Shown here piece after piece: positions 1 through 64,000 of a stretch of 64,000 nucleotides of DNA. Within the stretch, counting starts at the first letter, position 1; every line of letters starts with the position of its first letter. Origin of the DNA: Anaerolineaceae bacterium (GTDB lineage: Bacteria > Chloroflexota > Anaerolineae > Anaerolineales > Anaerolineaceae); contig JAJUGU010000001.1 of the NCBI GenBank assembly GCA_029265815.1, forward strand, positions 372,001 to 436,000, read 5' to 3'. The notes beneath the pieces are model-generated. The model was not told where the DNA came from, did no database searches, and worked only from the letters and a program-made list of their open reading frames with translations. A program made the translations under genes and the position numbers.

Positions 1-1102
1 GAAAGATGGACCGATGGGAGATATGGTGCGCGATCTTAAAGAGCGTGCTGTCGCATTTCTTGAAGAAGTCATTGAAACTGGTGGATATTTTGCAGCTGTT
101 GAGCAGGGGTTCTTTGTTGATTCGGCAAAATACCCCGAACGCAATGGTGATGGGATCGTTCGTGACGGCAAAGGCGGCGTGGGTGTTGATACAATCGTTC
201 CACGTGACCCCGATTATTTTGCACCGGTTTGTGATCATTTTGGCAACAATCGTATTCCTGCCGGATTATCAAAACCGTGCGATGCGATCGACGGTTGCAC
301 ACTGTGTAAACCCGAAAAGATCGTGTACATAGACGAACTCGATCCTGAAGATAGCTGCAACAAACGCCTGGAAGAAACCTACCCCTACCGCAAAGGTGGC
401 AAGATAAAACCTGAAGCTGAATGGGCTGGAGATGGAGTAATTCTCACCCAGTTCTTTGTCCCTCTGCCTGAAGATTATGCAAGGGTTTATGGTATCGAAA
501 TGGCGAAGAAACTCGGGTTGGTTGACCCTGAAGTAGTCAACCTTCAGGTGATGCATCCGGCTGAAGGATGTTTCATCGAGGTTAAAGGAAAAGTAGGGTT
601 TGATATTGATCTTTCCACGCTTAAAGTACCAGAAAAGGAAATTTTACTCGACGAAGATATTTTACGTGAAGCGGTGAAAAAGATTGGTCTCAAAGTCGTT
701 GCGGCTACTGTCGGAGAAGATGAACACAGTGTCGGGCTGCGTGAGATTCTGGATATCAAACATGGCGGGATTGAAAAATATGGTGTGAAATATCACTATC
801 TGGGTACTTCGGTTCCCGTCAGCAAACTGGTAGATGCTGCCATAGAAACTGGATCACATGCAATTCTGATCTCAACCATTATCAGTCACAATGATATTCA
901 CAAAGCCCAGATGAAGAAGCTTGCCGACCTTTGTGTGGAAAGAGGAATCAGAGAAAATATTATTCTGATTGCTGGCGGGACCCAGGTCAATCGTGAGATG
1001 GCCAAAGAAACAGGTTTAGACGCTACCTTCGGCCGCGGCACCAAGGGAATTCATGTTGTTGACGCCATGGTGAAAATTCTCCAGTCTCGTGGAGTCCTGT
1101 AA
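1..1102 (+). CDS. oraE: D-ornithine 4,5-aminomutase large subunit, C-terminal part (cut by window start)
   Basis: This is the C-terminal half (about 366 residues, frame open to base 2) of an adenosylcobalamin- and PLP-dependent aminomutase that moves the terminal amino group of D-ornithine to C4. The cobalamin signature DEHSVG (DxHxxG) is present with its axial His codon at 725-727. The Lys codon at 758-760 lies exactly 11 residues downstream, the spacing of the His/PLP-Lys pair in OraE and in lysine 5,6-aminomutase beta. Later cobalamin-fold motifs ISTIIS and IAGGTQ follow. The protein extends well upstream of the B12 domain in one chain, which fits OraE better than the short KamE beta subunit, and the ornithine racemase two genes downstream supports ornithine as substrate. 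D-lysine aminomutase remains the alternative. The N-terminus and oraS lie outside the window. Confidence 0.88.
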   Translation, partial: KDGPMGDMVRDLKERAVAFLEEVIETGGYFAAVEQGFFVDSAKYPERNGDGIVRDGKGGVGVDTIVPRDPDYFAPVCDHFGNNRIPAGLSKPCDAIDGCTLCKPEKIVYIDELDPEDSCNKRLEETYPYRKGGKIKPEAEWAGDGVILTQFFVPLPEDYARVYGIEMAKKLGLVDPEVVNLQVMHPAEGCFIEVKGKVGFDIDLSTLKVPEKEILLDEDILREAVKKIGLKVVAATVGEDEHSVGLREILDIKHGGIEKYGVKYHYLGTSVPVSKLVDAAIETGSHAILISTIISHNDIHKAQMKKLADLCVERGIRENIILIAGGTQVNREMAKETGLDATFGRGTKGIHVVDAMVKILQSRGVL

Positions 1103-1120
1103 GTTAATAGAGGTAATAAC

Positions 1121-2464
1121 TTGTCCCAAGAAATCCGTTTCTTGACTATTGAGGTTGGATCAACGATCACCAAGGTAAATGGTTTCACAATCCTAGAACA
1201 GGGAAGATTTGAACACGTCGCCCAGGGGTTCGCTGCTACCAGCGTTGCCCAGGGCGACGTTCGTATTGGCGTTCAGCAAGCATTGGCTCATCTTGAATCG
1301 CAGTACGGGAAGATTACTGGCACTCCTGAGACCTTCGTAAACAGTTCTGCTGCTGGGGGCTTACGCATGACCGTACATGGCTTAACCTATAGCATGACTG
1401 CCCGGGCTGCACGCGAGGGGGCTTTAGGAGCCGGAGCTATTGTAAAAATGGTCACCGCTGGTCAGCTGGATGACCTTGACCTGGAAGAAATTCGCAACAT
1501 TCAACCAAATATCATCCTGCTTGCGGGTGGGGTGGAATTTGGTGAAAAGAAAATTGTGCTTGAAAACGCCAAAAAGTTGGCCAGCTTAAACCTCCAGATT
1601 CCATTAGTTTACGCTGGAAATTCCGCTATCCGAAAACAAGTTCAACAATCTTTCGCAGGATCTGGGATAGAAGTTCTCCTTGCCGACAACGTCTTTCCTG
1701 AAGTAGATGTATTGAATATTGAACCTCTGCGCAGAATTATTCATGAAGTATTCAACCAGAATATCATCCATGCACCCGGCATGGCGCACATTGGTGAGTT
1801 AACTCAATGGGAGATCCTTCCAACACCTGGCGCGGTGCTTCGAGGAGCGGAATTATTTGCTGAAGAATTAGGTGATTGCCTGGTTTTTGACGTAGGAGGC
1901 GCTACAACTGATGTGCATAGTGTTACCGACGGCAGTCAGGAATGGTCGCTGAAAATGACTGAACCCGAACCACACGCCAAACGCACCGTTGAAGGTGATC
2001 TGGGTGTGTTTATCAACGCCAGAAACATCATCGAACTCGAGGGTGAAGAGGAATGGAAAAACCGCTTAAGTGACCTGCAGGCTATTCCCGCCAACGAGCG
2101 TCAACAGGAACTAACCCGCTGGCTTTGCTCCAAGGCTGTGGAGATCAGTATTCGAAGGCATGCGGGAGTCATCAGTGATATCTATACGCCTACTGGAAAG
2201 AAACAGGTCATTAAAGGCAAGGATTTAACTGCGGTGAAATGGATTGTCGGGACAGGCGGGGCTCTGACCCGCATTGATGGCGGCGAGTCAATTCTACGCA
2301 AGGTCTGCCTGGGTGCTGGTAAGTATTTGCTTCCAAAGCCTGATACGTCAATCCTGCTCGACCGCGATTATCGTTTTTCAGCGTTGGGAACACTTGCCCA
2401 GGCCTACCCCGCAGAAGTAAAAGCAACTTTTAGACATTGGGTTGATACGGAGACCAGGAAATGA
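1121..2464 (+). CDS. MutL/GlmL-family protein, probable aminomutase reactivating factor
   Basis: A 447-residue ASKHA-fold protein of the GlmL/MutL family found beside B12-dependent aminomutases; relatives are proposed to exchange damaged cobalamin on the mutase. Phosphate-binding loops are visible at residues 11-18 (EVGSTITK) and about 253-265 (DVGGATTDVH). The start is TTG at 1121, preceded by AGAGGT with good spacing and lying 18 bases after the oraE stop. It overlaps the next gene by ATGA, so it is translationally coupled to the racemase. In clostridial ornithine clusters a similar gene (or-4) follows oraE directly. The reactivation role comes from family and context. The family is related to diol-dehydratase reactivases only at fold level. 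Confidence 0.85.
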   Translation: MSQEIRFLTIEVGSTITKVNGFTILEQGRFEHVAQGFAATSVAQGDVRIGVQQALAHLESQYGKITGTPETFVNSSAAGGLRMTVHGLTYSMTARAAREGALGAGAIVKMVTAGQLDDLDLEEIRNIQPNIILLAGGVEFGEKKIVLENAKKLASLNLQIPLVYAGNSAIRKQVQQSFAGSGIEVLLADNVFPEVDVLNIEPLRRIIHEVFNQNIIHAPGMAHIGELTQWEILPTPGAVLRGAELFAEELGDCLVFDVGGATTDVHSVTDGSQEWSLKMTEPEPHAKRTVEGDLGVFINARNIIELEGEEEWKNRLSDLQAIPANERQQELTRWLCSKAVEISIRRHAGVISDIYTPTGKKQVIKGKDLTAVKWIVGTGGALTRIDGGESILRKVCLGAGKYLLPKPDTSILLDRDYRFSALGTLAQAYPAEVKATFRHWVDTETRK

Positions 2465-3537
2465 GTTTTACTCCCCGCCTCGAAATTTATCCAGAACGAA
2501 TTAAAGCCAACGCACGTTCCATCATCGAGTTTTGTCATTCAAGAGGGATAAATGTTGCCTGCGTTACAAAAGTGACCTGTGCTCACCCGAGAGTTGTCAA
2601 AGCCCTGGAATCCGCAGGGGCAGATATGCTCGCTGATTCCCGTCTGGAAAACCTCAAAGCGATCAGGCAGACAGGTACACACCTGCCTCTCATGCTGCTG
2701 CGCATCCCCACCCCCAGCCGTTCCGATGAAGCGGTCAGGTTCGCTGACATCTCTCTCACCTCTTCGATTGAAACCACCCGTGCGCTCTCAGCAGCCGCAA
2801 CAAAGATGAATAAACAACATCAGGTGATCCTTATGGTAGACGTTGGTGATTTGCGCGAAGGTATTTGGCCAGACCAGATCAATAAAATCGTCCGGGAAAT
2901 GATGGTACTACCTTATCTTCAGTTGATCGGTTTGGGGACCAATCTTGCCTGTTATGGGGGGGTCATTCCAACGACAGAAAAAATGCAAATGCTCATTGAT
3001 TTACGCAACGAGTGCCGAACCTGGACCGGCCTACCCTTACCCATTTTATGCGGCGGGAACAGCGCCAATCTTCCTCTGCTTTACAGCGGTGGAATGCCTC
3101 AAGAGATTAACCTGTTACGAATTGGTGAAACAATTTTACTCGGCCGTAATGTCATCGACCGATCGGCGTGGCCCAACACCCGTCAGGATACTTTCCGCCT
3201 TGTAGCAGAAGTTGTCGAACTGGAACGAAAACCATCCATTCCTATCGGACAACGCGGTCAAGACGCATTCGGAGGAACCCCGCAATTTGTTGATCGCGGC
3301 ATCAGGCAGCGGGCAATCTGTAACATTGGAAGGCAGGATGTCGTCGTGGATAATCTAGAGCCCCAGGACCCAGGAATGATCATCCTGGGAGGCAGCAGTG
3401 ACCATCTGATTGTAGATGTAGAAGATGCGGCATCTTCCATACAACCAGGTACTGAGATCGCTTTTTACCCCGGTTACGGTGCTTTACTGGCCGCCAGTAC
3501 ATCCCCATATGTACAGAAGATTGTTGTCGAAGATTAA
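2461..3537 (+). CDS. orr: ornithine racemase (alanine racemase N-domain family)
   Basis: A 358-residue fold-type III PLP enzyme that would interconvert L- and D-ornithine and so feed the D-specific aminomutase. The PLP-Lys region is ACVTKVTCAHP with Lys37, followed by DSRLENL, the arrangement seen in the alanine/ornithine racemase family rather than the AVKANAYGHG form of true alanine racemases. CGGNSANLP and RIGETILLGRN are further family motifs. The ATG overlaps the previous stop by four bases. The substrate is inferred from its place behind oraE and the MutL-like gene; the family also contains members of unknown specificity. Confidence 0.83.
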   Translation: MSFTPRLEIYPERIKANARSIIEFCHSRGINVACVTKVTCAHPRVVKALESAGADMLADSRLENLKAIRQTGTHLPLMLLRIPTPSRSDEAVRFADISLTSSIETTRALSAAATKMNKQHQVILMVDVGDLREGIWPDQINKIVREMMVLPYLQLIGLGTNLACYGGVIPTTEKMQMLIDLRNECRTWTGLPLPILCGGNSANLPLLYSGGMPQEINLLRIGETILLGRNVIDRSAWPNTRQDTFRLVAEVVELERKPSIPIGQRGQDAFGGTPQFVDRGIRQRAICNIGRQDVVVDNLEPQDPGMIILGGSSDHLIVDVEDAASSIQPGTEIAFYPGYGALLAASTSPYVQKIVVED

Positions 3538-3560
3538 TCTTATTACTGAAGAAGGCATAA

Positions 3561-4688
3561 ATGCTTTACCAGACATTCGTTCGTGTGCATCTTGGCAATA
3601 TTCGCAGTAACATTGAGGGAATTCGCAAGGCTGTAGGTAATCAGCGCAAGATTTTGATTGCAGTAAAGGCAAACGGATATGGCCATGGCGCAGTCGAAAT
3701 ATCCCGCATGGCAGAACGTATTGGTGTGGATTGGCTTGGCATCGCCACAATACCCGAGGGAATCGAATTGCGTGAGGCTGGGATTTCCTTACCCATTCTC
3801 AAGTTTTCTCCGGCATTTCCCGAGGAAATGTCGGCTGCGGTCACCAACAAAATCACATTAGCTGTATGTGAGCGCGAGAATATCATCGAACTACAAAGGG
3901 TCTGTCAGTCTATGTCTGCTGTCCTTCCCGTTCATCTGAAAATTGATACCGGCATGGGACGCATCGGAGTCACTCCTTTCAGCGCACCTGATTTAGCATC
4001 CTTTATAGAAAGGGATTGCCCCAATTTGCACCTCGAGGGCATTTTTACACATCTACCCGTCAGTGATTCCGCTGATACCCTTTTTACAAAAAATCAAATC
4101 ACCTTATTCAGCGAGACCGTCGCGGAAATTCAACACGCAATTGGACGTAAGGTTGAATTAGTACACTGCGCGAATTCTGGTGCCGTACTCGCTCACCCCG
4201 ATGGATGGTTCGATATGGTTCGTCCGGGAATCATGATCTACGGCTTTTATCCTGATAAAGAAACACCGCGAACAATCGAGCTTAAACCAGGGCTTAGTTT
4301 TTACACAAAAGTGTCATTCATTAAGAAAGTAAGCACCGGTACGAGCATAGGCTATGGACGCACATGGATTGCGCCTCGTGAAACATACATCGCCACCATA
4401 CCTGTTGGTTATGCTGATGGCTTCAACCGCCTCTTTTCCAATAAAGGTAGGGTTTTGATTAATGGCAATTCTTATCCTGTGGTCGGGCGAATTTGCATGG
4501 ACCAGTCTATGATCGACCTCGGACCAGTCTCCGATGTCAAGGTCGGTGATGAAGTCGTGCTCATCGGTAAAAGCGGCGATCTTGAAATCACTGGAGATGA
4601 ATGGGCTGAAAAACTGAACACCATAACCTACGAAGTTACCTGCCAGATCAACGCCCGTGTCCAGCGATATTTTGATGAATACGAATAA
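3561..4688 (+). CDS. alr: alanine racemase
   Basis: A 375-residue PLP-dependent alanine racemase that supplies D-alanine for peptidoglycan. The PLP lysine is Lys36 in AVKANGYGHGAV, and the second catalytic base is Tyr265 in IGYGRTW. CMDQSMIDLG near the C-terminus is the standard beta-barrel-domain motif. Length is normal for the family. It begins 23 bases after orr and is probably the last gene of the ornithine operon, since a strong hairpin follows. The position beside orr allows a broader-specificity racemase, but all sequence hallmarks are those of ordinary Alr. Confidence 0.9.
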   Translation: MLYQTFVRVHLGNIRSNIEGIRKAVGNQRKILIAVKANGYGHGAVEISRMAERIGVDWLGIATIPEGIELREAGISLPILKFSPAFPEEMSAAVTNKITLAVCERENIIELQRVCQSMSAVLPVHLKIDTGMGRIGVTPFSAPDLASFIERDCPNLHLEGIFTHLPVSDSADTLFTKNQITLFSETVAEIQHAIGRKVELVHCANSGAVLAHPDGWFDMVRPGIMIYGFYPDKETPRTIELKPGLSFYTKVSFIKKVSTGTSIGYGRTWIAPRETYIATIPVGYADGFNRLFSNKGRVLINGNSYPVVGRICMDQSMIDLGPVSDVKVGDEVVLIGKSGDLEITGDEWAEKLNTITYEVTCQINARVQRYFDEYE

Positions 4689-4766
4689 TTTCTGGCATTT
4701 CACCTCTAATGAGATACCTATGATGGTTCAAATTTATTAAGACCTGAACATTATTGGTGAAAAATA

Positions 4767-4806
4767 AAAAGGAGCAATTGATTGATATATAAATTGCTCC
4801 TTTTCT
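4767..4806. terminator. bidirectional rho-independent terminator
   Basis: A 9-bp stem GGAGCAATT (4771-4779) / AATTGCTCC (4792-4800) is flanked by an A-run on the left and TTTTCTT on the right. It can stop transcription from both sides, and it sits between the convergent alr and GNAT genes. Confidence 0.8.
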
Positions 4807-4829
4807 TGAAATTGAACTCTTCCTGAAGG

Positions 4830-5468
4830 TTACTCGTGCACCATACCAACTAGCTCCATGAATCTCGATTGAGATGGGGTTACAAGTTTTTCCTTGAACG
4901 GAAATCCCCTTTCAAATTCCGCGGAGAGCACAGGATCGATCTGGTAAGATTCGCCCTCATCAAATTTACCGTTAACGCCACTTAATGAACCAGGTTGTAG
5001 TTCATACGCCTGTAACGCTGCTGCATATAATCCCTGATTGGTACGGATTTTGAATTCCTCTGCAGCTACAAATCCAAATTTCGAATAATAAACCGGATCA
5101 CCGTAAATTAGAACTGCAGTGTATCCCATTTCGGTTGCTTTTTGCATGCTCAACTGAATCAATTGACCGCCAATTCCCATTTTTTGATATTCAGGTAAAA
5201 CGCTCAGCGGCCCAAATGTTAGAACCGGGAAAATCGTTCCATCAGTTTTCTGGATGGACGAATGAGCGTACATGATGTTTCCCACTATCTTCCCATTGAC
5301 CTCAGCAACCAGATCCAATTCAGGAATAAAAGCGGGGGAATTCCGAAGAATGTGTACTAAATAGTGTTCATCACAGCCGGGAGAATTTACGTTCCAGAAC
5401 GCATCTCTCGTTAATTCCTCAACACTTCGATAATCAGCTTCTGTTTCTTTGCGAATAAAAATATCCAT
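4830..5468 (-). CDS. GNAT family N-acetyltransferase
   Basis: A 212-residue acetyltransferase of the GCN5-related fold. The acetyl-CoA motif A is clear (GPLSVLPEYQKMGIGGQLI, around residues 88-106), followed by GDPVYYSKFGF, typical of the YhbS-like predicted acetyltransferases. The substrate cannot be told from sequence. It is a single-gene unit, convergent with alr and separated from it by a bidirectional terminator. Confidence 0.85.
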   Translation of the reverse strand: MDIFIRKETEADYRSVEELTRDAFWNVNSPGCDEHYLVHILRNSPAFIPELDLVAEVNGKIVGNIMYAHSSIQKTDGTIFPVLTFGPLSVLPEYQKMGIGGQLIQLSMQKATEMGYTAVLIYGDPVYYSKFGFVAAEEFKIRTNQGLYAAALQAYELQPGSLSGVNGKFDEGESYQIDPVLSAEFERGFPFKEKLVTPSQSRFMELVGMVHE

Positions 5469-5804
5469 AATAAATTTCCTATCAACGCTTTACTTTCCCT
5501 CAAGATATACTATTTCGAAATGTGAATCGTTCCCCTGAATCTAAAACCTCGACTTCTTTGAACACAACCGATTCGCTTTTCAATTATACATAAGGTACAT
5601 TATTGAGTTTAGCTTCCACCTGTGATTTTCAATGATTTAACGCAAATTCGAAGATATTCCGATATTGAATATTACAAAATCCAATGATTTATCCATTCTG
5701 GCGGATGGCACACCCAATTTGAGTGATCCACATCTTTTTTTCAACCTACCGAATCTGTTTGCGTGATAAACTAAGTAGAAATCATAACAAGAGGCCAATT
5801 TTTG
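5469..5804. other. 336-bp AT-rich divergent intergenic region
   Basis: This region separates the divergent GNAT and decarboxylase genes and must hold their promoters. I see no open frame, RNA gene or repeat in it, and no -35/-10 pair good enough to call. Confidence 0.6.
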
Positions 5805-6779
5805 ATGACAATTTCCTCTGCAACCGCCTTAGCCCATCCAAATATTGCTTTCATTAAATATTGGGGGAATCGAGATGATTCGCTGCGCCTGCCGCAGAAC
5901 GGATCAATCTCCATGAACCTAGCTGAGCTTTCCACGAGGACGATGCTGACTTTTGATCCATCTCTTCCCCGCGATATTTTTGATCTGAATGGCACACGGC
6001 AGTCTGGCGAGTCTCTACATCGGGTAACAAATCATTTAAATATCATCCGTGGTTTACGCGGTGTTTCAGTCCACGCTCACATTATGAGCGAGAACAACTT
6101 TCCTGCAGATGCTGGAATTGCGTCATCAGCTTCCGCTTTTGCTGCATTAACCCTTGCGGCTGTCAGCGCATTAGGCATTGAGATGAGCGAAAAAGATCTC
6201 TCGCGCCTGGCCAGACGTGGATCAGGGTCTGCATGTCGATCAATCCCTGGTGGTTATGTAGAATGGTATCGAGGTAACACAGATGTAGATTCTTTTGCTG
6301 TCAGTTTTGCTGAACCCGGGCACTGGGACCTGGCTGATTGCATTGCGATCGTCGATATCGGCCAGAAAAAAGTCGGATCATCTTTAGGACATACTCTTGC
6401 CAAATCCAGCCCTCTGCAAGAAGCAAGGGTGTTGGATGCGGATCGCAGGATTGATATTTGTAAACAAGCCATTCGCAACCGAGACTTTACCGCCCTGGCT
6501 GAAGTGATCGAATTGGATAGCAACCTTCTACATGCAATAATGATGACTTCGCATCCCCCTCTGTATTATTGGATGCCAGCAACTCTCGAAATCATGTATG
6601 CCGTACAAAGTTGGCGTAAAACGGGTACTCCAGTTGCATTTACCGTCGATGCTGGACCAAATGTACATGTTATATGCGAATCTGACTCAAGTAAACAGGT
6701 GCGGCAACGGCTCTCAAAAATGCCCATGGTGAAAGATGTAATTGTTACTCATCCTGGCGGAAAAGCACGATTGGTCTAA
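5805..6779 (+). CDS. mvaD: mevalonate diphosphate (or phosphate) decarboxylase
   Basis: A 324-residue GHMP-superfamily decarboxylase of the mevalonate route to isoprenoids. Diagnostic pieces are HPNIAFIKYWGNRD near the N-terminus, the Ser-rich ATP loop ASSASAFAALTLAA, RRGSGSACRSIPGGYVEW and DAGPNVHVI. I chose ATG at 5805 over the TTG at 5802 because AGAGG at 5790-5794 is well spaced for it. Chloroflexota are known to contain both classical diphosphomevalonate decarboxylase and a phosphomevalonate decarboxylase (described from Roseiflexus castenholzii), and I cannot separate the two activities by eye. It appears monocistronic. Confidence 0.85.
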   Translation: MTISSATALAHPNIAFIKYWGNRDDSLRLPQNGSISMNLAELSTRTMLTFDPSLPRDIFDLNGTRQSGESLHRVTNHLNIIRGLRGVSVHAHIMSENNFPADAGIASSASAFAALTLAAVSALGIEMSEKDLSRLARRGSGSACRSIPGGYVEWYRGNTDVDSFAVSFAEPGHWDLADCIAIVDIGQKKVGSSLGHTLAKSSPLQEARVLDADRRIDICKQAIRNRDFTALAEVIELDSNLLHAIMMTSHPPLYYWMPATLEIMYAVQSWRKTGTPVAFTVDAGPNVHVICESDSSKQVRQRLSKMPMVKDVIVTHPGGKARLV

Positions 6780-6897
6780 CCATGTTCAGCCCAATAGGCA
6801 CCAATATTAGGTTTACAACCAACGTCGCCAATGGTGGCAAAATTTCGTTTTTTCCCTGCGATATCAATTTTGATATAAAATTGGTTTCCTTTACGGA

Positions 6898-6903
6898 TAT
6901 AAT
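6898..6903 (+). promoter_or_regulatory. candidate -10 box for the site-2 protease operon
   Basis: A perfect TATAAT lies 33 bases before the chosen ATG. No convincing -35 hexamer is found at normal spacing, so this is tentative. Confidence 0.4.
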
Positions 6904-6936
6904 AAATAAAAGTAAGCGAAATTGGAGCTCTCCTTT

Positions 6937-8028
6937 ATGGGAAACATTAGCAGTACGGTAATATCAATCCTTGAGTTCATACTTGCGTTTGGAGCGCTGA
7001 TCTTTTTTCACGAATTTGGTCATTTTATCTTTGCGCGATTGAACAAGATCGAAGTAGAAGAATTTGGTTTTGGGTATCCACCAAAAATAATTAAATTATT
7101 CAGAGCCTGGGGTACTGATTTCACATTGAATTGGATCCCCTTTGGGGGATTCTGTCGTATGAAAGGCGAAGCCGGTGAAACTCAGGAACCTGGAAGTTTC
7201 TTGGCAGCCAAACCTGGAGCAAGACTGACAACCCTCTTTGGAGGACCAGTGACCAACCTGGTCATTGGCATGTTCATTTTTGCATTTCTCTTCACGCGAA
7301 CCGGCGCTCCAGATTTTTCAAAAGTCCAAGTATCCGCCATTGATTCTAATACCCCCGCTGAATCTAGTGGAATGACTGTTGGTGATATCATACTTGAAGT
7401 TAACCATCAAGAAATTACTAGCATGAGCCATCTCTCCCAGATCATCGCTGAAAACCTGGGCAAAGAGGTTGAAATTATCCTCCTTCGAGATGGTGTTGAA
7501 ACCCAGATTTTCATAACCCCGCGTGAAGAATACCCCAGCGACCAGGGTCCACTTGGAATCACAATTTCGAATCCGGTCAGAAAGATAACCGTTATCCAGT
7601 CAATTCCTTTGGCATTCACCGCTACACTTAACCAGGGAATTCAATTGTTCATGTTACCAGTAAAATTGATCAGCGGCCAGATCGCCCCCAGCGATGCGCG
7701 TATGGTAAGTGTTAAAGGCATTTACGATATTTATTCTCAGGTACAAACCCTAGACAAAGAAGAAGCCCAGGTAAATTCTGAATATGCAGGATTAAACACG
7801 ATCTATTTTCTGGCCGTTATTTCCATTGCCCTAGGTTTCACAAATTTACTGCCGATCCCTGCACTCGATGGCGGAAGGATCATCTTTATTCTTTTTGAAC
7901 TCATTTTTCGAAAAAAAATCCGTCCAGAATTGGAAGGTAAGATACACGCTGTCTTTTACGCACTCTTGCTCACGTTAATGGTCGTATTAGTGATCAACGA
8001 TATCGTTAACCCCGTGGTGTTGAGATAA
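6937..8028 (+). CDS. rseP: RseP-like site-2 (M50) membrane metalloprotease
   Basis: A 363-residue intramembrane zinc protease that cleaves membrane-anchored substrates such as anti-sigma factors or remnant signal peptides. The zinc motif HEFGH is at residues 25-29 inside the first membrane segment. A PDZ domain follows in the middle (SSGMTVGDIILEVN), and the third-ligand motif NLLPIPALDGGR is near residue 305. I prefer ATG 6937 over an upstream TTG at 6922 because GGAG at 6924-6927 is placed correctly for it. The HEAT-repeat gene follows after 8 bases, so these are probably co-transcribed. Confidence 0.9.
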   Translation: MGNISSTVISILEFILAFGALIFFHEFGHFIFARLNKIEVEEFGFGYPPKIIKLFRAWGTDFTLNWIPFGGFCRMKGEAGETQEPGSFLAAKPGARLTTLFGGPVTNLVIGMFIFAFLFTRTGAPDFSKVQVSAIDSNTPAESSGMTVGDIILEVNHQEITSMSHLSQIIAENLGKEVEIILLRDGVETQIFITPREEYPSDQGPLGITISNPVRKITVIQSIPLAFTATLNQGIQLFMLPVKLISGQIAPSDARMVSVKGIYDIYSQVQTLDKEEAQVNSEYAGLNTIYFLAVISIALGFTNLLPIPALDGGRIIFILFELIFRKKIRPELEGKIHAVFYALLLTLMVVLVINDIVNPVVLR

Positions 8029-8036
8029 GGAAAGCC

Positions 8037-9071
8037 ATGGACGAAATTGAAGATTCTATAAATTTTTCACAAGTTTTATCTGCATTAACCGATATCAATA
8101 CACCTTTTCCTCCCCGCTTGTTGCGTGGTTTTTCAGACTTGACTCATCGCAATACAAAGGATTTATTACCAGTTTGGGATACTTTACCTGAATCTCGAAA
8201 AATTGGTATTCTTGAAGATTTGGATGATTTAATTGAAAAAGATACTTTGGTGAATTTTGATGAATTAGCAAAATCTGTCATATCCGACCCTAGTGCAAAG
8301 GTAAGGGTTGCAGCACTTAATCTACTCTGGGAGTGTGAAGAACCAAGGATCGTTCCCATATTGCTTAACTTATTAGATCATGATCCTGATGAAGCAGTGC
8401 GCGCTTCATCGGCTTCATTACTGGGACGTTTCATACTCCTCGGCGAATTAGATGCGATTTCAGAAAAACTCAAAGACGAAATCGTCAATCGTTTAATTGA
8501 CCTGCATCAAAGCAAGGAATTACCTCGTGTAAAACAGCGTGCGCTTGAATCGCTTGGGTATTCAAGTAATCCTCAAGTTTCAAAATTAATTCGTAATGCT
8601 TATCACAGCAATGATATCCCTTGGGTGACAAGTGCTCTATGTGCAATGGGACGCTCTGCAGACGAACAATGGGCAGCCATGGTGCAGGAGAGCATCAATT
8701 CACAGGATGCAGAAGTTCAATACGAAGCCGTACGGGCAGCTGGAGAATTAGAACTTGCGTCCACACGTGAACAACTCCTAACATTACTTGATGAGGGAAT
8801 CGAAGATACCGAAACCAGGCTGGCGGTGATTTGGTCACTTTCACAGATTGGCGGTGATGAGGTAAAAGAAAAATTTGAGGAACTTCTTTCTAGGACAAAT
8901 GACGAGGAAGAAATCGAATGGATCGAGAAAGCCCTAGAGAACCTTGAACTTTCAGGCACTGGCGGCATGGAAATGCTCGATTTCTCACCAGAAGAAGATG
9001 AAGAGTTTGATTCTGATGAAGATGTTGACCTAGATTTTGATGAAGAACAAGATGATGACGTAGAGGATTAA
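8037..9071 (+). CDS. HEAT-repeat protein with long acidic tail
   Basis: A 344-residue soluble protein with no signal peptide. Residues of about 75-300 form successive HEAT-type helical pairs (for example DPSAKVRVAALNLLWE, DPDEAVRASSASLLGRF, DAEVQYEAVRAAGEL, DTETRLAVIWSLSQIGG), a scaffold for protein-protein binding. The last 35 residues are almost entirely Asp and Glu. No catalytic motif is visible. It lies 8 bases behind the site-2 protease gene and 11 bases before the peptidase gene, so it probably works with them in envelope proteolysis; this is inference. Confidence 0.8.
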   Translation: MDEIEDSINFSQVLSALTDINTPFPPRLLRGFSDLTHRNTKDLLPVWDTLPESRKIGILEDLDDLIEKDTLVNFDELAKSVISDPSAKVRVAALNLLWECEEPRIVPILLNLLDHDPDEAVRASSASLLGRFILLGELDAISEKLKDEIVNRLIDLHQSKELPRVKQRALESLGYSSNPQVSKLIRNAYHSNDIPWVTSALCAMGRSADEQWAAMVQESINSQDAEVQYEAVRAAGELELASTREQLLTLLDEGIEDTETRLAVIWSLSQIGGDEVKEKFEELLSRTNDEEEIEWIEKALENLELSGTGGMEMLDFSPEEDEEFDSDEDVDLDFDEEQDDDVED

Positions 9072-9082
9072 TACGACATCCA

Positions 9083-10300
9083 ATGAAGCGTTTGTTTTAT
9101 TACCGTTTGCAGATCTTTGCAGTTTTTCTACTGCTGTTTACTGTATCCTTTCGTTACGTTTCTGCGCAGAATTCAATTATCATCTCCGATAACCAGGTCA
9201 TCTATCATTTTGGTTCTGATTTAAAGATCACCTCTAAAATCACTCTTGATAATTTAACTGGAAGTGTCTTTATCATCCTTCAACCTGAAGGACAAACTTC
9301 ACGCCAAATTGCATTAACTCCCGATGATCAAGGGCAGTTAATATTTTCCTACGACCTCCATCAGGATCCATTAAAACCATTTTCCCGTATTTATTATTGG
9401 TATCAGATTGAGTCTGATACAGGTTCCATTGTCACCAGTCCTTCATTTTGGTTTGATTACGTTGATAATCGATATGAATGGAAAACGCATTCCTCGAAGC
9501 TATTTAATGTTTATTGGACGGAAGAAGATGCCACCTTTGGCCAACAAGTAATAGATATTGCAACCGCAGGTCTGGAGCGTGCAACTTCACTCTTCCCTGT
9601 GGCACCAGAACTGCCAATCAGCATTTACATTTATCCTGACATTAATTCTTTGCAGGATGCATTAACCACATCCAGCCAAACCTTTGTCGCAGGTCACGCA
9701 TCACCAGAACTTGGCGTTATCTTGATTTCTGATGGGGCAGATCAAACCAGTCTGATCGAATTGGAACGACAAATACCTCATGAATTGATGCATATTCTCC
9801 AATTCCAGGTCTTAGGAAATGCGTATCAGAATGCACCAGCATGGCTGCTCGAAGGCATGGCAACCCTGGCACAATCTTACCCCAATGCCGATAACGACCG
9901 CATACTCAACTCTGCCATTAAAAATGGGGCTCTAATACCCCTGGAGTCTTTATGTGAATCTCTGCCTGTTGAAGCAGAAACCAACATCCTGGGTTACGCG
10001 CAGTCAGCCGCAGTTGTGAGTTATACGAAAGACACCTTCGGGTCAGATATCTTTCTATCTATGTTTAATTCCGTTTCGAAAGGTTTATCCTGCGAACAAG
10101 TCATATTAACCCATACTAACCTCTCCTCAGATCAGCTGCTTTCAGCCTGGCTGCAGACGGTTTACCCTGCCCCTCAAACCTCATCGAACAATAAATCCTC
10201 AATTCTGATTATCGTCGGAGCGGTAATCATGATATCCGTTTCATTCGTCCTTATTCGTGAGATGATTCGAAAAAAGAAAGCCAGAGCTCCTTATGGCTGA
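9083..10300 (+). CDS. membrane-anchored gluzincin peptidase (peptidase MA family-like)
   Basis: A 405-residue exported protein with an N-terminal signal peptide (about residues 1-28) and one C-terminal membrane segment (about 374-393) ending in basic residues. The zinc site HELMH starts at His233, with the third ligand in [11 protein letters not shown] about 24 residues later, which is a gluzincin arrangement as in the peptidase MA family. The N-terminal part (30-140) looks like a beta-rich domain. The protein would be anchored with its catalytic domain outside the cell. Its stop overlaps the acylphosphatase start by 8 bases. Confidence 0.78.
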
Positions 10301-10580
10301 GAAAGCAGGGTTACACATTTTTGTAGAAGGCAGGGTACAGGGCGTAGGCTTCCGCTATTTCGTTAAGGAACACGCCAATCAATTGTCACTGACTGGATGG
10401 GTGCGTAATCTTGAGGATGGCAGAGTGGAAATTATGGCAGAGGGTGAAAGGAATAACCTGCTAAGGTTCATTGATCAGATACGCATCGGTCCTCGTAATG
10501 CCTTCGTTTCAGATTTCAGTTTCGAGTGGCTGGAATCAACAGGACATTACAAATACTTTATGATCGCGCCCACAGGATAA
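10293..10580 (+). CDS. acyP: acylphosphatase
   Basis: A 95-residue acylphosphatase that hydrolyses carboxyl-phosphate bonds. The phosphate-binding loop [12 protein letters not shown] with the catalytic Arg and the [13 protein letters not shown] segment with the catalytic Asn are intact. It overlaps the upstream peptidase gene by 8 bases and is the last gene of the site-2-protease operon; the convergent uvrB gene ends 23 bases beyond. Confidence 0.9.
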
Positions 10581-10603
10581 TTCCCGCCCGCAATTTTTCA
10601 TCA

Positions 10604-12652
10604 TCATTCGATTTCTCCAGCCATCAATCTGGCTTTCTGCCATGGGGGTACGTTAGATTCTTCGGCTAGAATATTTTTCAGGTCAATAATTTGATCACGA
10701 ATTACCGCTGCCTGTTCAAATTCAAGATCCCTGGCTGCCTGTCGCATCTGATCTTCCAATTCATGGATAAGCCTTTTAATCTCGTTCACAGGCATGCGTT
10801 CTGCTCTTTCTCTCACACGGTACTCGCCCCTTCCTTCAGACGCCATTGCCGGGCTTACACTTAATTGTTCAGTCAAATCATGAACAGCCTTAATCACAGT
10901 AAAAGGTTCTATACCGTGCGCCAGGTTGTAATCCATTTGTTTTTTACGTCTACGGTTAGTCTCATCAATCGCGGTTTTCATAGCGTCCGTAACCTGGTCG
11001 GCATACATGATAACCTTGCCATTAACATTGCGTGCAGCGCGGCCAATGGTTTGGATCAGGGCTGTTGCTGAGCGTAGAAAACCCTGCTTATCAGCATCCA
11101 ATACAGCCACAAGTGACACCTCAGGCAGGTCTAAACCTTCCCGCAGCAGGTTGATACCAACAATGACATCGAAAACACCCATACGCAGGTCGCGCAGGAT
11201 TCCTACCCGCTCCAATGTTTCCACTTCTGAGTGTAAATAATTTACCTTGAGCCCCAACTCCAAAAGGTAATCTGAAAGATCTTCAGCCATTCGCTTGGTC
11301 AATGTGGTCACCAATACGCGTTCACCATTTTCTACGCGTTTCTTTATTTCTCCGTAGAGGTCGTCTACCTGCCCCTTGGTTGGTCGCACTTCGACCTGTG
11401 GATCAACGAGACCGGTAGGCCTAATGATCTGTTCGACTACCTGGTTCGCACGTTTCAATTCAAATTCAGCAGGTGTAGCTGAAGTGTAAATGGTGTATCC
11501 CATGGTTTTCTCAAATTCTTCGAACTTAAGGGGACGGTTGTCCAGTGCAGAGGGAAGCCTGAATCCATATTCAACAAGCGTGGATTTACGTGACTGGTCG
11601 CCATTATACATGCCCCTGATTTGGGGAATGGTCATGTGGGATTCATCCAATACCAGCAGATATTCACTGGGCAAATAATCCATCAACGTCCATGGCGCTG
11701 AGCCAACCGGCCGTTGATCGAGATGCCGGGAGTAATTTTCAATACCAGAGCAATATCCAACCTCGCGTAGCATTTCAAGATCATAGCGTACGCGCTGTTC
11801 GATACGCTGTGCTTCCAGCAATCTGCCATTGGCTTTGAAATACTTGATTTGATCATCCAACTCTTTTTCGATATCACTAATGGCTATCTTTAACCGCTCA
11901 TCACTTGCGATGTAATGCTTGGCGGGATAAATTTCGATGTGAACTGGCTCAGAGTAAACCTCACCGGTCAGTGGGCTAAATTCAACGATCTTTTCAACCT
12001 CATCTCCAAAGAAATTCAATCGAAAAGCTTTCTTTTCTTCGTATGCCGGGAATATTTCAATTGTATCGCCCCTCACACGAAAAACACCTGGCCTGAGCTC
12101 CATGTCGTTGCGTTGATATTGGCTCTCGATTAATTGACGCAACAATGCATTTCGTCGATAAATACCACCGACATCCAGTTTCATCACAACATTCCCATAT
12201 TCTTCAGGGTTGCCGAGACCATAAATGCAAGAGACAGAAGCAACAATGATGACATCTTTACGCGACATCAAAGCTGTAGTTGCAGCCAGACGCATACGTT
12301 CAATTTCTTCATTGATCTCGGTTTCTTTTTCGATATAGAGATCATGCCTTGGGACATAAGCTTCAGGTTGATAATAATCGTAATATGAAACAAAATAAGA
12401 AACGGCGTTATCTGGAAAAAATTCTTTAAATTCAGAATACAATTGCGCTGCCAGAGTCTTGTTGTGAGCCATGATCAGCGCCGGCATCTGAAGTTGTTGA
12501 ATCACATTGGCAATGGTAAATGTCTTCCCGGTTCCAGTCGCACCAAGCAAAACCTGATCCTTAAAGCCATTCCTCACCCCTTGAACCAATTCGGCGATCG
12601 CTTCAGGCTGGTCTCCGGTAGGAAGATATGGTGCTTTTAAATTAAATTCCAT
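10604..12652 (-). CDS. uvrB: excinuclease ABC subunit B
   Basis: A 682-residue UvrB, the damage-verifying helicase of nucleotide excision repair. It has Walker A GATGTGKT near residue 40, the DNA-binding beta-hairpin region [16 protein letters not shown] in motif II, the helicase motifs TIGRAARN and [13 protein letters not shown], and a C-terminal UVR domain ([19 protein letters not shown]). Length is standard. AGGAG lies 7 bases before the ATG. A LexA-like sequence abuts the -10 box upstream. mfd, the other NER gene here, is 2 kb further upstream on the same strand. Confidence 0.96.
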
Positions 12653-12683
12653 CAGACACTCCTATCATTCTTAAGACAGGATT

Positions 12684-12701
12684 ATTATAGCACATTTGTT
12701 C
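12684..12701 (-). promoter_or_regulatory. uvrB promoter with LexA-like box
   Basis: On the minus strand GAACAAATGTGC (12701-12690) runs straight into TATAAT (12689-12684), giving an extended -10 TGCTATAAT. The first element differs by one base from the GAAC-N4-GTTC LexA box of Gram-positive bacteria. SOS control of uvrB is inferred from this. Confidence 0.5.
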
Positions 12702-12721
12702 TTTACCAGTCTTTAGGGATC

Positions 12722-14095
12722 TCAATCTGAAAGATTCGGCAAAAATAAAGTGAATACTGCTCCTCCACGGGGGTCGTTTGCAGCTCGCAAATCACCGCCC
12801 ATGATCAAAGCCAGTTTTTTTGAAATAGCCAATCCCAATCCACTTCCGCCGCTTTCTCGATTGCGTGCTTTCTCATGCCTGTAAAATCGTTCAAACAGGT
12901 GAGGAAGCGCTGATACTGGAATACCCTGGCCATCATCTCTTACCGAGAATTCAATCACATCGTTATTATTCTTGACAACAACCTCTATCTGTCCACCCTT
13001 TTTCCCGTATCGTAGTGCATTGGTAAACAGATTGTGCATGATCTGCATCAGACGGTCTGGATCAGCCATGACAAATTTGCCTTTGGCGTCACCTGCGATG
13101 GTAACATCAATGGCAGTCCCTTCCTGATTGGCTTGCCCTTTATAGTGTTCCACAATGCGCTGCACCATAACATCAAATTGAATTTTTTCCAGATTCAACT
13201 TCAATTCGCCCGCATCAGCCATCGCCAGTAAGCGCAGATCTTCAACCATGCGAGTTAATAAATTCGCCTGTTCTTTGACGATTCGTAAATTTTCTTTATC
13301 CAGCGGCACTACTCCATCGGTCATCGCCTCAATCTGTGCCTTCTGCACCGCCAGTGGAGTGCGCAATTCATGAGCGATATCAGCAGTCAGAGCTTTCTTT
13401 CGTTCTTCCAACGCTTCAAGATTTGAAGCCATTTGATTGAAAGTTCTTCCCAGTACTGCCAACTCATCAGTCCCTTTCACAGTGACACGTGTGGATAGAT
13501 CACCAGCCGACAATTTTTTTGAAGCTATTGTTAGCGCTCGAACTGGTTTAAGCAGTTGATTGGAGATCAATATCGCCAAGATCACAGCAGCAATGGCAGC
13601 AGCAATACCCGAAACAACGATGACCTCTCTTAAACGAGAGATAAAGGGACTTAGATCATTCATTGTTACGCTGGAAGGATTCTCCACGATTAAATAACCA
13701 ATTACATTCCCTGCGGAATCATTAAGTTCTAGAGAATCCTTCAAATCATGCTCTTGAACTGTCTTGCCTGCTGGGAATGTATCAATCTCGCTTTTGATCA
13801 CTTCCAGATTGGCAGACACAAGCGCAATGCGGTTATTTCTTCTCTGAGAATTCCCCCCCTTCCCCCCCTGCCCGGTGCTAACTGTGATACTGACACCATC
13901 CCATGAATTTTCAGCCTCATAATAATTTTCCAACCGTTGAACCAGGTTTCCTAAACCATACATACCCCCCTGGTTGAGATAATTGTTCAGTTGTCGTTCG
14001 CTATCCAGGTTAGCATAGATCACAATACTGGAGATTGAAACAATGGCTACCAGCGAAAACGCCAGGATCAATTTACTCTTGAGTGAGATATTCAT
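12722..14095 (-). CDS. sensor histidine kinase (BaeS/CpxA type)
   Basis: A 457-residue membrane histidine kinase. It has an N-terminal membrane segment, an extracytoplasmic sensor of about 140 residues with a Gly/Asn-rich patch, a second membrane segment, a HAMP linker, a HisKA domain with HELRTPLAVQKAQIEA, and an HATPase domain with DDGQGIPVSALPHLFERFYR and GSGLGLAIS. I prefer ATG at 14095 to the TTG at 14101 that overlaps the regulator stop. It is encoded directly after its response regulator. The stimulus is unknown. Confidence 0.88.
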   Translation of the reverse strand: MNISLKSKLILAFSLVAIVSISSIVIYANLDSERQLNNYLNQGGMYGLGNLVQRLENYYEAENSWDGVSITVSTGQGGKGGNSQRRNNRIALVSANLEVIKSEIDTFPAGKTVQEHDLKDSLELNDSAGNVIGYLIVENPSSVTMNDLSPFISRLREVIVVSGIAAAIAAVILAILISNQLLKPVRALTIASKKLSAGDLSTRVTVKGTDELAVLGRTFNQMASNLEALEERKKALTADIAHELRTPLAVQKAQIEAMTDGVVPLDKENLRIVKEQANLLTRMVEDLRLLAMADAGELKLNLEKIQFDVMVQRIVEHYKGQANQEGTAIDVTIAGDAKGKFVMADPDRLMQIMHNLFTNALRYGKKGGQIEVVVKNNNDVIEFSVRDDGQGIPVSALPHLFERFYRHEKARNRESGGSGLGLAISKKLALIMGGDLRAANDPRGGAVFTLFLPNLSD

Positions 14096-14097
14096 AA

Positions 14098-14784
14098 TCA
14101 ATCATCTTCTGCAGAGAGTTTATACCCAATTCCAAATACCGTTTTAATAAGACGTGGTTTCTTGGTATCACTCTCGATCTTGGCACGCAGGTTCTTTATA
14201 TGGGCATCAATGGTGCGCTCATATCCCTCGTAGGCCTGCCCCTGCAGAGCATCGAGAAGCTGCAACCGTGTGTATACTCTGCCCGGGTTTTCAGCCATAA
14301 GCTTCAGGATTTCAAACTCAGAAGGGGTTAATTCGATGATGTGTTTTCCCTTTTTTACCTGATGAGCATCAATATCCATTTCCAAATCTTTGACGATTAA
14401 TTTCTTCTCCTGACCGGTTCCCTTCAAGTACCGCCTGAGTACCGTCTTTACCCTGGCAACAACTTCTTTAGGTGAGAAAGGTTTCGTGATGTAATCATCT
14501 GCACCAATTTCAAGGCCGCTCAATTTATCAACTTCTTCAACTCGTGCAGTGATCATGATGATCGGTATATCCTTTTCTTTCAACACCCCTCTCGCAACCT
14601 CCATACCATCCATTCCTGGCAGGTTGAGATCAAGCAGAATCAAATCGACTTTTTCAGTTAAGCTTAGATCATACCCGGTATCTCCGCGTGCAGCGGTAAG
14701 CACACGATACCCCTCCCGTTCCAGGTAGGATTGCAGTATACGAGAGAGAACAGGTTCATCCTCGATGATTAAAATTGTCGTCAT
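14098..14784 (-). CDS. OmpR-family response regulator
   Basis: A 228-residue regulator with a receiver domain (phospho-acceptor Asp in LILLDLNLPGMDG, Lys in ITKPFSPKE) and a C-terminal winged-helix DNA-binding domain (ELTPSEFEILKLMAENPG, RTIDAHIKNLRAKI). It overlaps the mfd stop by ATGA and is followed by its kinase. TGCTATAAT sits only 6 bases upstream of the start, inside the mfd 3' end, so it may also be transcribed as a leaderless mRNA independently of mfd. Confidence 0.93.
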   Translation of the reverse strand: MTTILIIEDEPVLSRILQSYLEREGYRVLTAARGDTGYDLSLTEKVDLILLDLNLPGMDGMEVARGVLKEKDIPIIMITARVEEVDKLSGLEIGADDYITKPFSPKEVVARVKTVLRRYLKGTGQEKKLIVKDLEMDIDAHQVKKGKHIIELTPSEFEILKLMAENPGRVYTRLQLLDALQGQAYEGYERTIDAHIKNLRAKIESDTKKPRLIKTVFGIGYKLSAEDD

Positions 14785-17700
14785 AACGCGATTATAGCAT
14801 TCAATATGGTTAGCAAATTATCGCGCCACGAGGGATCGTTTTCATCAAATTGCATCCAGTACGCATTCTTACCCGGCCGACATTGAAATCCAATGGGAGG
14901 CAAATCTCTCGCTGGAGCGCCATTAGGTACTTGCGGAAAGCGTAACACAATTTGATTTGCCTCTATGGCAACTGATACCAGACCGGCTTTTGCTGCCAGT
15001 AATTTCACCCGTAATTGATAGAACAGGTCTTTTACCTGCTCAACTGGCTGGCCAAAACGATCAGTAAACTCTTCAATTAATTGATCCAGTTCTGAAATCT
15101 CTTCAAGGTGTGCCATGCGCCTGTATAATTGCAGTCGAAGTGTTTGATCTGGAATGTATTCAATGGGAATTCCCACTGATAATGGCAGGTCAACACTCAC
15201 CGGCAGGTAACCCGCGCTTTTACCGAAAGCCTTTTCAAGACCTTTTTGATCAGATTTGATGTTACGCAGTTGTTGTACAGCCTGTGCAAGCATACGCGTA
15301 TACAGGTGAAAACCGACTGATGCAATATATCCAGATTGCCTTGTACCGAGCATTTCACCAGCCCCGCGCATCTCCAGATCTCGCATTGCGATCGAATATC
15401 CTGCACCCAACTGAGTGTTTTCTGCTATGGTCTCAAGTCTCTCCTGACCTTCAGGTGTAGGAGCTTTTTTACGATGTTTGAAGAAATATGCATAGGCTCT
15501 CTGCCCGGCACGTCCCACCCTGCCGCGTAGTTGGTAGAGCTGTGCCAATCCAAATGTATCCCCTCGATCCACGATGAGGGTATTCGCGTTCGGGATATCC
15601 AGACCGGATTCAATGATTGAAGTGCATAACAATACATCTAACTCACCGGTGGTAAATTGTGTCATCACGCGAGAAAGTTCATCTTCCTTCATCTGCCCGT
15701 GTGCAATCCCAATTCGAGCTTCCGGCACCAGGTTTACCAGGTGCTGTTTCATCGCATAAATCGTTTGCACCCGGTTATGGACAAAGAAGGTTTGCCCTCC
15801 CCGATCAAGTTCACGCAAGATCGCCTGTCGAACAATTTTTGGAGAGTATGGCCCTATGTGTGTAATAATCGGCAGCCTTTCAGCGGGAGGTGTGTTTATC
15901 ACCGAGATATCTCTTGCCCCTGTCAAAGCCATATATAACGTGCGTGGAATGGGTGTTGCAGTAAGCGTTAAGACATCCACTTCGGTACGTAATTTCTTAA
16001 AATGCTCTTTATGTGTCACTCCGAAGCGCTGCTCTTCATCTATAATGACTAAACCAAGGTCTTTGAACACAACGTCCGAAGTCAATAATCGATGTGTTCC
16101 AATCACAATATCGACTTCTCCGAGAAGCAACTTGAGAATAATTTCATCCTGTTCTTTTGGGCTTCGAAAACGAGATAACATTTCCACCGATATCGGATAC
16201 GGCGCCAGGCGTTGTCGAAAAGTTTCAAAATGCTGTTGAGCCAGAACGGTAGTCGGCACAAGGATGGCTACCTGCTTCCCGTCCATCACACATTTGAATG
16301 CTGCCCGGAGTGCCACTTCTGTCTTTCCGTAGCCAACGTCACCGCACAACAATCTATCCATTGGCCTGGCAGTTTCCATGTCTTTTTTTACATCCATGAT
16401 CGCTTTGATTTGATCATCAGTCTCTACGTATGGAAAGCTGGCTTCCAGTTCCTGCTGCCATGGGGTATCAGGTTTGAAGGCGTATCCCTCAGCTTCCTGT
16501 CGTTTTGCATATAGTTCCAGTAAGTCTTGAGCTACACGAATGACTGCTTCACGTACGCTTTGTTTGGTTTGCGCCCACTCGTTACTCCCCAACCGTGAAA
16601 TGTGTGGTTGTTCTCCATCCGTTCCAATATACCGATTGAGACGGTCTGCCTGGTGTATGGGTACGTATAACTGGTCGCCGCCTTCATAATCAACCAGTAA
16701 GAATTCTCTCTCTATACCCTCAAGCGTTCGCCGCACCAGTCCGGCAAATTTTCCGATACCATAATCCACATGCACAACCCAGTCGCCTACCTTAAGATCA
16801 GCAAAATCGGCTTCTGGTGCAGTGTATTTAACCTTGACTCTTGCTCGTGGAACCGGTCTTTCCCATCCGAAGATCTCACCATCAGTGATGAAATGAAACA
16901 CCTTGCCGTCATCTTGTATGAGATCCCATCCTTCACCCAGGGTGGCTTCTTTGAATTGGACCCGGCTTGCATCACATTCACCGGAATAATCTTGCCAGAT
17001 TTCTTTTAGCCGCGATAATTGCCTGGTTACAATTTCGGCTGATTCACCATCTTGGCAATACTTAACCAATTGCTCCATGAATGGTTTCAGATGGCCTGCA
17101 AAACGCTGCCCAGGTTGAAAAATGGATTCTAAATTGTTTTCAACCTCTGTTAACGAATTACCCATCTCCACCCAGCGCCGTGTTTGAATTGTATCCACAA
17201 TCTCTGACCATGACAGGTACGGTACTGGAAAATCAGCAGATAATGTTCCTTCTTGAATACTATCTGCCCGATTTTTTAATGCCTGAGTCTCAATTTCCTC
17301 ACCAAATCCCTGAATATTCGAAAGGTTGTCTACCAGGATCAGAGCATCCTTCGGTAAATAATCCAGAATCGTTGAAGGAGTTGGATGAATAACAGGGATT
17401 TGAAACTCTTCTAACGAATCATCAGTCCCATCTAAGGTATTTCCCGATCTGATCAGGTATTCACGGGCTGGAGGGATCAACAATTGATCAAGATTGCGAA
17501 CTGTACGTTGAGTGGTTGGATCAAATTGACGGAGGGTATCGATTTCATCCCCAAAATATTCCAACCTGGCTGGAAATCGTTCCACCGGCGTCCATACATC
17601 AAGGATTCCACCACGGCGTGAAAATTGTCCAAAATCGACTACAACATCGACATTCTCATACCCCAGACGGACCCATTCTCTCTGTAGAACTTGCGGGTCT

Positions 17701-18158
17701 ATTTTTTGTCCAACTTTTATTGTTTTACTGGCCAGAATGAAATCTCTTCGCGGCATGGTGCGGGTCATCACTGCCCGCAAAGGTGCCACAATCACCAGTG
17801 GCTGTTTGGGGCGCAGCGGTCCTGGCAGGTGATATTGCGCGAGAGCACCCAATCCTAATAGACGGTCGCGACGTGTAAGGCTGCCCCACGCAGCCTGCTC
17901 ATAAAACATTGGTGTTGGTTCGGGGAAATAGTATCGTGGGAGATCAGGTAACCAGAAGTTCAGCTCATCAAACATTAACAGCGCCTTATCGGCACGGTCT
18001 GTCAATATCAAAATCGGTACTTCAAGATCTGTAACCAGAGCTGCTGCGATCGGTAAGCGCGCAGATCGCTGCAGGCCCAGACTGGCTTTCAACGTCCCTA
18101 CCTTGATCGAGTCAAGGCAGTTCTGATAAGCACGCTGTTTTCGGATTGTATCAAGCAT
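14781..18158 (-). CDS. mfd: transcription-repair coupling factor
   Basis: An 1125-residue Mfd that removes RNA polymerase stalled at lesions and recruits UvrA. Order of domains: UvrB-homology module (1-330), D3 region, CarD-like RNA polymerase-interaction domain (GDWVVHVDYGIGKFAGL), RecG-type translocase with GDVGYGKTEVALRAAF and DEEQRFGV, TRG motif region, and a C-terminal TRCF domain. Length is typical. Its start overlaps the pth stop by 8 bases, so pth-mfd-regulator-kinase form one tightly packed minus-strand unit. Confidence 0.96.
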   Translation of the reverse strand: MLDTIRKQRAYQNCLDSIKVGTLKASLGLQRSARLPIAAALVTDLEVPILILTDRADKALLMFDELNFWLPDLPRYYFPEPTPMFYEQAAWGSLTRRDRLLGLGALAQYHLPGPLRPKQPLVIVAPLRAVMTRTMPRRDFILASKTIKVGQKIDPQVLQREWVRLGYENVDVVVDFGQFSRRGGILDVWTPVERFPARLEYFGDEIDTLRQFDPTTQRTVRNLDQLLIPPAREYLIRSGNTLDGTDDSLEEFQIPVIHPTPSTILDYLPKDALILVDNLSNIQGFGEEIETQALKNRADSIQEGTLSADFPVPYLSWSEIVDTIQTRRWVEMGNSLTEVENNLESIFQPGQRFAGHLKPFMEQLVKYCQDGESAEIVTRQLSRLKEIWQDYSGECDASRVQFKEATLGEGWDLIQDDGKVFHFITDGEIFGWERPVPRARVKVKYTAPEADFADLKVGDWVVHVDYGIGKFAGLVRRTLEGIEREFLLVDYEGGDQLYVPIHQADRLNRYIGTDGEQPHISRLGSNEWAQTKQSVREAVIRVAQDLLELYAKRQEAEGYAFKPDTPWQQELEASFPYVETDDQIKAIMDVKKDMETARPMDRLLCGDVGYGKTEVALRAAFKCVMDGKQVAILVPTTVLAQQHFETFRQRLAPYPISVEMLSRFRSPKEQDEIILKLLLGEVDIVIGTHRLLTSDVVFKDLGLVIIDEEQRFGVTHKEHFKKLRTEVDVLTLTATPIPRTLYMALTGARDISVINTPPAERLPIITHIGPYSPKIVRQAILRELDRGGQTFFVHNRVQTIYAMKQHLVNLVPEARIGIAHGQMKEDELSRVMTQFTTGELDVLLCTSIIESGLDIPNANTLIVDRGDTFGLAQLYQLRGRVGRAGQRAYAYFFKHRKKAPTPEGQERLETIAENTQLGAGYSIAMRDLEMRGAGEMLGTRQSGYIASVGFHLYTRMLAQAVQQLRNIKSDQKGLEKAFGKSAGYLPVSVDLPLSVGIPIEYIPDQTLRLQLYRRMAHLEEISELDQLIEEFTDRFGQPVEQVKDLFYQLRVKLLAAKAGLVSVAIEANQIVLRFPQVPNGAPARDLPPIGFQCRPGKNAYWMQFDENDPSWRDNLLTILNAIIAL
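14791..14799 (-). promoter_or_regulatory. extended -10 promoter inside mfd, leaderless-type
   Basis: The minus strand reads TGCTATAAT-CGCGTT-ATG, so a transcript starting the usual 7 bases after the -10 box would begin at or beside the start codon of the response regulator. No strong -35 hexamer is seen, as expected for an extended -10. Confidence 0.5.
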
Positions 18159-18798
18159 CTTGTTCTTTATTTTGTTGATTCGGGTTGAACCGGTTCATTG
18201 CAGTGTCTAAACCGTATTCTAAGAAACAATCTAATGCCTCTGCGGCCCGGTTTAAGAATTCAATTAGTGTTTCCTGTTCTGCTTTATGAAAGTTTTGCAG
18301 CACATATGCAGCCGCATCCATTTGTCCAGGCGGACGTCCCACTCCCATGCGTATTCGTGGAAATTCCTGCGAACCAATACGCTCAATAATCGAGTTAACG
18401 CCTTTTTGTCCTGCAGAACCACCTCCAGGCCGCATACGTATCACCCCAAACGGGAGATCGACATCGTCATGTGCAACGATCAGATTGCCCAAAGGAATCT
18501 TATAGAACCGGATCAAAGCTGAAACAGCTTGCCCAGAAAGGTTCATATAAGTTTGAGGTTTTACCAAAATAACCTTTTTTTCTCCAATTTTACCAATTCC
18601 AATAATAGCCTTGTTCTGTACCTTGGCAAGTTTGATCTCATGTTTCTTGGCAAAGGTTTCAACCACCATAAATCCGATATTATGGCGTGTTTCACGATAT
18701 TCACGACCCGGATTCCCTAATCCAACGATCATGTATGTGGCCTGGAGTTCATTCACTCCAGCAGACTCTCGATTGATCAACCGGTCTACGAGTGTCAA
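18151..18798 (-). CDS. pth: peptidyl-tRNA hydrolase
   Basis: A Pth that recycles peptidyl-tRNA released from ribosomes. The family core starts at MIVGLGNPGREYRETRHNIGFMVV, with catalytic His in TRHN, and continues with KPQTYMNLSGQAV and HDDVDLPFG. The TTG at 18798 has a nearby AGAGGATCAG and adds a 22-residue N-terminal extension absent from most Pth. The alternative start is ATG at 18732, which gives a canonical N-terminus but lacks a good ribosome site. It heads the pth-mfd unit. Confidence 0.93.
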   Translation of the reverse strand: MTLVDRLINRESAGVNELQATYMIVGLGNPGREYRETRHNIGFMVVETFAKKHEIKLAKVQNKAIIGIGKIGEKKVILVKPQTYMNLSGQAVSALIRFYKIPLGNLIVAHDDVDLPFGVIRMRPGGGSAGQKGVNSIIERIGSQEFPRIRMGVGRPPGQMDAAAYVLQNFHKAEQETLIEFLNRAAEALDCFLEYGLDTAMNRFNPNQQNKEQDA

Positions 18799-18810
18799 CT
18801 GATCCTCTCA

Positions 18811-19410
18811 TCATCTCGTGCGGAATTTTCGTAAGATGGAATACAAGAAAAGTAAAGTCAGCATCATTGCTGCTACTACAATGCCAGTAACCATACTGAT
18901 TTTTAGCTGTACACTATCTGCGGCTGCGGGGTTTGTAGGTAATGGAGTTGGTTGTTTGACCTCAGCTGTTTCTGATGATAATAATGGAATGCTGGTTTTT
19001 TCAGGGCCACCAACAGGCAAAGAAGTTGTAACAATATAAGTGTAGTTCCTGACTGTGATTTGCTTAACAATTACTTCATTAACTAAACCGTTGGTCGTCG
19101 TTACAGATAATTTTAGCTGATAAGTTCCATCTGTAATCGTTGTGGTATCCCATTTTGCGAGAACTACATCCTGCACTGGTGAATTTATTTTCGCGATTTG
19201 AAACCAATTCGCACCATCAGATCCATCATAAGCATAAGATATAGTTGCATAATCAAAATTCGTTTCAGGGATGCTTCCACGAATTTCCACGATCCCGTTA
19301 ACCGTTGCCCCAGCTTCTGGAAATGTAATATACAACCCTGGCGTTATGGTTAGCAATGAAACCAGAGAAGCAATTAAAATTGCGAGGCGATACAATAGAT
19401 TCATGGGCAT
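18811..19410 (-). CDS. membrane-anchored surface protein with Ig-like domain
   Basis: A 199-residue protein from ATG 19410, which has AAGGA at the right distance; GTG 19431 is less likely. It has an N-terminal signal peptide, a beta-rich Ig-like domain beginning ITFPEAGATVNGIVEIRGS (about residues 30-120) of the kind found in cell-surface proteins, a Pro/Thr-rich linker (PTPLPTNPAAA) and one C-terminal membrane helix followed by RKFRTR. It would be displayed outside with a cytoplasmic anchor. The binding partner is unknown. It ends 12 bases before the pth start. Confidence 0.7.
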   Translation of the reverse strand: MPMNLLYRLAILIASLVSLLTITPGLYITFPEAGATVNGIVEIRGSIPETNFDYATISYAYDGSDGANWFQIAKINSPVQDVVLAKWDTTTITDGTYQLKLSVTTTNGLVNEVIVKQITVRNYTYIVTTSLPVGGPEKTSIPLLSSETAEVKQPTPLPTNPAAADSVQLKISMVTGIVVAAMMLTLLFLYSILRKFRTR

Positions 19411-19542
19411 GGCAATCCTTAAGTTTAACACGAAGAGAATAAAGAATCAAACAAATAATTATGCTGTAAGATTTCTAAAGTTTTGCAAAATCTTGAGTAA
19501 CATCTTATCGGCTTTGGCTGTTAATGAGTTAACTGTTGGATA

Positions 19543-19551
19543 TGCTATAAT
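19543..19551 (+). promoter_or_regulatory. extended -10 promoter close to the start codon
   Basis: TGCTATAAT ends 9 bases before the ATG at 19561. Transcription would start about 3 bases before the ATG, leaving no room for a ribosome-binding site. Confidence 0.5.
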
Positions 19552-19560
19552 TATTTCACT

Positions 19561-20010
19561 ATGAGTGAATACGAATTTAATAAGATGTCCTCTGAATCTG
19601 AGCCGACTGACACTGTTAACATATCGACAGAAAAATCAAGCAAAATTTGGCTGGTTATTGTTCTGGGTGTGTTGATAATTGGATTAGTGGTAACCGGGAT
19701 CGTATTCCTCTCCAGAGCCAGCACAGATGTTACTGGTAAAGTACGAGATATCTTCATTATCTTGATGGCACTGGAGTCAATAGTTATCGGTGCGGCATTG
19801 ATCATTTTAGTTGTACAACTTGCTTCTTTGATCAATCTGCTGCAGAATGAGATCAAGCCGATCCTAAAATCCACCAGCGATACGGTGGACACACTCAAGG
19901 GAACAACGACCTTCTTAAGTAATAATCTTGCTGCTCCGGTAATCAAGATCAATAGTTCCGTGGCAGGGGCAAAGAAATTGCTGGATCTCATAGGGCTTTT
20001 TAAAAAATAG
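19561..20010 (+). CDS. small two-helix membrane protein
   Basis: A 149-residue protein with a polar N-terminus, two hydrophobic segments (about residues 29-50 and 66-90) and a C-terminal amphipathic part (NEIKPILKSTSDTVDTLKGT) resembling DUF948-type membrane proteins. No enzymatic motif. It has no Shine-Dalgarno sequence and probably a near-leaderless mRNA. It is followed after 27 bases by a YtxH-domain gene, and this pairing is common among envelope stress proteins of Gram-positive bacteria. Function unknown. Confidence 0.7.
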   Translation: MSEYEFNKMSSESEPTDTVNISTEKSSKIWLVIVLGVLIIGLVVTGIVFLSRASTDVTGKVRDIFIILMALESIVIGAALIILVVQLASLINLLQNEIKPILKSTSDTVDTLKGTTTFLSNNLAAPVIKINSSVAGAKKLLDLIGLFKK

Positions 20011-20037
20011 ACTTTCGAATTTAAAAGGAGAGCAGAT

Positions 20038-20367
20038 ATGTCAGATCGTGATAATTTTGGAGCATTTCTAGTAGGTTTTTTAGTAGGCGGAATTGCGGGC
20101 GCAGTTGTCAGTCTTTTGTATGCTCCTAGCTCTGGTGAAGAGACTCGCGCGGTCATCAAAGAAAAAGCGATCGAATTAAAGGATAAAACCGTAGAAACTG
20201 CAGAAGAAGCTTATAAGAAGGCTGAAATTGCTGCCAACGAAGCAGCTGCAAAAGCGCAATCGATGTTAAAAGCAGCACAAACCATGGCAGCAGAAACATT
20301 AAAAAAGGGATCTGTATTGCTTGAAGGTGAAAAAACTGAGCCTAAACCCAAGAAAACTGCAGAATAA
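20038..20367 (+). CDS. YtxH domain-containing protein
   Basis: A 109-residue protein with a Gly-rich membrane segment (FGAFLVGFLVGGIAGAVVSL), then LLYAPSSGEETR, the hallmark of the YtxH family, and a long Ala/Lys/Glu-rich helix likely to form a coiled coil. YtxH proteins are associated with general stress responses in Bacillus, but their role is not known. It has AAAGGAG upstream and is followed by a strong terminator, so it ends the two-gene unit. Confidence 0.85.
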   Translation: MSDRDNFGAFLVGFLVGGIAGAVVSLLYAPSSGEETRAVIKEKAIELKDKTVETAEEAYKKAEIAANEAAAKAQSMLKAAQTMAAETLKKGSVLLEGEKTEPKPKKTAE

Positions 20368-20380
20368 TCTCGCTTGAGAT

Positions 20381-20413
20381 AAAGAACCTCTCTACATAGA
20401 GGTTCTTTTTTTA
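20381..20413 (+). terminator. rho-independent terminator
   Basis: An 11-bp perfect stem AAAGAACCTCT / AGAGGTTCTTT with loop CTACAT is followed by a T-run. It lies between ytxH and the convergent nnr gene and ends one base before the latter's stop codon. Confidence 0.85.
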
Positions 20414-22024
20414 TTAATTCCTTCTGAACTTCTGATATATTAAAGGAATAGCCCGGATTAGATCCCTGGCAATGACACATTCATTAGCGCCCAGCATTTT
20501 ACCTGCTGCCAGCCCGGCATGAGCGTGCATCCATGTACCCGCGACCGCAGCATTCTTTGTATCAACACCCTGTGCAAGCAATCCACCAATCATGCCTGCC
20601 AGCACATCCCCAGTACCAGCTTTAGCAAGCGCAGAAGTCGCCACCGGTATCGTAACCGTTTTCCCGTCTCTAAAGGCAATGACGGTCAACGCCCCTTTTA
20701 AAACCAGAGTCTGCTGCCATTGCTGAGCATATCTCCGCGCAATTTCCACACGGTTTGATTGAATTTCTTCAATCGCCAATCCAGTTAAAATGGACATTTC
20801 ACCTGGGTGCGGTGTTAAGATACACGAATATTTTAATTTTTCCGCCCAATTTCTTACTCTTGACATTAAAAACAGGGCATCAGCATCAATCACCATGGGT
20901 GGAAGTCTGTATGGTTCTTTCCTGGTTTTACTGTTTCCGACACCAACAAACCCAACAACTGAAGAGCGTCCCACATCAGCATTTTCAAATAGCAACCCCT
21001 GTATAAAACGAAAAGTGGTATCTTCCCTTCCTAATCCAGGACCTAAAACAAGGCTATCTGCTTTTGAGGCATGCATCAAAAGTGTAGTGGCTGCATTCTC
21101 AGAGATAACCCCATCTTGATCATCGAGGATTAACCAGGTCAATTCGAGATGCGAAGCTGCTGCAGCTGAAAAAACTGGCTCTGGTACTGCTGTCTGCACC
21201 AGACCAGCACCTACTGCATAGGCACCGTTTCCCGCAAGAATGGGAGCACCTGGGTAATTGACAGACCCACCAACTACCATTACCTTCCCAAATGTCCCCT
21301 TATGAGATGATTCATCGCGAATTGGGATTATTTGGTTTACATCATCAATTCCAGCAACTGTATCCCGTTCAAAATCAATAGTTAGGTTATATTTTGAAAG
21401 GTTAAGATCAACGGACTCGATTTCACCGCAGTATGACACTGCAGAGCTGGTAATCATTCCCTTTTTGACTGCCTCAAGACAATAAGTCACATCCGCTTTC
21501 AACGTGGCGGAGTCCACTTCACCACTCTGGCAATCCATACCCGAAGGGCAATCCACAGCAATTATAGAAAATGATGGAAGTTTTTCTTTAATAACTGCAA
21601 GGATTTTTTTGTCTTTTTGATTCATTGGCAGACGAAATCCAGTGCCATACAAACCATCCAGGATCAATCCGCAACCAATACCTGAAAAAAATGAAAGATC
21701 AAGATCATCCCCTGCAATTGTTTTTCCTCCTGCTGCCAGATAATCCGTCAGCAGCGTATCATCACTGCTTCGCTTTGAAAATAGAAGGGCATATGTCTGC
21801 CAACCCATTTTTTCAAGAACGGTGAGCGCAACTAATGTATCACCACCATTGTTACCTTTTCCAACCAAACCCAGTATCACCCTGTCCGTGGCATTACTAA
21901 ATCTCGCATGAATTCGTTGAGCGATACCTGTTCCAGCCTTAATCATCATTTCTGAATACAAATAACCAGCAGCATTTCCAGCCTGTTCAAGTGCTTTCAT
22001 TTCAGAGACACTCAGAAGGCGCAT
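20414..22024 (-). CDS. nnrDE: bifunctional NAD(P)H-hydrate epimerase / ADP-dependent NAD(P)H-hydrate dehydratase
   Basis: A 536-residue fusion that repairs hydrated NAD(P)H. The N-terminal epimerase domain (1-225) has GKGNNGGDTLVA and DGLYGTGF. The C-terminal ribokinase-like dehydratase (230-530) has KGTFGKVMVVGGS, LGPGLGR, TPHPGEMSIL and AGTGDVLAGMIGGLLAQG. This is the usual bacterial YjeF arrangement and length. The start ATG lies within a short divergent promoter region shared with the spermidine-synthase-like gene. Confidence 0.94.
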   Translation of the reverse strand: MRLLSVSEMKALEQAGNAAGYLYSEMMIKAGTGIAQRIHARFSNATDRVILGLVGKGNNGGDTLVALTVLEKMGWQTYALLFSKRSSDDTLLTDYLAAGGKTIAGDDLDLSFFSGIGCGLILDGLYGTGFRLPMNQKDKKILAVIKEKLPSFSIIAVDCPSGMDCQSGEVDSATLKADVTYCLEAVKKGMITSSAVSYCGEIESVDLNLSKYNLTIDFERDTVAGIDDVNQIIPIRDESSHKGTFGKVMVVGGSVNYPGAPILAGNGAYAVGAGLVQTAVPEPVFSAAAASHLELTWLILDDQDGVISENAATTLLMHASKADSLVLGPGLGREDTTFRFIQGLLFENADVGRSSVVGFVGVGNSKTRKEPYRLPPMVIDADALFLMSRVRNWAEKLKYSCILTPHPGEMSILTGLAIEEIQSNRVEIARRYAQQWQQTLVLKGALTVIAFRDGKTVTIPVATSALAKAGTGDVLAGMIGGLLAQGVDTKNAAVAGTWMHAHAGLAAGKMLGANECVIARDLIRAIPLIYQKFRRN

Positions 22025-22083
22025 TATTTCCTCCGCATTATGAATTATTATACAACCCTGCCTAAAGGGATATGCGAATACAG

Positions 22084-22089
22084 TATAAT
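22084..22089 (+). promoter_or_regulatory. -10 box placing the start codon at the transcription start
   Basis: TATAAT ends 6 bases before the ATG at 22096, so the predicted transcription start coincides with the start codon, and no Shine-Dalgarno sequence is present. On the other strand a TATAAT (22052-22047) may serve nnrDE. Confidence 0.45.
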
Positions 22090-22095
22090 GAATGA

Positions 22096-23649
22096 ATGCG
22101 GAAATTTACCTATACTGTCGTTTTTGCTTCGGGATTGACATCTCTTGCCGTTGAATTTGCAGCTTCTCGCCTCTTAGGCAACTACTTCGGAACCAGTAAT
22201 CTTGTCTGGGCAAGCATAGTTGGCTTGATTCTCATCTACCTCACCGCTGGTTATTTCATTGGTGGTGCGTGGGCTGACCATTCTCCCAGTTACCGGACTC
22301 TTTTTAAGATCCTTGCTTGGGCGTCTTTATCTGTTGGGTTAATCCCTCTGGTTTCACGTCCAATCTTAAAGCTTGCCTCGAATGCATTTGACAATCTTGA
22401 AATGGGTGTATTGATAGGTTCCTTCACCTCTGTGATGATCCTCTTTATCATTCCTGTTACTCTGCTGGGGACGATTTCCCCTTTTGCCATACGATTATTG
22501 ATTGAAGGTCGCGAAAGCGCTGGTAGAGTTTCAGGCAAGATTTACGCGATATCGACCATTGGTTCTTTCATGGGGACCTTTCTACCGGTCTTGGTGCTCA
22601 TTCCTACAGTGGGCACTTATCGCACGTTTCTCATTCTCAGTCTCTTGCTGATGGTTTTTGCCTTAATCGGATTACTCCTTATTGGCAAATGGAAATTACT
22701 AATCAAATACATTTGGATGCCTCTGGTCATCGCAGCTTTATTTATTTTTGGCACTCCTGGGACGGACAAATCCACAACCGGATTAATCTATGAAAATGAA
22801 TCCGCTTATAACTATATTCAGGTCCTTGAAGATCAAGAATTCAGGTTTCTTAGGCTAAATGAAGGCCAGGGCATTCACTCGATCTACCATCCCACAATCT
22901 TATACTTTAATGGCACATGGGAACAGGTTCTCTCAGCTCCTTTTTTCAATCCCGCACCGGTTGATCTTAATTCGATTGATGAAATTTCGATTGTTGGACT
23001 CGCGGCCGGTACTACCGCCCGGGCAGCCTTTGCTGTTTTTCCAAATGTTCATATTGACGGCATTGAAATAGATCCCGAAATTATAGAAGTTGGCAAAGAG
23101 TATTTTGATATGAACAACTCTGCACTGAACGTTATTGCCCAGGACGGCCGATGGGCATTAACAAACAGCGCGAAGCAATATGACATCATCAGCGTGGATG
23201 CTTATCGCCCACCGTACATTCCCTGGCATTTAACTACCCGAGAGTTCTTCCAGGTAGTCTATGATCACCTCTCGGATGACGGCGTGATGGTAATTAATGT
23301 TGGTCGAGGACCTACCGACCGACGTTTGATCAATGCACTTGCGACAACTATTCAGACTGTCTTTCCTAGCATTTACATCACAGATCTCTCCGGGTCATTC
23401 AACTCCATGCTCTTTGCCACGAAGCAGGAAACCCAGCTGCAAAACTTCCTCGATAACTATATACAGCTTCGTGATGATCCATCAACCCCATCATTCCTCC
23501 TTGAGGTAATGGCAGCTACCTATGAAGGTCTTCAAGATGCTCCTGAGACCTCAATTGTTTTTACTGATGATTTAGCTCCAGTTGAAGAGCTTACCAATTC
23601 AATAATAGTAAACTTTATCCTTTCGGGAGGAATAGAGGAACTACAATGA
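22096..23649 (+). CDS. membrane-fused spermidine-synthase-like protein
   Basis: A 517-residue protein with about seven hydrophobic segments in residues 1-220, then a soluble spermidine-synthase-like Rossmann domain (VGLAAGTTARAAFAVFP, HIDGIEIDPEIIEVGKEYFDMN, DGRWAL, ISVDAYRPPYIPWHLTTREFF). This is the fused MFS/spermidine synthase architecture. The acidic residue after IDGIEIDP fits binding of a (decarboxylated) AdoMet-type ligand. Whether it makes a polyamine is unproven; many such proteins have no known substrate. The ATGA overlap couples it to the next gene. Confidence 0.8.
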   Translation: MRKFTYTVVFASGLTSLAVEFAASRLLGNYFGTSNLVWASIVGLILIYLTAGYFIGGAWADHSPSYRTLFKILAWASLSVGLIPLVSRPILKLASNAFDNLEMGVLIGSFTSVMILFIIPVTLLGTISPFAIRLLIEGRESAGRVSGKIYAISTIGSFMGTFLPVLVLIPTVGTYRTFLILSLLLMVFALIGLLLIGKWKLLIKYIWMPLVIAALFIFGTPGTDKSTTGLIYENESAYNYIQVLEDQEFRFLRLNEGQGIHSIYHPTILYFNGTWEQVLSAPFFNPAPVDLNSIDEISIVGLAAGTTARAAFAVFPNVHIDGIEIDPEIIEVGKEYFDMNNSALNVIAQDGRWALTNSAKQYDIISVDAYRPPYIPWHLTTREFFQVVYDHLSDDGVMVINVGRGPTDRRLINALATTIQTVFPSIYITDLSGSFNSMLFATKQETQLQNFLDNYIQLRDDPSTPSFLLEVMAATYEGLQDAPETSIVFTDDLAPVEELTNSIIVNFILSGGIEELQ

Positions 23650-24314
23650 AAAGATTATTTTCCATTGTGTCATTATTGGTTACGATCGTGATGCCTTTTT
23701 TTCTTCTAATGACATCGGTAAGAATCATCATGAATCCATTTTTTCTGGATTATGAATACAGGCTTCACAATTTTCCTCCGGATGAATTTGGGTTCACGAC
23801 CGACGATAGACTAAAGTGGGGGAAAGTGTCATTAGAATATCTCTTTAACCAAGAAAGTATCAATTTTCTAGCCGACTTGAGATTAGATGATGGAAGCGTT
23901 CTTTATAACGAACGTGAATTGAGTCACATGCTTGATGTTAAAAATTTAGTTCAGATTGGTTTACGCGTCTGGTATGGAATCGTTGCCTTCTTTATTCTGT
24001 CTGGGATAGTCGCCTGGAAAACTGGCCATAAAAATGATTTTTTAAGGGGCATATCTAGAGGTGGATGGATAACCGTTGCCCTGATTCTTCTCGTTCTGGC
24101 AACAGTAATGATCGATTTCGATGCGCTATTTACTGGTTTCCACGCAATTTTTTTCACTGGCGATTCCTGGCTCTTTTATATTGATGACACACTCATCCGT
24201 CTCTTCCCAGAAAAGCTCTGGTCAGATGCTTTTACTTTTGTAGGTATCCTTACTCTAGTAGGTGCACTTCTTTGTGGTTTGTTCGCTGTTCGGATCTCAC
24301 AACAAAAGAAATGA
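23646..24314 (+). CDS. TIGR01906/DUF1461 (Lit-like) integral membrane protein
   Basis: A 222-residue protein with four membrane segments and one large extracytoplasmic loop after the first. It carries two conserved motifs of the DUF1461 family: RELSHMLDVKNL in the loop and FHAIFFTGDSWLF before the last segment. The His residues in these motifs match those essential in Lit, the lipoprotein intramolecular acyltransferase of Firmicutes. It overlaps the upstream synthase-like gene by 4 bases and ends before a strong hairpin. Acyl transfer activity is inference from the family only. Confidence 0.8.
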   Translation: MKRLFSIVSLLVTIVMPFFLLMTSVRIIMNPFFLDYEYRLHNFPPDEFGFTTDDRLKWGKVSLEYLFNQESINFLADLRLDDGSVLYNERELSHMLDVKNLVQIGLRVWYGIVAFFILSGIVAWKTGHKNDFLRGISRGGWITVALILLVLATVMIDFDALFTGFHAIFFTGDSWLFYIDDTLIRLFPEKLWSDAFTFVGILTLVGALLCGLFAVRISQQKK

Positions 24315-24341
24315 CGACGAGATTTCAGGCGAATAATGGAT

Positions 24342-24380
24342 AAAAGAACAGCCGGTGTGTAACCGGCTGTTCTTTTACTT
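24342..24380. terminator. bidirectional rho-independent terminator
   Basis: A 15-bp perfect stem AAAAGAACAGCCGGT (24342-24356) / ACCGGCTGTTCTTTT (24362-24376) lies between two convergent genes. The gpmA stop codon (24375-24377) falls inside its edge. Confidence 0.9.
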
Positions 24381-25121
24381 TTGCTTTGCCTGGTTGGCGA
24401 CTGCTTCCGCTTTGCGTTTCGCTTCTTCAGGATCTCCAAGATAGTAACTCTTGATGGGCTTTAGATTGTCATCCAGTTCATAAACCAGAGGAACCCCTGT
24501 GGGAATATTCAATTCAACAATATCATCATCCGACACATTATCCAGATATTTTACCAGCGCACGTAGACTGTTTCCATGAGCCACGATCAGTACATTCTTT
24601 CCAGACTTAATCGAAGGCACAATAGTATCAAACCAGTAAGGTAAGAACCTTGCAACCGTATCCTTTAGACATTCGGTGAGGGGCAATTCACTGCTGGTCA
24701 ATTCTTTATATCTTCGGTCATGACCAGGAAAACGTTCATCTTCTTTGGTAAGCGCTGGAGGTTGAGTATCATAACTCCTGCGCCAAATATGAACCTGTTC
24801 ATCACCATATTTCTTGGCAGTCTCAGCTTTATTCAACCCCTGCAGTGCACCATAATGCCGTTCATTCAACCGCCACGAATTGACTACAGGAATCCACACC
24901 TGTTCCATTTCCTGCAGCGCAATCCACAAGGTGCGCACGGCGCGGGTTAACACCGATGTATAGGCAATATCAAATTCAAAACCCGCTTCTTTCATCAACT
25001 TCCCGGCAGTACACGCTTCTTCTTCACCCTTTTCGGTAAGATCAACATCCGTCCAACCGGTAAACCGGTTTTCTTTGTTCCACGCACTTTCACCGTGCCG
25101 TAATAAGACAATCTTATACAT
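24375..25121 (-). CDS. gpmA: 2,3-bisphosphoglycerate-dependent phosphoglycerate mutase
   Basis: A 248-residue glycolytic mutase interconverting 3- and 2-phosphoglycerate. The phospho-histidine motif [10 protein letters not shown] is at the N-terminus, followed by [11 protein letters not shown], the catalytic Glu in [15 protein letters not shown], and [14 protein letters not shown]. The length is that of the cofactor-dependent enzyme. AAAGGAG precedes the ATG. It appears to be transcribed alone. Confidence 0.96.
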
Positions 25122-25154
25122 TTCGACTCCTTTTTAACCTGGCAGTTACTACAA

Positions 25155-25184
25155 CTGTAGCGCAAGACTCATCTTGCGCTACAG
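25155..25184 (-). terminator. strong hairpin between ABC ATPase gene and gpmA
   Basis: A 13-bp perfect stem CTGTAGCGCAAGA / TCTTGCGCTACAG with a 4-base loop lies just after the stop of the upstream ATPase gene. The T-run behind it is weak, so it may terminate transcription or protect the 3' end. Confidence 0.55.
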
Positions 25185-25205
25185 ATTCATTGATTTTCGA
25201 GTGAA

Positions 25206-26321
25206 TTACCTTACGGCAACCGGATTTTCAGGATTCTCGGAAGGATCAAAAATATGGCTGTTATCCATATTAAAGATTAATTCAACCGTTTCTCCAATCT
25301 GATATTTCGAACGTGGATCGACTCTTCCAACAAAACTATTGCCGTTGTTTGTTGCAAGATATACCAGAATTTCGTTGCCCATTAATTCAACAACATCCAC
25401 TTTTGCCTTCACCCGCTCGCCAGAGATTTCGTGCGGCGAGAAATCGGGGTTGTGAATATCATCTGGACGAATGCCAAAAATAATTTCTTTCCCTACCAGT
25501 CGATTTAATTTTTCATATCGATCTTTGGGTATTTTAATCTTATATTCACCATTTTCAACGAAAATGGTATCGCCTTCCTTGACTAACCGCATGTTGAAGA
25601 AATTCATCGCGGGTGTGCCGATGAAACCGGCTACAAACAGATTCGCGGGCCGATCATACAGCACCTGCGGTGTATCCAATTGCTGTAGAACCCCTTTATT
25701 CATAACAGCAATACGGTTGGCCATGGTCATCGCTTCTGTCTGGTCGTGAGTGACGTAGACAAAGGTAGTCCCTAATTGATGATGGATCTTACTGATTTCA
25801 GCTCGGGTTTGTACCCTCAATTTGGCGTCAAGGTTTGAGAGGGGTTCATCTAGTAGAAATACTTTCGGTTCGCGCACAATGGCACGACCCAGTGCAACAC
25901 GCTGTCGCTGTCCACCGGATAGTTCGCGTGGTTTGCGCTTCAAAAGATTTTCAATTCCAAGGATCTTGGCAGACTTTTCCACCCGTCGTTGAATTTCATC
26001 CTTTGGTAGTTTACGCATCTTTAAGCCAAACGCCATGTTGTCATAAACCGACATGTGCGGGTAGAGCGCGTATGATTGGAAAACCATCGCAATATCACGA
26101 TCCTTCGGGGGGACATCATTGACTAACCGATCGCCAATGTAAATCTTCCCTTCCGTCACCTCTTCCAACCCAGCCAGGCAGCGTAAAGCTGTTGTTTTTC
26201 CACACCCTGAAGGTCCCACAAGTACCAGGAACTCTTTATCTTGGATTTCGATATTCAAGTTGGAAATTGCAGTGAAATCACCAAATTTCTTAACAACATT
26301 TTCAAATGTTACACCAGCCAT
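25206..26321 (-). CDS. sugar ABC transporter ATP-binding protein (UgpC/MsmK/MalK type)
   Basis: A 371-residue ATPase of carbohydrate importers. It has Walker A GPSGCGKTT, signature LSGGQRQRVA, Walker B VFLLDEPLSNLD, the H-loop in VYVTHDQTEA, and a C-terminal MalK-type OB domain (IIFGIRPDDI). AAGGAGG places the start at ATG 26321 or 26324, not at the upstream GTG/TTG-type codons. No permease or binding-protein gene is adjacent, so it probably energises several sugar transporters encoded elsewhere, as MsmK does in streptococci. Confidence 0.92.
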   Translation of the reverse strand: MAGVTFENVVKKFGDFTAISNLNIEIQDKEFLVLVGPSGCGKTTALRCLAGLEEVTEGKIYIGDRLVNDVPPKDRDIAMVFQSYALYPHMSVYDNMAFGLKMRKLPKDEIQRRVEKSAKILGIENLLKRKPRELSGGQRQRVALGRAIVREPKVFLLDEPLSNLDAKLRVQTRAEISKIHHQLGTTFVYVTHDQTEAMTMANRIAVMNKGVLQQLDTPQVLYDRPANLFVAGFIGTPAMNFFNMRLVKEGDTIFVENGEYKIKIPKDRYEKLNRLVGKEIIFGIRPDDIHNPDFSPHEISGERVKAKVDVVELMGNEILVYLATNNGNSFVGRVDPRSKYQIGETVELIFNMDNSHIFDPSENPENPVAVR

Positions 26322-26344
26322 CATGTCCTCCTTCCGGAACGAGT

Positions 26345-26361
26345 ATAGTGACACTATTATA
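26345..26361 (-). promoter_or_regulatory. -10 box with overlapping palindrome (candidate operator)
   Basis: On the minus strand TATAAT (26361-26356) runs into the perfect inverted repeat ATAGTG-T-CACTAT, which spans the expected transcription start of the ATPase gene. A repressor bound here would block initiation. The regulator is unknown. Confidence 0.4.
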
Positions 26362-26477
26362 TGACAAAATTTCAATTAATAAAATTGCCCTTACCATAAG
26401 CAATTTTCCTCTATGAATTCAATTCAAGCTTTCGTATATATGATAGAATATTTGTACGAATAATAGAAAGGGGAAAG

Positions 26478-27299
26478 ATGCCAGAAGCTCCTGAAATTGC
26501 CTCTCGATCTGCTGAAATGAATACTGCCTTGAAAAACAAGGTGATCGAATCGGTTGAAGTCTCTCAACCTAAGTGTTTAAATTTGTCAGTTGAGGAATTC
26601 AAAGCTGCGCTTGTGACTGGGGTGATTGAAAGTGTTTCCTATCATGGAAAATGGATCATGATGAATACATCGCGCGGTTGGCTACTGCTCAATCTCGGTA
26701 TGGGTGGGGAGATACTTTTAGTTACGCGTGATTCACTGCCAGCAAAATATCGCCTGGTTCTAGATTTCACTGATAAAACCTGCCTTACAATAAATTTCTG
26801 GTGGTTTGGGTATGCATTCCATGCAAAACAAGAAGAACTCTTCACAATTCCGATGATCGCCAGATTAGGGCCTAATGTCTTGGATCTAACTCAGGAGGAC
26901 TTCAAAACACTACTCGAAAACCAAAAGAGTAAAACAAGAGTAAAAGCTTTCCTTTTAGATCAATCCAAGATCGCCGGGATTGGAAACGCATACATTCACG
27001 ATATTCTTTTTCTTGCCAGGCTGCACCCAAAACGCATAGTCTCATCACTTTCTGATGCAGAAAGAACTGGGCTTTACAACGCCATTCAAGGCGGATTGCG
27101 TCCAAGCCTGAAAAAAGGTGGAGCTTTCTATGAAACCAACCTGTACGGGCAAAAAGGCGGTTTCTCAATGGAAGATATCCTCATCGGCTACAAAGAGGGT
27201 AATGCATGCCCAAACTGTGGCACCCCTATTGAAAAAATCCGTACAGGTAGTACCAGTTCATTTATTTGTCCAACGTGCCAGCCAGATCCAGCATTCTAA
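26478..27299 (+). CDS. Fpg/Nei-family DNA glycosylase
   Basis: A 273-residue base-excision glycosylase/AP lyase. The N-terminal Pro nucleophile and following Glu are kept (MPEAPEI, against MPELPEV in Fpg), and the beta-hairpin Lys lies in YHGKWIMM. The helix-two-turn-helix is SKIAGIGNAYIHDILFLARLHP-like with the key Gly/Asn, and the zinc finger is CPNCGTPIEKIRTGSTSSF followed by CPTC. All catalytic features are therefore present, but the N-terminal and substrate-pocket residues differ from classical MutM. The lesion it prefers cannot be told. GAAAGGGG precedes the ATG. Confidence 0.85.
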   Translation: MPEAPEIASRSAEMNTALKNKVIESVEVSQPKCLNLSVEEFKAALVTGVIESVSYHGKWIMMNTSRGWLLLNLGMGGEILLVTRDSLPAKYRLVLDFTDKTCLTINFWWFGYAFHAKQEELFTIPMIARLGPNVLDLTQEDFKTLLENQKSKTRVKAFLLDQSKIAGIGNAYIHDILFLARLHPKRIVSSLSDAERTGLYNAIQGGLRPSLKKGGAFYETNLYGQKGGFSMEDILIGYKEGNACPNCGTPIEKIRTGSTSSFICPTCQPDPAF

Positions 27300-27307
27300 T
27301 GTTTTTT

Positions 27308-27329
27308 GAAACTTTTCATGTAAAGTTTC
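27308..27329 (+). terminator. weak hairpin after the glycosylase gene
   Basis: An 8-bp stem GAAACTTT / AAAGTTTC with loop TCATGT lies 9 bases behind the stop. A TATAAT at 27334-27339 follows and may start the ABC exporter transcript. Confidence 0.4.
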
Positions 27330-27368
27330 GATATATAATCTACTGATTATCTTCATCAGAGGTGAACA

Positions 27369-29183
27369 TTGTCACAGCCACAGGCTATTCCTGAGCTCGA
27401 TTTACAGTCGACCATTTCTAAAAACCGTCTCCTGGGCATTTTCCGCATGTTAAAAGGATTTCGCCTTCGTTATTTGGGTGCTGTTACCAGCCTTGGAGTA
27501 TCAGCCACTGCCAAAACATTAACATATATGCTCTTGCGATACTTTGTTGATACCTACTTTATTGCGCAAGATAAGACAATAGGTCTAATTTGGATCGCTC
27601 TCGGTTTTGTGGGTTTGGCTGCAGTGGAAGGCGGTTTTACTTTTCTAAGCGCTGTACTTGCATCACAGACCGCGGAAGGCATCACTCGCCGTTTACGTAA
27701 TTATCTATATGATCATATCCAACATCTGTCTTTTACTTATCACTCCAAAAACAAAACTGGCGATTTGATCGAGCGCAGTACCTCAGATGTAGATGCGTTG
27801 AGACGCTTTTACTCAGACCAGGCGATCAGTATTGGCAGGATTATTTTACTCTTTACCATTAACTTTATTACTTTAATTAATTTAAACGCTCGCCTTGCAC
27901 TTTACTCAATCATCGTAATCCCACTTATTTTAATTGTTTCAATGCTCCTGTTTAAGAAGGTTTCAGCAGCCTATGAATCTTACCAGGAACAAGAGGCTGC
28001 CCTTTCCACCACCCTTCAGGAAAACCTTGCGGGGGTGAGGGTTGTAAAAGCATTCTCCCGTCAGTTTTATGAGATTGAAAAATTTGAAAAGGATAATTGG
28101 GAAAAATTCATGCGTGGCAAGAAACTGACCCTCATGGATTCACTCTTCTGGCCTTTTTCTGACATCCTTTGTAGTGGACAAATGTTGGCTGGATACATTA
28201 TCGGTGCAACAATGGCAATCAATGGTGAAATTAGTGTTGGTACATACCTGGCCTATGCCGGACTGGTAGTATACATCATCTACCCGCTGCGTAATCTGGG
28301 AAGGATTATCGTTCAAACCTCAAATGGTCTGGTTTCTTATGGTCGTGTAATGGATATCATCAAAGAAAATCGTGAACCACTCGATCAGGGTGATTATCTC
28401 CCCTCAGGCAGCTTGCAGGGAAAATTTGAATTTTCAGATGTCAAATTCGAGTACGAGCCTGGCGATCATACTCTTGAGAATATTACCTTTACAGTAAAAC
28501 CTGGACAGGCTATCGCGCTGCTGGGGTCCACCGGATCTGGAAAATCAACCCTTGTGAATCTTTTACCCAGGTTCTATGAATATACTGGCGGCAGTATTTT
28601 ACTGGATGGGATTGAACTAAATCGCTATCCGCGCAAGTATCTTCGTCAACAAATAGGCATTGTCGAACAGGAACCCTTTCTTTTTTCACGCTCAATCCGT
28701 GAAAACATCACCTATGGAGTTGGTCGAGAGGTTAGTGACACAGAGGTAGAATCAGCCGCCCGTGCAGCAGCTATCCATGACGTCATCCTCACCTTTCAGG
28801 ATGGTTATCAAACGCTGGTAGGTGAACGAGGGGTTACCTTATCAGGCGGACAAAAACAAAGAATAACCATTGCCAGAACGCTTCTTAAGAATCCGCGCGT
28901 TTTAATCCTTGATGACTCAACATCATCAGTCGATACCGAAACAGAAGCTGAAATTCGCGAAGCATTGCAAAACCTGATGAAAAACCGCACAACATTTATC
29001 ATTGCACACCGCATCCAGAGCATTACAGATGCCGATCTAATCCTTGTCCTAGATAAAGGAAGAATCATTCAGAGCGGCACGCATCACAGCCTGATAAATC
29101 AGTCAGGAATTTATCAACAGATCTTCAATATCCAGACCAGAATTGAAGATGAACTTGAAAAGGAGTTGGCAATTGGCGGATAA
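27369..29183 (+). CDS. ABC exporter half-transporter, subunit with degenerate catalytic site
   Basis: A 604-residue ABC exporter with six membrane helices (about 35-330) and an ATPase domain. The ATPase has Walker A GSTGSGKST, Q-loop, signature LSGGQKQR and Walker B VLILDDSTSSVD, in which Asp replaces the catalytic Glu. This marks the degenerate-site subunit of a heterodimeric exporter. TTG at 27369 has AGAGGTG in place. It overlaps the next ABC gene, so the two surely form one transporter. The substrate (lipid, peptide or drug) is unknown. Confidence 0.9.
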   Translation: MSQPQAIPELDLQSTISKNRLLGIFRMLKGFRLRYLGAVTSLGVSATAKTLTYMLLRYFVDTYFIAQDKTIGLIWIALGFVGLAAVEGGFTFLSAVLASQTAEGITRRLRNYLYDHIQHLSFTYHSKNKTGDLIERSTSDVDALRRFYSDQAISIGRIILLFTINFITLINLNARLALYSIIVIPLILIVSMLLFKKVSAAYESYQEQEAALSTTLQENLAGVRVVKAFSRQFYEIEKFEKDNWEKFMRGKKLTLMDSLFWPFSDILCSGQMLAGYIIGATMAINGEISVGTYLAYAGLVVYIIYPLRNLGRIIVQTSNGLVSYGRVMDIIKENREPLDQGDYLPSGSLQGKFEFSDVKFEYEPGDHTLENITFTVKPGQAIALLGSTGSGKSTLVNLLPRFYEYTGGSILLDGIELNRYPRKYLRQQIGIVEQEPFLFSRSIRENITYGVGREVSDTEVESAARAAAIHDVILTFQDGYQTLVGERGVTLSGGQKQRITIARTLLKNPRVLILDDSTSSVDTETEAEIREALQNLMKNRTTFIIAHRIQSITDADLILVLDKGRIIQSGTHHSLINQSGIYQQIFNIQTRIEDELEKELAIGG

Positions 29184-30993
29184 CTACTTTGAAGAAGAGG
29201 AATTTCATACTAAATTTGACGGTAAAGTCTTCCACCGCATCCTGTCTCTTACCACTCCTCACCTCAAGTGGTTGATCGGTTTTCTGGTGACCATAGCTGG
29301 TGTTGCAGTATTAGACTCAATCTCTACCTGGCTCTCCAAGCGAATTGTTGACGATGGAATTATTGCCGGTAACACTGAGGTTCTGACAAGAATCATGATC
29401 ATGTATGCCGGTTTGATCCTCTTGCAATCAGCATGCATGTTTCTATTCATATACCTGGCAGGGGTGTTGGGTGAACGCATTCGCTATGACCTGCGCAAGA
29501 AGATGTTCAATCACTTGCAGGCCTTATCGTTAAATTATTACAGCAAGACGCCCGTTGGTTGGATCATGGCAAGGGTGACATCGGATTCTGAAAGGGTAGC
29601 CGACCTGGTAACCTGGGGTCTGGTCGATTCCACGTGGGCGGTCATGAGCATTACCACGTCGATGATCTTCATGTTCATCATCAACTGGAAAATGGCATTG
29701 ATCGTTATTCTCCTGTTGCCCCTCTTATTATATATTGCGATTCAGTTCCGAAAACGCATCATTACTTCTTATCGAGAAGTTCGGAAGACAAACTCAAAGA
29801 TCGTTGGAGCATACAACGAGAACATAACCGGTGTACGGGTGATTAAGGCCCTGGGTAGAGAAAAAGAAAACCTGCAGGAATTCAGTGGGTTAACAGAAAA
29901 GATGTATCATTCCGCCTTCAGAGCTGCCTGGTTAAGCGGGCTTTTCTTACCCACGGTTCAAATCGTCTCTGCATTTGCGGTAGGAATGGTGGTCCTTTAC
30001 GGAGGATATCAAGCCCAGATAGGGATGATGACGATTGGTGGAATTCAGGCTTTTGTATCTTATATCACATTCATGATGTGGCCGGTCCAAGACCTGGCGC
30101 GTGTTTTTGCTGACATGCAACAGGCGATCGCTTCAGCTGAAAGAATGTTTTCCCTGATCGATTCCCAACCTCAGATCATTGATCGTCCAAGAGCCATCGA
30201 CCCGGGCACGATCAAGGGTGATATTATCTTTGATCATGTGACCTTCGCTTATGAGAAGGAGAATAAACCGGTCTTAGATGATTTCTGCCTGCATGTGAAA
30301 CGAGGTGAAACGATCGCTCTGGTTGGACCTACAGGCGGAGGAAAATCAACCATCGTCAATCTTCTTTGCCGTTTTTATGAGCCGGTATCTGGCAAGATTT
30401 ATATTGGCGGACGAGATTATACCAGCCTCTCGCTTCAAGCCATTCAATCTCGAATTGGTGTAGTATTACAAACGCCTCATCTCTTCTCTGGATCGATCAC
30501 AGAGAATTTGCGCTATGGCCGGTTGGATGCAACAAATGATGAAATTATTAAAGCCACTAAAGTGATCGGCGCTTATGATTTCATCATGCATTTTGAAAAA
30601 GGATTTGATACCGAAGTTGGTGAAGGTGGAAACTTACTCAGCGTAGGGCAAAAACAGCTTTTAAGTCTCGCACGTGCTGTTCTAGCCAATCCTGAAATTT
30701 TTGTGATGGATGAAGCAACCAGTTCAGTAGATACATTGACAGAGGCGTTGATTCAAAAGGGCATGCAAACCTTGCTCGAATCCACAACCAGCTTCATTAT
30801 TGCTCACCGCCTTTCTACCATCAAAAAAGCTGACCGGATCTTGGTCATCGAAAACGGTCGGATAGCAGAAATTGGCACACACAACGAACTATTACGGCTG
30901 AGAGGAAAGTACTACCAGTTGTATACTCGCCAGTTTAGAACTCAACTTGAAGCGGCGTATAATCCATTTGAAGAACTATCAAAGGTGTCTTAA
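29173..30993 (+). CDS. ABC exporter half-transporter, catalytic partner
   Basis: A 606-residue ABC exporter: six membrane helices, then Walker A GPTGGGKST, signature LSVGQKQ and Walker B IFVMDEATSSVDT with the catalytic Glu intact. I choose TTG 29173 because AAAGGAG lies 7 bases before it; ATG 29143 would start far inside the previous gene without a ribosome site. The chosen start overlaps the partner gene by 11 bases. The unusual Val in the signature would face the degenerate Walker B of the partner, so both deviations fall in the same composite ATP site. Confidence 0.9.
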   Translation: MADNYFEEEEFHTKFDGKVFHRILSLTTPHLKWLIGFLVTIAGVAVLDSISTWLSKRIVDDGIIAGNTEVLTRIMIMYAGLILLQSACMFLFIYLAGVLGERIRYDLRKKMFNHLQALSLNYYSKTPVGWIMARVTSDSERVADLVTWGLVDSTWAVMSITTSMIFMFIINWKMALIVILLLPLLLYIAIQFRKRIITSYREVRKTNSKIVGAYNENITGVRVIKALGREKENLQEFSGLTEKMYHSAFRAAWLSGLFLPTVQIVSAFAVGMVVLYGGYQAQIGMMTIGGIQAFVSYITFMMWPVQDLARVFADMQQAIASAERMFSLIDSQPQIIDRPRAIDPGTIKGDIIFDHVTFAYEKENKPVLDDFCLHVKRGETIALVGPTGGGKSTIVNLLCRFYEPVSGKIYIGGRDYTSLSLQAIQSRIGVVLQTPHLFSGSITENLRYGRLDATNDEIIKATKVIGAYDFIMHFEKGFDTEVGEGGNLLSVGQKQLLSLARAVLANPEIFVMDEATSSVDTLTEALIQKGMQTLLESTTSFIIAHRLSTIKKADRILVIENGRIAEIGTHNELLRLRGKYYQLYTRQFRTQLEAAYNPFEELSKVS

Positions 30994-31019
30994 CCGACAG
31001 GGTAAATCAAGATCTGACA

Positions 31020-31892
31020 ATGGGCAAAAGAAATCCGTTACTGACTTATCTTACCCAGCAGTTGAAAGAATTTTTTACGACTGTTTACCGGGTACTTCGT
31101 GGAGCGATTTTAACTTTTAACCTGGCAAAAGGAGCAGAGGCAGCCTCGAGCATTGCATATTACACATTATTTTCAATTTTTCCCCTGCTCTTGAGCATTG
31201 TTGCTGTTGGTTCATTTTTTATTGACAGAACCATGGTGGAAAATCTTTTGTTGAAATTTCTGCCAACGGTTATACCGGTTTCACAAGAATTCATCCTGTC
31301 GAACATTCAACAGGTATTCGAGTTGCGCGGTGCTGTTTCTTCACTTGCATTGCTCGGTCTACTTTGGTCTGCAACTGCTGTCTTCACTACAATCATCCGC
31401 AATATTAATGCCGCATGGCCCGCTGCTGCACCACACAGTTTCATACGTATGAGATTGCTTTCGCTTGCAATCATCGCTGCCATGGCTGTTTTGTTGATTC
31501 TCTCTTCATTCTCGCTTACCATCCGCCAGGTTTTGTATAATCTCGGCATCATCATCGATTATTCGTTGATCAGTTCTTTCTTATCGTCTTACTTTTTTAC
31601 TAAGATTTTTCCAATCCTCATTCGAATATTGATTTTCTTTGGCTTATATTACATGGTTCCACAGATCAAAGTGAAAAAATTATCTGCTTTGACCGGTGCA
31701 GTGATAACCACTATCGCCTGGCAAACCATCACCAATCTCTTTAGCGCATATTTAGCCAGTGGAATGGCAAGGTATGAGATTGTATATGGTTCTCTTGGAA
31801 AAATGATCGCTCTTCTAGCCTGGATTTATTTTAGCGGGTGGATCATCCTGTTTGGTGCACACCTGACTTCATCAATAGACCGCCATGCCTAA
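31020..31892 (+). CDS. YihY/BrkB-family membrane protein
   Basis: A 290-residue integral membrane protein with six hydrophobic segments and the family's N-terminal SIAYYTLFSIFPLLL motif and C-terminal YGSLGKMIALLAWIYFSGWIILFGA motif region. Members are often misnamed ribonuclease BN; their function is unknown, with transport proposed. It begins 26 bases after the ABC exporter pair and may be co-transcribed with it. Confidence 0.88.
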   Translation: MGKRNPLLTYLTQQLKEFFTTVYRVLRGAILTFNLAKGAEAASSIAYYTLFSIFPLLLSIVAVGSFFIDRTMVENLLLKFLPTVIPVSQEFILSNIQQVFELRGAVSSLALLGLLWSATAVFTTIIRNINAAWPAAAPHSFIRMRLLSLAIIAAMAVLLILSSFSLTIRQVLYNLGIIIDYSLISSFLSSYFFTKIFPILIRILIFFGLYYMVPQIKVKKLSALTGAVITTIAWQTITNLFSAYLASGMARYEIVYGSLGKMIALLAWIYFSGWIILFGAHLTSSIDRHA

Positions 31893-32957
31893 TTTCACCT
31901 CAATGCTTTTCGGTTTAGTGTTTCACCATCAATCATCGTGAAATCAATTCGATTGATCTTAATAATTTTCATTAAACAACTTGAATAACAGCCTGCATAC
32001 TATTTCTCTTGTAAAACCAATACGAGCTGCCATTTCATCAAGTTTGAGGCTGCATTCAATACTGTCTTGATTATTGGTTTTTTATCCATGCCAGCAGGTG
32101 CGCCAGTCTCATTACAATGGGATGAAATATCAGCAATTCAATGATTTTATTGGTGATAAGAAACATGTGCTTATCAGCCAATTTACCCAAATCCTATAAT
32201 AGAGCCCAATTTTCTCTCAATATTGGTTCCATAATCATTCCGTGTCCTGAGAATTTTCTGTCCATCATCGAGCACCCAATAAGCTGCAGACCAAAGGTAA
32301 CCCATCACAAAACCTAATCAACGGAATACATCCCTTTCATGACAGTGGATTTACCGCCATTGTACTTTTCACTTTTCATCCTGTTCCTGCTGATTTACAT
32401 TCTGTTCATAATAACAGTTGCTGGAAGATCATAAAGCCGCGTATTATTGGCTTTACTTACGGGTGTAGCCTTTATCAAATGACAGATTAAAGGGGTTTCA
32501 AGCACCAGTCGCATCATAACGGTTGAGTCAGACATTTTCATCCATATACAATGTTGCTTTGGATTCCGTAGCTAAATGGCTGTAGTCACAGTTGGAAATC
32601 TGATCAAACAAAATGAATGGCTGCATGTATTAGGGTTGGTATTTGGAGCGTTTGAATTGAATGTAGGTATTCCACTAGCAGTCGTTGCTACCCAACAGCC
32701 CAGATGCTTCTCATCATTTGGCTTATCTCCAATCGTGTGTCTTGCTCGAAACATCATACTCATCTCAGCTGGTAAATGGAATAATTGGATAACAGTTGAT
32801 CTACCAATAAATTCTAAGAAATCAATCCTTTTATTCTCAGTAGAGTTGATCAATCCGTTCTATCATAATCACCGTTTGTCACTTAAAAATCACCCCTGAA
32901 ATTCTTTGTTTACGTACAAAACATCGAACTCAAGGGTGAAAAGTAAATAAAGACTGG
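31893..32957. other. about 1.1 kb without a convincing gene, possible decayed sequence
   Basis: No frame here has codon usage, a ribosome site or a family I recognise. Two overlapping opposite-strand frames of about 93-107 codons near 32572-32899 are probably accidental. On the minus strand between about 31.9 and 32.6 kb short protein-like stretches (for example LYMDENV, then FVMGYLWSAAYWVLDDGQK) are interrupted by many stops and frame changes, as in a decayed gene. An imperfect inverted repeat TCACCCCTGA / TCAAGGGTGA lies at about 32888-32937. A remnant of a mobile element is possible but not shown. Confidence 0.4.
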
Positions 32958-32978
32958 GTGGAACCCTCCCAATTCCAC
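32958..32978 (-). terminator. putative terminator of the pst operon
   Basis: A 6-bp stem GTGGAA / TTCCAC enclosing a C/G-rich loop lies 10 bases after the phoU stop and is followed on the minus strand by CTTTATTTA. The T-run is poor. Confidence 0.4.
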
Positions 32979-32988
32979 TCGGCCCCTG

Positions 32989-33651
32989 TTATTGATCTGA
33001 AGATCGGATCTCTTTCAATTCTCCAGTGACGGTAAAAATTGTTCGTTCGCAGATATTAGTCACCCGGTCTGCGACTCGCTCCAGGTTATGCGCTACCCAG
33101 AGTATCCAATTTGCACGCTGAATCGTTTTTTCATCATTGCCGATCATGCCCATCAAATTTGTATAAACAAGGTTGTAGAGGTTATCGATCTCGTCATCCA
33201 GTGTTGGTAGTACATTGGCTTCATCAATATTTTCATTAACAAACGCAATCACAGCCCGATCCAACATCGAAACACACTTCTTTGCCATAATAGGAATATT
33301 CACTAATGGCGTAAGAAGTTCTTCGTCTCCCATTCGAATATTGATTTTCGCTATGCCTTTGGCATAGTCGCCCATTCGTTCCAGCTCGCCCGCAATTTCA
33401 AGGATAGAAGCCAGCAGCCGAAGATCCCGTGCCATTGGTTGCTGCGTTGCGATGGTGATGAGCACCTGTTCCTCAATATGGTAACGTTTTGAATTAACAT
33501 CTTCATCAATTTCAATAATCTTTTTTGAAGCAGCAATGTCTCGAGTTCTGAAAGCTTCAACAGCGCCCAGGAGCTGCTGCTCTACCAGATTGCCCAATAC
33601 AACCAGCTCATCTTTTAATTGCTGGATTTCAGTTTCAAATGATTTACGCAT
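32989..33651 (-). CDS. phoU: phosphate transport regulator PhoU
   Basis: A 220-residue all-helical protein built of two PhoU three-helix repeats, with the metal-contacting stretches ELERMGDYAKGIAK and NLERVADRVTNICERT. PhoU links the Pst transporter to the PhoR kinase and silences the Pho response when phosphate is plentiful. It is the last gene of the phoB-phoR-pstSCAB-phoU cluster and follows pstB after 21 bases. Confidence 0.95.
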   Translation of the reverse strand: MRKSFETEIQQLKDELVVLGNLVEQQLLGAVEAFRTRDIAASKKIIEIDEDVNSKRYHIEEQVLITIATQQPMARDLRLLASILEIAGELERMGDYAKGIAKINIRMGDEELLTPLVNIPIMAKKCVSMLDRAVIAFVNENIDEANVLPTLDDEIDNLYNLVYTNLMGMIGNDEKTIQRANWILWVAHNLERVADRVTNICERTIFTVTGELKEIRSSDQ

Positions 33652-33672
33652 CCTCTCCTCTTTTCAATCCAT

Positions 33673-34449
33673 TTATCCAAATCTACCGGTTACGTAATCT
33701 TCAGTTCTTTTATCTTTTGGCCGCGTAAATAAAGTGTTGGTTTCCTCGAATTCGATCACAGTTCCAGATCTCGTATTTTCTGCCAGCATCATCATCGAAG
33801 TATAATCCGAAGCCCGTGCTGCTTGTTGCATGTTATGGGTAACAATTACTATAGTATAGTCCTTCTTAAGCGATTGCATTAATTCTTCAATCTTTAATGT
33901 AGCAATCGGGTCTAATGCCGAAGCTGGTTCATCCATAAGAATGACCTCAGGTTGAACTGCAATCGCCCGCGCAATACACAAACGTTGTTGCTGGCCGCCT
34001 GACAGAGACAAAGCCGATTGTTTTAAGATATCTTTTACCTCATCCCATAAAGCTGCCTTAGTTAACGAAGATTCAACCAATTCATCTAAATTCCCACGGT
34101 AACCATGTATTCGCGCTGCCCATGCAACATTTTCATATATGGATTTTGGAAACGGATTAGGCTTTTGAAAGACCATACCAATGCGGTATCGCACTTCTAC
34201 CGGGTCAATATCGCGCCCATAAAGATTTTGTCCTTCAAAGATAATTTCGCCCTCAATGTGTGTATTTGGCACTAATTCATTCATTCGATTGAACGCGCGA
34301 AGCAAGGTTGATTTACCACACCCAGATGGGCCTATGATCGCAGTGATCTTATGACGTGGGATCTGAATATTAACATCAGTTACTGCGCGAAAGTCGCCGT
34401 AATAGATATTTAAATTGTGTGTTTCAAGTACAGGTGATATTAGGTTCAT
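33673..34449 (-). CDS. pstB: phosphate ABC transporter ATP-binding protein
   Basis: A 258-residue ATPase of the high-affinity phosphate importer. Walker [12 protein letters not shown], signature [15 protein letters not shown], Walker [13 protein letters not shown] and the H-loop [10 protein letters not shown] are intact, and YTGDFRA-type N-terminal and phosphate-family features such as [13 protein letters not shown] agree with PstB. Length is typical. Confidence 0.96.
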
Positions 34450-34468
34450 TCATGCTCCATGCAGCGGT

Positions 34469-35725
34469 CTAGTACTTCTTTTCAAACCGGTTACGCAACA
34501 ATATCGCTGCTGCATTTAAACATAATAATAATACCAGTAAAAAGATAATTGTAGCAGCAGCAAGATGGCGCCATTCAGATTGCGGACGTGAAGTCCATTG
34601 ATAAATTTGGATCGGCAGTGTTGTGAATTTTGAAAAAGGTGTTGAGGGATCGAAAGTAATGGCTGTAGATGCACCAACTACCACTAATGGAGCGGTTTCC
34701 CCGATTGCTCTTGAAATCGCCAGGATCGTACCGGTAAGAATTCCTGGAAGGGCATTAGGCAGCACATGTGCCCAGATGGTTTGCCATTTTGTTGCGCCCA
34801 ACCCATAGCTTGCCTTACGCAGCGATTGAGGTACAGCACGGATCGCCTCTTGAGCATTGATGATAATCAATGGTAGAACCAGTAACCCCAGAGTTAGTCC
34901 GGCTGAAATGACGGTTCGTCCATTAGCAGTTGTCGGATCAACAAATCCAAAGAGCGCTCCACTTGTCAATGGTTCTAATGCCCTCACAAATATGGCAAGC
35001 CCCAAGATCCCATAGATTATAGAAGGCACACCAGCGAGATTGTTGATATTGGTTTGTATCAGACGGTTTAACCAATTATCCCTGGCATATTCTTCCAGAT
35101 AAATGGCTGCCCCTACCCCAAGGGGAAATGCAAAAAGTATAGTAAATAAGATCGTCCACAAAGAACCAAGCACCGCAGTCCGGATCCCTGCAGTGCTCGC
35201 CTCACTGGATTGAGATCGTACGACCAGGTCACCATTAATCCATGATTTAAACTGTAGTTGGGCTCCGGGATAATCCTTCTTGATGCTTAGATATTCGTTA
35301 ACGATCTCAGCTTTTCGAAAGAGAGAATCATATAGAGACCAGGTTTCAAGAACTTCATACCTCAATACTCTGGTTTCAATTAAGAAATATAAATCTTTCC
35401 GTGACCGCTCTAATAGAGGTCTTTCTTCCTCCAATTTCTTAAGTGCACCCGAAGATAAATTATCCTTTAATAATTGAATCCATTGTTCAGAGGATTGCTC
35501 CTCAAGTTCTATTCCATTCACTGCCAGTGTTGCAGGATTGATTTTTGAATCAACAATAACATATCCTAGAACGCTATCAACGATATTAATAATCAAAGCA
35601 GATAAGGCTAAAATTCCAATAATCGTTGCAGCTAAAAATGCAATGCGCCAGTATTTTCCTGATCTTTGTCGTAAAGACAGGTTGTTTGAAAAATCGCTCG
35701 TCTCCCTCATTCTTTTCACTATCAT
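34469..35725 (-). CDS. pstA: phosphate ABC transporter permease PstA, with long extracytoplasmic insert
   Basis: A 418-residue permease. The C-terminal 230 residues hold the usual membrane helices and the EAA-type loop (AIRAVPQSLRKASYGLGATK). Between the first and second membrane segments lies an insert of about 130 charged residues (55-185) that would face outward; classical PstA has about 280-300 residues and lacks it. The ATG overlaps the pstC stop by four bases. Confidence 0.93.
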   Translation of the reverse strand: MIVKRMRETSDFSNNLSLRQRSGKYWRIAFLAATIIGILALSALIINIVDSVLGYVIVDSKINPATLAVNGIELEEQSSEQWIQLLKDNLSSGALKKLEEERPLLERSRKDLYFLIETRVLRYEVLETWSLYDSLFRKAEIVNEYLSIKKDYPGAQLQFKSWINGDLVVRSQSSEASTAGIRTAVLGSLWTILFTILFAFPLGVGAAIYLEEYARDNWLNRLIQTNINNLAGVPSIIYGILGLAIFVRALEPLTSGALFGFVDPTTANGRTVISAGLTLGLLVLPLIIINAQEAIRAVPQSLRKASYGLGATKWQTIWAHVLPNALPGILTGTILAISRAIGETAPLVVVGASTAITFDPSTPFSKFTTLPIQIYQWTSRPQSEWRHLAAATIIFLLVLLLCLNAAAILLRNRFEKKY

Positions 35726-36648
35726 TCATAAACCTCACGATATTTTCGAACAATACGTTGACTGATAATGTTCAAAACTAATGTAATCAAAAAGAGAAAC
35801 AAACCTATTGCAAAAATACTGTTGTAATCTATCGAATCGTAACTTAGATCTCCCCCAGAGATTCTCACGATATGCCCGGTCATTGTTTCTGCTCCCTTGA
35901 AGGGATTAAGTGTCAAGTTTGGTCCCGCGCCAGCTGCAACTGCAACGATCATCGTTTCGCCGATTGCCCTAGTAATCCCTAGAATAATCGCAGCGCTGAT
36001 TCCAGATAACGCAGCAGGAAGAACGATCTTGATGGCAACCTCAAGCTTTGTTGCCCCAAGTCCATACGCAGCGTCTCTCAGCGTTCTTGGCACAGCACTT
36101 AAGGAGTCTTCGCAAATGGATGCAACCAATGGCAAAATTAAGATACCCATCACAAGGCCAGCAGATCCAGTATTATAAATTTCCACAATATTCGCGCCGA
36201 AAATCGATCGCAGTAAAGGCGTAACCATTGTTAACGCAAAATAACCGTAAACAATGGTTGGAATGCCGGCCAGCAATTCCAGGGTTGGCTTGATAATTTT
36301 TCGAGCTTTTTGGCTTGCATATTCAGATAGATAGATTGCCGCAGCTAATCCCAGAGGGATCGCGATCGTCATGGCAATAGCAGTGGTGAGCAAAGTGGAT
36401 GTGAACAGCGGGAGTATTCCAAACTTATTAATATGTGGCTGCCAGGAAGTTCCAGTCAAGAAATCCCACAAGTTCACTTCTGGAAGTCTAAAAAAGAGCC
36501 ACGCATCTTTACCAAGAACAAAAACAATACCAATGGTAGTAAAAATTGAAATAAACCCGGCCAGGAATAACAACACATGGATGACTGTTTCTCCTGGTTT
36601 TATTTTCTTTTGTAGGCCCTTATTGCGTATTGGATATCCATAATTCAT
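35722..36648 (-). CDS. pstC: phosphate ABC transporter permease PstC
   Basis: A 308-residue permease with six membrane segments and the EAA loop LSAVPRTLRDAAYGLGATKLE. Together with PstA it forms the membrane channel for phosphate. It follows pstS after 83 bases containing a strong hairpin, and it is coupled by ATGA to pstA. Confidence 0.95.
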   Translation of the reverse strand: MNYGYPIRNKGLQKKIKPGETVIHVLLFLAGFISIFTTIGIVFVLGKDAWLFFRLPEVNLWDFLTGTSWQPHINKFGILPLFTSTLLTTAIAMTIAIPLGLAAAIYLSEYASQKARKIIKPTLELLAGIPTIVYGYFALTMVTPLLRSIFGANIVEIYNTGSAGLVMGILILPLVASICEDSLSAVPRTLRDAAYGLGATKLEVAIKIVLPAALSGISAAIILGITRAIGETMIVAVAAGAGPNLTLNPFKGAETMTGHIVRISGGDLSYDSIDYNSIFAIGLFLFLITLVLNIISQRIVRKYREVYE

Positions 36649-36679
36649 AGCATCACCATTATTTATTTCTTACACCTGT

Positions 36680-36714
36680 AAAGGCCTTTCTGGTTCCTTT
36701 ACAGAAAGGCCTTT
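36680..36714 (-). terminator. intercistronic hairpin between pstS and pstC
   Basis: A 13-bp perfect stem AAAGGCCTTTCTG / CAGAAAGGCCTTT with a 9-base loop. With no T-run behind it, it more likely stabilises the upstream pstS mRNA or partly attenuates, giving more binding protein than permease. Confidence 0.65.
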
Positions 36715-36731
36715 GGTGTCTTTAAGTCCGG

Positions 36732-37778
36732 CTAATTGCCCACCGCGCTCATCCACGCATCGAGCGCTGCTTGGATCGACTCTTGTGTGGCAGGGAAATA
36801 CCCGATATCCGTGATCTCATTGTTTACATTTTTAAGATAGAATCTTATGAAAGCTGCAACTTGCGGTTTCTCCTGCAAAATCTTTGCATCAGAGTACATG
36901 AACAACGGGCGTGAAAGTGGATAACTGTTGTCTTCGGCAGTTGCTTCAGTCGGTGTAACACCATCTACAGCCAGTACATTGAGTTTTTCTTCGTTTTCGT
37001 AATAGTACGCGAATCCAAAGAATCCGATTGCATAGGGCGAACCTTCTACACCCTGCACCAGCACATTGTCATCTTCTGACATTTGCAAGTGCTCGGCCGC
37101 TAATATTGCAGCTTTACCATTTTCAGCACTGGCTTTACCATCTACTCCAGGGTAGGCAGGAGCCATGACAACCTCAACAAAGTAATCAAAGGTTCCGCTG
37201 TCAGTTCCTGGAATGAAGCGCAGGATATCCTCAGCAGGCCATTCAGTGCGGACATCAGACCATTTCTTCGCAGTGGAAAATATAGCTGCAAGCTCCTCTC
37301 GGGTCACATCACTGAGAAAAGTGTTCTCCTTACTGACCACGACTGCAAGCGCATCAGTGCCTACGCGAAATTCTATGGGGGTCCGTCCAATTTGCTTACA
37401 TGACTCGACTTCGCTGTCCTTGATCTTGCGCGAAGCATTGGCTATATCTGTCTCTCCATTTACACAGAAGCGCTCAAATCCAGCTCCTGATCCAATACTA
37501 TCGATGGTAATTTCACCCACGAACCCTTCTTCTTCAAATCGTTGCTTCATTCGTTCTGACAGCGGGAATACAGTGGAAGACCCAGCTATTGTGATTACAC
37601 CTGTAACCGCGTCAGGCATGTACATCGCCAGTGGATCTTCAATTGAAGTCGGAAGTATCTCAGTAGGTTCTACAATGGGATCTTGCGTGAAAGTCGGCGT
37701 AGCCGTTGACGTGCACGCAGTGAGTCCAATTACCAAAATGAGCAAAGCATTAATGACAAGAATAATCCGTTTTTTCAT
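36732..37778 (-). CDS. pstS: phosphate-binding lipoprotein PstS
   Basis: A 348-residue substrate-binding lipoprotein. The signal peptide ends in the lipobox LTAC with Cys22, followed by a Thr/Pro-rich spacer. The phosphate-binding fold starts at GVITIAGSSTVFPLSERM, and IGSGAGFERFC and PGTDSGTFDYF are the expected ligand loops. AAAGGAG precedes the ATG. It is the first gene of the pst operon and stands behind a four-repeat Pho box. Confidence 0.95.
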   Translation of the reverse strand: MKKRIILVINALLILVIGLTACTSTATPTFTQDPIVEPTEILPTSIEDPLAMYMPDAVTGVITIAGSSTVFPLSERMKQRFEEEGFVGEITIDSIGSGAGFERFCVNGETDIANASRKIKDSEVESCKQIGRTPIEFRVGTDALAVVVSKENTFLSDVTREELAAIFSTAKKWSDVRTEWPAEDILRFIPGTDSGTFDYFVEVVMAPAYPGVDGKASAENGKAAILAAEHLQMSEDDNVLVQGVEGSPYAIGFFGFAYYYENEEKLNVLAVDGVTPTEATAEDNSYPLSRPLFMYSDAKILQEKPQVAAFIRFYLKNVNNEITDIGYFPATQESIQAALDAWMSAVGN

Positions 37779-37821
37779 TTTTTCTCCTTTTAGTTTTCTT
37801 ATCAGGAGAATAACAAATAGC

Positions 37822-37860
37822 GTTTAAAACAAAACGAATAATTTGTTAACGATTGGTTAA
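37822..37860 (-). promoter_or_regulatory. Pho box: four 6-bp direct repeats phased at 11 bp
   Basis: Read on the minus strand, TTAACC, TTAACA, TTCGTT and TTAAAC follow each other with exactly 5 bases between them (starts at 37860, 37849, 37838 and 37827). This matches the TTAACA-type repeats bound by PhoB/PhoP dimers. A possible -10 TATTCT lies 9 bases further on, then the pstS leader. The site fills the gap between phoR and pstS. Confidence 0.75.
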
Positions 37861-37866
37861 ATTTAT

Positions 37867-39624
37867 TTATAAGATTGGGAGTGACAAACTAAACGTCGAT
37901 CCCGATCCAGGCTTGCTTTCGACCCAAATTTTTCCCCCGTGAGTTTCAATAACATGTTTGGCTATCGACAAACCTAAACCAGTTCCGCCAGAGCTCCTGG
38001 CACGATCTGTCTTGAAGAATCGTTCAAAAATACGCGGCAAATCCTCTTCTGCGATTCCTACCCCTGTGTCTGTAACATGAATGATAATTGAATCATTCTC
38101 AACCTCAGCTGATAAGGTGATCTCCCCTCCTGGAGGAGTAAATTTTATAGCGTTATGGATTAGATTAATCAAAACCTGTTCAATTCGCTCAGTATCTATC
38201 AAGACAACAGGAATTGATTCAGAACATTGTGAACTGATTTTAATACCAGCGCGTTCTGCTTGCATCTTCATACGATTTACAGATTGTTTCAATAATTGAG
38301 AAACTTCGCATGGTGATTTTTTCAATTGAACACGTCCAGATTCTATACGAGCAAGATCGAGTAATTCCATCACCATTTGATCCAATTTTTCAATTTCAAC
38401 CCCCATTCTCGAGAGAAAATGCTTAGCTGAAACGGGATCATTTTCAAGGCTGCGTTCTACTGTTTCGGTCAACGCCCGGATGGATGCTAGAGGTGTGCGT
38501 AGTTCATGAGAGACGTTACTGACAAATTCCTGACGCATTCGTTCCATATTTCTTTGGTGTGTTATATCCTGAAAAAGCATTAAAACTCCAATGGTTTCCG
38601 TCCCTTCGAGGATGGAACTGATCACGTGCACATATCTTTGGGTTCTCTGAAGTTCTACATTGGTGCTTTGGGATTTTTTGGTTTCTAATGTTTTATTGCA
38701 TAACTCTACGATCTGGTAATATCGTATTGTTTGTGCGAGTGATTTCCCAATTTCTACCTCTTTGATATCCGAAAGCATAGTTTTAGCTGCCGGATTAATT
38801 AAGATGACCTTTTCCTCATTGTCCACAATAATAATGCCATCTGCCATTTGATCAACAATCTTGCTGAATTTTTTCTTTTCAGCCTCAATCGCTTCCAGTT
38901 GATTCTGTATTTGAAGACTCATATGACTGAAAGCGCGCGTTAAAACACCAATCTCATTTTGATAATTCGAGCGGGGAATATCGTAAAAATTTCCAGCGGC
39001 GATTGACTGCGCTGCTTTTGTTAATAATACAAGCGGTCTGATGGTCCTTTGAGTAATAAGGTAAGTGATCAGAAAGGATAAACTAATCGCAGCAATCCCT
39101 CCATACCAGATTACCCGGTTCATCTGAACAACTCGGTTGTCTATATCTTCCATGGCAACCGCCATACGGATGATCATAAATTCTCCAGCTTCTGATATAT
39201 GTTTGATCGCCACATATAACATGTCAACAGAGGTCGTTTTGCTGTATCGCACTTCTGATCCTACCCCGTATTTGATCGCTTGCTGCACTTCTGGCCGGGT
39301 CAAGTGATTATCCATCTTCATCGGATCGGATTCTGTATCAGCGATAACACTGCCATCTGATTGAATAATTGTCACACGGCACTGTAAACTGCTCGCATAT
39401 CGGGTTACTAACGAATCCAGTGAAGTATTCGACTCTTGAAGCAGAATTTCGCTTGTAAGTTCACTTTCCAATAATCTGGCCTGCGATACCAAAGTCTGAT
39501 AAAGATCTTCTTCGTAATTCTTCTTGGTTGTTTTCGTAATAAACACTGAAAGGGCAATGATAATGATCCCAAACAAAAGGGAAATCGGAATCGCGAACCG
39601 CCAGAGTATCGATCGCTTCTTCAT
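37867..39624 (-). CDS. phoR: phosphate-regulon sensor kinase PhoR
   Basis: A 585-residue membrane histidine kinase: membrane helix, extracytoplasmic domain (about 35-165), second helix, HAMP, a PAS domain (ADGIIIVDNEEKVILINPA), HisKA with NVSHELRTPLASIRALTE, and HATPase with DTGVGIAEEDLPRIFERFFK. This is the PhoR/PnpS layout. It starts directly after the phoB stop with no gap. Partners PhoB and PhoU are in the same cluster. Confidence 0.93.
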   Translation of the reverse strand: MKKRSILWRFAIPISLLFGIIIIALSVFITKTTKKNYEEDLYQTLVSQARLLESELTSEILLQESNTSLDSLVTRYASSLQCRVTIIQSDGSVIADTESDPMKMDNHLTRPEVQQAIKYGVGSEVRYSKTTSVDMLYVAIKHISEAGEFMIIRMAVAMEDIDNRVVQMNRVIWYGGIAAISLSFLITYLITQRTIRPLVLLTKAAQSIAAGNFYDIPRSNYQNEIGVLTRAFSHMSLQIQNQLEAIEAEKKKFSKIVDQMADGIIIVDNEEKVILINPAAKTMLSDIKEVEIGKSLAQTIRYYQIVELCNKTLETKKSQSTNVELQRTQRYVHVISSILEGTETIGVLMLFQDITHQRNMERMRQEFVSNVSHELRTPLASIRALTETVERSLENDPVSAKHFLSRMGVEIEKLDQMVMELLDLARIESGRVQLKKSPCEVSQLLKQSVNRMKMQAERAGIKISSQCSESIPVVLIDTERIEQVLINLIHNAIKFTPPGGEITLSAEVENDSIIIHVTDTGVGIAEEDLPRIFERFFKTDRARSSGGTGLGLSIAKHVIETHGGKIWVESKPGSGSTFSLSLPIL

Positions 39625-40335
39625 CTACCCCTCAAACCTGTACCCTATACCAGGCACAGTCAGAATGCGTTTCGGATGAGATGGGTCAATCTCAATCTTC
39701 TTCCGCAACCAACGAATATGAACATCTACGGTACGGTCATTGCCAATGTAGCTCCAACCCCAGACCTCCTCAAGAATCATTTCTCTAGAAAGAGCTCTGC
39801 CTTGGTTTATTGCTAAATAGTGCAATAGATCATATTCTTTGGGTTTTAATAACAAGGGTTGATTGTTTAATCGGACTTCATGCCGGATTGTGTCGATGGT
39901 TAAATTTTCAAAAATTAATTCTCCTGAACTTAAATTATTCGAGATTTCGATACCCTTTTTTTCACGTAATTGATGATACAAACGCAGTCGTGTCTTTATT
40001 CTGGCCAGTAATTCACGCATGCTGAATGGTTTGAGAATATAATCATCTGCGCCAATCTCAAAACCTACCACCCGGTCAATTTCATCAGTGCGGGCCGTCA
40101 GGATCAAGATGGGTATATCCATTTCACGGCGTAGAGTCCTACAAACATCGAATCCGTTCATTCCCGGCAGCATAATATCCAGCAGGATTAACTCAGGCTG
40201 AAACTCCCGGGCAATTTTAAGGCTTTCTAATCCGTTACCTGTAACCTCAATGATATATCCATCTAGTTTGAGGTTGTATGCCAGCGTTTCCTGCAGAGAT
40301 AACTCATCTTCAACAATCAATACTCTTTCGTTCAT
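39625..40335 (-). CDS. phoB: phosphate-regulon response regulator PhoB/PhoP
   Basis: A 236-residue OmpR-family regulator. The receiver domain has the acceptor Asp in LILLDIMLPGMNG and Lys in ILKPFSMREL. The winged helix has LLLKPKEYDLLHYLAINQG and RTVDVHIRWLRKKIE, typical of PhoB/PhoP. It heads the cluster and presumably binds the phased repeats in front of pstS. Confidence 0.92.
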   Translation of the reverse strand: MNERVLIVEDELSLQETLAYNLKLDGYIIEVTGNGLESLKIAREFQPELILLDIMLPGMNGFDVCRTLRREMDIPILILTARTDEIDRVVGFEIGADDYILKPFSMRELLARIKTRLRLYHQLREKKGIEISNNLSSGELIFENLTIDTIRHEVRLNNQPLLLKPKEYDLLHYLAINQGRALSREMILEEVWGWSYIGNDRTVDVHIRWLRKKIEIDPSHPKRILTVPGIGYRFEG

Positions 40336-40391
40336 GAAATCATTTTATCACGATGATTCACAACGCTTCATTCTCCTGATTTACAAGAATG

Positions 40392-41516
40392 TCATGGAAT
40401 AAATTCGGAACAATAACCGTCATGGTCGCATTCGACATACTCAATTTCTTTCACAATTCCATAACATTCGTATTGTCCCCAGTCATCACACAGCATATTT
40501 CCCTCAGCCACGTTTGAATAGGTATTATCACCCTGGGGTTCAACAAAAACGATACCGCGATCAGATGTCTCAAATGCCACGAATGCATGCCCATTTTCCT
40601 GATCAATAAAATAAACACCAACGATCCAGGCTTTGAGATTCTGCTGGCGCGCATTCGCGACCAGATCAATAGCGTAATCCATGCAATTATATGTTTCCAG
40701 GTCATACTCCTGCCAATTGGTATGATCGTCGATTAGAAATTGCACCAGATCATCCCAGGTGATTATTTTATATATCGGTGTCGCAGTAGGTTCAGGCTTA
40801 ATAGGAGTGTAAGGATTCTTGATGTCATATTGATAAACCGCCACATTGTCAAATAGAACCTCCACATCAGTTTCAAGACTAGGAAATACACCTAACCCAA
40901 TATTTCCATATTTTATTGAAGAATCAGAGAATGAAGTTTCGTATGAGTTATTAAAGTAAATCTCAACATTATCTCCGTAAAAAACAATGGTAACCTTGTT
41001 TGATTCAGGGGCTGGATTTAGATTCTTTCCCTTTCGAACGCCCACTACTTCGCTGGTATTATTTTCAATTGTTTTTCCTACAGCATAAGTACCATCTCCC
41101 CAAATCTGTAAGAAATAAAAAGTTTCATTATCCCTGAGCCGCCAGTAAATATCAAGCCCAGTATTCTCTTCATCCTTCGAAACAAATTCATACTCTACTG
41201 AAAAAACCGCGTCAACAATCGGATTTCCGTCAAAAATCGACCAGGTTATGAAATCGCCCTTCTTTCCATTGATTCGATACTTGCCATTTACATAATAAAG
41301 GTCTCCATAAGCAGTATGATCGACCCACCATCCACTGTGGTTGTTCGAAAAATCATCCAACAAAATGATCGCCGGATCGCTTGTTGGCGTCGGTGATAGG
41401 GTAATTGTAGGACTCTGTGTGACTGTAGGCATCATAATAGCTTGAATTGGAGTGGACTCACTAGTACACCCGGTGGTAATTAGGCTTAGAATAAGGCAAA
41501 ACAAAACTCTCTTCAT
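40392..41516 (-). CDS. lipoprotein with concanavalin-like and transglutaminase-like domains
   Basis: A 374-residue secreted lipoprotein: lipobox TTGC with Cys17, a Thr/Ser/Pro linker, a beta-sandwich region (about 55-235; FLQIWGDGTYAVGK, VTIVFYGDNVEIYFNN) similar to LamG/DUF1080-type carbohydrate-binding folds, a second TPIKPEPTATP linker, and a C-terminal domain. That domain has YNCMDYAIDLV, GHAFVAFET and VEPQGDN, which could supply the Cys-His-Asp triad of transglutaminase-like cysteine proteases. Enzymatic activity is inferred from this triad only. It stands alone between phoB and a long spacer. Confidence 0.65.
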   Translation of the reverse strand: MKRVLFCLILSLITTGCTSESTPIQAIMMPTVTQSPTITLSPTPTSDPAIILLDDFSNNHSGWWVDHTAYGDLYYVNGKYRINGKKGDFITWSIFDGNPIVDAVFSVEYEFVSKDEENTGLDIYWRLRDNETFYFLQIWGDGTYAVGKTIENNTSEVVGVRKGKNLNPAPESNKVTIVFYGDNVEIYFNNSYETSFSDSSIKYGNIGLGVFPSLETDVEVLFDNVAVYQYDIKNPYTPIKPEPTATPIYKIITWDDLVQFLIDDHTNWQEYDLETYNCMDYAIDLVANARQQNLKAWIVGVYFIDQENGHAFVAFETSDRGIVFVEPQGDNTYSNVAEGNMLCDDWGQYECYGIVKEIEYVECDHDGYCSEFIP

Positions 41517-41834
41517 TGTCCCTCCTGATGAGGATAATGAATTTTACTTTACGTTAGATAATATCAGGAGCATTTTTATCAATATCGCTCATTAAAGATG
41601 AAAAGAATCCGAATAATATTTGAATAACCTGTTTCAATCCAAGTTACACTCACACGCAGGTTCAAATAATACATTAATACACACTGCAGGTTTTTTGTGA
41701 TAAGGAATTTTTTACTCTTGAGAGTTATCAACCTGCTATCAATAAATTTTTCAATCACAAATTAACACTAGTCACCCTATCCAAAACAGTGAAGACCTAG
41801 ATTTTTGGATCTGGTTAACCAGTCTAAGAAAAAT
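41517..41834. other. 318-bp AT-rich intergenic region
   Basis: No gene is seen. The only structure is a 12-bp palindrome CTGGTTAACCAG at 41811-41822 just behind the stop of the next minus-strand gene, with no T-run. Confidence 0.5.
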
Positions 41835-42359
41835 TCAATCCACTTGATTTCGATTATCTCGCCAGATCAGCAATTCATCTGTCCGTTTGACAAAGAAATC
41901 AGGACAACGTCCATCTCCTAGGTTGCCAACGCCTCCATCTGGTTCACAAATTTCGTTGCCATTATTGTCATAAAGAATGCTATACATTTCACCATGGACC
42001 TTTGGAACAAAATACACAGTTTGTTTGTTGTACCTGTAGCGCCAGATCGTTCGCGGTGGATCTCTTAATGGTTCATTTTTGAAAATCTTAATTAGATCAT
42101 CAATCCATTGAGGATTTTTCTGTAAACCCGATTGATCAGGTTCGGGTGTAAGAAATCGTACATAAATATGCTGCCCGTCACCAGCATACCCCCCCCAGCC
42201 AATCCGATTTCCTTTGGCGTCCACGATTTCAGCTTCGCCTCGGTGAATTTTTACATAGAGCGTGCTGTCATAAGCATTCACACAGTGTTGTACTTCTGCC
42301 CATTTAAAGATCTCAATTGGCTGGTCGTTTACATAAACAGTTTTTCGATCTTCAGGCAT
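41835..42359 (-). CDS. hypothetical protein with DUF6970-like C-terminus
   Basis: A 174-residue cytoplasmic-looking protein with no signal peptide. The second half (IWRYRYNKQTVYFVPK, SILYDNNGNEICEPDGG, GDGRCPDFF) resembles the small DUF6970 domain usually found in lipoproteins. The first half is unlike anything I recognise. TAGGAGGAAAT precedes the ATG. It lies downstream of the nucleotidase gene, behind that gene's terminator, so it is transcribed separately. Confidence 0.6.
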   Translation of the reverse strand: MPEDRKTVYVNDQPIEIFKWAEVQHCVNAYDSTLYVKIHRGEAEIVDAKGNRIGWGGYAGDGQHIYVRFLTPEPDQSGLQKNPQWIDDLIKIFKNEPLRDPPRTIWRYRYNKQTVYFVPKVHGEMYSILYDNNGNEICEPDGGVGNLGDGRCPDFFVKRTDELLIWRDNRNQVD

Positions 42360-42370
42360 ATTTCCTCCTA

Positions 42371-42403
42371 TAAAAGTGGGAGGGGACTCTCGTGTCCCCT
42401 CCC
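42371..42403 (-). terminator. rho-independent terminator of the nucleotidase gene
   Basis: A 10-bp perfect G/C-rich stem GGGAGGGGAC / GTCCCCTCCC with loop TCTCGT lies 11 bases after the stop codon, and ACTTTTAT follows on the minus strand. Confidence 0.85.
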
Positions 42404-42413
42404 GGTAACTTTT

Positions 42414-45400
42414 TCAAGGTGTGTCGTTTACAATTCGATCTTCATCGATCGGGTACACCGTTGGGTCGATGGGTGTATTATCTGGAGGTATTCCATATAG
42501 GAATTGGACGTATTCGATCAGCGCATCCAGATCGCTGACCCCGATTCGGGTAACATTGGTTCCACTGAGGAATACCGAGAAGTTATCACCGCCAGTGGCA
42601 ATAAACTCGTTGCACGTGACTGTATAGGGCGTATCGTCTGGCAAAATTGGAGTGCCGTCTGATAAATACAATTCTGTGATACGCGATCCCACAGGAAGCG
42701 AGAGATTGTAGTGATAATGTAATCCAGATTCCTGTAGTAACTTCATCGAGCTTTGTGGTGGTTTGAATTGCTGTTCTAGCAAGGCATAGATCTGGCTTCC
42801 CGTTAGTGTCATGGTTACCAATTTATTATCGAAGGGCTGGACGGTGAAGAAGTCACCATAGGTAATGTCGTGAGGGTAGGTCGCGTACGCAATGTCTGCA
42901 CGAATTCCACCCGGGTTCATAAATGCGATCTGGGTTCCCCCCTTCCATGCCTGAGCATCAGCGATCAAGTCACCCATCGGTACTTCCATCGTATACCGGT
43001 CGGGTCCCCTTGATATCGGGCCGGTTGTTGAAGCCTTAACGGCATTCACAATTGGTGCAATTTCAGCCTGGTAATTTGCTACCAGAGACGCAATGGTTGG
43101 ATCGGGAGTCACACCCTGATTGTACGTGGTCACTACCTGGAGTGATGAATTGATCACACTATCAGTCAGCCGATCGAAACTCAGGTTAGAAACCCCGATT
43201 GCAGTACCAGAGGAATACTGTTGAATAATTGGAATACCATTGACCTTACCGGTATATCCACTATGTGAATGTCCGGAGAGGATCAAATCCACGCCTGGAA
43301 CCGCAACCTGTGTCATTTCTCCACTTACCACGCCTCCATACACATCTGGCATGTGCGCAAGAACGATCACCATCGTAGCTCCCTGCTCCCGCAGTTCTTC
43401 AGCCAATTGTTCCACGATTGGACCAACATCCCGAAATTCAAGCCCTTCAGTGACGCCTGCCATCACGATGCTTGGCGTGTCTTTGCTTGTTACGCCGATG
43501 AGTCCGATATGTTCACCTTTTACATACAACATAGTCGTAGGAACTGCCCAGTCAGGTCTCTCGTCACTGCCCTCATAAAACACGTTGGCAAGAAGAATTG
43601 GGAAGTTCGCCTGATCCATGCGATCCTGTAGCACATCAAGTCCCCAGTCAAATTCATGGTTACCCACCACAGAAGCCTCGTAACCCATGTGATTATAGAC
43701 GTCAATAACCGACTCTCCGAACAACAGATTCGATATGGGTGTTCCTTGCATCATATCGCCTACATCGAGCAGCACAGTCCCGAGTGGATTGAGGGCTTTA
43801 TAATTGTTTATGTAGGTCATGTTGTACGCTGCCCCGCCTACCAGCTTACCGCTGACCATTTTACCGGTTTCCAATTGGCCGTGAAAATCATTGGTTGAAA
43901 TGAAAGTGAACAGTGGATAGCGTGCTTCACGAATCCATGCGAGAACTTCAGCATTGGTAGCCAGCTGCTTCGGGAGAAGTGTTGTACCTGTAGGGGTGAA
44001 GATACCTGCAATTAGGGAATACGCGATAGAACCTTTAGCCCAACTTGAAACGGCATTGGCGTCAGTGTAGGGTTTCAACACACTCATATCCATGCCGATG
44101 TCACGCGAGTCACCCATTGCTCTGTTGACAAGTAAGAAAAACACACCCTCTCGTGGAAGAGTTGTTTGAGGTTTTCCTTTATCACTCGGTATCTTCAAGT
44201 AGTCTGTACGATCGCCGTCAAAAGCGGACCATAGCAGGTCAGCATAATCTTCACGATTCACTGGGAGCGTTGAAGTAGAGCTCATCCAGATATTGGCAGC
44301 CGGTATCAGAGTCCAGTTTTTCACAAAGACGTCAGAGGGTGAAATCGTTCCCTTCGCCATGATCCAGTTGGTGATCAATTCACGCACTTCTGTTGTGGAT
44401 TGATACAAAATGGTTGCCGTAGGGAACTTGCCTGTCGCTCGATAGTTATTAAGTGCAACCCTGACAATCTGATCCATCTCCAGATCTTCGCCGTTGAGCC
44501 TAAGTTCCACAACGCGTTGACCAACGGGTTTCGTTACATCCAGCTTGTACTCGATGCCTGACCACATATCATAGTTGTAGTCGCGCACAGCAGAATTTAC
44601 TGTCACACCGGTTGGTTCATAGTAGTATTGGTTGAAGTAATTAGCAGTCCACTCCAACTCATCTTTGATCATCTGACCTGTGGCTTCAATAACATAAAGC
44701 GTATTGTCATAGATGTAGACCGCATATGCATCTTTTAGTTTGATCGGACCTGCGCTCAACTGGGCAGAATTGGTGAACAAAGCAGCACAAGACGCATCTA
44801 CCGGGAATCCTGCATCTGCAGCTGCTTCCATCTGTACCATATTGATTAAGTCAGCCATAGGGCCGTCTGCCACCCTGGCAGCAAACCCACCGGGGAAAGC
44901 TTCTGCAGCTGTTCCGATTGGGGTATTAATGTAAGCAACGGTTGTATCGTGGTATGGCTGCATAAGAGCTTTAAGCAACGCGTCTTCAGCATAGCTTCCC
45001 AGAGCTGGAGTTGTACTTGTTTTTGATGTAATGGTCCAATCCGAACCAGAGCCGCTGAGTGAAATTCTGATATCTGAGATATTTCGGGCATGGTAGTTCG
45101 GTTCGGTGACCAGCACACCGTTAATGATCTGGCTGGCGACATTTGCATGAGCATGCCCAGCAAGGATCACATCAATTCCAGAGACCTCATTTGCCAGGAA
45201 TTTTACAAAATTCTCCTCCCGCCCATAACCATAGGTCTCATCCAGACCGCTGTGCGCCGCCACCACAATCACGTCGGCCCCTGCTGCACGCATTTCGGGC
45301 ACATATGTCTGAGCTGCTGCAACCGCATCACCAAACACACAGCCAACGATATTTTCAGGACGCTCCCAATGCACTACAGCCGGTGGTGTTAAACCAAGAA

Positions 45401-45941
45401 TACCGACCTGCACTCCCGCAACATCCTTAATGACATAGGGAACAAAAGTGTAATCCTCACACCCGGTCACATTCGCCGAAAGTAAAGGGAAAGTGGCTTC
45501 ACTCTGATATTTGTTTAACACCTCTGGCCCATAGTTGAATTCATGATTCCCCACTGTTGCGGCAACAAATCCAATTTGGTTCATCGCTGCAGCTAGGGGG
45601 TTGATCACAGAAGTGTCGATCATATTGAAGTAGTATGCGAGGGGAGTTCCCTGAATCGTGTCACCGTTATCAATGATAATAGTATTGGGGTTAGTAGCAA
45701 GCACACTCTTCAAATATGTCATCACCTTTGTCAGCCCGCGTTGAGCAGAACCAGTTGGAACACTATCCGTGAAATAATCGTAGTTATCCACATTGCCATG
45801 GATATCACTGGTTCCCAGAATGACAATGTCACGGGTCTCAGCCGCGGTTGCCGGGGTGAAATTAACCCCAAGCAGCGAAAAGACCAAAGTCAACAAAATC
45901 AAGCTTGTAATCACTCTCCAAAGTGAAATATTCGATTTCAT
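42414..45941 (-). CDS. secreted tandem 5'-nucleotidase / 2',3'-cyclic phosphodiesterase
   Basis: A 1175-residue exported protein. ATG 45941 (preceded by GGAGGG) begins a clear signal peptide ending near TPATAAE. Unit 1 (about 33-530) and unit 2 (about 677-1150) are each a metallophosphatase plus 5'-nucleotidase C-domain. Unit 1 has TSDIHGN, GNHEFNYG and GHAHAN; unit 2 has STNDFHGQ, GNHEFDWG, GHSHSG and TGGDNFSVF. Between them (about 615-670) lies an SLH-like segment, YTDANAVSSWAKGSI followed by AGIF. It is YfkN-like but without an LPXTG end. The likely job is releasing phosphate from extracellular nucleotides, which fits its position next to pst/pho. Confidence 0.88.
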   Translation of the reverse strand: MKSNISLWRVITSLILLTLVFSLLGVNFTPATAAETRDIVILGTSDIHGNVDNYDYFTDSVPTGSAQRGLTKVMTYLKSVLATNPNTIIIDNGDTIQGTPLAYYFNMIDTSVINPLAAAMNQIGFVAATVGNHEFNYGPEVLNKYQSEATFPLLSANVTGCEDYTFVPYVIKDVAGVQVGILGLTPPAVVHWERPENIVGCVFGDAVAAAQTYVPEMRAAGADVIVVAAHSGLDETYGYGREENFVKFLANEVSGIDVILAGHAHANVASQIINGVLVTEPNYHARNISDIRISLSGSGSDWTITSKTSTTPALGSYAEDALLKALMQPYHDTTVAYINTPIGTAAEAFPGGFAARVADGPMADLINMVQMEAAADAGFPVDASCAALFTNSAQLSAGPIKLKDAYAVYIYDNTLYVIEATGQMIKDELEWTANYFNQYYYEPTGVTVNSAVRDYNYDMWSGIEYKLDVTKPVGQRVVELRLNGEDLEMDQIVRVALNNYRATGKFPTATILYQSTTEVRELITNWIMAKGTISPSDVFVKNWTLIPAANIWMSSTSTLPVNREDYADLLWSAFDGDRTDYLKIPSDKGKPQTTLPREGVFFLLVNRAMGDSRDIGMDMSVLKPYTDANAVSSWAKGSIAYSLIAGIFTPTGTTLLPKQLATNAEVLAWIREARYPLFTFISTNDFHGQLETGKMVSGKLVGGAAYNMTYINNYKALNPLGTVLLDVGDMMQGTPISNLLFGESVIDVYNHMGYEASVVGNHEFDWGLDVLQDRMDQANFPILLANVFYEGSDERPDWAVPTTMLYVKGEHIGLIGVTSKDTPSIVMAGVTEGLEFRDVGPIVEQLAEELREQGATMVIVLAHMPDVYGGVVSGEMTQVAVPGVDLILSGHSHSGYTGKVNGIPIIQQYSSGTAIGVSNLSFDRLTDSVINSSLQVVTTYNQGVTPDPTIASLVANYQAEIAPIVNAVKASTTGPISRGPDRYTMEVPMGDLIADAQAWKGGTQIAFMNPGGIRADIAYATYPHDITYGDFFTVQPFDNKLVTMTLTGSQIYALLEQQFKPPQSSMKLLQESGLHYHYNLSLPVGSRITELYLSDGTPILPDDTPYTVTCNEFIATGGDNFSVFLSGTNVTRIGVSDLDALIEYVQFLYGIPPDNTPIDPTVYPIDEDRIVNDTP

Positions 45942-46221
45942 AAGTTCCCTCCATCGGTGGTAGATAGGAAATTTTAAATACAAGAAACGCAGAAATATTC
46001 CCCTGGAATTTTCCCTCCTTTACAAGAAATTTATTGCTTGCCTTAGGGAAAGACGAAGGACGATTCTGCGATATATTCAGTCTTCTTCAGTTTAACTACT
46101 GCGTGATAAAGATATGTTACAACTCACAATTTCATAAGTCAAGCAGCATTGATAGCGCTCTGGCAAATGAGTAACAATTAACCAATTGGATTCCTCGCTA
46201 ATTTGAAAATAAACTCATTTT

Positions 46222-47061
46222 TTATTTAATTTCGGAATCCGATGCACAACGAAAACCTAAGTCCTCACTGCTATTAAAACTGAGGTCATAAGTACGGTAA
46301 AAATTTCGAAGGAAAGAAGCGTTTGAAGCCCAACCTCCACCACGCACGACTTTGTTATTGCTTCCAGAAGGTCCTGTTGGATTATCTGAGGGGGATTCAC
46401 TATAGTATGATTCCGAATACCAGTCGCTCACCCATTCCCACACATTCCCTGCCATGTCCATCGCTCCATACTGACTGACGTTATCAGGGTAACTGCCTAC
46501 TGCACTTGTGTCACCCACACAATGGTTGGCTGTTGCAGCATCATAGAAATTTACCTTCTCACAGGTCGGGCTCTCATCTCCCCATGGAAACGCTCCGGAA
46601 TCCTTATTGCTTGCGGCTTTCTCCCATTCCGCCTCAGTTGGCAGCCGTTTCCCAGCCCATGTGCAATATTTTTGCGCATCATTCCAATCAACATACACCA
46701 CCGGGTATTGGGCAAAATCAGGATTGTCATAATAAGAAGTGTGCATGTTTGAAGAGACATTACTGGGAGGATCACAGGCACCATCTTTCACACACGCTGC
46801 ATATTGAGCGTTCGTCACTTCATATTTGTCAATATAGAAACGATCCAGATAAACTGTGTGTTGTGGGAGTTCATCATCCAGGCAAGAAAACCCACCTCCA
46901 TGATTTGGGTCACACCCCATGAGAAATTCACCCGCAGGAACTTCGACCATTGTTGAAAATGCATCAGTTACCCCAACATCATCCACTGGAGCTGTCGTAG
47001 GTTCTACTCCGCAACCAGTCAGGAAAACGATCATCAGAAGAATTATGAAAGCTTTTTTCAT
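46222..47061 (-). CDS. SUMF1/FGE-domain lipoprotein lacking the catalytic cysteines
   Basis: A 279-residue lipoprotein (FLTGC, Cys17; start ATG 47061 with AAAGGG upstream, rather than the GTG at 47070). The rest is a formylglycine-generating-enzyme fold: [51 protein letters not shown] and DLGFRCA. At the place of the two copper-binding cysteines of real FGE the sequence is [18 protein letters not shown], without Cys, so sulfatase activation is unlikely. It may be a binding or structural surface protein. Confidence 0.82.
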
Positions 47062-47419
47062 CTCAATCACCCTTTCTAGTATTTGGGGTCAGATAATTTT
47101 TCTTCCCTTGTCTCATGTTACAGCTTACTACAACAATAACAGAAGCAATGTTTTCTTTCTAACGGGCTTGATTCTTAATGATTACCTATGATTATGTATC
47201 AATTCTGGTCAAATGTATCCTATCAATTCATGATTTTGAACAAGTATTTTTACGACATTTTCATAATGTAAATTGTGTGGACCTAATTCTCACAGACATT
47301 ATCGAATTCGTTTTGGTTCTCATCGATCAATAAATAAGGGGGATTACATACAAATGTGGTTACCTGTAAAACAAATAATAAAAACAATTAGAATAACAAA
47401 CAATTATCTTCCGCCCTCA
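47062..47419. other. 358-bp AT-rich spacer
   Basis: It must contain the promoter of the SUMF1-like lipoprotein gene. No open frame, hairpin or repeat is seen. Confidence 0.5.
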
Positions 47420-47779
47420 TTATATGATACGATAAAATTTCAAGGGTTTTCCTGCTTGAAGATCTTTCAATGCAGTGTTGATCTGATAATCTGACAGTCG
47501 GTAAACATCATAGCATGCAACAAATTTCCCCAAATCATCCCGCTGGACATCCCAACCTAACAGAATAGTTCCAGCTTTTTCACCAATCTCCATCGGTTCT
47601 ATCCAGCTCAAACCATTAGTTAATTGATACGCCAATAGATCAGCCAGAGTGTCTCTAAGCGGTAGGTTTTCATAATATTCCCAATGAATATCGGCGGAGG
47701 GGTTGCATATGATTAAATTACCTGTCAGGTCGACATAAGATTCAACCTTGTCTTTTATGCGATCATATTTATTGAACAT
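47420..47779 (-). CDS. hypothetical protein, 119 aa
   Basis: A small soluble protein with alternating acidic and hydrophobic residues, no signal peptide and no family I recognise. It has an AGGAG-like sequence (AAGAGGAGTAT) just before the ATG and codon use like its neighbours, which makes it a real gene. It is isolated, with about 280 bases to the next minus-strand gene. Confidence 0.55.
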   Translation of the reverse strand: MFNKYDRIKDKVESYVDLTGNLIICNPSADIHWEYYENLPLRDTLADLLAYQLTNGLSWIEPMEIGEKAGTILLGWDVQRDDLGKFVACYDVYRLSDYQINTALKDLQAGKPLKFYRII

Positions 47780-48010
47780 ATACTCCTCTTTTTCTATTGA
47801 TTAAGAGTATAGCAAAATATGGATAGATTCAATCAAGTTCCTTCTCATCCGTATGATCCGTTATAACCAAGATGAACATATAGGGGTATTCAATTCAGAT
47901 TGCTTATAACATCAAGGCTTGAGTAGAGTAAAGAAGCTTTATTAGCTTACCTGTCTGAATCTAATATTATAGCGTCCAGAAAAAGTGGAATACACAATAT
48001 TGGAAAAACT

Positions 48011-48040
48011 AAAAAAAGCCCGCTGCATGTGCAGCGGGCT
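48011..48040 (-). terminator. rho-independent terminator of the subtilase gene
   Basis: An 11-bp stem AGCCCGCTGCA / TGCAGCGGGCT with a minimal loop is followed on the minus strand by a T-run. It lies 18 bases after the protease stop. Confidence 0.88.
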
Positions 48041-48058
48041 ATATCGTAACGATTTAGA

Positions 48059-49429
48059 TTAGGGTACAGCAGAAAGTGCACCATCAGCAGTGGCGAGGCC
48101 TGCTCCTGTTGCATCATCACCCCAGCAAACGGAGACCCACGCTCCAAGATTTGGATCAACAATATCCCGGCAACCCGCGCCAAGAGGAATCGCTGAACTT
48201 TCAAGATAGGCTTCCGCTTCCTCGGCAGTTAATCCAGGAGCCTTTTGGGCCATCAAAGCCACAATACCGGCTACGTGCGGGCTTGCCATGCTCGTGCCGC
48301 CCAGATAATAATAACTGATCTGTCCGCTATTCGTCTGGTATGGACCTACAACCCATGAACCAGGGGCAGCGACATCCAAATCTTGGTCACCCAATTCACG
48401 ACTTGAGAAATCGGTGATATAGAATTGCTCGGCAAGGGTTGGTTCAGGAACATCACTGTATAACCACCAGCCACTACCAATCCACTCACCTACCCAGCCT
48501 GAAGCAGCTACTGAAATTACGGGTTCATACGCACCTGGATATCCCATCCCCGCGGTGCCTTCATTGCCAGCAGAAGCAACAATAATCACCCCAGCCTCGA
48601 TGGCATAATCTATTGCGGCTTTTTCCATGGCGTCCAGAGCAGGGCCACCAAGACTCATATTGATCACCACAGGATAACCGGCAAGTTCATTCTTCTTCAG
48701 ATCTGCCACATAAACAATACCGCGTGCCACTACTGATGACCACCCCGAACCATTCTGGTTGAGCACTTTTACCGGGATCACCGTTGCCAGAGGAGCAACG
48801 CCATTAATCTTGCGTGCTCCCATTTGATACCCAAGAATGGTTGAAGTCACATGCGTACCGTGTGAATTCTGATCGTGCTCCCATTTATTGGGTTGGCTTG
48901 AGACAAATCCCTCCTCGCCGCCGCCACCGCCAAAGGCAATACCATATTCTTCAGCAATTCGTTCTTCAGGGAAATACTGCCGCCAGGAATCCACTAACCC
49001 TGTGTCAAGCACGGCAACGTAGACACCGGTTCCATCGTACTCCACTGTCCGAGTTCCAGTCAGGGTGTCAGTGACATTGATTGAATCAAGATCCCATGTA
49101 CTGGATCCAGTGGAGAAATCTGAAACCGAGACCGTATCCACTGGGCTTCCTTTGCGTTCCTGATCAGGGCTTGCAGCAGCTACAAAGGGCAGTGCAGTGA
49201 TCGCAGAAAGTTGTGATTTCTTGATCTGCATGGTCACGGCATCGATTTCGTAGACGATATCTCTGACCTTGCCAAAAGTGGCTAATTGAGCAAGCAAATC
49301 ATCGTTGATGTCGGTGTTTAAGAGAATGTTGACTCCGATTACTCCGTTAGTGCTGGCGGCTGATGCTTGTGTAAAGGTTATTCCCAGCACAAAAAACAGA
49401 ACAAGGCAAATTGAAAAAACCTTTTTCAT
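48059..49429 (-). CDS. secreted subtilisin-like serine protease (S8)
   Basis: A 456-residue exported protease. ATG 49429, with AGGAGG about 9 bases upstream, starts a standard signal peptide (FVLGITFTQASAA). A propeptide of about 85 residues follows. The catalytic triad is complete: Asp142 in AVLDTGL, His190 in SHGTHVTS and Ser380 in GGTSMASPHVAG. The oxyanion Asn is in ASAGNEG. No C-terminal anchor is seen, so it is probably released. A strong terminator follows. Confidence 0.93.
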   Translation of the reverse strand: MKKVFSICLVLFFVLGITFTQASAASTNGVIGVNILLNTDINDDLLAQLATFGKVRDIVYEIDAVTMQIKKSQLSAITALPFVAAASPDQERKGSPVDTVSVSDFSTGSSTWDLDSINVTDTLTGTRTVEYDGTGVYVAVLDTGLVDSWRQYFPEERIAEEYGIAFGGGGGEEGFVSSQPNKWEHDQNSHGTHVTSTILGYQMGARKINGVAPLATVIPVKVLNQNGSGWSSVVARGIVYVADLKKNELAGYPVVINMSLGGPALDAMEKAAIDYAIEAGVIIVASAGNEGTAGMGYPGAYEPVISVAASGWVGEWIGSGWWLYSDVPEPTLAEQFYITDFSSRELGDQDLDVAAPGSWVVGPYQTNSGQISYYYLGGTSMASPHVAGIVALMAQKAPGLTAEEAEAYLESSAIPLGAGCRDIVDPNLGAWVSVCWGDDATGAGLATADGALSAVP

Positions 49430-49829
49430 CTTAAATATCCTCCTAAGAAATAAGTGGCAATTTATTTGTTTAATCAGTATACAGTTTGAAAAAGTGCTTT
49501 CTACGTAAAAACTGGTAATTTTATTGTTTGTAAAATCAAACTGGATATATTGCCATGCCTGTGCTGGTCTTCTAAAAAGATTTTGGAAGGAAAATCCAAT
49601 GATGATGATGATGTAGATCAAAACCAACAATCCCACCTATACTTTTTTCAGTGAACCTTTAAGAATCTTATACGATGCGATTAAATCGGGCACTTATGTT
49701 AGGAATATTTGGAATACTTATTGATAGTAAAAGAATGTACAATGGAAATTGAAAACTAATTAAAGAAACAGATTCTACCAATCATATTTATCACTCTGAT
49801 GCATATTTTTCGCAAAGGAGGAATAACCC
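49430..49829. other. 400-bp divergent spacer between two protease genes
   Basis: It contains the ribosome site of the subtilase, a short (GAT)n stretch near 49602, and upstream signals for the Zn peptidase. I see no gene and no clear -35/-10 pair. Confidence 0.5.
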
Positions 49830-50714
49830 ATGCCTTTTAATGAAAAATCTCGTTTGGATCCTTCTCAAATCCAGGATCGGCGTGGAAGGAGCACAGGTAA
49901 AACCATTGCGATAGGTGGTGGAGGAATCGGTATCATTATTGTGATCGTTGCACTTCTTCTAGGCGTAAATCCCGGTGATCTTACAAATATGACAGGATTA
50001 CTGCCCTCCACCTCAGATCTGAGCGCTGGCGAGATTAGCGATCTGGTTGCTGAATGCCAGACTGGAGCAGACGCGAACGCGCGCGAGGATTGCGCCATCG
50101 TGGGCTATGTCAACAGCATTCAGGCTTTCTGGTCTGATGAATTCGCAAATCATGGCTTTGAATACACTCCATCTCAAACGGTGCTCTTTTCCGGAGCAAC
50201 TCAAGCTGCCTGTGGCTTTGCTTATGGCGCGATGGGACCCTTTTATTGTCCGAGCGACCAAAGTGTTTATCTAGACCTTGCTTTCTTTGATGAACTTCAG
50301 ACTCGTTATGGCGCTCAAGGTGGGTCTTTTGCTGTTGCTTACATTTTAGCCCACGAATATGGTCATCACGTTCAGGATCTTCTCGGGTTATTGAACACAG
50401 CGAGTGGTTCCTCAAGTCGAGGACCGCTGAGTACGTCCGTTTATACTGAACTACAGGCAGACTGTCTGGCCGGGATTTGGGTCTACCATGCCGTTGAAAC
50501 CGGTTACCTGGCTTACATAACGCAAGAGGAGATAGCTCAAAGCCTGGATGCTGCTGCTTCTGTGGGAGATGACCGAATCCAGCCTGCAACGCAAGGCTAC
50601 GTTTCACCTGAGACCTGGACGCATGGATCCTCTGATCAGCGTTTATCAGCATTGGAAGATGGTTTACAATCGGGAGATATTAACACCTGCGAAACACCAG
50701 GTTGGACTCCCTAG
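49830..50714 (+). CDS. membrane-anchored neutral zinc metallopeptidase (YpfJ family)
   Basis: A 294-residue protein with a short basic N-terminus, one membrane helix (about 26-44) and an extracytoplasmic peptidase domain of the YpfJ/KPN_02809 family. The zinc motif is HEYGHH from His175 and the third ligand is probably Glu in TELQADCLAG. SFADYFSDE-like and CGFAYGAMGPFYCPSDQSVYLD segments are family-typical. AAAGGAGG precedes the ATG. It is divergent from the subtilase gene. Confidence 0.9.
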   Translation: MPFNEKSRLDPSQIQDRRGRSTGKTIAIGGGGIGIIIVIVALLLGVNPGDLTNMTGLLPSTSDLSAGEISDLVAECQTGADANAREDCAIVGYVNSIQAFWSDEFANHGFEYTPSQTVLFSGATQAACGFAYGAMGPFYCPSDQSVYLDLAFFDELQTRYGAQGGSFAVAYILAHEYGHHVQDLLGLLNTASGSSSRGPLSTSVYTELQADCLAGIWVYHAVETGYLAYITQEEIAQSLDAAASVGDDRIQPATQGYVSPETWTHGSSDQRLSALEDGLQSGDINTCETPGWTP

Positions 50715-50911
50715 TTTGCTGATTTTTCAAGCCTGGGTCGCTTTCTGTATTGTATTTTGACAAAGATTTTGCTGAATAGCTTAAGTAAGGATCATTTCTG
50801 TGTACTCATAAATATCATCTGAGTTTTATAAACCATACGAGAAGAGCATTTATGATGGTTTGCATTCCTGATGAAATTATGAAACTCCATCCTGCCTTAA
50901 TAATTAAAAAA

Positions 50912-51186
50912 TGCGAGGGTGGGATTTGCTTGCCCTAGAATCATCAGGGAACCCACATCCAATCTTTAAAAAAAAGAGTGGCGAGAGTGGGATTTGCCTG
51001 CCCTAGAATCATCAGGGAACCCACATCCAATCTTTAAAAAAAAAAAGAGTGGCGAGGGTGGGATTTGCCTGCCCTAGAATCATCAGGGAAACCACATCCA
51101 ATCTTTAAAAAAAAGAGTGGCGAGGGTGGGATTTGCTTGCCCTAGAATCATCAGGGAAACCACATCCAATCTTTAAAAAAAAGAGT
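50912..51186 (-). repeat. four tandem 68-71 bp repeats derived from the 3' part of the adjacent tRNA
   Basis: Unit starts are 50912, 50980, 51051 and 51119, and the tRNA 3' end begins at 51187 in register. On the plus strand each unit copies GGCGAGGGTGGGATTTG (acceptor and T-stem 3' strands), then has a 21-base insertion starting CTTGCCC or CCTGCCC and ending ATCAGGG. It then resumes with the other T-stem strand CCCACATCCAAT (ACCACATCC in units 3 and 4) and ends CTTT-A(8-12)-GAGT. The insertion sits inside the T loop and can pair CCCT with AGGG. Length differences come mainly from the A-run. Each unit could fold as a modified T-arm hairpin followed by a U-run on the tRNA strand. Confidence 0.88.
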
Positions 51187-51257
51187 GGCGAGGGTGGGAT
51201 TTGAACCCACATCCAATGGCTTATGAGTCCACTGCTCCACCATTGAGCTACCTCGCC
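51187..51257 (-). tRNA. tRNA with anticodon CAU (Met or Ile2)
   Basis: 71 nt: acceptor stem GGCGAGG/CCTCGCC, D arm GCTC-AATGGTG-GAGC, anticodon loop CTCATAA (CAU), variable loop of 5, and T arm GTGGG-TTCAAAT-CCCAC. The discriminator is A, and CCA is not encoded. The anticodon stem has an A-G mismatch next to the loop. CAU may read Met or, if modified to lysidine, Ile AUA; I cannot decide which. A T-run follows directly, then the repeat array. Confidence 0.9.
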
Positions 51258-51267
51258 AACGCACGCT

Positions 51268-51296
51268 ATCTTACTATAACCTGAACGTTTTGTCAA
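51268..51296 (-). promoter_or_regulatory. sigma-70 promoter of the tRNA
   Basis: On the minus strand a perfect -35 TTGACA (51296-51291) is 17 bases from TAAGAT (51273-51268), ending 10 bases before the tRNA 5' end. Confidence 0.7.
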
Positions 51297-51333
51297 CGAC
51301 TCTCGCAAAAGATACCATCTATACGAAGTGATT

Positions 51334-52041
51334 TTATTGAGAAAATCCTAATCGTTTTTCTTTCATTGAAACATAAGTCCCTTGCCCAATCACCAGATGA
51401 TCTAACACCTCGATATCCATCAATTTCCCAGCTTCCACTGCCATCCGTGTTAAAGTCATATCCTCGGTGCTTGGAGTCGGATCACCACTGGGATGGTTAT
51501 GTACCAGAATCACTGATGCCGCGTTTCTCTGTATAGCTCCCTTGAACAACTCTGCCACACGCACCATTGAAGAATTTAACGATCCCACGTAAATTTTATC
51601 AATAAAGATTTTTCGATTGCGCGTGTCTAGAAGGATCACCCATAAATGTTCTTGCACTAAACCCTGCATCTCATATCGCACCAGCTCCGCGGCATCAGAA
51701 GGTGAGCTGATCGCTCCGCTCAATTCCCGATTTTCAAGATTCAGACGTCTACCCAGTTCGATCGCCGCCTTCAATTGTGCAGCTTTCGCGGGTCCCAGTC
51801 CGCGGATCTTGCACATCTCAGTAAAACTTGCTTTCTGGATTCCGCTCAGTCCCCCAAGTTCTTTCAAGATGCGTGTTCCCATCTGTACAGAATTTTCACC
51901 TTCCACTCCCACTCGCAGCAAGATGGCAATCAATTCTGCTTTACTTAGATATTCTGGTCCGTTATTCGCAAGACGTTCGCGCGGACGCTCATTTTCCTCA
52001 AGATCGGTAATGCGGTACGCAGCTTTGGTTTCTCTCGGCAT
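51334..52041 (-). CDS. radC: RadC-family JAB-domain protein
   Basis: A 235-residue protein of the RadC family: an N-terminal UPF0758 helical part with a helix-hairpin-helix (MCKIRGLGPAKAAQLKAAIELG) and a C-terminal JAB/MPN metal-binding domain with HNHPSGDPTPSTED. I choose ATG 52041 because GGGAGA is in place and the N-terminus PRETKAAYRITDL matches family starts. Upstream ATG/GTG-type starts would add about 50 unrelated residues. Despite the name, a repair role is not established. Confidence 0.92.
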   Translation of the reverse strand: MPRETKAAYRITDLEENERPRERLANNGPEYLSKAELIAILLRVGVEGENSVQMGTRILKELGGLSGIQKASFTEMCKIRGLGPAKAAQLKAAIELGRRLNLENRELSGAISSPSDAAELVRYEMQGLVQEHLWVILLDTRNRKIFIDKIYVGSLNSSMVRVAELFKGAIQRNAASVILVHNHPSGDPTPSTEDMTLTRMAVEAGKLMDIEVLDHLVIGQGTYVSMKEKRLGFSQ

Positions 52042-52131
52042 TGGTATTCTCCCTGATATCCATTTTTTATATATCAGCTTCAAGTTTTTCGCAAGACAGG
52101 GTGCTTTCAAATTACCAACACCGGTCATCCA

Positions 52132-52140
52132 TGCTATAAT
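52132..52140 (+). promoter_or_regulatory. extended -10 promoter TGCTATAAT
   Basis: It lies 18 bases before the ATG at 52159. The leader would start near the ATGGAGCGTTAA minicistron, whose GGAG also serves as ribosome site for 52159. Confidence 0.5.
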
Positions 52141-52158
52141 TTTGCAATGGAGCGTTAA

Positions 52159-52671
52159 ATGACCCTCGACCCTACATTTCTTAAACAACTTACCCTTTTT
52201 GCTACCGGTTTCTCGGCTGCCTTCCTGGCAGCTTTATGGTTGAGCCTCATATTTTGGACGCTGCGGGATATTCGTAAGCGCACCAAAGATCGCTTTTTGC
52301 GCATTCTTGCTGTGGTGATCGTTACCCTCCTCTTTCTGCCAGGAGTGCTTGTATATCTAATCTTGCGCCCCGCCAAAACCCTCGAAGAAGATTACCAGCA
52401 TTCACTTGAAGAAGAAGCACTTTTACAGTCCATTGAAGATGCAGCGATCTGTCCTGGCTGCAGCCGAAGAATCGACCGCGATTGGGTCGCCTGCCCTAGC
52501 TGCCACACCCGCCTTAAAAAGACATGTGAACACTGCGGCAAAGTCATCGAGTTACCCTGGAACCTCTGCCCATACTGCGCTACCCCGGTAGCTGGTATGC
52601 GCAAAGAGGCTCCGGTTGCTAAAGAAGATTATCAACCATTATTGGACGATAATTTCGAATCTCACCCTTAG
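52159..52671 (+). CDS. membrane protein with double zinc ribbon
   Basis: A 170-residue protein with two membrane helices (about 10-35 and 46-68), then an acidic linker and a cytoplasmic double zinc ribbon with four Cys pairs: CPGC, CPSC, CEHC and CPYC (residues about 96-150). No enzymatic motif. Such proteins may sense metals or act as protein adaptors. It starts 17 bases before the PfkB kinase gene and probably shares its transcript with kinase-parA-parB. Confidence 0.78.
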   Translation: MTLDPTFLKQLTLFATGFSAAFLAALWLSLIFWTLRDIRKRTKDRFLRILAVVIVTLLFLPGVLVYLILRPAKTLEEDYQHSLEEEALLQSIEDAAICPGCSRRIDRDWVACPSCHTRLKKTCEHCGKVIELPWNLCPYCATPVAGMRKEAPVAKEDYQPLLDDNFESHP

Positions 52672-52688
52672 ATTGGTATTTCTTATCA

Positions 52689-53552
52689 ATGCAGACTCTT
52701 TCTACTATCGAACCTGTGGATTATTTGATCATTGGTCATATCACACAGGACATCACCACAGATGGATTGGTTCTAGGCGGTACCGCGTCGTATGCTTCAT
52801 TGACTGCAAGAGCATTTGGCTTGAAAGTTGGTATCGTCACTTCTTGTGCGCCCGATCTTCAACTTCCTGAGCTTGAAGGCATTCAAGTGATACGGAAACC
52901 ATCCGCTTTCACCTCAACCTTTAAAAATAATTACACACCCGCCGGGCGTATACAGTATATTCACCACGTGGCAGAAAAAATCACTTTCGATGACGTACCA
53001 CCTGTATGGCACAATACACCGATTGTACACCTAGGTCCCCTAGCCAATGAGATCGGACCTGAAATGGCCAGGTGCTTTCCTAATTCTCAGATTGATATCA
53101 CCCCGCAAGGCTGGTTGAGGGGCTGGGATGGTGATCATATCGTAACTTATCGTGACTGGCCAGAGGCTAATCAGGTGTTGCCTTTCGCGCATGCTACTGT
53201 GATGAGCATCGAAGATGTTCAGGGAAATGAAGATGTAGTATCCGAATTTGCTGCCCTTGTTTCCATCCTGGTTGTTACAGAAGGCGCAGAGGGTTGTCGA
53301 GTTTATTGGAAGGGTGACGTCCGCCATTTCACCCCCCCTCAGGAAAACGAAATTGACCCTGTTGGTGCAGGAGATGTATTTGCATCCTCATTCTTCATCA
53401 AATTAAAACAAACCCAGGATCCATGGGAGTCAGCCCGCTTTGCTACTCTTGTAGCTGCCAATTCTGTCACCCGTAAAGGAATCTTGGGCGTGCCAACTCG
53501 TTCAGAAATTCAAGCACTGCAAACTGAAATTGTTGAGCATTCGGTAAAATGA
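52689..53552 (+). CDS. PfkB-family carbohydrate/nucleoside kinase
   Basis: A 287-residue ribokinase-like kinase. LVLGGTASYASLTARAFG is the Gly-Gly hinge motif at the N-terminus, and DPVGAGDVFASSF is the ATP/catalytic-base motif with Asp near the C-terminus. It is slightly shorter than ribokinase. The substrate is unknown. Its stop overlaps the parA start by ATGA, an unusual but tight link to chromosome partitioning genes. Confidence 0.85.
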   Translation: MQTLSTIEPVDYLIIGHITQDITTDGLVLGGTASYASLTARAFGLKVGIVTSCAPDLQLPELEGIQVIRKPSAFTSTFKNNYTPAGRIQYIHHVAEKITFDDVPPVWHNTPIVHLGPLANEIGPEMARCFPNSQIDITPQGWLRGWDGDHIVTYRDWPEANQVLPFAHATVMSIEDVQGNEDVVSEFAALVSILVVTEGAEGCRVYWKGDVRHFTPPQENEIDPVGAGDVFASSFFIKLKQTQDPWESARFATLVAANSVTRKGILGVPTRSEIQALQTEIVEHSVK

Positions 53553-54340
53553 CACGCATTTACACTCTCGTAAACCAAAAAGGTGGCGTCGGAAAAACAA
53601 CTACCGCCATAAACCTGAGCGCCTACCTGGCAGCCTTTGGACAGCGCGTGCTCCTAATTGATCTTGATCCTCAGGCAAATGCTACGTCATCGCTTGGTAT
53701 CGACAAATACTCGGTCACCCGCGGCACCTATGAAGTGCTTATCGGTTCAGAACCAATCACCCCTAACATCTTGCACAACCCAAAATTCAAGATCTCCTTG
53801 CTCCCTTCTTCACCAGCTCTGGCCGGGGCAGAAGTTGAATTGATCAACATTGAGAAACGCGAGTTTCGCATGCGCGATGCGATCCAACCCATCATTAATC
53901 GATTTGATTATATCCTCATCGACTGTCCGCCTTCACTTAGTCTCCTTACAGTAAATGGTTTGGTAGCCGCTCGCAGCGGAGTCCTGATTCCTGTACAATG
54001 TGAGTATCTGGCTTTGGAGGGGATCAGTCAATTGACACAAACGCTCAACGGCATTCGCACCTCTCTCTATCCGGAATTAAAGATCCGTGGTGTAGTTTTG
54101 ACTATGTTTGACAGCCGCACCAATCTTTCATCAGATGTCGTGAAAGAAGTAAAAAAATTCTTCCCTAACCTTGTCTTTGAGACGGTAATCCCGCGTTCAG
54201 TACGTCTTGCCGAAGCTCCATCTTATGGGATGCCGATCTCAACCTATGCACCTGAAGCATTTGCCGCTAAATCTTACGCAGCCCTCACCCGCGAAATTTT
54301 AACCCAAGATGGCGAAACGTCATCATCTACAACGGAATAG
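53549..54340 (+). CDS. parA: chromosome-partitioning ATPase ParA/Soj
   Basis: A 263-residue Walker-type ATPase. The deviant Walker A KGGVGKTTTAINLSAYLA starts at residue 11 with the signature Lys, the A' motif is LLIDLDPQANATSS and Walker B is DYILIDCPPSL. It moves ParB-parS complexes over the nucleoid. It stands directly before parB, with their coding regions close together or touching depending on the parB start. Confidence 0.95.
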   Translation: MTRIYTLVNQKGGVGKTTTAINLSAYLAAFGQRVLLIDLDPQANATSSLGIDKYSVTRGTYEVLIGSEPITPNILHNPKFKISLLPSSPALAGAEVELINIEKREFRMRDAIQPIINRFDYILIDCPPSLSLLTVNGLVAARSGVLIPVQCEYLALEGISQLTQTLNGIRTSLYPELKIRGVVLTMFDSRTNLSSDVVKEVKKFFPNLVFETVIPRSVRLAEAPSYGMPISTYAPEAFAAKSYAALTREILTQDGETSSSTTE

Positions 54341-54350
54341 GCAGGAAAAA

Positions 54351-55205
54351 ATGGCACAAAAATCTGGTCTAGGAAAAGGATTGGAAGCATTAATCCCTGG
54401 CGGGTTTACCAGCACGCCTGCCACTGCCGACACATACGCACCAATTACAATGATCGCACCCAATCCTCGCCAACCACGCGAGAGTATGTCTGAAGAAAAC
54501 CTTTCAGAGTTGGCAGCATCCATTAGCGAACACGGTATCTTACAACCCCTCATCGTCACCCACGATCCGATCACTGGAATGTATACATTAATCGCTGGGG
54601 AACGCAGGCTTCGTGCTGCCAGAATGGCCGGTCTTGAAAAAGTCCCTGTCATCATCCGCTCTGTCACTGATCAGGAGCGTTTGGAACTGGCGTTGATCGA
54701 AAACGTACAACGTGCTGACCTCTCGCCACTGGAGACTGCTGCAGCCTATCGCCAACTGGCAGATGAATTTAATCTCTCCCATGACGAAATCGCTGCCAGG
54801 GTTGGAAAAAGTCGTGTCGCCGTGACAAACTCTTTACGATTGCTCAAGCTCCCTCAGCAAGTTCAAGATGCACTGACATCACAATCCATTACAGAAGGAC
54901 ACGCCCGGGCTTTACTTGGGTTACCCACTGAATCAGCCCAACTGGCAGCTCTTCACACTATCCTTAAAAACGAATTGAATGTGCGCCAGACGGAGGAATT
55001 GGTAAGAAAGCTTACAGGGGTAAAACCTCCTTCCCTCCCTGAAAAAGTAATTGACCCTCATGTTAAAGAGATTGAGGACCGGTTAAGCGAAAGATTGGGT
55101 ACCAAGGTCAGTCTGCGGCATGGCGAAAAAGGTGGATCGCTAACGATTCATTACTATTCTGATGAAGAATTGGATTCGCTGATCAATACTCTCATGGCCA
55201 AATGA
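54351..55205 (+). CDS. parB: chromosome-partitioning protein ParB/Spo0J
   Basis: A 284-residue ParB. The N-terminus KSGLGKGLEALIPGG is the ParA-stimulating region. The CTP-binding fold has PNPRQPRESMSEENL and GERRLRAARMAGL (box II), followed by the HTH region (LSHDEIAARVGKSRVAVTNSLRLLKLP) and a dimerisation tail. I choose ATG 54351 (AGGA upstream, canonical N-terminus) rather than ATG 54309 inside parA. I saw no parS palindrome in the window. Confidence 0.95.
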   Translation: MAQKSGLGKGLEALIPGGFTSTPATADTYAPITMIAPNPRQPRESMSEENLSELAASISEHGILQPLIVTHDPITGMYTLIAGERRLRAARMAGLEKVPVIIRSVTDQERLELALIENVQRADLSPLETAAAYRQLADEFNLSHDEIAARVGKSRVAVTNSLRLLKLPQQVQDALTSQSITEGHARALLGLPTESAQLAALHTILKNELNVRQTEELVRKLTGVKPPSLPEKVIDPHVKEIEDRLSERLGTKVSLRHGEKGGSLTIHYYSDEELDSLINTLMAK

Positions 55206-55291
55206 CCTCGTGGACCCTTTGGCTAGCATCTTTCTTGCAATATTCGATGGAAATAAGTATAAATTCTTGAGGTTTTCATGAGGAGGTGCAA

Positions 55292-56302
55292 ATGCCACTG
55301 ACACCAGAAATCCTCGTTCCGCGTTTGGGTGAAGCCTTAATTAGCGAAAACTTACTTCGACCCGATCAATTAGAGCTTGCTCTGGATCGCCAAAAACTTG
55401 AACGAGCGGCTGGTAATTCCATTCCAATTGGTCAACTGCTGGTTGATATGGGATTCATTTCCAGGGATGATCTTGACCAGGCAATCACCAGACAAATTTT
55501 AAAGCTTCAGAGTGCCTTACAAGAGGCGAATAAAAATCTTGAATTGCGCGTTCAACAGCGCACAGAAGAACTCGAAGTTGCTTATAAAAAACTTTCTGAA
55601 CTTGATGAACTGAAATCAAATTTCATCGCGAATGTTTCTCATGAACTACGTACCCCTCTTACACACATTCAGGGATACATAGACCTATTCCTGTCAGGAA
55701 AAGATTATCCCATTACAGATGAGGTCAAGCAGGGCTTGTTGGTGATGCAACATTCAGCTGATCGGCTGAATCGCCTGATTAATGATCTCATTATGTTTTC
55801 AGCTGCTGAAGTTGGGTCCCTGAAGATCAGTAAATCGAATCTGAAAATCAAACACCTCGCTGAAAAATGTATCCAGATTTATCAAGCATCAGCCAAGACC
55901 AAAGATATATCACTCGAGGTAGTAGCCCCTGAAGATGAAATTGAAATCTCAGCAGATGAAGATCGAATCATCTGGGTAATCAATCAATTATTAGACAATG
56001 CCATCAAATATACTGAAAATGGAGGTCATGTCATTCTGGCGATTGAAAAAGATGCCGATGATGCGGTGATTTCCGTTGAGGATAATGGAGTCGGTTTTGA
56101 CCCAGGGCAAATTAATGAAATTTACGAGCCATTCCATCAATTAGATGGGTCATCTAAACGAAAGGTTGGTGGTACTGGAATCGGATTGGCCCTGGTCAGC
56201 CGTATCCTTGATGCACACGGGTCAAGCATCTCTGCCAGTTCTCAGCCTGGCAAGGGCAGTCGTTTCGAATTCCATCTGCCTATCGTCACAAAAAAGGATT
56301 AA
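55292..56302 (+). CDS. soluble histidine kinase with N-terminal MshEN-type domain
   Basis: A 336-residue kinase with no membrane helix. Residues 11-34 (RLGEALISENLLRPDQLELA ending LDRQ) and 45-68 (PIGQLLVDMGFISRDDLDQA ending ITRQ) are two tandem copies of the 24-residue RLG...LL...L..AL..Q motif of the MshEN/GspE-N domain, a c-di-GMP receptor in MshE. Here they are separated by 10 residues. A coiled coil (70-105), HisKA with SHELRTPLTHIQGY (His117), and HATPase with DNGVGFDP and GTGIGLALV follow. AGGAGG sets the ATG at 55292. A GAF kinase and response regulator follow. c-di-GMP binding is inference. Confidence 0.83.
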   Translation: MPLTPEILVPRLGEALISENLLRPDQLELALDRQKLERAAGNSIPIGQLLVDMGFISRDDLDQAITRQILKLQSALQEANKNLELRVQQRTEELEVAYKKLSELDELKSNFIANVSHELRTPLTHIQGYIDLFLSGKDYPITDEVKQGLLVMQHSADRLNRLINDLIMFSAAEVGSLKISKSNLKIKHLAEKCIQIYQASAKTKDISLEVVAPEDEIEISADEDRIIWVINQLLDNAIKYTENGGHVILAIEKDADDAVISVEDNGVGFDPGQINEIYEPFHQLDGSSKRKVGGTGIGLALVSRILDAHGSSISASSQPGKGSRFEFHLPIVTKKD

Positions 56303-56304
56303 TG

Positions 56305-56310
56305 TATAAT
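56305..56310 (+). promoter_or_regulatory. -10 box close to the GAF kinase start
   Basis: TATAAT, preceded by TG, ends 8 bases before ATG 56319, which lacks a ribosome site of its own. It may give a leaderless transcript independent of the upstream kinase gene. Confidence 0.4.
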
Positions 56311-56318
56311 GTTCTCAT

Positions 56319-57557
56319 ATGGAAAAAGTTGAATTTTCCCGGGGGACCGAACAGGAAACGCTGCTCACAATTTCAAATAAAGCAGCGCAGGCAGGGAATT
56401 GGAAAGAAAAGTTAGATAAGATCGTTCAATTCACTCGCCCACACTTCATTTTTGATAACATCGTTATCTATTTTACTGAAATTGAAACAAACCGCATTGA
56501 TGTGCTCTACGCGCGTGCGACCGGTCGTGGAAAATCACAGGGTGCAGATGTCTCTTGGGGTGAATCAATCGCCAATAAGGTTATCGCAGAGAAACGCATG
56601 AACCTTGATATACCTCAATCCTTAAATGTTAACGATCGCCTGCAAATGCCCTATACCCTGGGATTGCCGCTTTCACTTTATGAAAACATGACCGGAGCAT
56701 TAGTTTTCGTTCGTTTTGGTGGACCAGAGTACACGCCAGAGAGTATTCGGTTCGCAGAATTCTTAGCCGATCAGATAAAGTCTGTTGTTCAACAGAAATG
56801 CCTCGAAGATTTCACTAAAATGCTGCAGGCGCAGCGAGATATTACCCGCCTGCAGGGAGATTTTATCAACACCATTTCTCACGAGCTGCGAAACCCGCTC
56901 GGATTTATTAAAGGATACACTACCACTCTTTTACGAGAAGATGCTCATTGGGATCTTAACACCCAACGTGATTTTTTGGAGATTATCGAACGTGAAACAA
57001 ATAACCTGACCGAATTGATTGACAATCTGCTTGATTCGTCACGGCTACAGAGCGGTAAAATGCGCTTTGATTTTCAAATGCTAAGGCTCGATACTCTGAT
57101 CCGTGATGAGGTCAAACGATCTGCTATTTCCAACCCTGATCAAATAGTAAACCTGGATATACCAGAAAATCTTCCACCAATAAAAGGCGATGCACGCAGA
57201 CTTGCCCAGGTATTTGCCAATTTGATCAGCAACACTCATAAATACGCACCAGACTCGACAATTAATATTTCTGTTCGTCCTACTGAGACCACGATGGAAA
57301 TCACCTACTCAGATACCGGACCGGGAATATCAGAAAAATTTCTACCCTTCATTTTTACCCGTTTCTTCCGAGCGCCTGAACAGTCTTTAAACGCGCATGG
57401 ATCTGGATTAGGGCTATCAATATGTAAACAGATCATTGAAAGCCATTATGGCAAAATCAGCGCATTTTCTCCAGCTGGAAGTGGTTTACTTTTTCAAATT
57501 TCTTTGCCATTAAATATTGTTGAACATGAAATTAATCATACGGAAGGGTATTTATGA
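56319..57557 (+). CDS. GAF-domain histidine kinase
   Basis: A 412-residue soluble kinase. A GAF-like sensor domain occupies about residues 10-165, then HisKA with INTISHELRNPLGFIKGY (His188), and HATPase with DTGPGISEKFLPFIFTRFFR and GSGLGLSICKQI. No membrane segment. It sits between the MshEN kinase and a response regulator, to which it is coupled by an ATGA overlap, so it is the more direct partner of that regulator. Confidence 0.87.
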   Translation: MEKVEFSRGTEQETLLTISNKAAQAGNWKEKLDKIVQFTRPHFIFDNIVIYFTEIETNRIDVLYARATGRGKSQGADVSWGESIANKVIAEKRMNLDIPQSLNVNDRLQMPYTLGLPLSLYENMTGALVFVRFGGPEYTPESIRFAEFLADQIKSVVQQKCLEDFTKMLQAQRDITRLQGDFINTISHELRNPLGFIKGYTTTLLREDAHWDLNTQRDFLEIIERETNNLTELIDNLLDSSRLQSGKMRFDFQMLRLDTLIRDEVKRSAISNPDQIVNLDIPENLPPIKGDARRLAQVFANLISNTHKYAPDSTINISVRPTETTMEITYSDTGPGISEKFLPFIFTRFFRAPEQSLNAHGSGLGLSICKQIIESHYGKISAFSPAGSGLLFQISLPLNIVEHEINHTEGYL

Positions 57558-58246
57558 CTGCCAGGATTTTGATTGTTGATGATGAGCCTCTTTACATCAG
57601 ATTATTGAAGGTAAATCTGGAACCTGAGGGATATCAGATCATAACTGCCAGTAATGGCGAAGAAGCCCTTGATATCATTTCTCAGCAAATGCCAGACTTG
57701 ATTATCCTTGATGTAATGATGCCAAAAATGGATGGAATCACAGCCTGCATACGTATTCGTCAATTTTCAAGTGTGCCAATCATACTGCTAACTGCCATGG
57801 GAGAGGAACAGGATCGTGTCCGGGGGTTAAATATTGGTGCTGACGATTATGTTGTCAAACCATTCTCGGCTACCGAGTTGGTTGCCAGAGTAAGAGCAGT
57901 CTTACGCCGAACACAAGATAAAACAGGTGCAGAAAAAACAAATATCTTTGTTCACGGTAATCTAAAGATCGATATTGCAAAAGCTGAGGTTTGGAAAGGT
58001 GAACATCAGGTATACCTCTCGGCAACCGAATATAAGTTGTTGATCCATTTTGCGCATAATCTTGGCAAAGTTCTCAGTGCAGAAGATTTATTAACCGCTA
58101 CATGGGGCCCTGGATACAAGGAAGAAAAAGAAATCCTTTGGGTGAGCATTGCTCGGCTGCGGCAGAAGCTAGAAGATAATCCCCATAACCCGGAACATAT
58201 AGTTACACGCACTGGTTTGGGGTATCAGATGCCAGCGATCGATTGA
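57554..58246 (+). CDS. OmpR-family response regulator
   Basis: A 230-residue regulator with a receiver domain (acceptor Asp in LIILDVMMPKMDG, Lys in VVKPFSATEL) and winged helix (YLSATEYKLLIHFAHNLGK, EKEILWVSIARLRQKLED). The usual RTVDVH of the recognition region is replaced by EILWVS, so its DNA target probably differs from PhoB-like regulators. It is translationally coupled to the GAF kinase. Confidence 0.92.
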   Translation: MTARILIVDDEPLYIRLLKVNLEPEGYQIITASNGEEALDIISQQMPDLIILDVMMPKMDGITACIRIRQFSSVPIILLTAMGEEQDRVRGLNIGADDYVVKPFSATELVARVRAVLRRTQDKTGAEKTNIFVHGNLKIDIAKAEVWKGEHQVYLSATEYKLLIHFAHNLGKVLSAEDLLTATWGPGYKEEKEILWVSIARLRQKLEDNPHNPEHIVTRTGLGYQMPAID

Positions 58247-58286
58247 TCTCATTATTATTGGATTGAGAAGACGGATATTCTGAAAA

Positions 58287-58295
58287 TGCTATAAT
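58287..58295 (+). promoter_or_regulatory. extended -10 promoter TGCTATAAT
   Basis: It is located 42 bases before the ATG of the double-HTH gene, which has a normal GGAG ribosome site in the leader. No clear -35. Confidence 0.5.
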
Positions 58296-58337
58296 AAACT
58301 TACTTTTTGCCAGATCAGAAAAAATGGAGCAATCGCA

Positions 58338-59015
58338 ATGAATCTTGAACTCCCTGAAACCAGAGCGCAAAGAATTGGGAGAATTCTCTCCATACTGCGG
58401 GGGATCGATCAACTTTCAGTGGAAGAAATTGCCTCGTATCTGGGTATTTCTTCTGAGGATTGGTTGAAATTTGAAATTGGAGAATTATCACCCAGCCTCC
58501 CACAATTAGAGTCGGTTGCTAATATTTTTCACATCTCCCTGGATATACTACTGGCAGATATGCCTGCAGAAGTACCTGTAGATGTTGATCCTTCAAAAGT
58601 CGCCGCTTTACATTCACTCCGAGATCGCATCATCGCTGTGACAATCAAGCGTGCCCGTCTTGAACAAAATCGAACACAGAAAGATCTGGCTGCAAGTCTG
58701 GATACTGATGAAACTACCATCGCCGAACTGGAATCAGGCAAGATTTCGATCCCACTCCCTGATCTGGAAGTCATCTGTTCCGAACTTGGAATTTCATTAA
58801 AAACTCTGACATCAGGTCACGAACTTCAATCACAGCAAGAGGTAAAGAATACTCCTGCAAAATCTGAACAGCCATTACCGCTCCCCCCGGATTTGTATAC
58901 CTTTGTTTCCAATTCCTCCAACCTGCCTTACCTCCAGTTGGCGAAAAAATTGAGCGAAATGGACGCAAATAAACTGCGCGGCATTGCAGAAGGTCTTCTG
59001 GAGATTACTTATTAA
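58338..59015 (+). CDS. double XRE-family HTH protein
   Basis: A 225-residue cytoplasmic protein with two helix-turn-helix domains of the Cro/CI type, at about residues 12-62 (SVEEIASYLGISSEDWLKFE) and 96-150 (TQKDLAASLDTDETTIAELE). A Pro-rich linker and a short helical C-terminus follow. The first domain is more diverged. Two HTHs in one chain may let a monomer bind both half-sites. It is followed immediately by a TPR gene, a pairing resembling HTH-TPR regulators split into two proteins; the target is unknown. Confidence 0.8.
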   Translation: MNLELPETRAQRIGRILSILRGIDQLSVEEIASYLGISSEDWLKFEIGELSPSLPQLESVANIFHISLDILLADMPAEVPVDVDPSKVAALHSLRDRIIAVTIKRARLEQNRTQKDLAASLDTDETTIAELESGKISIPLPDLEVICSELGISLKTLTSGHELQSQQEVKNTPAKSEQPLPLPPDLYTFVSNSSNLPYLQLAKKLSEMDANKLRGIAEGLLEITY

Positions 59016-59019
59016 CCCT

Positions 59020-59562
59020 ATGGAAAATGAAATTTACGCTGTCAAAGAACAAGCTTTAAAAGATTATTCAAAAAAACGCTATCAACAGGCAATTGATGGT
59101 TTCAAACATTGCCTTCAGTTTTTTCAAGAAAACGGCGATGAACTTTCCATAGCTGAAATGCAAAATAACCTCTGCGTTACCTATGTTCAAATGAAAAATG
59201 GAACGGAAGCTCTCGCTTTTGTTCAAGGCACCGAGAAAGTCTTTGCCGCACATGGCGATAAAAAAAAGCAAGCGATGGCATTATCGAATACAGCCGCTGC
59301 CCTTGAAGTCCTTCACCGCAATGACGAAGCGTTGGATTTATATCAACAGGCCCTTGATATATTCAAAGAAGTGGGGGAAAAGGAAATGCGCACATCAGTC
59401 CTTCGCCGGGTTGCAGACCTTCAATTACGATCCAAACGCGAATTACAAGCCGTGGCATCCATGGAAGCGGTTTATGATCAAGGGAATGATCATTCGCTAA
59501 AAGATACTTTTTTTCGAACGTTTCTCAAAAACATTCGCAAAATGATCACGAAACAGAATTGA
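59020..59562 (+). CDS. TPR-repeat protein
   Basis: A 180-residue soluble protein with three to four tetratricopeptide repeats (KDYSKKRYQQAIDGFKHC, then MALSNTAAALEVLHRNDEAL, then LDLYQQALDIFKEVGEKEMR). I place the start at ATG 59020, five bases after the XRE stop; a TTG at 58984 inside the previous gene is less likely. Probably a protein-binding partner of the HTH protein. It overlaps the acetyltransferase start by one base (TGATG). Confidence 0.8.
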   Translation: MENEIYAVKEQALKDYSKKRYQQAIDGFKHCLQFFQENGDELSIAEMQNNLCVTYVQMKNGTEALAFVQGTEKVFAAHGDKKKQAMALSNTAAALEVLHRNDEALDLYQQALDIFKEVGEKEMRTSVLRRVADLQLRSKRELQAVASMEAVYDQGNDHSLKDTFFRTFLKNIRKMITKQN

Positions 59563-60419
59563 TGGCGCTCAAGTCTGCCCCTCAATCCACCATTATCCAG
59601 GCAAAAAGTCAAGACACCAGGGTAATTGCCGAATTCATTGATAGAGCCCCCCTTGTGCATCGTCACCTTGATTGGCGTCCCTTAATGCAATGGATTGACC
59701 AGGAACCTTTTTTACTCAAATACGAAAAGGGAAAGATTCAGGGTATCCTTTCCTGCGCCCCCGACCCAGAAGGCATCGCATGGATCCATTGCTTTGCTGC
59801 TGCTGATCCACTCACCGTCCAAAAAACCTGGATGGAATTGCTCGAGTCAGCGAAGAATCATCCTGCTTTAAGCGAATGTACCATTTGTTCTGTCGGATTG
59901 GTGGATTGGTATGCTGCGCTGTTGTCTATTTCAGAATTTAATCTTGTGCAGAACATTGTGGTTCTCTATTGGGATGGGAAACTCCCTCCTGCAATCGCTC
60001 TGACGCCTGAAATCCTCATTCGTCCTATGGAGTATGATGATCTGGATCAGGTTATTGAGGTCGACCATAAAGCATTTTCCCCAATCTGGACCATCTCTCG
60101 ATCCACATTTGATCAGGTCTACACCCAATCAGAACATTCCAACATCGCTGAGATCAATGGTATCATCGCCGGATACGAGATCTCCACCGCCAACCATTTT
60201 TCCGCCCATTTAACCCGACTGGCTGTACGACCCGAATACAAAAAAGCAAACATAGGTTACTCATTGGGCCGCGAAATGCTTGTCTATTTTTCAAAACGTG
60301 GCATACGCCAGATTTCGGTCAATACCCAAAATGATAATATCGCTTCTATCTCACTTTATAAGAAATTAGGGTTTTCTCTTTCAGATGAGTCTTTTCCAGT
60401 ATTTTGTTTAAGAATCTGA
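59562..60419 (+). CDS. two-domain GNAT acetyltransferase
   Basis: A 285-residue protein with two GNAT-fold units. The N-terminal half is degenerate and the C-terminal half (from about 150) has the acetyl-CoA motif LTRLAVRPEYKKANIGYSLG followed by NDNIASISLYKKLGF, as in the RimI group. ATG 59562 is preferred to the TTG at 59559. Co-transcription with the HTH and TPR genes is likely. The acceptor, possibly a protein, is unknown. Confidence 0.82.
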   Translation: MALKSAPQSTIIQAKSQDTRVIAEFIDRAPLVHRHLDWRPLMQWIDQEPFLLKYEKGKIQGILSCAPDPEGIAWIHCFAAADPLTVQKTWMELLESAKNHPALSECTICSVGLVDWYAALLSISEFNLVQNIVVLYWDGKLPPAIALTPEILIRPMEYDDLDQVIEVDHKAFSPIWTISRSTFDQVYTQSEHSNIAEINGIIAGYEISTANHFSAHLTRLAVRPEYKKANIGYSLGREMLVYFSKRGIRQISVNTQNDNIASISLYKKLGFSLSDESFPVFCLRI

Positions 60420-60481
60420 TCGTAGCGATACTGGACAAATCAAATCAATTATGAGAGAATCGTCTGAACATCGGAGGAAAA

Positions 60482-61177
60482 ATGGGAAAACGAGAAGTTG
60501 TGAAACGCCGTAAACAGCAATATGAATCAAAGAACAATTTAACCGTTATTTTGATCATCGCCGCGTTTGCAATTGTAATCGTCGGAATGGTCATTCTTAC
60601 ACAATATAAACCAGTTGGTGATTTTATTGTGCCTGATCGAGAAGTGGCGCAGCAAAGAGATGGCTTAACCATGGGTAACCCAGAAGCAAAGGTTCAGGTC
60701 ATTGAATTCGCTGATTTCCAGTGCCCGGGCTGCGTTAATTACTGGGACGTGTTAGAACCATCGATCATTGAGAATTACATCGACACTGGAAAAGTTTTTT
60801 TCACCTATTCCCCATTTTCATTTTTAGGCTCAGGGCAAACCTGGGATGAGTCTTCAAAAGCTGCTGAAGCTGCATATTGTGCTAGCGATCAACAGAAATT
60901 CTGGGAATATCGTGATCTGATTTTGGCAAACCATAACGGTGAAAACCAGGGAGTCTATACTCGTAACGTTCTTCTCGCATACGCCAAAAAACTAAAACTG
61001 GACATGGATACTTTCACAGAATGCTTCGATTCAGAAAAATATGCCCAGCAAGTTATTGATTCAAACGCCTATGCTGAATCACAGGGTATTACCTATACCC
61101 CGTCTTTCCTGGTCAATGGCACCATCGTCAATGCGGCGGAACTGGTGCAAGCAATCGAGAATGAACTAGCCAAGTAA
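60482..61177 (+). CDS. membrane-anchored DsbA-like thiol-disulfide protein
   Basis: A 231-residue protein with a basic N-terminus, one membrane helix (about 20-40) and an extracytoplasmic thioredoxin-fold domain of the DsbA/BdbD type. The active site is CPGC (Cys81 and Cys84) in FADFQCPGCVNYW, and the cis-Pro loop is YTPSFLVNG. It probably oxidises or isomerises exported proteins, of which this window has many. GGAGG precedes the ATG, and a terminator follows. Confidence 0.9.
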   Translation: MGKREVVKRRKQQYESKNNLTVILIIAAFAIVIVGMVILTQYKPVGDFIVPDREVAQQRDGLTMGNPEAKVQVIEFADFQCPGCVNYWDVLEPSIIENYIDTGKVFFTYSPFSFLGSGQTWDESSKAAEAAYCASDQQKFWEYRDLILANHNGENQGVYTRNVLLAYAKKLKLDMDTFTECFDSEKYAQQVIDSNAYAESQGITYTPSFLVNGTIVNAAELVQAIENELAK

Positions 61178-61190
61178 TTTAGAAATACGC

Positions 61191-61229
61191 ATAATAAAAT
61201 AACCCCGACAACCGGGGTTATTTTATTAT
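61191..61229. terminator. bidirectional rho-independent terminator
   Basis: A 17-bp perfect stem (61191-61207 / 61213-61229, core AATAACCCCG) with a 5-base loop has A/T-runs on both sides. It lies between convergent genes; the DUF554 stop codon falls in its right arm. Confidence 0.9.
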
Positions 61230-61922
61230 GCTGATAATTAATACAATCAGTGGAGCGATGAGTAATGCAGGTAAAAAACTTCCAGTGCGGATCTTTTTAA
61301 TCTCAAGGATGTTGCTGATCGCCAGGCCTGCCAGGATTACCCCACCTGTGGCAGTTAATTCATTCATCATTTCTGGGGTGGCAATCTTTTCTACCTGCTG
61401 CGCCAGAAGGGTGATCCCGCCTTGATACACGAATACCGGTAAAGCCGAAAAGAGAACGCCCACACCAAGGCTGGATGCAAAAGCCATAGCGGCAAATCCA
61501 TCAAGGATCGCCTTGATTAACAGCGTATCAAAATTTCCGGTAAGTCCATCTTGAATCGAACCGAGTATTGCCATAGGTCCGATTATAAAGAGTAAGGTCG
61601 AAGTGAGGAATCCCTTAATGAACCGGGCAGAACCTTCTATCCCGTTGTTTCGATTGAATCTTGCTTCTAATCTGACCCCCAGCTGGGTCAAACCATCTTC
61701 GATCTTCCACCATTCTCCTAACAACATCCCAATTAATAAACTTCCTAACACGATCAGTGCGTTCTCCGTTTTCAGAAAAAGTGAGATTGCATAACTGAAC
61801 GTGAAAAGGCCTAAACCATTGACCACAGTATGTTTTAGACGATCTTTTAATTTTGAACCCAGAAACATTCCCAGCAGTCCTCCTGCCAGAATGGTAGCAA
61901 CATTAATTATTGTTCCGATCAT
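61218..61922 (-). CDS. DUF554 membrane protein
   Basis: A 234-residue integral membrane protein with about seven hydrophobic segments and the family motifs GTIINVATILAGGLLGMFLG at the N-terminus, and IGPMAILGSIQDGLTGN and GGVILAGLAISNILEIKKI later. The family is sometimes called YdfK; transport is suspected, function unknown. It overlaps the adenosyltransferase stop by four bases. Confidence 0.9.
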   Translation of the reverse strand: MIGTIINVATILAGGLLGMFLGSKLKDRLKHTVVNGLGLFTFSYAISLFLKTENALIVLGSLLIGMLLGEWWKIEDGLTQLGVRLEARFNRNNGIEGSARFIKGFLTSTLLFIIGPMAILGSIQDGLTGNFDTLLIKAILDGFAAMAFASSLGVGVLFSALPVFVYQGGITLLAQQVEKIATPEMMNELTATGGVILAGLAISNILEIKKIRTGSFLPALLIAPLIVLIISIIK

Positions 61923-62476
61923 TCACTCTTTTCCTTTGCCAACCTGGGTTTTTTTTTATCAGATTCTTGAATCAACCTGATTTCTAAAACAAATAGTAAT
62001 GATGAAAGCCGATTAAGGTATCGAACCAGATGGATATTGGAAATATCCCCCCGTTCGAATAATTCAGCCGTTCTCCGCTCGGCCCGGCGGGTAATGGCAC
62101 GTGCCATTGATACCGCCGCGCTGGCAGGTGTATCTCCAGGGAGAATAAACCCCTGTGGAGATTCCACGGTCGTGGATAAATCATCGATTTTTGTTTCTAG
62201 TTCTATGATCGATTCGCTAGAAATTTTCCGAAATCTCTCTGCATTTTCAGTTGAAGCTGCGACTTCAGCCATTAGCTCGTATAACCGCCGTTGAATGCCA
62301 ATGATCTCATTGTGATAGTTCTCGGCAGGTAAAAGGCTTCGAGCCATACCCAATGCCGCTGTAAGCTCATCGATGGTGCCCAGTGTTTCCATACGCAGAT
62401 CAAATTTCTTGACACGGTCATCACCAAGAATCCCGGTTGTTCCATCATCACCAGTGCGGGTATAGAATCTGGTCAT
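61919..62476 (-). CDS. PduO-type cob(I)alamin adenosyltransferase
   Basis: A 185-residue enzyme that transfers adenosyl from ATP to cob(I)alamin, making coenzyme B12. TRTGDDGTTGILGDDRVKK at the N-terminus is the ATP-binding signature, and RAITRRAERRTAEL with YLNRLSSLLFVLE is the second conserved region. ATG 62476 with AAGGAG is the right start; the codon at 62494 is not. Its product is the cofactor of the ornithine aminomutase at the window start, although the two are not in one operon. Confidence 0.93.
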   Translation of the reverse strand: MTRFYTRTGDDGTTGILGDDRVKKFDLRMETLGTIDELTAALGMARSLLPAENYHNEIIGIQRRLYELMAEVAASTENAERFRKISSESIIELETKIDDLSTTVESPQGFILPGDTPASAAVSMARAITRRAERRTAELFERGDISNIHLVRYLNRLSSLLFVLEIRLIQESDKKKPRLAKEKSE

Positions 62477-62490
62477 CTTCTCGCTCCTTC

Positions 62491-63018
62491 TCATTTCAAA
62501 TAGAGAAATGGGTAATATTCTTGTGGAAAACTTTTTTCCAGCTCCTCATTCCAGACAAATCCATCATAGACCGCAATTTGATTGAGTTTTTCATCTATTT
62601 GGAGCAGTTTTTCAGATAATTGTTTATCAGTAAATCTCAAAGCATCCATTAGAAGAGCAATGATTACCCTTACACGAACATTGTATTGGTAAGAAGGATC
62701 AATTGCACCATATTCAAGAATCTCATCCACTATCGATCTCCATTGTCGCAACCTCATTGAAAGTTCGGCCTTGATCTTTTTCTCCCATGCAGCTCGGTGA
62801 TGTTCAATAATCCCTTGAGCATGATTAATCGCCTGATCCAATTCTGCATCAATACCCACACGGATGCGCTTCATAGCCAACATCAAGTTTCCGGGTGATA
62901 AAGGCGGAATCGATCCTTTCGATCGCCAAAGGATCACCGTTGATAAAAGATACTCTTCCAATTCAAATAACGAAGATAGGATCAATATCCTGTCTTCGTT
63001 ATGGGTTCGATTCTCCAT
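62491..63018 (-). CDS. hypothetical helical protein, 175 aa
   Basis: A soluble, mostly helical protein (many Leu, Glu, Arg; RLRQWRSIVDEILEYG) with no domain I recognise. The start is probably ATG 63018, two bases after the stop of the peptide-binding-protein gene; TTG 63024 is possible. It lies 14 bases before the adenosyltransferase and surely shares a transcript with it. Function unknown. Confidence 0.7.
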   Translation of the reverse strand: MENRTHNEDRILILSSLFELEEYLLSTVILWRSKGSIPPLSPGNLMLAMKRIRVGIDAELDQAINHAQGIIEHHRAAWEKKIKAELSMRLRQWRSIVDEILEYGAIDPSYQYNVRVRVIIALLMDALRFTDKQLSEKLLQIDEKLNQIAVYDGFVWNEELEKSFPQEYYPFLYLK

Positions 63019-63020
63019 GA

Positions 63021-64000
63021 TCAATTACCTGTGGATTCCGTTTCTTGAACGGAGCGTCTGGCAGTCATGTACCACTTCGTAATTGATGACAGTCTATCAC
63101 TGGTATCAAACAAAGGTCCAACGGAAACACCCTGGATTTGTGTATCAATGGCATAGTTATAGACTGGAAAATACAAGGGCAATGCAGGCAGTTCCTCTGA
63201 AAAAACTACCTGAAAGTTATGGTACAAACGAGTGCGTTCTGCAAGATCAGTAGTGACCCTGGCTTGTTCGAGTATATCACTCGCCAATCGGTTATTCCAC
63301 TGAGAATAGTTCTGACCACCCGCAGCTTGTCCAAGATCCCAGAACGGATAAGGATCCGGATCTGGGGTCTGACTCAGGTTTAAATCAACCAGGGCTGCCT
63401 GGAATGCTCGAGGATTAAGAACATCACTGATAAAGATATCAGGCGCTACAGGGTCAAGACGGATATTGATATCCAATTTTTTCCATTCGGCAGCGATAAA
63501 CTCGGCGAGATGTTGGTGAAGGTCATCATCGGGGTAACTGAGTGTGAAAGTTAGCTCAGTTTCTTCTTTTTTTCGAACTGGAGTGGTGTCACCAGTCACT
63601 ACAAAACCTGCTTCTTTGAGCATAGCTTTTGAAGCTTCAGGATCATAAGTGACTACCGGTGTATTTTCATTATAAGCCCACGTACCTGGCAGTATCACAC
63701 CATTAGCCTGGATTGCCTGACCCTGCAGGATTTCATCAATCATAGCCTGACGATTAATTCCCTTTAGCAATGCAGTTCTGATGTCAGCTTCTTGCAAGAA
63801 CGAAGCGCTTTGATCGTTAAGGTTAAACATGATCATGCTTATCCTCGGCAGACGGCTGGTGTACACTGCCAGTTTCGAATCTGCCAATGCAGCAGATAGG
63901 TTTTCAGTGGTAATTTCAGAAACACCTTGAACATAACCATCCTGATATGCCTGAAATGCAGTTTGAGAATCTGGGTAATATCGAAAAACAATTTTTTGAA
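63021..64000 (-). CDS. peptide-type ABC transporter substrate-binding protein, C-terminal part (cut by window end)
   Basis: The reading frame is open to the window edge and gives about 326 residues of a family 5 solute-binding protein (DppA/OppA group). Telling segments are FNLNDQSASFLQEADIRTAL, GINRQAMIDEIL, GVILPGTWAYN, YDPEASKAMLKEAGF and the C-terminal EELPALPLYFPVYNY. The N-terminus and any signal peptide lie beyond base 64000. It is the upstream gene of the run leading to the adenosyltransferase. Confidence 0.9.
   Translation of the reverse strand, partial: QKIVFRYYPDSQTAFQAYQDGYVQGVSEITTENLSAALADSKLAVYTSRLPRISMIMFNLNDQSASFLQEADIRTALLKGINRQAMIDEILQGQAIQANGVILPGTWAYNENTPVVTYDPEASKAMLKEAGFVVTGDTTPVRKKEETELTFTLSYPDDDLHQHLAEFIAAEWKKLDINIRLDPVAPDIFISDVLNPRAFQAALVDLNLSQTPDPDPYPFWDLGQAAGGQNYSQWNNRLASDILEQARVTTDLAERTRLYHNFQVVFSEELPALPLYFPVYNYAIDTQIQGVSVGPLFDTSDRLSSITKWYMTARRSVQETESTGN

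Follow-up and report, generated by a model that had tools for sequence, protein, structure and literature searches.

The 3′ ends of tRNA genes are classic docking points of mobile DNA. Fragments of tRNA genes originating from integrated elements are well known, and in islands of tyrosine integrases they lie as tRNA 3′ copies downstream of the intact tRNA, as described in PMC9897764. The tyrosine integrases that target tRNA genes use dyad-symmetric regions of the anticodon and T loops (PMC8371274). Two further systems bear some likeness to the arrays described here: integron cassette arrays, with their short units, shared structured site (attC), variable remainder and possible growth at one end, and the repetitive hairpin-forming elements of sponge mitochondria, an analogy in form, which are short palindromic inserts alike in structure and divergent in sequence (PMC2800124). 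The closest known case is that of the tyrT/tyrV repeats of Escherichia coli K-12 (RtT, RF00391), a different family with the same layout, namely tandem repeats downstream of a tRNA gene that end in its 3′ end. The function and origin of these tyrT repeats have, to our knowledge, been open for decades. In the E. coli tyrV/tyrT stretch, three copies, spaced at 178 bp, match the 16 nt that precede the final CCA without a single mismatch, and by eye they begin in the T-loop and are preceded by palindromic sequence. An rtT RNA is reported to be released from the tRNA transcript (PMC4986893). Tandem repeats of tRNA 3′ ends are known but poorly understood, and the hairpin-interrupted arrays reported here are a further form; among the matches listed in our search of open-licence papers, we found no description of such arrays in Chloroflexota.

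We analysed a stretch of 64,000 nucleotides (the window) from an Anaerolineaceae bacterium whose genome comprises 2.58 Mb in 26 contigs (GCA_029265815.1; contig JAJUGU010000001.1, positions 372,001 to 436,000). An intact tRNA-Met(CAU) gene on the minus strand (51185..51257; ARAGORN, Rfam RF00005 71.3 bits) is the source of the repeated 3′ end, and four units, all on the minus strand, start directly at its 3′ end and run downstream with no gap. The original prediction had described four in-register units made of the 3′ third of a tRNA, each with an identical 21-nt T-loop insert pairing CCCT/AGGG, and we confirmed this anatomy, with unit lengths of 68, 68, 71 and ~66 bp. Tandem Repeats Finder reports the same array at 50913-51203 (score 520, period 68, 4.2 copies and 95% matches). 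In the direction of the tRNA, each unit passes from a T-run trailer through ATTGGAT (the variable loop), the T-stem 5′ strand and T54-T55 into the insert, after which come CAAAT and the 3′ strands of the T-stem and the acceptor stem. With the sequence CCCTGATGATTCTAGGGCARG, the insert sits at the same position (between T55 and C56) in all four units, and in unit 1 it occupies 51136..51156 (minus strand), where it can form the CCCT/AGGG hairpin. The T-runs are 8-11 long.

The units differ in two small features. Unit 1, nearest the tRNA (51117..51184), carries the T-stem variant GTGGT and the insert variant CAAG; unit 2 (51049..51116) combines GTGGT with CAGG; unit 3 (50978..51048), whose T-run is longer by 3, has GTGGG with CAGG; and unit 4, farthest from the tRNA (50912..50977), has GTGGG with CAAG, its far end being decayed past CCCTCGC with the last bases lost (boundary ~50912). 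From the tRNA outward, the T-stem thus switches from GTGGT to GTGGG between units 2 and 3, and the successive inserts read AAG, AGG, AGG, AAG. Because these variants do not change together, one simple duplication series cannot account for both: the proposed stepwise amplification is upheld, but not as a single series of that kind. The window units nonetheless look like plain tandem duplications, and the main rival to the reading that we favour below starts from here. It holds that the arrays are purely mutational, with slippage or unequal recombination duplicating the tRNA 3′ end, template switching making the hairpins, and gene conversion homogenising units and spreading insert motifs between tRNA loci, all without a dedicated system. 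The near-identity of the window units speaks for this account, as does the fact that most units, those of the window included, require only tandem duplication. It is a strong rival, and the window array by itself calls for nothing more; as an explanation of the arrays as a whole we regard it as possible, if rather doubtful.

Compared with the systems above, the window array resembles each only in part. RtT (RF00391) gave no match in window positions 50700-51500 at E up to 1 and none in seven array loci at E up to 0.1, with the E. coli stretch matching 4 times (133-138 bits) as positive control. At 178 bp, the E. coli units are also longer than nearly all array units here and, unlike tyrT, the arrays here occur at many tRNA genes per genome, have hairpins in the T or anticodon loop and include a terminator in many units. 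With the islands of tyrosine integrases they share, besides the downstream 3′ copies, many insert positions that coincide with the loops used by integrases (PMC9897764, PMC8371274), whereas the window array has no genes between its copies, several copies in tandem and a T-loop hairpin within them. An integrase with cargo between tRNA and fragment is absent, as only 470 bp separate the tRNA from the next gene, and in place of an unmodified tRNA 3′ fragment every window unit contains the 21-nt insert. The mitochondrial elements are reported from organelle genomes, where they lie in intergenic regions and some genes (PMC2800124), whereas the inserts examined here lie in tandem tRNA 3′ copies.

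To place the insert itself, we searched 41 genomes with a 23-nt pattern (the insert and flanking TT, up to 3 mismatches). Exactly 4 matches were obtained in the source genome, all inside the window array, and 0 in the other 40 genomes, with a reversed-pattern control of 0. Occurrence as an ordinary dispersed repeat, which the original prediction had named as counting against its interpretation, was thus not seen in these 41 genomes, and the insert likewise departs from REP/BIME elements, in which the same palindrome is dispersed over intergenic regions. A hammerhead-like reading of the CTGATGA in the window insert was rejected by eye, the partner motif being missing and the inserts of other species lacking CTGATGA.

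We then compared the same tRNA-Met gene in relatives. At least one close downstream copy was present in 7 of the 12 genomes scored in the genus (the source genome included); the figure was 7 of 18 for the family and 1 of 4 for other families, with an upstream control of 0; the copies in G002 and G015 were too diverged to enter this count. By eye, five units with inserts of two kinds are present in genome G011, and between one and about four units, with other hairpins, in each of G014, G015, G002, G009, G006, G001 and G003. Many of the Met copies follow a common plan of T-stem 5′ strand, hairpin, short tail and CAAATCC, while the inserts at one and the same tRNA differ completely between species. 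In the window, a radC-like gene lies upstream of the tRNA (51334..52188, minus strand; Pfam RadC 142 bits), and a Zn_peptidase gene is convergent with the tRNA and its array (49830..50714, plus strand; Pfam PF04228 245 bits). By tblastn, radC matches were found at 11 of 19 relatives' tRNA-Met loci, and the peptidase gene lay beside tRNA-Met in 1 of 19 (locus L003 of G004, 75% identity), at a distance from the tRNA of ~120-130 bp as compared to 470 bp in the window. No genes lie between the tRNA and the peptidase gene in the window, and the array takes most of the extra space. Near degraded units at L003 (~1600-1700) and L004 (~1650-1720), REP-like palindromes (GTGCGTT...AACGCAC) were noted by eye. 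ParA- and ParB-like genes are also found near the array (window 53549-55205, Pfam), from which we infer that the window may adjoin a replication origin.

Arrays were also found at other tRNA genes. A strict test, requiring 14 nt of the tRNA end with at most 1 mismatch within 500 bp downstream, detected copies at 6 of 44 tRNA genes in the source genome, 6 of 48 in G015, 2 of the 38 examined (47 found) in G024 from another genus, and 6 of the 46 examined (47 found) in G035, a one-contig genome from another family; upstream and reverse controls gave 0 in all four genomes. A looser scan of the source genome flagged 12 of 44 tRNA genes, reduced on inspection to about 10: Thr-TGT and Ala-CGC were dropped (the match being a neighbouring tRNA gene), as was Cys (a distant weak match), and Glu-CTC was added by eye. 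The resulting list comprises Met (two genes), Thr-CGT, Gly-GCC, Ser-GGA, Ser-CGA, Pro-GGG, Val-CAC, Gln-CTG and Glu-CTC. Downstream copies at tRNA-Thr(CGT) occur in 2 of 14 genomes of the genus, 2 of 22 of the family and 0 of 5 from other families, with one upstream control match, and those at tRNA-Pro(GGG) in 5 of 9, 7 of 17 and 1 of 10, respectively (control 0). Many inserts sit in the T-loop or T-stem or in the anticodon loop; one unit at tRNA-Cys of G015 has hairpins in both loops, and the tRNA-Glu copies of G000 and G024 have a similar anticodon-loop insert. Inserts outside the loops were seen in the acceptor strand of one tRNA-Glu copy of the source genome and before the T-stem of tRNA-Arg in G035. 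Sequence comparison thereby shows that such arrays recur at many tRNA genes in the Anaerolineaceae (family f1) and in a second family of the same order, f12.

Short tandem repeats are prone to mis-assembly, and one such array is indeed cut by the start of a contig (L213) and another contains Ns (L255). Arrays of diverged units nevertheless recur in many assemblies, including the 4.4 Mb one-contig genome G035, and comparable arrays at tRNA-Met and other tRNA genes are present in assemblies other than that of the window, so that we consider an assembly artefact highly improbable. That the arrays are real and widespread is well supported by these comparisons, as regards both anatomy and spread. 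Two tRNA-Pro loci have a more complex layout. At L317 (G015:C18, ~108.1 kb), a tRNA-Pro 3′ fragment followed by pseudo-T-arm units lies ~34 kb from the tRNA-Pro(CGG) gene at G015:C18:73768, and an island has possibly been inserted between that gene and the array. At L309 (G037:C62), three tRNA-Pro 3′ ends (near 29, 5958 and 10003) lie ~6 and 4 kb apart, with ORFs named by eye as transporter- and two-component-like between them.

One insert recurs across genomes. Motif A, CCCCATTGAGGGGATGATATTCGA, searched with 2 mismatches allowed (control 0), is present in 33 of the 301 genomes examined from the order, of which 5 belong to f1 and 28 to f12; when 400 genomes were sampled from the whole phylum, 12 matched, all of them from f12. 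Loci were retrieved from 30 of the 33 genomes, and 27 of these loci have a same-strand tRNA gene upstream, 18-132 bp from the first match and of the kinds Asn, Gly, Ser, Lys, Glu or Arg; two of the other three begin at contig ends, and the third lies behind a tRNA-Lys 3′ fragment that adjoins a tyrosine-recombinase-like gene. In 22 of the 27 loci, one or more units are close matches to the end of the locus's own tRNA. By eye, motif A separates position 53 from T54, and as many as five units follow one another in tandem. Out of 49 matches in the 27 loci, 32 run into the sequence of their own tRNA from T54, differing from it at no more than 3 of 20 positions; for 16 the own tRNA is the sole best match, and for 21 it is tied best; the remaining matches are decayed or shifted. 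That the own tRNA is best or tied best for 37 of 49 and close for 32 is what gene conversion predicts, and so favours the mutational account, against which stands the sharing of this 20-21-nt motif by copies of six tRNA kinds in two families, with arms that by eye are not drawn from the local T-stem. A phage origin of the insert was discarded, as viral contigs gave 0 matches for motif A, exact or relaxed, and 0 for a second motif.

We favour, by eye, a CCCC/GGGG hairpin for motif A over a pairing of GGGGAT with the T-stem ATCCC, since a CTCC/GGAG variant weakens the latter. Among 35 distinct units, two show the stem changed on both sides (CTCC/GGAG in L228, CCTC/GAGG in L207), while it is broken in L237 and L218, and also in L222. 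As the loci were collected by sequence similarity, these stem counts are biased and the covariation carries no statistical claim. The two double changes are nonetheless what would be expected if the units were selected RNA elements, i.e. T-arm-like structures (small RNA, decoy or processing signal) made by read-through, whose hairpins and terminators are functionally kept, an idea already proposed for the rtT RNA of E. coli; the broken stems run counter to this.

The terminators bear on this alternative in both directions. The original prediction had offered tandem terminators, a source of tRNA-like small RNAs, and the footprint of an element using the tRNA 3′ end as possible meanings of the array. 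Tandem terminators are not borne out in the window, where no hairpin-plus-T terminator was found in 50600-51500 (shuffles mean 0.8) and 0 of 4 segments contained a terminator-like structure, but they do fit the wider set, in which a terminator-like hairpin with a T-run occurs in 58 of 91 inter-unit segments from 33 arrays versus 3.1% of mononucleotide shuffles. The small-RNA suggestion gained no support: the three window stretches near units 1-3 fold no clearly better than shuffles (z -1.08, -0.55 and -0.53), and the lone strong score among seven stretches (L285, -3.55) is due to its terminator. The frequency of terminators would suit a selected RNA element, as would the tRNA-Pro arrays, which 5 of the 9 genomes scored in the genus possess and whose pseudo-T-arms are alike in G000 and G015. 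Against it, T-stem pairing is lost in many units (window units 1-2, and Ser units with ACGCG against CCCGC), many units sit behind terminators, the window units fold no clearly better than shuffled sequence, the inserts at the same tRNA are wholly different between species, and the Thr array is confined to 2 of the 14 genomes scored in the genus. We therefore judge selection for an RNA element to be unlikely as the explanation of the arrays.

The trailers record how the arrays may have grown. In the three-unit array at tRNA-Pro(GGG) of G006, pairwise identity is 44, 57 and 63% for the trailers (shuffles: mean 50%, sd 9) but 74-80% for the pseudo-T-arms, which are thus similar despite unrelated terminators. 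An identical 27-nt terminator stretch at tRNA-Pro is found in the outermost G006 unit, both G009 units and unit 2 of G012, which implies that this terminator is old; units nearer the tRNA in G006 and G012 contain different ones. For this shared type, whole-trailer identity is 95% between unit 2 of G012 and unit 1 of G009, and 58-72% between unit 3 of G006 and G000, G009 and G012, figures lowered by unequal lengths. This arrangement suggests that the tRNA-Pro units of G006 and G012 were gained at the tRNA end, and neighbouring units with unrelated terminators, while an older terminator is kept between species, are difficult for a purely mutational origin. In genomes without units, the terminator directly after tRNA-Pro is, by eye, unrelated between species. 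Judged by eye from the tRNA-Pro trailers, tRNA terminators look to turn over fast.

Of the 58 pairs of adjacent trailers in 33 arrays, 36 reach an identity of 80% or more, 9 are intermediate and 13 do not exceed 62%; the last class is inflated by unequal segments at L281 and L210, and L255 was dropped. Going by these pairs, arrays grow more commonly by local tandem duplication, which explains that of the window, and some have also gained units with differing terminators; the 36 near-identical pairs are again in line with the mutational account. We further asked whether the last unit matches the tRNA worse than the first. Among 34 arrays it was worse in 16, better in 2 and equal in 16 (p 0.0013), with up to 5 of 16 mismatches allowed and L255, distorted by Ns, included. 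Without L255 the counts were 15, 2 and 16 (p 0.0023); at no more than 4 of 16 mismatches they were 11, 3 and 18 (p 0.057), and at no more than 3 of 16, 10, 3 and 18 (p 0.092), all from arrays partly related to one another. The decay of distal units is hence a weak hint of growth next to the tRNA, and the weakness of this polarity at strict thresholds is a further point for the mutational account.

The enzymes were examined in the same genomes. The source genome has only 5 tyrosine-recombinase matches; the four of them that were scanned scored at most 41.4 bits, and none scores as an integron integrase. A canonical integron was rejected: the best integron integrase score in the source genome was 27.2 bits against a cut-off of 265, none of the 25 f1 genomes or the single f12 genome searched contained one above cut-off and, as a further difference from integrons, the units here are without genes. 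Integron integrases above the NCBIfam cut-off were seen in 8 of 41 genomes (G025, G026, G027, G030, G031, G034, G039 and G040), which belong to six other families of the order. In G273, a tyrosine-recombinase-like gene on contig C25 (L314, 5975-6898) ends at a tRNA-Lys 3′ fragment, ordinary-looking and without a hairpin (L223/L314), and a hairpin-bearing unit lies just beyond it (L223, ~1400-1500). Recombinase and fragment are probably the right end of an integrated element, the other end of which we did not locate. The analysis turned up no mobile intermediate, no pair of close strains with an empty site and no dedicated recombinase. The placement of many inserts in the anticodon and T loops is suggestive of tyrosine integrases.

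Our best explanation, held tentatively and at somewhat less than even confidence, is that recombination at the tRNA 3′ end builds the arrays and local duplication amplifies them; we lowered our confidence slightly after the stricter polarity results. In its favour are the strict downstream copies, the loop positions of many inserts, the mosaic tRNA-Pro units and the recombinase-like gene beside a unit in G273; against it are the small number of tyrosine recombinases in the source genome, the inserts outside loops, the lack of the motifs in viral contigs and the missing hairpin in the G273 tRNA-Lys fragment. As its sequence shows, the window array is a run of pseudo-3′-ends of one tRNA gene: a copy of the tRNA 3′ module, from the variable loop to the acceptor 3′ strand with its trailer and a short hairpin in the T-loop, was amplified by tandem duplication into the four window units. 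Comparison across f1 and f12 shows units accumulating at tRNA 3′ ends, each finishing with that tRNA's 3′ sequence and often containing a terminator; the newest probably lies next to the tRNA, an order drawn from the two tRNA-Pro arrays and the weak polarity. Foreign terminators would arrive with units that recombine into the tRNA 3′ end, most likely in a site-specific reaction of the tyrosine-recombinase type. The putative substrate would be a gene-less mini-cassette (terminator, hairpin-interrupted T-arm and tRNA 3′ end) whose insertion would keep the tRNA intact and swap its terminator. Of the three meanings originally offered, the footprint of an element using the tRNA 3′ end best fits the comparative data, though it is unproven, because sister units at tRNA-Pro differ in terminators and share the pseudo-T-arm and tRNA 3′ end, and because many inserts sit in the two loops targeted by tyrosine integrases. 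A bolder form of the idea, which we think distinctly unlikely, is that of short, mobile, gene-less 'terminator cassettes', in which a transcription terminator is joined to a hairpin site recognised by its structure and to a tRNA 3′ end; these would insert by tRNA genes, replace their terminators and form integron-like, end-polar arrays through a recombinase other than an integron integrase.

Taken together, the arrays point to a recurrent process that builds repeats at tRNA gene ends. With a tyrT-like layout present at many tRNA genes in two families, they constitute a large natural data set on the turnover of tRNA ends and terminators. As their hairpins lie mostly in loops used by integrases and their terminators seem to come and go, they also allow testing for unrecognised recombination at tRNA ends.
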